Below, piece by piece: positions 1 to 33,537 of a stretch of DNA of 33,537 nt. The notes beneath the pieces are model-generated. The model had not been told where the DNA came from. It made no database searches and saw only the letters and a list, made by a program, of their open reading frames with translations. Position numbers and translations under genes: made by a program. Origin of the DNA: Sphingopyxis sp. GTDB taxonomy: Bacteria; Pseudomonadota; Alphaproteobacteria; Sphingomonadales; Sphingomonadaceae. Each line of letters opens with the position of its first letter. Within the stretch, counting starts at the first letter, position 1. Where the stretch lies: the NCBI GenBank assembly GCA_013821905.1, contig PNJO01000012.1, forward strand, positions 1-33,537. The letters are read 5' to 3'.

Positions 1-7
1 CTGAGCC

Positions 8-424
8 TCAGTCGTCGTCGAGCAGTGCCAGCTTGACGCGCGCGGTGCCGCTGCGGTGCATGCCGATTTCGCGTGCCGCGGCGTGGCTGACGTCGATCAC
101 GCGGCCGCGCGAAAAGGGGCCGCGGTCGTTGATGCGCACGATCACGCTGTCGCCGTTCGCGATATTGGTGACGCGCACCTTGCTGCCGAAGGGCAGGGTG
201 CGGTGCGCCGCGGTGAGCTGCGACGGGTCGAAGCGTTCGCCGCTCGCGGTGCGGTTGCCGGCGAGTTCGTTGCCGTAATAGCTCGCCATCCCGCCGTCGA
301 TTTCGGTTTCGGAATCGGGTTGCTGAACGATCTCGGCGACCGGATTGTCGATGACTTCGACTTCCTGCGCGGTGGCCGAGGCCGTGAGCAGAAGCGGAAG
401 CAGCATGGCTGAAAAGGCCCGCAT
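8..424 (-). CDS. rlpA: RlpA-like septal ring lytic transglycosylase / double-psi beta-barrel protein
   Basis: Signal peptide MRAFSAMLLPLLLTASATA; DPBB motif GMASYYGNELAGNRTASGERFDPSQLTAAHRTLPFGSKVRVTN...INDRGPF.RGRVIDVSHAAA. Start chosen at internal ATG 424; the track's 454 start is also possible. Confidence 0.88.
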   Translation of the reverse strand: MRAFSAMLLPLLLTASATAQEVEVIDNPVAEIVQQPDSETEIDGGMASYYGNELAGNRTASGERFDPSQLTAAHRTLPFGSKVRVTNIANGDSVIVRINDRGPFSRGRVIDVSHAAAREIGMHRSGTARVKLALLDDD

Positions 425-524
425 GACATCATCCCCTTTCGGTGGAGGCGCCAAGAGCAGCGGCGGCCCGCCGAAGCAAGCCGCCGCGCGTTAAACGGAA
501 CCCTATTTGCGGCCGAACGTGCGT

Positions 525-3164
<2,640 letters not shown>

Positions 3165-3178
3165 CTAGTTTCGGGCGC

Positions 3179-3601
3179 ATGAAACAGAGTCTCCCGATGC
3201 TTCTCGCCCTCTCGCTCGCGGCCTGCAGCCAGCCCGCGCCCCCCGCCGACAATGCGCCTGCGGTCGCGGGCGAGCCGCTGGCGACGCGCGCGGTGATGAT
3301 CGGCACCGAGGGGCCGAGTCTGCCCGCCTGTTCGAGCATCAGCCGCGTCAAGGACGGCGGCACCGACGTCTATTGGGCGCCGGACGAAACGCGCGCGGTC
3401 AAGGCGAAGCTTGCCGGCGGCGCCAATGTGTCGCTGTGCGAGGCGACCGACGGCGATGCCTGGTTCGGCGTCGTCTTCGCGGCCCCCGGCACCGATGCCG
3501 ACATGTGCGGCGTCGGCAAGTCGGTGCCCAATGCCCGCGAATATCAGGGGCCGTGCCGCTGGGGCTGGATCCGGGGCGGAACGGTGCGGCTCGGGGCGTA
3601 A
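3179..3601 (+). CDS. Putative small lipoprotein of unknown function
   Basis: ATG at 3179; MKQSLPMLLALSLAAC lipobox-like signal; coherent reading frame on + strand between gyrB and a hairpin. Confidence 0.65.
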   Translation: MKQSLPMLLALSLAACSQPAPPADNAPAVAGEPLATRAVMIGTEGPSLPACSSISRVKDGGTDVYWAPDETRAVKAKLAGGANVSLCEATDGDAWFGVVFAAPGTDADMCGVGKSVPNAREYQGPCRWGWIRGGTVRLGA

Positions 3602-3661
3602 GGCCTCAAAAGTCCCGCGACGGCATATCCGATTGATGCGCCTTGCGGCCTCGCGACAGGC

Positions 3662-3718
3662 TTAAGGCGACAAAGGCTACGGTCGTGCGCGCCGAAACTG
3701 TCGCCTTTGTCGTTTTAA
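3662..3718 (+). terminator. Hairpin, possible terminator for the 3179-3601 gene
   Basis: TTAAGGCGACAAAGGC (3662-3677) pairs with GCCTTTGTCGTTTTAA (3703-3718), 16 bp including two G-U wobbles; T-run in the 3' arm. Confidence 0.4.
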
Positions 3719-3888
3719 GGGGCTTGCGGGACATGGCCGGTGCGCCGGGCAGGATCGACGATTCAAAGAGCGAACGCGCAGGCTGGCATCGCCGGATAAT
3801 ATAGGAAAGCGCTGTTTTCCCCTGTCGCCCCGGATTGGGGTGGCGAATGACGGGAGTCGACCGGAAGGAGCCGGTAGCGGCCGTTGGC

Positions 3889-3963
3889 GATCCCCGGCGA
3901 AAGCCGGGGCCCATGAAGGAAAGGCCGTGTTCGCCATCTGGGCCCCGGCTTTCGCCGGGGATC
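3889..3963. repeat. 25-bp perfect inverted repeat (REP/BIME-like palindromic element)
   Basis: GATCCCCGGCGAAAGCCGGGGCCCA (3889-3913) versus TGGGCCCCGGCTTTCGCCGGGGATC (3939-3963); each arm contains its own hairpin CCCCGGC-GAAA-GCCGGGG. Confidence 0.85.
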
Positions 3964-3999
3964 AGGGAAGGACAGCTAACGACCGGTTCGGACCTCCTT

Positions 4000-4025
4000 C
4001 TCCCCTCCCGCTTGCGAGAGGGGAG
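4000..4025. repeat. Short palindromic hairpin
   Basis: CTCCCCTC...GAGGGGAG (8-bp stem) in the same convergent intergenic region. Confidence 0.5.
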
Positions 4026-4076
4026 ATCAGCGCGTCAATGCAACATTCCCTCACCATCCCAGAACCGACACCCCGG

Positions 4077-4583
4077 CTATCGGCAATCCTCGATCACCCG
4101 TCCGATCTCGGACTGCACCGGCAGTGTCAGGCCGGCGCCATCCGGGCTTTCGAGCGCGAAGCGGCCGCGGCTGAAGGCGATGCGGTCGAGCCGCGGGTCG
4201 CGCGCGGGCAGGCTTGCGCTGCCGCCCTCGAAGCGGATCCGGTCGGTACCCGCGCTCGTGCGCAGGCTGACGTCGCCCGCCAGCGTCGAGGTCAGGCGGA
4301 TCGATCCGCCGCTGCACGCCATGCTGAGCAGCGGGCTGCCGCTTCCCGTCGGGACGAAGGCTGCAGTGCGGCTTCCGGCATCGAAGCGCCACGCGCCATT
4401 GTTCAACGCGCGGTCCTCCCACGACCCGACGGGTGTCGGGGTCGGAGCGGGCGCCGGTGCGGGGGCGGGCGTCACCGGCGGCGGCGGCGGCGCCTCGGGG
4501 GTCGGGATCGCCGAGCAGCCCGCGACGAGCATCATCAACGGCGCCGCCATCGCATGGCGGAACCCGGCTTTCCTGCGGCGCAT
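4077..4583 (-). CDS. Putative lipoprotein with Pro/Ala-rich linker
   Basis: MRRRKAGFRHAMAAPLMMLVAGC lipobox followed by PEAPPPPPVTPAPAPAPAPTPTP linker and a globular C-terminal domain. Confidence 0.65.
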   Translation of the reverse strand: MRRRKAGFRHAMAAPLMMLVAGCSAIPTPEAPPPPPVTPAPAPAPAPTPTPVGSWEDRALNNGAWRFDAGSRTAAFVPTGSGSPLLSMACSGGSIRLTSTLAGDVSLRTSAGTDRIRFEGGSASLPARDPRLDRIAFSRGRFALESPDGAGLTLPVQSEIGRVIEDCR

Positions 4584-4602
4584 CACCGAAATTCCCGTCA
4601 AA

Positions 4603-5289
4603 CTAAAACCCTCGCCAATCAATCACTTCATCGAGGCCAACGCGCGGCACCGGCCAGAGGTTCACCGGTGCCTCCGTATCGGCATGGCCTATCGCAAGCC
4701 CGGTGAACAAAATCTGGTCGTCGCCGAGCGCGAGCGTGCGGCGGACCGTCGCGCCATACATAGCCCAGCATTCCTGCGGACAGCTGGCGAGGCCGTGCTC
4801 GACGAGCAGCAACATGACCGACTGGAGCCACATGCCCATGTCCGACCATTGCGGCGGCCCCATGATGCGCGAGCAGTGCAGGAAAAGCATCACCGGTGCG
4901 CCGAAACCCCGATAATTGTCCATGAACCGAGCGAGCCGGCCCGCCTTGTCCTCGCGGGGAATGCCCAGCGATGCGTAAAGCGCCTCGCCGACGCCGAAGC
5001 GGCGGTCGGTCCACGGCGCGGTCAGCGCCTTCGGATAGATGTCATATTCGGGTTCCTGCCCGTCGCGCCCCATCGCGATCCGCGCCGCGACCGCGTCCTT
5101 GACCGCCTGCCAGGGCTCGCCGGTCAGCACCGTCGCCTGCCAGGGCTGGAGATTGCCGCCCGACGGCGCGCGCTGCGCCGCCGCGAAAATTGCCCCGAGC
5201 GTTTCGGGATCGACCGGCCGGTCGGTGAACGCGCGCACCGAACGGCGCGCGTGGAGCGCTTCGGTCACGCTCATCTCAGTCGCTGGCAT
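4603..5289 (-). CDS. Nitroreductase family protein
   Basis: RRSVRAFTDRPVDPETLGAIFAAAQRAPSGGNLQPW N-terminus typical of nitroreductases. Confidence 0.9.
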   Translation of the reverse strand: MPATEMSVTEALHARRSVRAFTDRPVDPETLGAIFAAAQRAPSGGNLQPWQATVLTGEPWQAVKDAVAARIAMGRDGQEPEYDIYPKALTAPWTDRRFGVGEALYASLGIPREDKAGRLARFMDNYRGFGAPVMLFLHCSRIMGPPQWSDMGMWLQSVMLLLVEHGLASCPQECWAMYGATVRRTLALGDDQILFTGLAIGHADTEAPVNLWPVPRVGLDEVIDWRGF

Positions 5290-6145
5290 TTTTGTCCTCC
5301 CGCCGCTTACCGAACAGCAATTTGCGTTCGAGCCGGGCTTTCAGCTGGCGGTAATAGGAAAGCAGGAAGACGTCATCCTCCTCGGCGATCGGCCGCCCGA
5401 TCTTGGCGCGGATCGCATCGGCGACCTCGCGCATCGCGCGCGGGTCCTTGCCGCGCAGCACGCGTTCGAGTTCCTGCAGCTCGAAAATGCCATAGACCGC
5501 AAGCTCCTCTTCGCTGAAGCGCATCGCGTCGCCGGCGCCGTCGGTCGCGATGTCGGCATCGAGCTTGGCGCGTTCGGCCATCACCACCCAGGTGCCCGCG
5601 ATCAGGTCGCCCATCCGCATCCGGTCGCGGTTGAACAGCAGGAAGAGGCTGAGCGTCAGCGACCAGACTACGCCCGCGACCGCCGTCCACGCCGACACCA
5701 TCTCCTCGGCCGCGCCGACGCCGAGCATCATCAGCGGCAGGAACAGTTCGAGCTCGCGGATCAGGTTGCGCGCGACGACCGCGTCGGCCGTCAGGCGCCC
5801 GCCGTCGCGCGCGACGACGCGGATGCCCATCATGCGCTTGCCCGGCGTCGCGGCGCGCGAGCCGAGCTCGAAGCCGATGAACCAGAAGGTGCGCAGCACG
5901 AAGGCGCCGAGCAGCCAGATGCTCACCGCGATGTCGGACTGCGTCGCGATCCCGCCCCAGGCGACAAGCAGCGAAAAGAGGAGCAGCGACAGCATGATGA
6001 GCGTGAGGTCGAGCACCAGCGCACCGAAGCGCAGCCCCGAACTCGCGATCTTGAGTTCGAGATCGACGCCCTCGGGCGTGATGAACTGCCGCGTCTTCTT
6101 CTTGCGGTCGGCGCGAATCCGGGCGTTGGTCGCGGCGGCGGTCAT
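5276..6145 (-). CDS. RDD family membrane protein
   Basis: MTAAATNARIRADRKKKTRQFITPEGVDLELKIASSGLRFGALVLDL...; several TM segments; GSRAATPGKRMMGIRVV...GRLTADAVVARNLIREL is typical of RDD proteins. Start at 6145 gives an ATGA overlap with the upstream gene. Confidence 0.85.
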   Translation of the reverse strand: MTAAATNARIRADRKKKTRQFITPEGVDLELKIASSGLRFGALVLDLTLIMLSLLLFSLLVAWGGIATQSDIAVSIWLLGAFVLRTFWFIGFELGSRAATPGKRMMGIRVVARDGGRLTADAVVARNLIRELELFLPLMMLGVGAAEEMVSAWTAVAGVVWSLTLSLFLLFNRDRMRMGDLIAGTWVVMAERAKLDADIATDGAGDAMRFSEEELAVYGIFELQELERVLRGKDPRAMREVADAIRAKIGRPIAEEDDVFLLSYYRQLKARLERKLLFGKRREDKNASD

Positions 6146-7182
6146 GTCACGTCCTGCCGGCGCGGGACGTAATAATAGGCGAGCCAGAAGGCCAGCATCA
6201 GCGTGCCGATGCCATAGCGCAGCATCGTGTCGGTGATCAGCTGGCGCCCGAATCCTTCGAGCAGCCCGGCGACGAGCAGCATCAGGATCACCCCGACCAT
6301 CACCTTGCCCGCGGTGCGCCCCGCCTCCGACGCCGCCTGCAATCGCCCGCGCGCGCCGGGGAACACCACCGCGGTGCCGATGCGCAGCCCCGCGGCGCCC
6401 GACAGCGCGGCGGCGAACAGCTCGGTCGTGCCGTGGATGAACAGCCAGCCGCCGAAATCGAAGCCCAGTCCCTTGCCCGCGAACACCGCCAGCATCGCGC
6501 CGAGCCCGATGCCCTGATAATATTCGAGCATCATCGTCGGCACGCCGAAGGCGAAGCCCAATGCAAAGGACAGGATCGACACCTGGCTGTTGTGCGTGAA
6601 CAAATAGGTCGCAAAGACGTGCAGCCCGCTTTCGGCATCGTCGTCGGCTTCCTTGCCGTGGCCCAGTGTCGATTGCAGATATTCGGCGGTCGCGCGCGGA
6701 TCGCGCCCGCCCGACATCTCTTCGGGCACGAAGTTGAAATACCATTCGGGGTTGTTCGCGACGAGCGAATAGCTCGTGAGCGCGCCCAATATGATGATCA
6801 GCGCGATGACGATCGTCTCTTTCCACACCGCGCGCACCGCGGCAGGCCAGTCGTAGAGGAAGAAACGGCGGAGGCGGTTGAGCCGCGATTCGCGCACGCC
6901 ATAGACGAGGAAATAGCCGCGGATCGACAGCGCCTCGAGATGGCCGAGCAGCGCCTTGTCGAGGCTGGTCGCGCGCGCGATCGACAGCGACGACAGGGTC
7001 GCGCGATAGAGCAGGGGGAGCTGCAGCAGCTCGTCGCTGGTCAGGGCCTTCGCGCCCTTTTTCTCGAGCTTGGTGAGCAGCAGGTCGAAGGCGATCCAGT
7101 CGGCCTCGCGCTCGGCGCGGAAGCGGCTGGTCGAAAAGCTCGGCGCATCGACGGCGCGGGCGGGGGTCATCGGCGGGATCAC
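6142..7182 (-). CDS. Stage II sporulation protein M (SpoIIM/DUF95) family membrane protein
   Basis: FSTSRFRAEREADWIAFDLLLTKLEKKGAKALTSDELLQLPLLYRATLSSLSIAR; C-terminal TM domain with GIGLGAMLAVF..., HGTTELFA. Confidence 0.88.
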   Translation of the reverse strand: MIPPMTPARAVDAPSFSTSRFRAEREADWIAFDLLLTKLEKKGAKALTSDELLQLPLLYRATLSSLSIARATSLDKALLGHLEALSIRGYFLVYGVRESRLNRLRRFFLYDWPAAVRAVWKETIVIALIIILGALTSYSLVANNPEWYFNFVPEEMSGGRDPRATAEYLQSTLGHGKEADDDAESGLHVFATYLFTHNSQVSILSFALGFAFGVPTMMLEYYQGIGLGAMLAVFAGKGLGFDFGGWLFIHGTTELFAAALSGAAGLRIGTAVVFPGARGRLQAASEAGRTAGKVMVGVILMLLVAGLLEGFGRQLITDTMLRYGIGTLMLAFWLAYYYVPRRQDVT

Positions 7183-8498
7183 AGGCTGCCCGCCCTCTTG
7201 ATGCCCAGATAGGCCTCGACTGCGCTCGCACCCATCGCGTCGGCGGGCACCTCGATCACGTCGGCGCCGAGACGCTGGAGCCGCGCGATCACCAGCTGGC
7301 GGTCGCGCAGCATCGCCGCCGCGACGTTCGAGCGTGTCACGTCGGCACCCGTTTCGGGCCGCCGCCTCTCCTCGCTCTCGACCTCCTCGTCCTTGATGAC
7401 GACGAACAGCAGCCGGTGTTTCTTCACCAGCCGCCCGGCGGCGCGGATCATCAGGTCGGCGCTCGTCGCGTCGGTGAATTCGGTGAACAGGATGATCAGC
7501 GAGCGGCGGTTGAGCTGCGCGCTCAGCGTCGTCAGCGCGAGGGTGAAATTGCTCTCGACATGCGCATAGTCGATCAGGCTCGCCGCGCGCTGCAGCGCCG
7601 GGAAATCCTGCGTGTGCATATAGGCGGGAGTCAGGGTGTGCGGTTTCGCGGCAAAGGAAAAGAGGCTGACCCGGTCGTTCATCTTCAGCCCGACATAGGC
7701 GAGCAGCAGCGCCGCCGACACCGCGCGGTCGACGCGCGGCATGCCGCCGACGGGCTCGGCCATCGTCCGCCCGCTGTCGATCGCCAGCACGACGCGATTG
7801 TCGCGTTCGACGCGATATTCCTTGGCGAGCAGTTTGACGTGCCGCGCCGACGCGTTCCAGTCGATCGCGCGCCGGTCCATTCCCGGCTGATATTCGGCGA
7901 GCGCCTCATATTCGCTGCCCTCGCCGCGCAGGCGTTGCTGACGCAGACCGAACCAGCTGTTGCGCTGGAACAGGCGGCTGCCCTCTTCGGTCACCGCGCG
8001 CAGGCTCGGCACGACGCTGATCGCGCCGTCGATCGGAAAGCGGCGCTGTTTCCAGACGAGCCCGAGCGGTCCCGCCCAGCGGATCCACAGTGCCTCGATC
8101 AGCGCCTGTCCGCGGCGCGAGGCGGTCAGCGACAGGGTGCGCGCGATGGCCGGCCTGTCGCCGCCCACCGAACGCATGTCGGCCGCGAGCCGCCCGCCGC
8201 GCGCGAGCCGGTCGTCGAGCGCGAGCGCGAGCTCGGCGCGCGCCGGCACCGCGGGCCCGCGCGCCGCGAGCGACAGGTCGAACGCCTCGCCGACGCCGAC
8301 CTGATGCGGGAAATGCGCGTCGAGCGCGAGGTGGCGCGGATGCGCGCCGGCGACCGCATCGAGAAAGAGGCACAGCGCGATCACCACGATCCAGCCGGGC
8401 GCGACCAGCCACAGTTCGGGCCGCACGAGCCCGAGCGCGAGCGCCATCGGGGCGCCCGCGAGCAGCAGATAGATCGCGCGGCGGGTCGGATAGATCAA
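7179..8498 (-). CDS. DUF58 domain-containing protein
   Basis: [44 protein letters not shown] is the DUF58 signature with vWA-like DSGRTM. Likely TTG start at 8498 overlapping the MoxR stop (TTGA). Confidence 0.9.
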
Positions 8499-9460
8499 CG
8501 CGGCACCTCTTCGCGTTCGAGCAGCGCGGCGACGATCTGTTCGACGTTCCGGCCCTCGATCTCGGCGGCCGCCGACAGGATGACGCGGTGGCGCAGCACG
8601 CCGCCGGCGAGCCGCTGGATGTCGTCGGGGATGACATAGTCGCGCCCGTCGAGCGCCGCCGCCGCGCAGGCCGCGCGCGCGAGCAATGTCGCGGCGCGTG
8701 GGGACGCGCCGCATTCGAGGTCGGCGCTCTCGCGCGTCGCGCGGACGAGGCGGACGATATAGTCGACGATCTCCTCGGCGAGCCGCACCGTCCCGATCGT
8801 GTCGATCGCTTCGCCGATCGCCTTCGCATCGGCGACCTGCGTCACCCCGAAATCGCCGACCGCGGGGCTCTTGAAGCGGCCGCCATGGTCGGCGACGACG
8901 CGCCGTTCCTGTTCGGCGTCGGGATAATCGACGACCAGCTTGAACAGGAAGCGGTCGAGCTGCGCTTCGGGGAGCGGATAGACGCCCTGCTGTTCGATCG
9001 GGTTTTGCGTCGCGATGACGGTGAAGCGCGGGCTCATCACATGCGCCTCGCCGTTGATCGTCACGCGCCGTTCCTGCATCGCCTCGAGCAACGCGGCCTG
9101 CGTCTTGGGCGGGGTGCGGTTGATTTCGTCGGCGAGCAGCAGTTCGGTGAAGATCGGCCCCTTGGTGAGGGTGAAGCTCGACGTCTGGAAGTTGAACAGG
9201 TTCGACCCCAAAATGTCGCCGGGCATCAGGTCGGGGGTGAACTGGATGCGCCCGAATTCGAGCCCCGAAGCGCGTGCGAAGGCCTGTGCGAGCAGCGTCT
9301 TCGCGGTTCCCGGCGGGCCTTCGAGCAGTACATGGCCGCCCGCGAGCAGCGCGATCGTCACCATCCGCGTCAGGTCGGCCTGGCCGAACACGGCCTTGGC
9401 GACCTCGCCCTCGATCGCGGCGCCGAGCGCCTGAACGCTCGCGGTTGCATTAGCTGTCAC
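8495..9460 (-). CDS. MoxR-family AAA+ ATPase
   Basis: Walker [27 protein letters not shown], Walker [22 protein letters not shown], sensor [25 protein letters not shown] start ([13 protein letters not shown]) at 9460. Confidence 0.95.
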
Positions 9461-10685
9461 GCAATAGATCCTTCCTGATGTCGTGCAGCGCCTGTGCGTC
9501 TGCAAGGAATTCATGGGTGTTGCGGGCGAGCGGCAGGCGCCGCGCGATCGCCGAGAACAGGTCGCTGCCGCGCGGCAGATGCCTGTCGATCCACGCGTCG
9601 GTTTCGGCAGCATCGAGCCCCGCGGGCGCATGCAGCCGCCGCGCAATCGCGCTGCGCTGGCTGTGGACATAGGCGTCGGCGCCGTCGAGCTCGCGGCGCG
9701 CCTGCTTGATCAGGTCGGCGCTGTTGGCGATCAGCGCTTCCTTCGACACGGGCATCGCGCGTTCGGGACGGAGCGCCGGGCCAAAGCGCGCCCACGCCTG
9801 CCACAGCGCGAGCAGCCCCGCCGCGATCAGGCACAGGGTGATGCCGATGAACGGCGGCACGAAAGCGAAGCGGAGCAGCGAGCGCTGGCTGCCGAAGCCG
9901 TTCAGCGTCAGGTCGAAGGCGATGCCGTCGGCCGCGCTGTCCTCGGCGACCGCATCGATCAGAAAGGCCGCCGAGCGCGCCTTGTCGCGCGAGGCAAAGG
10001 CGAGGTTGTTGATGAGATCGGGGTCGGCGAGGATGTAGAGGTCCTTTTCGCGCGTGCGCGCGAGCACCGCGCCGCCCGCCGGCCCGGCGATCAGCGTTTC
10101 GAGGCCCGGCCCCTCGACCGTCTGCACATCTTCGGGCAGTTCGACCGAAAAGCGCCGCCCGGCGATCTGGACCGCGACCGCCTGTGCCTTGGCGGGCCGC
10201 GCCTTGATCTCGACCTTGCCGAACTGTTCGGTCGGCAGGATCCGGGCGGGCGGGGTGCTGGCGAATCCCGCGCTGACCCAGCCGGCCTTGACCTTCTGCC
10301 CCGGAATCCGCCCGGCGATCCATTTCGGCAGCACGACGATGGTCCGGTTCAGATTGTTCGCGGCCAGCAGCTCGGCCATCTCGGGCGTCCTGGTCCGGTG
10401 CGTCGGGGTCAGCACGAGCAGCGGGTTATAATCCTCGTAGAGAACCGGCCCCGTGCCGCGCTCCATCGTCACCGTCGCGTCGCTGCGTTCGAGCAGGTCG
10501 ACGATCCCGGCATAGCCTGGCGCCGCCTTCGACAGCGCATGGCCGCGCCCGTCGTTGCCGCTCGACAGTTGCGGCCCGAGCGCGATCAGCGCCCAGAGTG
10601 CGATGAAGGCGATGACGCCGACCACGACCACCGCGATCACCAGCCGCGGGTTGAACCCGCCCTCGCCCGTTTCCGCCTTGCTCAT
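9450..10685 (-). CDS. DUF4350 domain-containing membrane protein
   Basis: [28 protein letters not shown]-terminal [23 protein letters not shown], second TM near the C-terminus; position between DUF4129 and MoxR genes. Confidence 0.75.
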
Positions 10686-11368
10686 GCGCGCGCCCAATTC
10701 TTCGGCACGGTCAGCTCGGCATAGGCGCTGCGGCACTGCTGCCAAGCGTCGGCGTCGATCGAGCGGCCGCCGAACAGGCTGATCTCGACCGCGCGCGCGA
10801 TGCGGCTGAACGCCTCGCGCGCGACCGTCGGCAGGTCGCTCGCCTCGGCGAGCTCGCGCGAGGTCATCGCGGGGCGGACGAGTCCGGGGCGGCGGCCCTC
10901 GATATCCTCGACGCTGCGATAGAGCAGAAGATGCACCGCCTCGGCGAACCGCTCCTCATTGGCGAGCGTATCGGCCTCGGCGAGCAGCGCGCGGGCGGCG
11001 CCCGCCTCGGCGCGGCCGACCATATCGGCCTCGTCGATCTCCTCGCGCCGCCGCCGGAGCCGCAGATTGTCGACCCACTGCGCGAAACCCGGCACGAAAT
11101 GATAGAGGATGAACAGCAGGAGCAGCGCCGCGCCGATCCACATCAGCGGCTTGGCCGCGGGGGTCGCCCACTGGAAGAAGTTCGCGATCGCCTCGAACAG
11201 GCTTTTCAGCCATTCGGGGGTCTGCGGCGGCGGTTCGGGCGGCGGAAAGCTGGTCTGGATCCCGTTCCCCGCGATCGTCTGCGCATAGCCCGGGTCGACC
11301 AGTTCGGGATCGAGCAGCCAGCCCTGGTCGGGCGCCGCGGCCGCTGCCTGGGCGAGCCCCGTCATCAT
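10682..11368 (-). CDS. DUF4129 domain-containing protein
   Basis: Single TM, then ALLAEADTLANEERFAEAVHLLLYRSVEDIEGRRPGLVRPAMTSRELAE, characteristic of DUF4129. Confidence 0.82.
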   Translation of the reverse strand: MMTGLAQAAAAAPDQGWLLDPELVDPGYAQTIAGNGIQTSFPPPEPPPQTPEWLKSLFEAIANFFQWATPAAKPLMWIGAALLLLFILYHFVPGFAQWVDNLRLRRRREEIDEADMVGRAEAGAARALLAEADTLANEERFAEAVHLLLYRSVEDIEGRRPGLVRPAMTSRELAEASDLPTVAREAFSRIARAVEISLFGGRSIDADAWQQCRSAYAELTVPKNWARA

Positions 11369-11492
11369 GTTGAAAAACTGGCCCCGCCCGGCTGCATCAT
11401 CGACACGGGTGGTAGCGCGAGCGGGCGCGGGAAGGCAAGAGATGCTTGCGCGCCGAACGGCCCCACGATAGCGCGCGGCTGATACAGGGAGA

Positions 11493-13700
11493 ATGACGGT
11501 GGACGCGGCGCAGGCGGTACATGAAAAATTCCTCGCGGCGCTGGCAGGGGGGCATCTGCCCGACCGCGCCGACGCGCCCGACCCGGCCCTGATCGGCCTG
11601 TCGCGCAGCGACGCCACCGATATCTTCCTGTCGCAGCTCACGAGCCGCCAGATGGACCGTCTGTCGCGCCATTTGCAGGCACGCGGCGAGGGCTTCTACA
11701 CGATCGGTTCGTCGGGGCACGAGGGCAATGCCGCGGTCGCCGCGGCGCTGCGCGTCACCGATATGGCCTTCCTGCACTATCGCTCGAACGCCTTCCAGCT
11801 TCACCGCGCGCGCCAGCTTCCGGGCGGCACCCCGACGTGGGATATGCTGCTGAGCTTTGCCGCCTCGTCCGAAGACCCGATCTCGGGCGGCCGCCACAAG
11901 GTGATCGGATCGAAGCCGCTCGCCATCCCGCCGCAGACATCGACGATCGCCTCGCATCTCCCGAAAGCGGTCGGCGCCGCCTTCTCGATCGGCATCGCGC
12001 GGCGGAACGGCATGAAGGACCTGCCGCTGCCCGACGATGCGGTGGTGCTGACCAGCTTCGGCGATGCCTCGGCGAACCATTCGACCGCGCAGGGCGCGTT
12101 CAACACCGCGGGCTGGGCGGCGTTCCAGGGCTCGCCGATGCCGCTGATCTTCCTCTGCGAGGATAATGGCATCGGCATCTCGACGCGCACGCCCACGGGC
12201 TGGATCGAGGCGCAGTTCCGCCACCGCGCGGGGCTGCACTATATCCAGTGCGACGGCACCGATCTCGCATCGGCCTATGCCGGGGCGGGCGAGGCGGCCG
12301 ATTACGCGCGGCGCACGCGCAAGCCCGTGTTCCTCCACATGGCAACGGTGCGGCTCTATGGCCACGCGGGCTCGGACGTGCAGGGCGCTTACCTTCCCAA
12401 GGCGCTGATCGAATCGGACGAAGCGCGCGATCCCTTGCTCAAGGGCGCGGCGCTGATGGCCGGGCAGGGCTGGATGACGCCCGCCGAGATTGCCGAAACC
12501 TATGAGGAAATCGGCGCCACCCTCGCGCGGCAGGCCGAGGCGGCGATTGCGCGGCCCAAGATCACGACCCCCGCCGGGGTGATGGCCAGCCTCGTCCCGC
12601 CGAAGCGCGAGGTGGCGCGCGCCAACACCCCGTCGGCCGAGGATCGCAAGGCGATGTTCGGCAGCGACGCCGGCCAGATGGACAAGCCGATGCACATGGC
12701 GCGGCTCTTGAGCTGGGCGCTCGCCGACCTGATGCTCGCGCACCGGGAAATCGCCGTGATGGGCGAGGATGTCGGGCCGAAGGGCGGGGTCTACAACGTC
12801 ACCGCGAAGCTCCACCAGCGCTTCGGCTCGTCGCGCGTGATCAACACGTTGCTCGACGAGCAGGCGATCCTCGGGCTTGCGATCGGCATGGCGCACAACG
12901 GATTCGTGCCGATGCCCGAAATCCAGTTCCTCGCCTATGTCCACAATGCCGAGGACCAGATTCGCGGCGAGGCGGCGACGCTCAGCTTCTTCTCGAACGG
13001 GCAATATACCAACCCGATGGTCATCCGCATCGCGGGGCTCGGTTACCAGAAGGGCTTCGGCGGGCATTTCCACAACGATAACAGCCTTGCGGTGTTCCGC
13101 GACATTCCGGGCGTGATCCTCGCCGTCCCGTCGAACGGGCGCGACGCGGTGCATATGCTGCGCGAATGCGTGAGGCTGGCGCGCGAGGAACAGCGCGTCG
13201 TCGTCTTCGTCGAACCGATCGCGCTCTACATGACCCGCGACCTGCATGAGGAGGGCGACGGCCTGTGGACCAGCGTCTATGAGGCGCCGGGCGAAGGCGC
13301 GCCGATCGCCTTCGGCGACGTCGGCGTCCACGGCGACGGCACCGACCTCGCGATCGTCACCTATGGCAATGGCTACTACCTGTCGCGGCAGGCCGAGAAA
13401 TTGCTCGCCGCGGACGGCGTCCGGGCGCGCGTGATCGACCTGCGCTGGCTCGGCCCGGTCGATGAGGACAGGCTGGTCGCCGCGGTCGGCGATGCGAAGC
13501 GCATCCTGATCGTCGACGAATGCCGCATCACGGGCTCGCAGAGCGAGGCGCTGATGGCGACTTTCGTCGAGCGCACCCCCGAGAAGAAATTGAAGCGCAT
13601 TGCCGCCGACGACAGCTTCATCCCGCTCGGGCGCGCCGCGACGCTGACGCTGCCGAGCCGCGACAGCATCCATGCCGCCGCCAAGGAGCTGCTCGCATGA
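11493..13700 (+). CDS. Fused E1 alpha/beta component of a thiamine-diphosphate-dependent 2-oxoacid (branched-chain type) dehydrogenase
   Basis: N-terminal E1alpha (GEGFYTIGSSGHEGNAAVAAAL, GDASANHSTAQGAFNTAGWAA...CEDNGIGIST) continuous with C-terminal E1beta (MGEDVGPKGGVYNVTAKLHQRFGSSRVINTLLDEQAILGLAIGMA). Confidence 0.92.
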   Translation: MTVDAAQAVHEKFLAALAGGHLPDRADAPDPALIGLSRSDATDIFLSQLTSRQMDRLSRHLQARGEGFYTIGSSGHEGNAAVAAALRVTDMAFLHYRSNAFQLHRARQLPGGTPTWDMLLSFAASSEDPISGGRHKVIGSKPLAIPPQTSTIASHLPKAVGAAFSIGIARRNGMKDLPLPDDAVVLTSFGDASANHSTAQGAFNTAGWAAFQGSPMPLIFLCEDNGIGISTRTPTGWIEAQFRHRAGLHYIQCDGTDLASAYAGAGEAADYARRTRKPVFLHMATVRLYGHAGSDVQGAYLPKALIESDEARDPLLKGAALMAGQGWMTPAEIAETYEEIGATLARQAEAAIARPKITTPAGVMASLVPPKREVARANTPSAEDRKAMFGSDAGQMDKPMHMARLLSWALADLMLAHREIAVMGEDVGPKGGVYNVTAKLHQRFGSSRVINTLLDEQAILGLAIGMAHNGFVPMPEIQFLAYVHNAEDQIRGEAATLSFFSNGQYTNPMVIRIAGLGYQKGFGGHFHNDNSLAVFRDIPGVILAVPSNGRDAVHMLRECVRLAREEQRVVVFVEPIALYMTRDLHEEGDGLWTSVYEAPGEGAPIAFGDVGVHGDGTDLAIVTYGNGYYLSRQAEKLLAADGVRARVIDLRWLGPVDEDRLVAAVGDAKRILIVDECRITGSQSEALMATFVERTPEKKLKRIAADDSFIPLGRAATLTLPSRDSIHAAAKELLA

Positions 13701-14746
13701 GCGCGCGCAGGACCGCGCTCGTCGTCGCCCCCGGCCGCGGCACCTATGGCAAGGGCGAACTCGGCAGCATCGCGCGGCTGCATGGCGCGCGCTTTGCCGA
13801 TCGAATCGCGAACTTCGACGCCCAGCGTCGCGAACGCGGCCAGCCGACGGTGACCGAGCTCGACGGTGCCGACCGTTTCAGCGTCGCGACCCACATGCGC
13901 GGCGACGTTGCGGCGCCCCTGATCTACACCGCGACCGCGCTCGATTATCTGAGCATCGACCGCGAGGCATATGACATCGTCGCTGTCGCGGGCAATTCGA
14001 TGGGCTGGTACAGCGCGCTCGCGCTCGGCGGCGCGGTTTCGGTCGCGGACGGCTTCCGCATTTCGAACGCGATGGGCCTCAACAGCCAGACGCACGGCCC
14101 CGGCGGACAGATATTGCTGCAGGTCGTCGACGAGGACTGGCGTCCGGTGCCCGGCTTGCGCGAAAAATTGCTCGATCTCGTCGCCGCCATCGCCGCCCGC
14201 CCCGGCCACGATCTTGCGCTCTCGATCGACCTGGCCGGCATGCTCGTCCTCGCCGGCAACGAGGAAGGGCTCGCGGCCCTGCTCGCCGAGGCGCCGCCGA
14301 CCCCCGGCCGCGATCCGCTGCGCCTCGCCGGCCACGGCCCCTTTCACACGCCGCTGATGTTCGGCAGCGCGGACAAGGCGAAGGCGGAGCTTTCGCCCTC
14401 GCTCTTTTCGGGTCCCGCGATCCCGATGGTCGATGGCCGCGGCCATATCTGGCGGCGCTTCTCCTCCGACCCGGCCGCCGTGTGGGATTACACCTTCGGC
14501 CACCAGATCCTTGCGCCCTACGACTTCGCGCTGTCGGTGCAGGTCGCGGTCAAGGAGTTCGCGCCCGACGTCATCGTCCTGCCCGGCCCCGGCGACACGC
14601 TGGGCGGTGCGATCGCGCAGTCGCTGATCGGCATCGGCTGGCAGGGAATCGGGGGCAAGGCCGACTTCATGGCGCGGCAGGCGGCGGACCCGATCCTGCT
14701 TTCGATGGGCCGCGCCGAGCAGCGCGCGCTCGTCGTCGGGGAATAG
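13697..14746 (+). CDS. FabD-like acyltransferase (ACP S-malonyltransferase family)
   Basis: Nucleophile motif VAGNSMGWYSALALGGAVS, catalytic-His region GHGPFHTPLM; ATGA overlap with the E1 stop codon. Confidence 0.82.
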   Translation: MSARRTALVVAPGRGTYGKGELGSIARLHGARFADRIANFDAQRRERGQPTVTELDGADRFSVATHMRGDVAAPLIYTATALDYLSIDREAYDIVAVAGNSMGWYSALALGGAVSVADGFRISNAMGLNSQTHGPGGQILLQVVDEDWRPVPGLREKLLDLVAAIAARPGHDLALSIDLAGMLVLAGNEEGLAALLAEAPPTPGRDPLRLAGHGPFHTPLMFGSADKAKAELSPSLFSGPAIPMVDGRGHIWRRFSSDPAAVWDYTFGHQILAPYDFALSVQVAVKEFAPDVIVLPGPGDTLGGAIAQSLIGIGWQGIGGKADFMARQAADPILLSMGRAEQRALVVGE

Positions 14747-14790
14747 GAAAAAGGGCCGGCAGAAGGGCGAAATGCCCGTCTGCCGGCCCC
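14747..14790 (-). terminator. Rho-independent terminator for the minus-strand regulator gene
   Basis: GGGCCGGCAGA / TCTGCCGGCCC perfect 11-bp stem (14753-14763/14779-14789); read on the minus strand it is followed by TTTTTCC. Confidence 0.75.
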
Positions 14791-14926
14791 CGTTGGGATG
14801 CGCGGCCAGGTGGGGTTGGCCACGTTTTTCGAACGGCGGCGCCAATGGGGACCAACACAAGGGCGCGATGCCGTTCGATCCCCTTATAGCAGCGATGCAG
14901 CGAAACCGGCCGCATCGGCCGCTGCT

Positions 14927-15580
14927 TCATGCACCGGAATGGACCCAGTTTTCGGGCGCGCCGCGCGCGAGCTCGGCGGTGAACTGCAGCCGGAGCAGCT
15001 CGGCGACATTCGCGGTGCCCGCGCGCCGCATGATATTGGCGCGGTGCACCTCGACCGTGCGCGGGCTCAGGTCGAGCCGCCGCGCGATCGCCTTGTTGCC
15101 GAGCCCCGCCGCGATCGCTTCCAATATATCGCGCTCGCGCCGCGTCAGCGCCGCCAGCCGCGCCTCGGCCGCGCGGCGATGCGCGAGCGCGTCCTGACGC
15201 GCCCGCCAGGCGCCGAGCGCGTCGTCGACGGCATGGCGGACGAGCCGCGGGTCGAGCGGCGCGGGCAGCAGGTCGTGCGCGCCGCCGCGCAATATCGCGC
15301 GCGCCTCGGCGATGCTCAGCCGCTCGGCGGCGACGAAGACGGCGAGGTCGCGGCGTTCCGAGAGGCGGCCGAGCAGCGCCGCGCCGTCGGTGGCGCCGGG
15401 CTGGCGCCAGTGAAAGATCAGGAGGCCCGCATCCGCCCCGGTGTCGGCCTCGATCCAGGCGTCGGCGCTCGCAAAGCTGCGCACCACGCGCGAACCGCCC
15501 GCCGCCAGCATGCGGAAGCAGGCCGCGCGCTCGGTCGGGTCCGGCAGGACGAGATGGATGTGGCCCCCGCTTTCGCTCAT
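14927..15580 (-). CDS. LuxR/FixJ-type transcriptional regulator with degenerate receiver domain
   Basis: HTH_LuxR: ALTRRERDILEAIAAGLGNKAIARRLDLSPRTVEVHRANIMRRAGTANVAELLRL; N-terminal receiver-like fold lacking the usual phosphoacceptor Asp. Confidence 0.85.
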   Translation of the reverse strand: MSESGGHIHLVLPDPTERAACFRMLAAGGSRVVRSFASADAWIEADTGADAGLLIFHWRQPGATDGAALLGRLSERRDLAVFVAAERLSIAEARAILRGGAHDLLPAPLDPRLVRHAVDDALGAWRARQDALAHRRAAEARLAALTRRERDILEAIAAGLGNKAIARRLDLSPRTVEVHRANIMRRAGTANVAELLRLQFTAELARGAPENWVHSGA

Positions 15581-15661
15581 GTCGCAAGGGGTGCCGTGTC
15601 CGGCATGATCGGCCCAGCGCGACCGGCTCGGTTTCGGCTTCAGAATGAAGCGAAATGCGCC

Positions 15662-17176
15662 TCAGCGCACGCGGTAGAGATAGGCCGGTTCGTTCGGATG
15701 GCGAAGCTTGCGCCAGATGCCTGCGGGCAGGGCGCGGTCGGCGCCGACGCCTTCGAGCGCGATCGCGAGATAGCTCGGCGCGGGCGTGAAGGTCTCGACC
15801 AGCTCCCATTCCGGCTGCGGCTGGTAGAGCGGCGCCTGCGCCGCATCCATCCTGGCATTGGGTTTCGCGCCGCGCGCCGGGTTGTAATAGAAGAGCGTGC
15901 CCGGTGCCGGCGGCGCATCGACGGCGCGCGCGGTCGATCCGGCCCAGCGCAGCAGCAGATCGGCGCGATAGCGCGTCATCGGGTCGGTTCCGATGCGCGC
16001 CCCCGGCCGCGCGGCGAGCGCCGCGACGAACTGCTCCTCGCCGAAGGTCGGGTCGCGATTCTCGACGTAGATGCCCGCGAGATTCGTTCCGACGAGCAGC
16101 GCCATTCCCGCCAGCGCCGCCCGGCGCGCGCGCGTCGCGCCCTGCTGGACGATCAGCCCCAGCGCGGTGCCGGTGAGCAGGCACGCCATCGTCGCGGTGA
16201 TCATGAAATAGCGCGGGTTGAGCGGCAGCAGCTTCTGCGCCGCGCCGACGCAGACGAACCAGCAGAGTGCGAACAGCGCGAGCAGCCGCGCGAAATGGCG
16301 CACCCGGTCGGGCACCGCGCGCGCGAAGCAGAGCCACGCGCCGAGCGGCAGCGCGAAAAACATCAGCGCCATGAACTCCTGGTTGACCAGAAGCACGAGC
16401 AGCGGGTCGACCAGCGGGTGCACGATGACGTTGCCGGCGAGGTCGATCGACCGGTCGATCGTCGCGTCATGGTGGAGCGAGATGTTGAACCGGTAGAGCG
16501 GATCGCCGGTCATGATGCCGAGATAGAGGAGCTCGAGCGACCAGACCGCCAGGAAACCCACTGCGATCCACAGATAGTGCCAGCGACGGAAACGGTGCCC
16601 CGCGAGAAACAGCAGGCCGAAAAAGGGAATGATGAAGATCGCGGTTTCGCGCACGAGGAAGGCGAGCCCGACGAGCGCGCCCGAACCGATCAGCCGCGCA
16701 CGGTTCGGCCCTGCTTCGAGGCAGCGGAAACAGAGAATCCACGCGCCGAAGAGCAGCGCCATCTCGATCACGTCGACATTGGCGATCGACGCCTGCACGA
16801 CGAGCAGCGGGCTCGTCGCGCAGGCGAGCAGCGCGAAAAAGGCGGGCAGCGGCCCCGCGACATCGCGCGTCGCGCGCCATGCCGCGATCAGGAAGGCGAC
16901 GAGGTAGAGCAGCGACGGCAGCACCATCGCGAATTCGTTGCCGCCAAGCGTCAGGAAGGACAGCGCCATCGGGATGGTGATCGGATAGCGGATCGTGCCG
17001 TGCCCCCCGACGAAGGGGAAATGCTCGATCCAGCCATAGGCGCCGCGCGCATAGGTCACGTCGTCGGACGCGATGAAGCCGACCCACGCGAGCGTCACGA
17101 GCAGGGCGAACAGCGCGAGGCCGATCCACAGGCCGCGGCGTCCGGGTCCGGTCAGGCGTTCGATGGCATGGATCAT
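15662..17176 (-). CDS. Multi-pass GT39/ArnT-like glycosyltransferase (undecaprenyl/dolichol-phosphate-sugar type)
   Basis: Many TM segments; SDDVTYARGAYGWIEHFPFVGGHGTIRYPITIPMA; RETAIFIIPF; NPRYFMITA. Confidence 0.75.
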   Translation of the reverse strand: MIHAIERLTGPGRRGLWIGLALFALLVTLAWVGFIASDDVTYARGAYGWIEHFPFVGGHGTIRYPITIPMALSFLTLGGNEFAMVLPSLLYLVAFLIAAWRATRDVAGPLPAFFALLACATSPLLVVQASIANVDVIEMALLFGAWILCFRCLEAGPNRARLIGSGALVGLAFLVRETAIFIIPFFGLLFLAGHRFRRWHYLWIAVGFLAVWSLELLYLGIMTGDPLYRFNISLHHDATIDRSIDLAGNVIVHPLVDPLLVLLVNQEFMALMFFALPLGAWLCFARAVPDRVRHFARLLALFALCWFVCVGAAQKLLPLNPRYFMITATMACLLTGTALGLIVQQGATRARRAALAGMALLVGTNLAGIYVENRDPTFGEEQFVAALAARPGARIGTDPMTRYRADLLLRWAGSTARAVDAPPAPGTLFYYNPARGAKPNARMDAAQAPLYQPQPEWELVETFTPAPSYLAIALEGVGADRALPAGIWRKLRHPNEPAYLYRVR

Positions 17177-17571
17177 AAGGGACGATATACCCACAGGCGC
17201 GAGAGCAGGAAGGCCGAGCCGATCACGACGATGTCGACCGCGATCTTGGCGAGATATTCATTGGCGCCGAGCCGCTCGATCGCGAGCCACAGCAAGGCCG
17301 AGGAGAGCAGCAGGTTGAAACCGAGCACCGCGAGATAGGAAGCGAACTGCCGCCCCGCGCCGTCGCGCTGCGCCCAGCGGAAGGTGACCTGCCGGTGCAG
17401 CACGAAGCCCAGCGCCGCGCCCGCGATCTTGCCCGCGACATTCGCGGTCAGGAACTGGCCGGGGATCAACAGCAACAGCGCCGAATAGACCGCGAAATCG
17501 GCCGCCAGCACGATCGCGCCGACGAAGCCATAGCGGATGGCATGGGCGATCCAGCCGTTGCCGGCGATCAT
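17173..17571 (-). CDS. GtrA family membrane protein (putative polyprenyl-phosphate-sugar flippase)
   Basis: IRYGFVGAIVLAADFAVYSALL...NVAGKIAGAALGFVLHRQVTFRW, typical GtrA signature. Confidence 0.88.
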   Translation of the reverse strand: MIAGNGWIAHAIRYGFVGAIVLAADFAVYSALLLLIPGQFLTANVAGKIAGAALGFVLHRQVTFRWAQRDGAGRQFASYLAVLGFNLLLSSALLWLAIERLGANEYLAKIAVDIVVIGSAFLLSRLWVYRPL

Positions 17572-18599
17572 GGCTGCGGCTCGTGCGGGACGATGTCGGC
17601 GAGCGAAAAGGTCGGCTGGATCGGCACGCGCGGCTCGTTCGCCATGTCGAACGACAGGAAATTGAGCAGGAACTGCACGCCGAGAATGATCGGCAGCACC
17701 GCGATCATCACCGTGCCCGTGCTCGCGACCTCGCCGCTGCTCACCGAATGCGCCCATTGCACCGCGCCATAGATGGTGCCGAAGATCAGGAAGATCGCCC
17801 CGAACAGCAATTGCAGCGACGCCGGGCTGAAATCGCGCAGGAAATAGGTGTAGAAGATGCGCTTGGTCAGCTCGCGCATATTCTTCGCAAAGAAATGCCA
17901 GAGCTCTTTCCTGATATGGAGGTTGCTGACCTCGTCGCCATAGACGGCTTCCATCGGCACGTCGGCGACCACCGCGCGCGCGTTGCCGAGGTTGATCAGC
18001 ATGTCGGTCTCGAAGAAATAGCGCTCCGACACATTGGCGAATTCGATGCTGTTCAGCGCCGCCGCGTGGATCGCCGTATAACCGTTCGTGGGGTCGAAAA
18101 TGCCCCAGTAACCGCTCGACAATTTGGTCATGAACGACAGGCCGGCGTTGCCGTAGAGCCGTACGCGCGGCATCTTGCGCACGTTCCACAGGCTGTGGAA
18201 GCGGTTGCCCTTCGCATAATCGGCCTGCCGCGCGAGCACCGGGCGCGCGATATGGGGGATCAGCGCAGGGTCCATCTGTCCGTCGCCATCGACCTTGACG
18301 ACGATGTCGGCGCCCGCGGCGAGCGCGGCGCGATAGCCGCTGATCACCGCACCGCCGACGCCGCGGTTCTTTTCATGAAAGATAACGCGGACGCGCTTGT
18401 CGCGGCACTCGGCCTCGACAAAGCGTCCCGATCCGTCGGGGCAGGCGTCGTCGACGACGAAGATCATCGCGATCTCGGGCCCGATCCGCGCGATCACGTC
18501 CAGCACATGCGCCTTCACGCGATAGCTCGGGATCACCACCGCCAATATCTGGTCGGGGCGCGTCGAGCCGGGAAGCGGGACATGTCTGGGCTGCCACAT
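17568..18599 (-). CDS. Family 2 glycosyltransferase (dolichol-phosphate-mannose synthase/GtrB-like) with C-terminal TM helices
   Basis: AVVIPSYRVKAHVLDVIARIGPEIAMIFVVDDACPDGSG, VKVDGDGQMDPALIP; two C-terminal TM segments. Confidence 0.9.
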   Translation of the reverse strand: MWQPRHVPLPGSTRPDQILAVVIPSYRVKAHVLDVIARIGPEIAMIFVVDDACPDGSGRFVEAECRDKRVRVIFHEKNRGVGGAVISGYRAALAAGADIVVKVDGDGQMDPALIPHIARPVLARQADYAKGNRFHSLWNVRKMPRVRLYGNAGLSFMTKLSSGYWGIFDPTNGYTAIHAAALNSIEFANVSERYFFETDMLINLGNARAVVADVPMEAVYGDEVSNLHIRKELWHFFAKNMRELTKRIFYTYFLRDFSPASLQLLFGAIFLIFGTIYGAVQWAHSVSSGEVASTGTVMIAVLPIILGVQFLLNFLSFDMANEPRVPIQPTFSLADIVPHEPQP

Positions 18600-18669
18600 G
18601 GCGCCTTCCTTAGCCCGGAAATGTAAAAATATGTTGTTTAATGATCGGGATGGCCGGTCTGGCCGGAGC

Positions 18670-18744
18670 TGGTGACCCCTACGGGAATCGAACCCGTGTT
18701 TCAGCCGTGAGAGGGCCGCGTCCTGACCGCTAGACGAAGGGGCC
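18670..18744 (-). tRNA. tRNA-Glu (anticodon CTC), CCA encoded
   Basis: Reverse complement GGCCCCTTCGTCTAGCGGTCAGGACGCGGCCCTCTCACGGCTGAAACACGGGTTCGATTCCCGTAGGGGTCACCA folds as a cloverleaf; loop CTCTCAC gives anticodon CTC. Confidence 0.97.
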
Positions 18745-18866
18745 CTGAGATGCTCGGGGCATGAATCGCGCGTCGGATGTCAGTTTTTCGGGCAATTGTC
18801 CATGCCGAATCGGGATTCGACGCGTCAATCGGCTGCCGGAGCGGCCTCGGCGGCGGCGGGCGGGGT

Positions 18867-18923
18867 GGAATTACGGTGGGAATTACGGTGCCAGTTTGGA
18901 TTACGGTGCCAGTTTACTAAATA
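18867..18923. repeat. REP-like sequence on the 3' side of the RAYT gene (partial tandem copies)
   Basis: GGAATTACGGTGGGAATTACGGTGCCAGTTTGGATTACGGTGCCAGTTTACTAAATA; 18900-18923 is a 24-nt perfect inverted match to 19669-19692. Confidence 0.88.
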
Positions 18924-19591
18924 ACCAGATTATCTTGTCGTTTTGGCCCACGTTTTTGTGCTTTGAGCGTTCGCCCTGTCCGCGCCTCCAACGCTTCGAT
19001 CCAAGCCTCGCTGCCGAGCGGCCTGCCGGACGTTTCGGACATCCGCAGTTGTCGCCAAGCGGTACCGTCGTCCCGTTCCTCGTCGAGGAAGGCAGCAAAG
19101 CTGCCATAACGATCGAGGGCGGGAGCAACCCTGACCAGTCCATCATCCTCACCCGCCAGATGCGCTGCAACGCTCGACCATCGCCAATCCTGCGCCCGCT
19201 TTACAAGCCTCGCCCGCACCGGATTGAGCGACACATAGCGCATCGCATGCGCCAGATGCTCCTCGCCCATCGCAACGGCGCCGAACCGGCCTTGCCACAG
19301 GTGGCCCGTCCAGCGATGCCGTGCATCGACGAAGCCGGTGTATCGCCGGTGCGTATCGGCAAAGGTCCGCCGCAAACCATCCTCATCGGCCGGTACGATA
19401 ATGATGTGGACATGGTTGGGCATCAGGCAATAGCACCACACCTCCGCCCCCGCTTTCTCGGCTGCTTGCGCTAGAAGATCGCGGTAGAGTGCATAGTCCT
19501 CATCCTCGAAAAACGTCGGCGCCCGGCGGTTGCCGCGCTGCGTAACGTGATAAGGAACTCCGGGAATCACGAGGCGAGGAAGGCGAGCCAT
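18917..19591 (-). CDS. REP-associated tyrosine transposase (RAYT / Y1_Tnp, TnpA_REP)
   Basis: MARLPRLVIPGVPYHVTQRGNRR, HUH motif CLMPNHVHIIIVP, RYVSLNPVRARLV with candidate catalytic Tyr; flanked by REP palindromes. Confidence 0.93.
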   Translation of the reverse strand: MARLPRLVIPGVPYHVTQRGNRRAPTFFEDEDYALYRDLLAQAAEKAGAEVWCYCLMPNHVHIIIVPADEDGLRRTFADTHRRYTGFVDARHRWTGHLWQGRFGAVAMGEEHLAHAMRYVSLNPVRARLVKRAQDWRWSSVAAHLAGEDDGLVRVAPALDRYGSFAAFLDEERDDGTAWRQLRMSETSGRPLGSEAWIEALEARTGRTLKAQKRGPKRQDNLVI

Positions 19592-19606
19592 CACACCGAC
19601 AATGCA

Positions 19607-19693
19607 CATTCTGTGTATTTGGTAAACTGGAACCGTAATGCCACCGTAATGCGTAATGGCATTCTGTGTATTTAGTAAACTGGCACCGTAATG
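19607..19693. repeat. Two tandem 34-nt REP copies on the 5' side of the RAYT gene
   Basis: CATTCTGTGTATTTGGTAAACTGGAACCGTAATG (19607-19640) and CATTCTGTGTATTTAGTAAACTGGCACCGTAATG (19660-19693), 32/34 identical. Confidence 0.9.
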
Positions 19694-20001
19694 TTGTTCA
19701 ACAATGGCGTATCGGGAACCTGTGACCTCGCTCCACCGAGGTGATCCATAAGACGCTGCTCAAGCCCCTTCGCCTGAGCTTTGCTCAGATTATTCGTGTA
19801 TAAAACTTCGCCAATCAATTCGCTCTTATCGATCGAGTCCGCGTGCGTGGAAAGCCGAGCGGGCGCGTCACCGCGACCGATGTATCGAATATTTCCTGCC
19901 TCATCGCGAAGAACATAGAGTCCCTGACCGGTCGCCTTGTTGTATGCGGCACCAGTGCCGCCAACGCCGCTGGGGAGGAGTCTACTTTCTGCGGCGATGC
20001 G
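19672..20001 (-). pseudogene. Truncated polymorphic-toxin-like C-terminal domain with GIY-YIG nuclease signature
   Basis: Hand translation: RIAAESRLLPSGVGGTGAAYNKATGQGLYVLRDEAGNIRYIGRGDAPARLSTHADSIDKSELIGEVLYTNNLSKAQAKGLEQRLMDHLGGARSQVPDTPLLNNITVPVY*. GLY...YIG...R...E...N signature; no start codon at the 5' end; stop lies inside a REP. Confidence 0.75.
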
Positions 20002-20382
20002 CTAAGCGAAGTCGACGACAATCTGCCTAAGGCCTTCGGGCGTAACATCGAAGCCGACCGACTGCCCCGGATTCACCACCAGGCCGTAGCCATCAGGGAT
20101 GCCTTGCAAAAACTCGCTCCCATTGATGCTCAGGCAGTATGGGGCCAGACGGGAGAAGTCACCGATGCGCTCCATCGCTGTGAAACAGGCCACCATCTGC
20201 GTGCCACCCTTGTCGAACAGGACGGGTTGGAATCCGCTTCCATCGGGCATGATCTCGCTTCCGCTGGGAACGATGACGTCGGATTCGCTGAACAGACGAA
20301 GGAAGTTGGGCATGGAAGAACGCCCAGTTCGGGCTCTCTCCAACTCGCTCTCTAAGGCGTTCACAGGTGTAAAACCGGCCAC
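20002..20382 (-). CDS. SseB-like protein
   Basis: NFLRLFSESDVIVPSGSE...FQPVLFDKGGTQMVACFTAMERI...GYGLVVNPGQSVGFDVTPEGLRQIV resembles the SseB N-terminal domain pattern (FTS..ER, NPG). Confidence 0.7.
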   Translation of the reverse strand: MAGFTPVNALESELERARTGRSSMPNFLRLFSESDVIVPSGSEIMPDGSGFQPVLFDKGGTQMVACFTAMERIGDFSRLAPYCLSINGSEFLQGIPDGYGLVVNPGQSVGFDVTPEGLRQIVVDFA

Positions 20383-20393
20383 GTCATCGCCCC

Positions 20394-20603
20394 CTAACCA
20401 AACGCCCTTGGATAAAATTTACGAGCCTTGGATTCTCGGATCGGCTCCGCCGAACGTTCATTCTGTTCCCAATAGGTGCCGCATACGCCGCACCGATGTA
20501 GGTATGCATGCCGCTCGATATTGGTTGCGATCTTAGGTGGCTGCTCGCCAGTTTCCCACTGGCGCCGGCACACCTTGCATCCCCGTTTCCCCCAAGGCAG
20601 CAT
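20394..20603 (-). CDS. Small zinc-ribbon-like protein, putative immunity protein
   Basis: MLPWGKRGCKVCRRQWETGEQPPKIATNIERHAYLHRCGVCGTYWEQNERSAEPIRESKARKFYPRAFG; CxxC...CxxC. The ATG at 20603 overlaps the upstream toxin-tail stop as TGATG; the track start at 20627 is the alternative. Confidence 0.6.
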   Translation of the reverse strand: MLPWGKRGCKVCRRQWETGEQPPKIATNIERHAYLHRCGVCGTYWEQNERSAEPIRESKARKFYPRAFG

Positions 20604-20722
20604 CAGAACTTCCTTACCGGTATCCATTCGCCATTCGGTCCGACCTTAAACATGACCGAGCCATTTGGCACTGCATTACCTCCAGGGATTACGAACTCGC
20701 GCGTGGGAATTACGGTGACAGT
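20603..20722 (-). pseudogene. Truncated C-terminal tail of a polymorphic-toxin-like protein
   Basis: Hand translation: TVTVIPTR-EFVIPGGNAVPNGSVMFKVGPNGEWIPVRKF*; the first residues are read out of a REP; stop overlaps the next ATG (TGATG). Confidence 0.55.
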
Positions 20723-20840
20723 TTACTTAATCCCCAATTGCGCTGGCCAGTTTGGTGGTTAAGTAAACTGTCACCGTAATTCCTGTCACCGTAATTCCGT
20801 CACCGTAATTCCCACCGTAATTCCGTCACCGTAATTCCCA
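20705..20840. repeat. BIME-like REP element: 25-bp inverted repeat plus tandem half-REP tail
   Basis: GGGAATTACGGTGACAGTTTACTTAA (20705-20730), 28-nt spacer, TTAAGTAAACTGTCACCGTAATTCC (20759-20783), then TGTCACCGTAATTCC / GTCACCGTAATTCCC / ACCGTAATTCC / GTCACCGTAATTCCC up to ~20840. Confidence 0.92.
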
Positions 20841-21119
20841 AAGTATAATTATCGAGGCGCCTTAACGATTTCTGAAGCAGAGCTTCGCCGTTTCGGCATC
20901 GATCATGCCGATATCACCGCAGCACAGCAGACGCGCTATGCCCGCTTCCGACAGGGTGGAGGAACTTTGACCTGGGAATCCCTACGCGAGATCGAGATCG
21001 GGTCGATGGTCGATGCGGGCATGGGACGGCGTTCGGCAACGAGGGCGGTTGATGCCGCCATTCGACAGCTGCAGGAATCGGGAGTACAAGGGCCCACCCG
21101 GATACCTTGGAGTAGATAA
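20835..21119 (+). pseudogene. 5'-truncated polymorphic-toxin-like C-terminal domain
   Basis: Hand translation: FPKYNYRGALTISEAELRRFGIDHADITAAQQTRYARFRQGGGTLTWESLREIEIGSMVDAGMGRRSATRAVDAAIRQLQESGVQGPTRIPWSR*; upstream in-frame TAA at 20832-20834 lies in the REP; stop directly abuts the next ATG. Confidence 0.6.
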
Positions 21120-21488
21120 ATGGCGCCAGAGATCGATGAATTTGGAAAGAAGATCATCCAGCTTGTTAGAGATCCGACGATCATGAGCGCCGAGATTATC
21201 AGAAATAAATTCTCTCGCTCGCCGACACGATTAAAACTCAATTCCTATGACGAAGAAATCGTGCAGGAGATATTGGATATTGTCATCCCGAAGGTGATCG
21301 ATAATACGATCTTTTATACTCTGCGAGCAATGGATGGCGGCGGCTTACGAATGATCTACCGGTCCGACGCTGGCAATGCCTGCGATTTGGACGAAGAAGG
21401 CATGGGAGAATTGGCTGGATGGCTCTTTGGGGACGAAGGATGGATCAAGACCTTTTCCCAGTATTCCACGGGGCAAGCCGACGAATAG
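21120..21488 (+). CDS. Putative immunity protein, paralog 1
   Basis: ATG immediately follows the toxin-remnant stop (TAAATG); 122 aa, ~77% identical by hand count to the next gene. Confidence 0.65.
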   Translation: MAPEIDEFGKKIIQLVRDPTIMSAEIIRNKFSRSPTRLKLNSYDEEIVQEILDIVIPKVIDNTIFYTLRAMDGGGLRMIYRSDAGNACDLDEEGMGELAGWLFGDEGWIKTFSQYSTGQADE

Positions 21489-21602
21489 CGGTATTGGGCG
21501 CGGATCTGATCGCTATTTCGCCGCAAATCCGCGCTTCCCGTTTCGGGGCAAAGCGGTGGCACTTTGCACCTTGTTAGGAATTTGCCCTGCGAGATCGAGA
21601 CA

Positions 21603-21971
21603 ATGACGCCAGAAATCGATGAATTCGGACGGAAGTTGATCGAGCTTGTCCGGGACCCGACGATCGACAGCGCCGAGGTTCTGAAGAATAGATTTTCGAA
21701 ATCGCCGGCGCGTCTGAAACTCAATACCTATGACGAAAAGACGGTCCAGGAAATTCTGGATATCGTGCTGCCCGATGTCATCGACGATACGATCTTTCAT
21801 GTCCTGAACGCGCTCGATGGCGGCGGCTTGCGAATGATCTATCAGTCCGACACCGGCAAGGCCTGCGATCTGGACGAAGAAGGCATGGGGGAATTGGCCG
21901 GATGGCTTTTTGGCGACGAGGGATGGATCAAGAGCTTTTCCCGGCATCCGACGGGACAAGCCGACGAATAG
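21603..21971 (+). CDS. Putative immunity protein, paralog 2
   Basis: 122 aa, MTPEIDEFGRKLIELVRDPTI...DLDEEGMGELAGWLFGDEGWIKSFS; same length and colinear with paralog 1. ATG at 21603. Confidence 0.65.
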   Translation: MTPEIDEFGRKLIELVRDPTIDSAEVLKNRFSKSPARLKLNTYDEKTVQEILDIVLPDVIDDTIFHVLNALDGGGLRMIYQSDTGKACDLDEEGMGELAGWLFGDEGWIKSFSRHPTGQADE

Positions 21972-22512
21972 TGGCATCGGATGCTGATTCGGCGGTGATT
22001 GCGGGTACGGTCCTTGCAATTCGTCGATGATCCGATCGCCTATTTCGTCGCCGACGGCGCGGCGATGCACGCGCTTTCGCCGGCCGAAGCCGAACCGCTG
22101 CAGCAGCAGGCGCTGGCCTATCGGCTAACGCGCCTGCTCCCGGTGATTGCACCGCTCGCGGCGCTCGCCGAGGCGCAGGGCCTGTCCGCCGACCCGAGGA
22201 CGCCCGCGCCGCCGAGCAGATTGCCCGAACCGCGCGTGAAGCCTGCGCCCGCACCAACGAAAATCCCGACCATGCGCCCCTCCACAGGACAGGGGCATTC
22301 CGAACGGCCTTTGAAGCGGCCAGCCCCACTCGAATGGGCCATCCGGCGAAGCGCGCAAAAGTTTAGAGAAAAGTTCGACCGCGGCGATTTTTTCTCTCGC
22401 CGATCCCGCGAAACTGGCGAACGGGCGCGTGCGACCGCGACGTCGGCGCGGCGCGCGAAATTGCGTGCACCGACTTTGCGCTCGGATATCGACGAAAGAA
22501 GCTTGAAGCCGA

Positions 22513-22588
22513 TGGTGACCCCTACGGGACTCGAACCCGTGTTTTCGCCGTGAAAGGGCGACGTCCTAGACCGCTAGACGAAGGGGCC
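22513..22588 (-). tRNA. tRNA-Glu (anticodon TTC), CCA encoded
   Basis: Reverse complement GGCCCCTTCGTCTAGCGGTCTAGGACGTCGCCCTTTCACGGCGAAAACACGGGTTCGAGTCCCGTAGGGGTCACCA; loop CTTTCAC gives anticodon TTC. Confidence 0.97.
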
Positions 22589-22680
22589 GTCTGATCGGTG
22601 AGCGGGCGCCTTAGACGCGCGTTTCGGCGCGGTCAAGCAGCGGCGGCAAAATATTGCGCCGCGGCCGTCCGGTCGGCGCG

Positions 22681-24447
22681 TCAATCGGCCCAGGCGGCAT
22701 CCTCCAGATGCAGTTCGGCGGCCGGGCGGCTGCCCCAATCGTCGCGTTTCGCGCGTCCGGCGAGCCATAATTTGCGCCCGCGCGCGTGGAGCAGCGCCTG
22801 CCCCAGCTCGGTCCCGGCGCTGCGGAAGGCGATCGCCTTGAAGCGTGCGCCATCGTCGCCCGACACGATCAGCCGGACATGGTCGGTGCCGACGATCCCC
22901 GATTCGACGATGCGTACCGGCCCCGTCGCAACACGCGGCGCCGGCCAGCCGGCGCCATAGGGGCCCGCGCTCTCGATCGCGTCGCACCAGAGCGGCGAGA
23001 TGCCGCGCGGCGCGAGCACCGCGTCGATCAGCAACGACTTGTCGCCGCTCGCGCGCTCGACGTCGGCGGCGAGCCGTTCGTTGAGGAAGGCGCCGAGCGC
23101 GTCGAGGCGGTCCCTCTCGACCGTCAGCCCCGCCGCCATCGCATGACCGCCGCCCGCGACGAGCAGCCCCGTCTCCTTCGCGGCGAGGATCGCCGCGCCA
23201 AGGTCGACCCCCGAGATCGAGCGCCCCGACCCCTTGCCGATGCCGTTTTCGTCGACCGCGATGACGATCGCCGGACGGTGCAGCTTTTCCTTGAGCCGCC
23301 CCGCGACGATGCCGATCACGCCCGGATGCCAGCCTTCGCCCGCGACGATCGCGACCGGGGCATTGCCGCACGCCGCGCTCGCCTCGATCGCCTGGTCGAG
23401 CACCGCCGCCTCGATCGCGCGCCGTTCCTCGTTCAGCCGGCCCAGCTCGGCCGCGATATCGGCCGCCTCCTGCGGATCGCTCGTCGTCAGCAGCCGCACG
23501 CCGAGGTCGGACTTGCCGACGCGCCCGCCGGCGTTGATCCGCGGCCCCAGCGCAAAGCCCATGTCGCTCGCGGTCGGCGGTCTGGTCAGCCGCGCCGCGT
23601 CCATCAGTGCCGCCATGCCGATATTGCCGCGCCGCGCCATCACCTTCAGCCCCTGCGTGACCAGCGCGCGGTTGAAGCCGGTCAGCCGCGCGACGTCGGC
23701 GACGGTGCCGAGCGCGACAAGGTCGAGCAGTTCGATCAGCGCGGGTTCGTCGCGGCCGGCGAAAAAGCCGCGCGCGCGCAGCGTGCGGAGCAGCGCGGCG
23801 CCGAGCAGGAAGGCGACGCCGACCGCGGCAAGATTGCCGTGGATCGCCGCGTCGGCGTCCTCGTCGAGGCGGTTGGGGTTCACGACCGCCAGCGCATCGG
23901 GCAGGATCGTCGCGCACTGGTGGTGGTCGACGACGATCACCTCGACCCCCGCCGCCTTCGCCTCGGCGATCGCGTCGAACGCCTGCGCACCGCAATCGAC
24001 CGTCACGACGAGCTTCGACCCCGCCTCGCCGATCCGGACCAACGCCGCGCCCGACGGGCCATAGCCTTCCATCAGCCGGTCGGGGATATAGGCGCCGACG
24101 GGAACGTCGAGCGCGCGGAGCAGGCGGACGAGCAGCGCCGCCGAGGTCGCGCCGTCGACGTCATAGTCACCGAAAATGGTGATCGCCTCTTTCGCCTCCA
24201 CCGCATCGGCGATGCGCGCCGCCGCCGCCTCCATGTCGCGGAACAGCGACGGGTCGGGCATGAAGCCGCGCAGGGTCGGCGTGCGCTGGCGCTCGAGGTC
24301 GCCCCGCGCCACCCCGCGCGCGAGCAGCAACTGGGTGACGAGATCGTCGGGCGCCAGATTTTCGCCGCCCATGTCGGCGCTCGCGCGCCGCCAGTGCCAC
24401 GGCTGGCCGGCGATCGAGCGGGTGATGCCGAGCGCGGCGTCGCTCAT
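22681..24447 (-). CDS. recJ: Single-stranded-DNA-specific exonuclease RecJ
   Basis: ITIFGDYDVDGATSAALLVRLLR, VIVVDHHQC, GPRINAGGRVG, GEGWHPGVIGIVAGRLKEKLHRPAIVIA, SGRSISGVDLG. Confidence 0.97.
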   Translation of the reverse strand: MSDAALGITRSIAGQPWHWRRASADMGGENLAPDDLVTQLLLARGVARGDLERQRTPTLRGFMPDPSLFRDMEAAAARIADAVEAKEAITIFGDYDVDGATSAALLVRLLRALDVPVGAYIPDRLMEGYGPSGAALVRIGEAGSKLVVTVDCGAQAFDAIAEAKAAGVEVIVVDHHQCATILPDALAVVNPNRLDEDADAAIHGNLAAVGVAFLLGAALLRTLRARGFFAGRDEPALIELLDLVALGTVADVARLTGFNRALVTQGLKVMARRGNIGMAALMDAARLTRPPTASDMGFALGPRINAGGRVGKSDLGVRLLTTSDPQEAADIAAELGRLNEERRAIEAAVLDQAIEASAACGNAPVAIVAGEGWHPGVIGIVAGRLKEKLHRPAIVIAVDENGIGKGSGRSISGVDLGAAILAAKETGLLVAGGGHAMAAGLTVERDRLDALGAFLNERLAADVERASGDKSLLIDAVLAPRGISPLWCDAIESAGPYGAGWPAPRVATGPVRIVESGIVGTDHVRLIVSGDDGARFKAIAFRSAGTELGQALLHARGRKLWLAGRAKRDDWGSRPAAELHLEDAAWAD

Positions 24448-25976
24448 CGCCGCGCCTCGGCGCCGAGAATGCGCGCACGCAGGTCCTGCGCGACGCCGAG
24501 CGGGATCGCGGGAATTTCATGGCTCGCGAGCGCGCTGCCGCCGGGAACGCCGAACACGAGCGTCGCAAGGCCGAGCGGACGCTGGAGGAAATCGGTGCTG
24601 AGGTCGGCGCTCTGCACCGATGCATAGGGCAGCAGGGTCAGCTTGGGTTTCCAGAAACCGCGGCGGATCGCGACCTGCTCGCCAAGGTCGGCCCAGCGGT
24701 GGCGGCGCGCGCCGACGAACGCGGTCAGCGCGATCAGCGGCGCTGCGAGCAGCGCGACCCAGCCGACCGGCTGCCCGAACGCCAGCGCGCCCGCGCCCGC
24801 GACGGCGCAGATCGCCGTGCCGATATAGGCGCCGAGCGCGACGATGCCGTGGCTGTGCTGCCACTCCTGATCCGCGCCGGGGCGGGTCATCGCGATCTCG
24901 GCGAGCACGGGGTCGATCGCGTCGAGCCTGGCGAAGGGGATGACCTGATGGTCCTTTTCCTTCTCGCCGTCGCTCGCGAGGCTCTGGAGGCGGAGTTCGT
25001 GCCAGCCGAAGCGCCGGCGAAACCAGCCGGTGACGAGGATCGCCGCCTGGACGCGCTTGACCGGCACCGCGACGTCGGTGCGCGTCGTGAGGCCGCGGGT
25101 GCGGCGCAGCGCGCGCGGCTCGCGCGTCAGGCGAAAGTCCCAGTTGGCGAAGACCATCGTCGCGATTCCGCTCGCGAAACCGATCAGCAGCAGCGACAGC
25201 AGCGCGCCGATCCCGGCAACCCAGCGATGCGCGATCACCCACTGGTCGAGGCCGTAATCGGCGGCGATGTCGATCCAGTCGCGCGGGTCGAAGATGTTGA
25301 AGTCGAAAGGCAGCAGATCGTCGAAGAACTGCATCGCCGCACCGACGATGGCGAGCGCGGCGAGCGAGAAGTTGAACAGCCCCGCGACCAGCAGCTGGCG
25401 CGGCCCCATCGCAAAGAGCAGCCGGTCCTCGGCGGGCGCGGCGGCGATGGGAGGCGTCGCTTCGGCCGTCGTGGCCGTTGCCGCCACGACCGGCGCGCTG
25501 CGATGCGCGCGGATCGTCGTGCGCAGCGCCTGCGCGGCATCGAGCGCGACCGCGTCGAGGCTCGCATCATTCTCCTTGCCGCCCGCACCCGTCTCGAACC
25601 CGACCTTGGCGATGCCGAGCGCGCGCGCGACCAGCCCCTGCTCGATGCTGACGTCCTGGATGCGGTCGAAGGGGATGGTGCGGTGCTGGCGCGAGAATAC
25701 GCCGCTTTCGATCACCACCTCGTCGTCGCCGACGCGGAAGCGGAAACGCAGCCAGTTCACCCAGGCGAAGACGAGCGAGACCAGCACGAACAGCCCGACC
25801 GCGGGGACGATATAGGCCCATTTGCCCGCGACGCCGAGCGCTGCCACCGCAGGCAGCATGTTGAGCGAGCGCGGCCCGAGCCTGACGATCGACAGCGCCA
25901 GCGTCGCGGGGCTCAGCCGCTGCCAGCCGGCGTCGTCCGCCGCGGCGACGGGCAGGGGGACGGCGCCATCGCTCAT
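24444..25976 (-). CDS. PH domain-containing (bPH2, YdbT-like) membrane protein
   Basis: FRVGDDEVVIESGVFSRQHRTIPFDRIQDVSIEQGLVARALGIAKVGFETGAGGKENDA; repeated PH modules and TM segments. Confidence 0.87.
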   Translation of the reverse strand: MSDGAVPLPVAAADDAGWQRLSPATLALSIVRLGPRSLNMLPAVAALGVAGKWAYIVPAVGLFVLVSLVFAWVNWLRFRFRVGDDEVVIESGVFSRQHRTIPFDRIQDVSIEQGLVARALGIAKVGFETGAGGKENDASLDAVALDAAQALRTTIRAHRSAPVVAATATTAEATPPIAAAPAEDRLLFAMGPRQLLVAGLFNFSLAALAIVGAAMQFFDDLLPFDFNIFDPRDWIDIAADYGLDQWVIAHRWVAGIGALLSLLLIGFASGIATMVFANWDFRLTREPRALRRTRGLTTRTDVAVPVKRVQAAILVTGWFRRRFGWHELRLQSLASDGEKEKDHQVIPFARLDAIDPVLAEIAMTRPGADQEWQHSHGIVALGAYIGTAICAVAGAGALAFGQPVGWVALLAAPLIALTAFVGARRHRWADLGEQVAIRRGFWKPKLTLLPYASVQSADLSTDFLQRPLGLATLVFGVPGGSALASHEIPAIPLGVAQDLRARILGAEARR

Positions 25977-26500
25977 GCGAAGTCGGTCTGGATATGGCGG
26001 CGGATCGTCTCGCGCATCGCGGCGGCGAGGTCGGCGGGCAGGCCGGGCAGCGTCACCGTGCTGTTGTGCGTGCCCGAGGTGTGGACGATCAGGTGCGACA
26101 GGCCGAACCAGCGCTCGACCGGCCCCTGGCCGACGTCGATATGCTGGACGCGCACGAAGGGCACGATCGTGTCGGTGCGGAACAGCCAGCCGCGCGCGAC
26201 GCGCAGCTGCCCCTCGCCGATCTTGTAGCCCCAGCGCGACACGCGCCGCGACGGGAAGGTCACGATCATGACGATCGCCGCGATCCACGCGAGCATGGTG
26301 GTCGGCCCGTACGGCCCCTCGATGTGCCGGATCAGCAGCCAGTCGAAGACGCTCGCGCCGATCGCCAGCGGGATCAGGTTGAGCGCCGTCGTCACGCGCA
26401 GCACATGGGTAAAGGCCGGATCGACCGGATCGAGTCCCTCGATGGCGTTGATCGCGCCCGGTTCGAATGGGTCGGTGGGGTGGGCGGCGGTGTCGGTCAT
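25973..26500 (-). CDS. PH domain-containing (bPH2, YdbS-like) membrane protein
   Basis: GYKIGEGQLRVARGWLFRTDTIVPFVRVQHIDVGQGPVERWFGLSHLIVHTSGTHNSTVTLPGL; ATGA overlap with the downstream partner. Confidence 0.87.
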   Translation of the reverse strand: MTDTAAHPTDPFEPGAINAIEGLDPVDPAFTHVLRVTTALNLIPLAIGASVFDWLLIRHIEGPYGPTTMLAWIAAIVMIVTFPSRRVSRWGYKIGEGQLRVARGWLFRTDTIVPFVRVQHIDVGQGPVERWFGLSHLIVHTSGTHNSTVTLPGLPADLAAAMRETIRRHIQTDFA

Positions 26501-26545
26501 GATCCTCCCGTTAGAGCATGGCGATCTCTAAGTGAAATATTGTGT

Positions 26546-26627
26546 GTCCCCGCGAAGGCGGGGACCCATCTCCGGCGGGTTCGACCTTGCGCCGACGGGA
26601 GATGGGCCCCTGCCTTCGCAGGGGCGC
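26546..26627. repeat. Imperfect inverted-repeat palindromic element
   Basis: GTCCCCGCGAAGGCGGGGACCCATCTCC (26546-26573) opposite GGAGATGGGCCCCTGCCTTCGCAGGGGCGC (~26598-26627); each arm has its own hairpin. Confidence 0.75.
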
Positions 26628-26661
26628 ACGGCCTTTTTCTGACAGGTCCGAACCGGGCAGT

Positions 26662-28623
26662 TCACGGCACAACCACATTGAAGCGCGGGTCCTGCGGCGG
26701 GTGCAGCGCGAACCACGACAGAAAGGCCATGCGGTCGCCCTCGATCCGGATTGCGCCCGACTGCATCAGCGCCGGGAACGCCGCCTGCCCCAGCATCACA
26801 TCGTCGAGCGTCTTGCGGTCGAGCGTGACCGTTGCGGTGGGCGCCGCGTCGGTCACGCCATAGCGCGGCACTTCCACGCCGCCGCCGACGACGATCGCCA
26901 CCGTTTCCTTGCTGTCGGGCAGGACGAACTGGAAGGTGCCTTTGAGCGCGGCGCCCTTTGCGGCGTCGAAACGCGTCGCGAGCGCGTCGAAGAAGACCCG
27001 CGTCGGGATCGCGCTGACGAACGACCGGCTCTGCCCGTTGCCCGACAGGCTTTCGACCGCCGTGCCGCGCAGCGTCGCCGCGGCGGCGAGATAATAGTTC
27101 CGCCATGCGCCGGACTCGGCCTGATAGCCCATCTGGTCATAGGCCGAGGCGAGCGCCGCGCGGGCCTCCTTGTTGGCAGGCTCGGCGAACACCAGCCTGT
27201 TCAGCAGCTCGGCCGCCCAGCGATAGTCGCCCGCGGCGATCGCCGCCTTGCCCGCCGCGAGCAATTTGTCCGCCCCGCCCGCCAGCGCGACATATCTGGG
27301 CGCCGACTGCTCGGGGGGCAGCGGGTTGAAATTGGCCGGATTGCCGTCCCACCAGCCGAAATAGCGCTGATAGACCGCCTTCATGTCGTGATTGACCGTG
27401 CCATAATAGCCGCGTGCGCCGAAATCTTGCCCCTGCCCCGGCGCCTCGGAGGTCGCGTCGGCGAGTTCGTGCAGCGTTGCGCCCTTGTTGGCGAGGAACA
27501 GGGTCCGGTCGTGGACATAGCGATAAATGTCGCGCTGGCTGGTCAGCAGCGCCGACACCTCGCCCGTGCCCCACGTCGGCCAATGGTGCGACGCCATCGC
27601 GACCTCGGCCTTGCCGCCCCATTTGAGCAGGGTCGCGTCGATCACCTGGCTCCAGTGCAGCGCATCGCGCACCTGCGCGCCGCGCAGCGTCAGCACATTG
27701 TGCAGCGTGTGCGTCACGACCTCGGTCGTGTGCAGCGCCTTATAGGCGGGAATGTAGAAGACGAACTCCGACGGCGCCTCGGTGCCGCCCGCGTCAAGAA
27801 AGTCGAACGCCAGCCCGTCGATCGTCAGCGTGCCGCCCTTTTCGCCCACCGTCTCGGTCGGCTCCATATAGCCGATGGTGCCCGACGACAGCTTCGGTCC
27901 CAGCCCGGTGTCGACCTGTCCCGCCGGCCCGGGCGGCAGGATCGACCCGAACATATAGAGCGCGCGCCGCCCCATCGCGGTGCCAGCGAGCACATTCTCC
28001 GACGTCGCTTCCTCCGAAAAACCGTGCGGCGCGATGATGCGGATCTTCTCTTTGGCGACCTGTTCGGGCGTCACGATCCCGCCGACGCCGCCGAAATGGT
28101 CGCTGTGGCTGTGGCTGAAGATCACCGCCTTGACCGGCAGCTTGCCCGATTTCGCCTCGACCGTGTCGGCGAACAATTTCCAGCTCGCCGCCGCCGCTTC
28201 CTCGGACAGCAGCGGGTCGACGACGATCCAGCCGGTCTTGCCGCGGATGATCGTCATCACCGAAATATCGTAGCCGCGCACCTGCCAGATCTTGCCCGGC
28301 ACCACCTCGAACAGCCCGTGCACCGCGTTCAGCCGCGCCTGCCGCCACAGCGACGGATTCACCGTGTCGGGCGCCGCCTTCGCGTCGAGGAAGGCATAGG
28401 GCCGGCGGTCCCACACCGTCTTGCCATTGCGGTCGAGAATGACGCCGCCGGGAATCTCGGCGAGCTTGCCGCGCAGCACATTGGCCTCGTCGCGCGGATC
28501 GTCGAGCGGCAGGCGTTTGGCGATCTCGGCCTGCGCGGCGCGGGTCGCTTCGCTCGCCGGGTCCTGCGCCAACGCCGCGAACGGCAGGCAGGTCGCGAGC
28601 AGCACGGTGGTCAGTCGGTGCAT
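26662..28623 (-). CDS. Alkyl/aryl-sulfatase (SdsA1/BDS1-type metallo-beta-lactamase fold)
   Basis: Signal peptide MHRLTTVLLATCLPFAALAQ; metal motif AVIFSHSHSDHFGGVGG; GWIVVDPLLSEEAAAASWKLF; SCP2-like C-terminal domain. Confidence 0.92.
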   Translation of the reverse strand: MHRLTTVLLATCLPFAALAQDPASEATRAAQAEIAKRLPLDDPRDEANVLRGKLAEIPGGVILDRNGKTVWDRRPYAFLDAKAAPDTVNPSLWRQARLNAVHGLFEVVPGKIWQVRGYDISVMTIIRGKTGWIVVDPLLSEEAAAASWKLFADTVEAKSGKLPVKAVIFSHSHSDHFGGVGGIVTPEQVAKEKIRIIAPHGFSEEATSENVLAGTAMGRRALYMFGSILPPGPAGQVDTGLGPKLSSGTIGYMEPTETVGEKGGTLTIDGLAFDFLDAGGTEAPSEFVFYIPAYKALHTTEVVTHTLHNVLTLRGAQVRDALHWSQVIDATLLKWGGKAEVAMASHHWPTWGTGEVSALLTSQRDIYRYVHDRTLFLANKGATLHELADATSEAPGQGQDFGARGYYGTVNHDMKAVYQRYFGWWDGNPANFNPLPPEQSAPRYVALAGGADKLLAAGKAAIAAGDYRWAAELLNRLVFAEPANKEARAALASAYDQMGYQAESGAWRNYYLAAAATLRGTAVESLSGNGQSRSFVSAIPTRVFFDALATRFDAAKGAALKGTFQFVLPDSKETVAIVVGGGVEVPRYGVTDAAPTATVTLDRKTLDDVMLGQAAFPALMQSGAIRIEGDRMAFLSWFALHPPQDPRFNVVVP

Positions 28624-28688
28624 GATGATCTCCCCCTGTATCGGGGAGCAGCTTGCGCGCCGCGCCGCGGCTTGGCAAGCATCGGCGC

Positions 28689-29174
28689 ATGACCGACGCG
28701 CTGCACCTGCTCATCGTCTGGCACAGCCGCACCGGCGGCAGCGAGGCGCTCGCGCGCGCCGCGGCCGAAGGGGCGGCGACGGCACAGCTCGTCGCCGCGG
28801 ACGATGTCATGCCGGAGGCGCTGCAAGCCGCGGGCGGCTATCTTTTCGTGGGCCCCGAAAATCTCGCCGCGCTGTCGGGCGCGATGAAGGAGATGTTCGA
28901 CCGCTGCTATTATCCCTGCCTCGGGCAGATCGAGGGGCGGCCCTACGCGACGATCATCTGCGCCGGCTCGGACGGCGAGAATGCCCAGCGCCAGCTCGAC
29001 CGCATCGCGACCGGCTGGCGGCTGAAGCGCGTCGCCGACCCGCTGATCGTGAACACCGCAGCGCAGACGCCCGAAGCGATATTGGCGCCGAAGACCATCC
29101 CCGCAGAACGCCTCGCCGAAGCGCGCGATCTGGGCGCGGCACTCGCCGAAGGTCTGGCGGCGGGAATCTTCTGA
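28689..29174 (+). CDS. Flavodoxin-like NAD(P)H-dependent oxidoreductase
   Basis: MTDALHLLIVWHSRTGGSEALARAAAEGA (flavodoxin P-loop SRTGGS), GGYLFVGPENLAALSGAMKEMFDRCYY. Confidence 0.85.
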   Translation: MTDALHLLIVWHSRTGGSEALARAAAEGAATAQLVAADDVMPEALQAAGGYLFVGPENLAALSGAMKEMFDRCYYPCLGQIEGRPYATIICAGSDGENAQRQLDRIATGWRLKRVADPLIVNTAAQTPEAILAPKTIPAERLAEARDLGAALAEGLAAGIF

Positions 29175-29189
29175 GCTGCGGGCCATGGC

Positions 29190-29229
29190 CAATCCTTGCT
29201 GTATTGCAATGATAATACAGCAAGGATTG
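29190..29229. terminator. 16-bp perfect inverted repeat between convergent genes (possible bidirectional terminator)
   Basis: CAATCCTTGCTGTATT (29190-29205), 8-nt loop GCAATGAT, AATACAGCAAGGATTG (29214-29229). Confidence 0.55.
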
Positions 29230-29253
29230 CGGGGTCAAGACGCCGCCGCCGCG

Positions 29254-30831
29254 CTACCTGGCGCCCGCCTTCCGCGCCGCCCTCCGGGCCTCGAGCTCGG
29301 CGGGCGAGGGGATGGCGCGGCGCAGTTCGGCGACCACGTCGTCGGCGGCGAAATATTGCGTCTCGGCCATCATCGGCTCGCCCGGGTCGCCGAAGCGGAC
29401 GAAGCCGTAGATCGGCCGTTCGCGGTCGCGCCAGAAGGTAAAGCCGGCCTTGCCCTTCTGCTTCGCGAGCAGCGCGGCGTGGAGCAGCATGCTGTCGTTG
29501 CACGGCTGCCAGCCCGCCGGATTGCAGTCGATGTAGAACATGCCTTTCGCCTTGGGCGATTCCTTGCCCAGCATCTTGCTCTTCTCGACCTTCCACACGC
29601 GGCCCGACATCGTTTCGAACGAGCCGACATCGGCATAGGGCAGGATCTTGCCGAACAGCGTCTTGTTGTCCTTGTCCTGCGCCAGCAGTTCGGCGAGCCG
29701 CGTCTCGCGGCGCTTCTTCAGGATTTCGGCCGGATCGGTCGCCAGCGCGCCGGCCAGCTCGGCGGGCGCCGCGTTGGCGCGCAGCAGGCCGTTCAGGTGG
29801 AGCGACTGCGCGAGCGTGATCCCGACCCATTCGGACCGCCCGGCATAGCGCCGCCGCGCCTCGACCATCTCGCCGCGGTCGATCAGTTCGAGGATCTCGA
29901 ACAGGTCGAAATGCTCGATGATCCGCGAGGTATCGGTTTCGGGCTTGCCGCGCGTCTTGCGGTCCTCGAAATTGCGGCGCGCATCGGCGATCAGCGCGCG
30001 GGCGCGTTCGCGATTGCCCGCGATATGCTGCACGATCGCGGTGGCGGTCAGATATTCGGTGTTGCGTTCGTCGAAGCCGAGCCCGCCATGATAGTCGAGA
30101 TAGGCCTCGTCGGCTGCGGCGGCTTCCCGCCAGCGGCCGGCAAGCTGGAGCCGGGCGGACAGCACCCAGATCTGGTTGTGGTCCATCCGCGCGAGGCTGC
30201 GCAGCCATGCGATCTCGGCTTCGGTGACGTCCGACGACAGGCCGATGAAGTCCTCGGTCGCGCCGACGACGAACAGGCTGTTCGGATAGGCGACCGCCTT
30301 TTCGAGCAGCTTGGCCTTGGCCTCCGCGACCTGACCCTGCCGCGCCATGATCGCCGCCTCGATCCGGTCGAGCGACTGGCCGAACGAGCGGTCGAAATAG
30401 ATGTCGCCGTTGAGCCCGGCGGCGGCGGCCTCGCCGCGCGCCTTGTCCACATCGGCGCGGGCGCCGGCATAGTCGAGCGCTTCGACGCGGTGCACCGCGC
30501 GCGCCAGGATCAGCGGCAGGCGCCGCGCGACATTGCCCTCGGCCCTGGCGCCGTCGATCAGCGCCGAACAGGCGTCGACGCCTTCGGTCCCGAACTTCCG
30601 GGCCTCGGCATCGGGCGCCTCGACGGGCGGCGCGAACAGCGCGAGCAGCGTCACCGCGCCGATGAAGCGCGCGATGCCTTCGCCCGCCGACATATTGTTC
30701 GGATTGCCGTCGCATTGCAGATAGAGCGACGGCGCTTTTCCGCCCTTCGCCTCGTCCGCCGATACGGCCGGCGCCATGCCGTTCGTTGCCGCCGCGGCCA
30801 ATGCCGCGGCGATTGCCAGTCCGGTCCTCAC
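29254..30831 (-). CDS. Secreted TPR-like repeat protein of unknown function
   Basis: Signal peptide MRTGLAIAAALAAAATNGMAPAVSA; helical repeat-like composition; C-terminal YIDCNPAGWQPCNDSMLLHAALL domain. Confidence 0.7.
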   Translation of the reverse strand: MRTGLAIAAALAAAATNGMAPAVSADEAKGGKAPSLYLQCDGNPNNMSAGEGIARFIGAVTLLALFAPPVEAPDAEARKFGTEGVDACSALIDGARAEGNVARRLPLILARAVHRVEALDYAGARADVDKARGEAAAAGLNGDIYFDRSFGQSLDRIEAAIMARQGQVAEAKAKLLEKAVAYPNSLFVVGATEDFIGLSSDVTEAEIAWLRSLARMDHNQIWVLSARLQLAGRWREAAAADEAYLDYHGGLGFDERNTEYLTATAIVQHIAGNRERARALIADARRNFEDRKTRGKPETDTSRIIEHFDLFEILELIDRGEMVEARRRYAGRSEWVGITLAQSLHLNGLLRANAAPAELAGALATDPAEILKKRRETRLAELLAQDKDNKTLFGKILPYADVGSFETMSGRVWKVEKSKMLGKESPKAKGMFYIDCNPAGWQPCNDSMLLHAALLAKQKGKAGFTFWRDRERPIYGFVRFGDPGEPMMAETQYFAADDVVAELRRAIPSPAELEARRAARKAGAR

Positions 30832-30915
30832 CCTCGCCCCTCCCCCGATGTCGTCAAGACATCTCGGTGAAGCCGGAATTTCCCGTCATGGCAAGGGGCT
30901 CTGTCCCCCGGCCGG

Positions 30916-31896
30916 TCAGTGGGCGCGATGCTCGCCGCGGACCCAGCGCACCGTGCCCGACGACGCGCGCATCACCACCGTCTCGGTCGTCATCACGCCG
31001 TCGCGGCGGCGCTTGACGCCGCGCAGCAGCGATCCGTCCGTGACGCCGGTCGCGGCGAAGATGACGTCGCCCCTGGCGAGATCCTCGAGGTCATAGACGC
31101 GCTCGAGATCCTCGATGCCCCATTTCCTGGCGCGCAGCCGCTCGTCGTCGTTGCGGAACAGCAGCCGGCCCTTGAACTGGCCGCCGACGCAGCGCAGCGC
31201 CGCCGCGGCGAGCACGCCCTCGGGCGCGCCGCCCGAACCCATATAGATGTCGATATTGGTTTCGGGGTTGGTCGTCGCGATCACGCCGGCGACGTCGCCG
31301 TCGGGGATCAGCGCGACGCCGCAGCCGATGTCGCGCAGCTCGGCGATGATCGCCTCGTGGCGCGGGCGGTCGAGCACGCAGACGATGATCTGTTCGGGCG
31401 GACAGCCCTTTTCGCGCGCCACCGCCTCGACATTCTCGCGCACGCTATTGTCGAAATTGACGATGTTCGGCGAATAGCCGGGGCCGACCGCGAGCTTGTC
31501 CATATAGACGTCGGGGGCGTTGAGCAGACAGCCTTCCTCGGCGATCGCGAGCACGGCGAGCGCGTTGGGGCCGGCCTTGGCGGTGATCGTCGTGCCTTCG
31601 AGCGGGTCGACCGCGATGTCGATCTTCGGGCCCTTGCCGGGGGCGTTGCCGACCTTTTCCCCGATATAGAGCATCGGTGCCTCGTCGCGCTCGCCCTCGC
31701 CGATCACGATGGTGCCGTCCATATAGAGGGTGTTGAACGCGTTGCGCATCGCCTCGACCGCGGCGGCGTCGGCTGCTTTCTCGTCGCCGCGCCCGATCAG
31801 CTTTGCGGCGGCGATCGCGGCGGCCTCGGTGACGCGCACCATTTCGAGCACGAGCACCCGGTCGAGGTTGCTGCCGGTATCCGTCATGTCGGTCAC
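30916..31896 (-). CDS. glpX: Class II fructose-1,6-bisphosphatase
   Basis: DGTIVIGEGERDEAPMLYIGEKVG, IDIAVDPLEGTTITAKAGPNALAVLA, IDIYMGSGGAPEGVLAAAAL. Confidence 0.97.
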   Translation of the reverse strand: MTDMTDTGSNLDRVLVLEMVRVTEAAAIAAAKLIGRGDEKAADAAAVEAMRNAFNTLYMDGTIVIGEGERDEAPMLYIGEKVGNAPGKGPKIDIAVDPLEGTTITAKAGPNALAVLAIAEEGCLLNAPDVYMDKLAVGPGYSPNIVNFDNSVRENVEAVAREKGCPPEQIIVCVLDRPRHEAIIAELRDIGCGVALIPDGDVAGVIATTNPETNIDIYMGSGGAPEGVLAAAALRCVGGQFKGRLLFRNDDERLRARKWGIEDLERVYDLEDLARGDVIFAATGVTDGSLLRGVKRRRDGVMTTETVVMRASSGTVRWVRGEHRAH

Positions 31897-31941
31897 TCTC
31901 CGTCTTTACTTGTTCCGCCGCCTTGGCATGGTGGGCGCCAT

Positions 31942-32430
31942 ATGGTCGCCTGCGCCACTTGTCGAGGACACTTCGCCCGATTCGGCGCCGCTTTCGCCTT
32001 GGCCTGTGTCATAGCCATGACGATGTCCCCGGCCGCGACGGCGCAGATGCAGGGCCCGCCCGCGCCGCCGCCGCCGAAGTCCGCCGCCGACGAGGCGGCC
32101 CGGAAGGCGAAGGAGCTGGTCGACCCGATCCGGCGCTGCAAACCCGCCGAGGACGGGTCGATCGACGTGTGCGGCACCGATACCGAACGCTACCGCATGT
32201 CGCCCGAGCTGCGCGCGATCGCGGGCGTCGGCAAATCGACCAAGACCAACATTCCCGACGCGCCCTACATCAACCCGACGATCTGGGACACGCTGCCCTA
32301 CAACTGGATCTCGATCGGCGGCCGGGTGAAGCCCGGCCCTGAGTATAATGAGCAGTTTGAAGCGGTGAAGCGCGCGACCGACCCCGAAACCGGTACCCCG
32401 GCGCCGCCCGAGGAAGAGCCCGAGCCCTAA
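31942..32430 (+). CDS. Putative secreted protein of unknown function
   Basis: Signal-like N-terminus MVACATCRGHFARFGAAFALACVIAMTMSPAATAQ; Pro-rich segments; divergent from glpX. Start uncertain; the track's 30919 start runs antisense through glpX and is not accepted. Confidence 0.6.
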   Translation: MVACATCRGHFARFGAAFALACVIAMTMSPAATAQMQGPPAPPPPKSAADEAARKAKELVDPIRRCKPAEDGSIDVCGTDTERYRMSPELRAIAGVGKSTKTNIPDAPYINPTIWDTLPYNWISIGGRVKPGPEYNEQFEAVKRATDPETGTPAPPEEEPEP

Positions 32431-33263
32431 GCGAAAACCTCGGACGCCGCGACGTGCGGCTGGGCAGCGCGCAGGAAACCCGCCGCGAACAGGATCTGCC
32501 CCAGGAACCAGGCGACGAACAGCGCGAGCCAGCCGAAACCCATCGCCGTTTCGAGCAGCGTCCCCGGCTCCTGCGCATTGTTCCAGATGACCGCGCCGTG
32601 GAGCAGGACGAGCCCGCCGAACGCCGCCGCGGCGAGCAGGCCATAGAGAAAATAGAAGGCGAAGAGCCGCCACTGCGCCTCGCGCGTCAGTCGCCACGAT
32701 TCGGCGAAGGCCGACACCGGCTCGAGCTTCCCCGCCGCGCCCATGATCGCGCCGGTCAGGCACAGCCGCGCGCCGATCCAGGTGCCGAGCAGCGACAGGA
32801 GCAGGCGATAGGCTTCGCTGACCAGCCCGTCGGCAAGCTCGCCCCATTCATAAATGCCGACCGTCGCGACGACCGGCAGCACGGCGAGCATGCCGATGCC
32901 GGCGTAGAGGAGGATGTTGCCGATAAGGAAGGCGGCGCCCGCGACCATCCCGTACATGATCTCCGAAACATAGCCCTCGCGCATCTCGGCGAGGATCGCG
33001 TTCCACGCCGCGAGCATCGCCCCCGCGGCGAGCACCGCGACGATGCCGAGCAGATAGAGCGGCCCCGCGACCGAGCCGCTGACATGGGCGCTATAGGGCG
33101 ATACGATCATTGCCATCACCGTGCGCAGGTCGAAGATCGGCTCGCTCGACAGCAGCAGATAGGGGACGACGACGCCGAGCACGGCATAGGCGAGCAGGGG
33201 CCGCCAATGCTCGGCCGCCAGCCCCCGCGCCTCGGCCAGTCCGCGCCTGATCTCGATATCCAT
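32427..33263 (-). CDS. Multi-pass membrane protein of unknown function
   Basis: MDIEIRRGLAEARGLAAEHWRPLLAYAVLGVVVPYLLLSSEP; several TM segments. Start at ATG 33263. Confidence 0.75.
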   Translation of the reverse strand: MDIEIRRGLAEARGLAAEHWRPLLAYAVLGVVVPYLLLSSEPIFDLRTVMAMIVSPYSAHVSGSVAGPLYLLGIVAVLAAGAMLAAWNAILAEMREGYVSEIMYGMVAGAAFLIGNILLYAGIGMLAVLPVVATVGIYEWGELADGLVSEAYRLLLSLLGTWIGARLCLTGAIMGAAGKLEPVSAFAESWRLTREAQWRLFAFYFLYGLLAAAAFGGLVLLHGAVIWNNAQEPGTLLETAMGFGWLALFVAWFLGQILFAAGFLRAAQPHVAASEVFA

Positions 33264-33321
33264 GTCCGCCCCCTGCTCCCCGGCGACAGGGCTATCAGAG
33301 GCGTGCGCGATTACAAGCGCA

Positions 33322-33537
33322 TCAAAGCGCCAGGATCGGCATGTGCATCGGTGTGCCGACGACATGGTCCGACGCGCCGAGCACCGCGAGCGCCGACAGG
33401 ATCGCGCTGGCAGGCCCCTCGTGCGTGACGAGGACGATCACGACGCCGCTGCCGTCCTCGCTGCCGCGCTGGATCAGGCTTTCGATCGATACGCCCGCGT
33501 CGCGCATCGCCGTCGCGATCTCGGCGAGCACGCCGAT
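33322..33537 (-). CDS. hom: Homoserine dehydrogenase, C-terminal ACT domain (truncated by window edge)
   Basis: MLAEIATAMRDAGVSIESLIQRG...VVIVLVTHEGPASAILSALAVL; ACT-domain end of homoserine dehydrogenase. Neighbourhood with glpX supports this. Confidence 0.85.
   Translation of the reverse strand: MGVLAEIATAMRDAGVSIESLIQRGSEDGSGVVIVLVTHEGPASAILSALAVLGASDHVVGTPMHMPILAL

What the first reader, a model, noticed from the sequence alone, without database searches (positions are those of the whole stretch)
19672..20001. Hidden GIY-YIG nuclease toxin domain without a start codon
Minus-strand translation gives GQGLYVLRDEAGNIRYIGRGDAPARLSTHADS...GEVLYTNNLSKAQAKGLEQRLMDHLGG...LLNN. This carries the GIY-YIG elements in order: GLY, YIG, an Arg in ARLSTH, a Glu in LEQRLM, and an Asn in LNN. 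The preceding GVGGTGAAYNKATGQ looks like a linker between a delivery protein and its toxin tip. There is no upstream start codon in frame (the preceding in-frame codon is the SseB TAG). It is absent from the supplied ORF list.
Basis: partly seen in the sequence, partly recalled or inferred. Interest (0 to 1): 0.75.

Follow-up and report, generated by a model that had tools for sequence, protein, structure and literature searches.

The report
Leftover fragment of bacterial nuclease toxin
This stretch of DNA really does encode most of a DNA-cutting toxin tip of the kind bacteria inject into rival bacteria, but it is a stranded remnant: it has no delivery protein, no start signal and no antidote gene, and its end is cut off by a mobile-element repeat, so it is most likely a dead toxin gene of a known family.

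Summary
The minus frame 19672-20001 is open for 109 codons, has no usable start codon, and encodes a GIY-YIG (URI-fold) nuclease domain. It is 53-70% identical to domains at the C-terminus of intact Rhs toxins (two Pseudomonas, Aggregatibacter) and of a non-Rhs Ramlibacter protein. All five Tox-URI1 motif positions (Y, YxG, R, KxxE, N) are present, and Foldseek ranks UvrC GIY-YIG first.

The working-toxin reading does not hold. The last ~30 residues, two confident helices in an intact homologue, are replaced by the mobile repeat ATTACGGTGCCAGTTTAC beside a RAYT transposase gene. The Imm26-type immunity gene that follows most homologues is absent. No Rhs repeat or T6SS VipA gene was found in this 90%-complete genome. 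The supposed linker is a conserved part of the toxin module.

The fragment lies in a 3.77-kb low-GC island between two tRNA-Glu genes that are 17-63 bp apart in 13 of 20 congeners. The island holds other toxin-immunity remnants. Start-less orphan tips are known (Rhs-CT orphans).

One unplanned result may be newer: in 301 related genomes this repeat occurs in 22, and its sites are enriched beside Rhs genes (5 within 5 kb against 0.14 expected).

The parts
19672..20001 (-). Orphan GIY-YIG (Tox-URI1-like) toxin-tip fragment, 109 codons, no start codon; real toxin homology is residues ~9-102, the last residues ITVPVY* are read from the mobile repeat
   Evidence: AlphaFold2 plus Foldseek
19607..19693 (-). 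RAYT-associated repeats (two copies of ATTACGGT-CCAGTTTAC...) that overlap and cut off the 3' end of the toxin fragment
18917..19609 (-). RAYT-like (REP-associated tyrosine) transposase, Y1_Tnp
   Evidence: Pfam PF01797 7.7e-10; NCBIfam REP_Tyr_transpos 76.7 bits, just below its cut-off of 80
18864..18930 (+). Repeat array at the other end of the RAYT gene, inverted relative to 19607-19693
   Evidence: I2, I3, D4, D5
20002..20382 (-). SseB-N-like protein, probable immunity gene of another (lost) tip; ends with TAG directly before the toxin fragment
   Evidence: Pfam SseB 1.5e-9, full-length match; immunity role is inference from position
20394..20603 (-). Small Cys-rich ORF whose ATG overlaps the stop of the preceding toxin tail; probable immunity gene; no Pfam match
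   Evidence: role inferred from overlap and order
20603..20704 (-). C-terminal tail (33 aa, TREFVIPGGNAVPNGSVMFKVGPNGEWIPVRKF*) of a second toxin, its upstream part replaced by repeats
   Evidence: inference from order
20703..20852 (.). Cluster of the same repeats, with a 32-nt inverted pair; breakpoint between the minus-strand and plus-strand remnants
   Evidence: I1, D2
20835..21119 (+). Second orphan toxin tip, also start-less, N-terminus ending at the repeats
   Evidence: 33% identical to an ORF on Bergeyella plasmid NZ_CP136427.1, E 2e-6
21120..21488 (+). Immunity-like protein paired with the plus-strand tip; its Bergeyella counterpart lies next to the homologous tip
   Evidence: 27% identity, E 2e-6 in a two-sequence comparison
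21603..21971 (+). Duplicate (77% identical) of that immunity-like gene
18745..22512 (.). 3.77-kb low-GC island between two tRNA-Glu genes
   Evidence: Spacer 17-63 nt in 13 of 20 congeners; GC 52-58% over most of it against 65-73% in the flanks
18670..18744 (-). tRNA-Glu(CTC), island border
22513..22588 (-). tRNA-Glu(TTC), island border

Best explanation
The frame is the remnant of a C-terminal GIY-YIG/URI nuclease toxin module (Tox-URI1 type) of an interbacterial polymorphic toxin, carried on a small foreign island inserted between two tRNA-Glu genes. Steps, with their status: (1) it once formed the tip of an Rhs-like or other secreted carrier, whose nuclease cut nucleic acid in rival cells unless an Imm26-type protein bound it (inferred from homologues); (2) it lost its carrier by displacement, leaving a start-less orphan (absence of start and carrier shown, displacement inferred); (3) a deletion ending at a RAYT-associated repeat removed its last ~30 residues and the immunity gene downstream (loss and the repeat junction shown, order of events inferred). 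It is now most likely untranslated and inert.
For: Homologues at 53-70% identity are C-terminal tips of Rhs proteins (L002, L004, L005) or of a 416-aa protein (L003). In L002-L005 the next gene belongs to one immunity family: L003 is Imm26 at 2e-6 in Pfam, and the others match it at 30-33% identity. Catalytic positions Y29, Y40-x-G42, R49, K78-x-x-E81 and N102 are all kept, matching the published Tox-URI1 motif 'Y, YxG, R, [RK]xxE, N' and its listed immunity Imm26 (PMC3482391). Predicted fold beta-beta-alpha-beta-alpha; top Foldseek hits are UvrC GIY-YIG (1yd6, probability 1.00) with I-TevI further down. The truncation falls at the repeat. An intact homologue is modelled far better (pLDDT 83, pTM 0.81, two C-terminal helices) than the window copy (63, 0.55). 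No Imm26, RHS repeat or VipA match in the genome. Island shown by tRNA spacing and GC.
Against: The window copy alone is only a sub-threshold Pfam GIY-YIG hit (E 0.068). Its dN/dS (~0.12) shows no decay, so the truncation is recent or that value reflects older selection. The Imm26 search of the genome had no positive control. The genome is a 362-contig draft, about 90% complete, so a carrier could be missing.
Confidence: 0.83

Rival explanations
1. Silent reserve cassette: as with orphan Rhs tips in Salmonella, recombination with a full-length toxin gene could re-fuse this tip to a carrier and put it back in use.
For: Start-less orphan Rhs tips have been shown to be re-deployed this way (PMC3967940); all catalytic residues remain.
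Against: No Rhs gene in the genome to recombine with; immunity gene and C-terminal helices missing.
Confidence: 0.08
2. Expressed standalone nuclease, made from a non-canonical start or by read-through of the in-frame amber stop of the SseB-like ORF.
For: The frame is continuous with the SseB-like ORF across one TAG.
Against: One-in-three frame coincidence; the SseB match is full-length and ends naturally; homologues are never fused to SseB; a nuclease without its antidote would be harmful.
Confidence: 0.04
3. Ordinary GIY-YIG enzyme (homing endonuclease, repair or phage T5orf172-type), not a toxin.
For: Generic fold matches include UvrC and I-TevI.
Against: The closest homologues are Rhs C-termini with adjacent immunity genes; no phage match.
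Confidence: 0.02
4. Assembly artefact that joined unrelated pieces at the short repeats.
For: Every remnant ends at the same repeats; draft genome of 362 contigs.
Against: The exact repeat core is only 18 nt and nearly confined to this locus in the genome, too short to mislead ordinary assembly; another genome of the family has a parallel layout (L058).
Confidence: 0.03

Closest known systems
Tox-URI1 polymorphic toxin domain (Zhang et al. 2012, PMC3482391)
   Same: Motif Y, YxG, R, [RK]xxE, N; linked to Rhs carriers and Imm26 in relatives
   Different: Window copy lacks carrier, start codon, C-terminal ~30 residues and immunity gene
Orphan Rhs-CT modules (Koskiniemi et al. 2014, PMC3967940)
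   Same: Displaced toxin tip without translation start or export signals
   Different: Those keep a linked immunity gene and a main rhs gene upstream; neither was found here
GIY-YIG domain of UvrC (PDB 1yd6) and I-TevI (1ln0)
   Same: Predicted core fold and catalytic residue order
   Different: Those are repair or homing enzymes in housekeeping or intron contexts
REP-associated tyrosine transposases (RAYT) and their repeats (PMC2817692)
   Same: Adjacent transposase flanked by inverted repeats
   Different: The repeat is nearly confined to this locus in this genome, unlike high-copy REPs

Membership tests
Tox-URI1 (GIY-YIG/URI toxin) | Y, YxG, R, [RK]xxE, N motif | tested here: met
   Y29, Y40-x-G42, R49, K78-x-x-E81, N102 in alignment A1 against the motif in PMC3482391
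Tox-URI1 (GIY-YIG/URI toxin) | GIY-YIG fold | tested here: met
   Predicted beta-beta-alpha-beta-alpha; Foldseek 1yd6 probability 1.00, E 0.011, model pLDDT 63; homologue model also ranks 1yd6 first but at only probability 0.77, E 0.29
Tox-URI1 (GIY-YIG/URI toxin) | C-terminal tip of a secreted carrier | tested here: not met
   True of homologues L002, L004, L005; in the window there is no carrier and the frame starts after a stop
Tox-URI1 (GIY-YIG/URI toxin) | Adjacent immunity gene (Imm26 or other) | tested here: not met
   Present in L002-L005; none in the window or genome (without positive control)
Tox-URI1 (GIY-YIG/URI toxin) | Nuclease activity and toxicity | not testable with these tools
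   Needs an assay
Orphan Rhs-CT/RhsI module | Tip homologous to full-length Rhs tips, without start signals | tested here: met
Orphan Rhs-CT/RhsI module | Downstream of a main rhs gene | tested here: not met
   No RHS_repeat match in the genome, which is about 90% complete
Orphan Rhs-CT/RhsI module | Linked cognate immunity gene | tested here: not met
RAYT element | Y1 (HUH) transposase flanked by inverted repeats | tested here: met
   Y1_Tnp 7.7e-10; REP_Tyr_transpos 76.7 bits against cut-off 80; flanking repeats

The most novel reading that the evidence does not exclude
In sphingomonads, RAYT-associated repeats (ATTACGGTGNCAGTTTAC) sit at the 3' borders of polymorphic toxin-immunity cassettes and act as breakpoints by which cassettes are displaced, shuffled or cut off. 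The window fragment would be one product of that process.
Probability: 0.25. Interest if true: 0.55.

Novelty: new member of a known kind. Interest (0 to 1): 0.3.

Why it matters
By itself it is one more decayed polymorphic-toxin cassette of a known class, useful mainly as a caution that a complete set of active-site residues in an unannotated frame need not mean a working toxin. It also shows stages of cassette turnover in one place: carrier lost, antidote lost, end cut by a mobile repeat. If the link between RAYT repeats and toxin cassettes holds up, it would suggest a concrete mechanism for how these loci gain and lose tips in sphingomonads, where the general account is only that cassettes recombine.

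Tried and rejected
Searches that found nothing: phages (no match); PDB by sequence (none); plasmids (only Bacillus at 31-32%); 400 other genomes of the family (no second copy). Weak matches of the 122-aa immunity-like protein in giant proteins were taken as spurious EF-hand/adhesin similarity. A search for the parent of the high-GC right end of the island gave one weak, interrupted match. Viral-contig searches with this domain failed four times because the machine did not answer, and one for the second tip failed likewise. I rejected read-through from the SseB-like ORF and a linker role for GVGGTGAAYNKATGQ. Integration at the tRNA 3' end is not shown: no duplicated tRNA end or integrase was seen in the island, although integrase-like ORFs abut the same tRNA-Glu in three congeners by eye (L014, L016, L028; not confirmed by a profile search). 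I also rejected the idea that the repeat's position 3' of genes is telling in itself: 27 of 48 repeats lie within 300 nt after a same-strand stop against 17% of random points, but REP repeats in general lie between genes.

Full report
OBSERVATION. The minus strand of 19672-20001 translates to RIAAESRLLPSGVGGTGAAYNKATGQGLYVLRDEAGNIRYIGRGDAPARLSTHADS...LLNNITVPVY*. It is open, it begins directly after the TAG of the SseB-like ORF in the same frame, and the first in-frame ATG/GTG/TTG is TTG at codon 62. Pfam alone gives only a sub-threshold GIY-YIG match (E 0.068).

HOMOLOGUES. A scan of 85,462 species genomes found six loci: Pseudomonas botevensis (70%), Ramlibacter MAG (68%), P. alliivorans (66%), Aggregatibacter kilianii (59%), a Verrucomicrobia MAG (53%) and a distant Mycolicibacterium match (39%). 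Extending the frames shows the domain at the C-terminus of 1639-, 1617- and 1707-aa proteins with Rhs-type repeats (Pfam RHS confirmed for L002; the other two read by eye) and of a 416-aa Ramlibacter protein without Pfam matches. In L002-L005 the next gene is a short protein of one family: Pfam Imm26 at 2e-6 for Ramlibacter and sub-threshold for L002 (0.044), while pairwise BLAST links L002, L003, L004 and L005. L006 also has a downstream ORF, only weakly similar.

IDENTITY. Invariant columns of the alignment include Y29, Y40, G42, R43, R49, H53, E81 and N102. Zhang et al. 2012 define Tox-URI1 by 'Y, YxG, R, [RK]xxE, N' and list Imm26 among its immunity proteins (PMC3482391); here the fourth element is K78-G-L-E81. 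AlphaFold2 models the window copy with strands 26-32 and 38-44, helix 46-53, strand 63-72 and helix 74-88 (mean pLDDT 63, pTM 0.55). Foldseek ranks UvrC GIY-YIG (1yd6, probability 1.00, E 0.011) first, with I-TevI at rank 11. The intact Ramlibacter domain is modelled better (82.8, 0.81) and has two further C-terminal helices, 118-123 and 127-138; its Foldseek search also ranks 1yd6 first but less strongly (probability 0.77, E 0.29).

CODING HISTORY. Against Ramlibacter, 93 codons differ at 20/16/48 sites by codon position, dN/dS about 0.12; other pairs are saturated at synonymous sites.

DAMAGE. In homologues LLN is followed by one variable residue, [IF], RSYxPxNPNA... and further residues, about 30 in all. 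In the window LLNN is followed by ITVPVY*, which is the repeat ATTACGGTGCCAGTTTACTAA. The repeat occurs in two copies at 19607-19693, in inverted form at 18900-18929, and again at 20703-20783. Between the copies at 18900 and 19610 lies a RAYT-like transposase gene. No Imm26-like gene is in the window at a meaningful E-value (best 0.20), and Pfam Imm26 does not ring in the genome, though that search had no positive control. RHS repeats and the T6SS sheath protein VipA are also not found; both searches had working controls, but the assembly is about 90% complete. CDI-type carriers were not searched for.

SURROUNDINGS. Two tRNA-Glu genes lie at 18670-18744 (CTC) and 22513-22588 (TTC). In 13 of 20 congeneric genomes the same pair is 17-63 nt apart; in the other seven the second tRNA-Glu was not within about 8 kb. 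Most of the 3.77 kb between them has 52-58% GC against 65-73% in the flanks, except the right end from about 21750, which is as GC-rich as the chromosome, and part of the RAYT gene at 60-63%. The island holds, on the minus strand, a 33-aa toxin-like tail overlapping the ATG of a small Cys-rich ORF, the SseB-like gene and the GIY-YIG fragment; on the plus strand, a second start-less tip with its immunity-like gene and a 77%-identical duplicate of that gene. The plus-strand pair is supported independently: Bergeyella plasmid NZ_CP136427.1 carries both homologues next to each other. Immunity roles for the other small ORFs are inferred from order only.

HOW IT MOST LIKELY WORKS, OR WORKED. By analogy with homologues, a carrier delivered the domain into a neighbouring cell where it cut nucleic acid, and an Imm26-type protein protected kin. 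[quoted passage not shown] The later truncation at the repeat removed the C-terminus and the antidote. Displacement and the order of events are inferred; the absences and the junction are shown. Such a fragment should be silent; even if read, a nuclease without antidote would be selected against.

A PATTERN BEYOND THE FINDING. The exact pattern ATTACGGTGNCAGTTTAC occurs in 22 of 301 genomes of the family, with no match of the reversed control. Of 31 site regions outside this genome, 13 hold a RAYT match, some short, and 7 an RHS match; 20 control regions shifted along the same genomes hold neither. Using listed Pfam RHS matches, 5 of 31 sites lie within 5 kb against 0.14 expected (Poisson p 4e-7; 4 against 0.10 at 3 kb, 6 against 0.20 at 8 kb). 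The list of RHS matches was cut off by the tool, so observed and expected are both lower bounds, and sites in one genome are not fully independent. Examples: L058, an Imm39 gene then repeats, RAYT, repeat, a 132-aa ORF that may be an orphan tip, and another small ORF; L062, a haemagglutinin-repeat protein with Tox-REase-5 then a 266-aa ORF and a repeat 4 nt on; L063, haemagglutinin repeats; L064, SUKH; L068, RHS. Other sites lie beside Abi_C, MazG_C or unrelated metabolic genes, so the association is an enrichment, not a rule. These loci were inspected by hand and partly by Pfam; controls were not scanned for SUKH or haemagglutinin. Two literature searches for RAYT or REP together with polymorphic or Rhs toxins gave no paper that reports it, judging from titles and abstracts, which is weak evidence of novelty.

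VERDICT. New member of a known kind, decayed; interest 0.30.

Noticed in passing
window 20835-21119 and 21120-21488 (+): A second start-less toxin tip with its own immunity-like gene; both have adjacent counterparts on a Bergeyella porcorum plasmid (NZ_CP136427.1). No Pfam family covers either.
   Followed up: partly
window 21603-21971 (+): A 77%-identical duplicate of the immunity-like gene 21120-21488, 114 nt downstream.
   Followed up: no
window 18745-22512: Island inserted between tandem tRNA-Glu genes; in congeners L014, L016 and L028 integrase-like ORFs abut the same tRNA-Glu(TTC), suggesting an insertion hotspot.
   Followed up: partly
L041-L087 (31 repeat sites in 21 genomes): RAYT-associated repeat ATTACGGTGNCAGTTTAC is enriched next to Rhs genes: 5 sites within 5 kb against 0.14 expected.
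   Followed up: partly
L058:3065-8099: Parallel layout in another genus: large protein, Imm39, two repeats, RAYT, repeat, possible orphan tip, small ORF, repeat.
   Followed up: partly
window 21999-22512: High-GC open frame at the right end of the island without a recognisable family; one weak interrupted match in a congener.
   Followed up: partly
L033:3000-4330 (Bergeyella plasmid): Repeated fragments of the same toxin tail upstream of the intact ORF, as if cassettes had been swapped there too.
   Followed up: no
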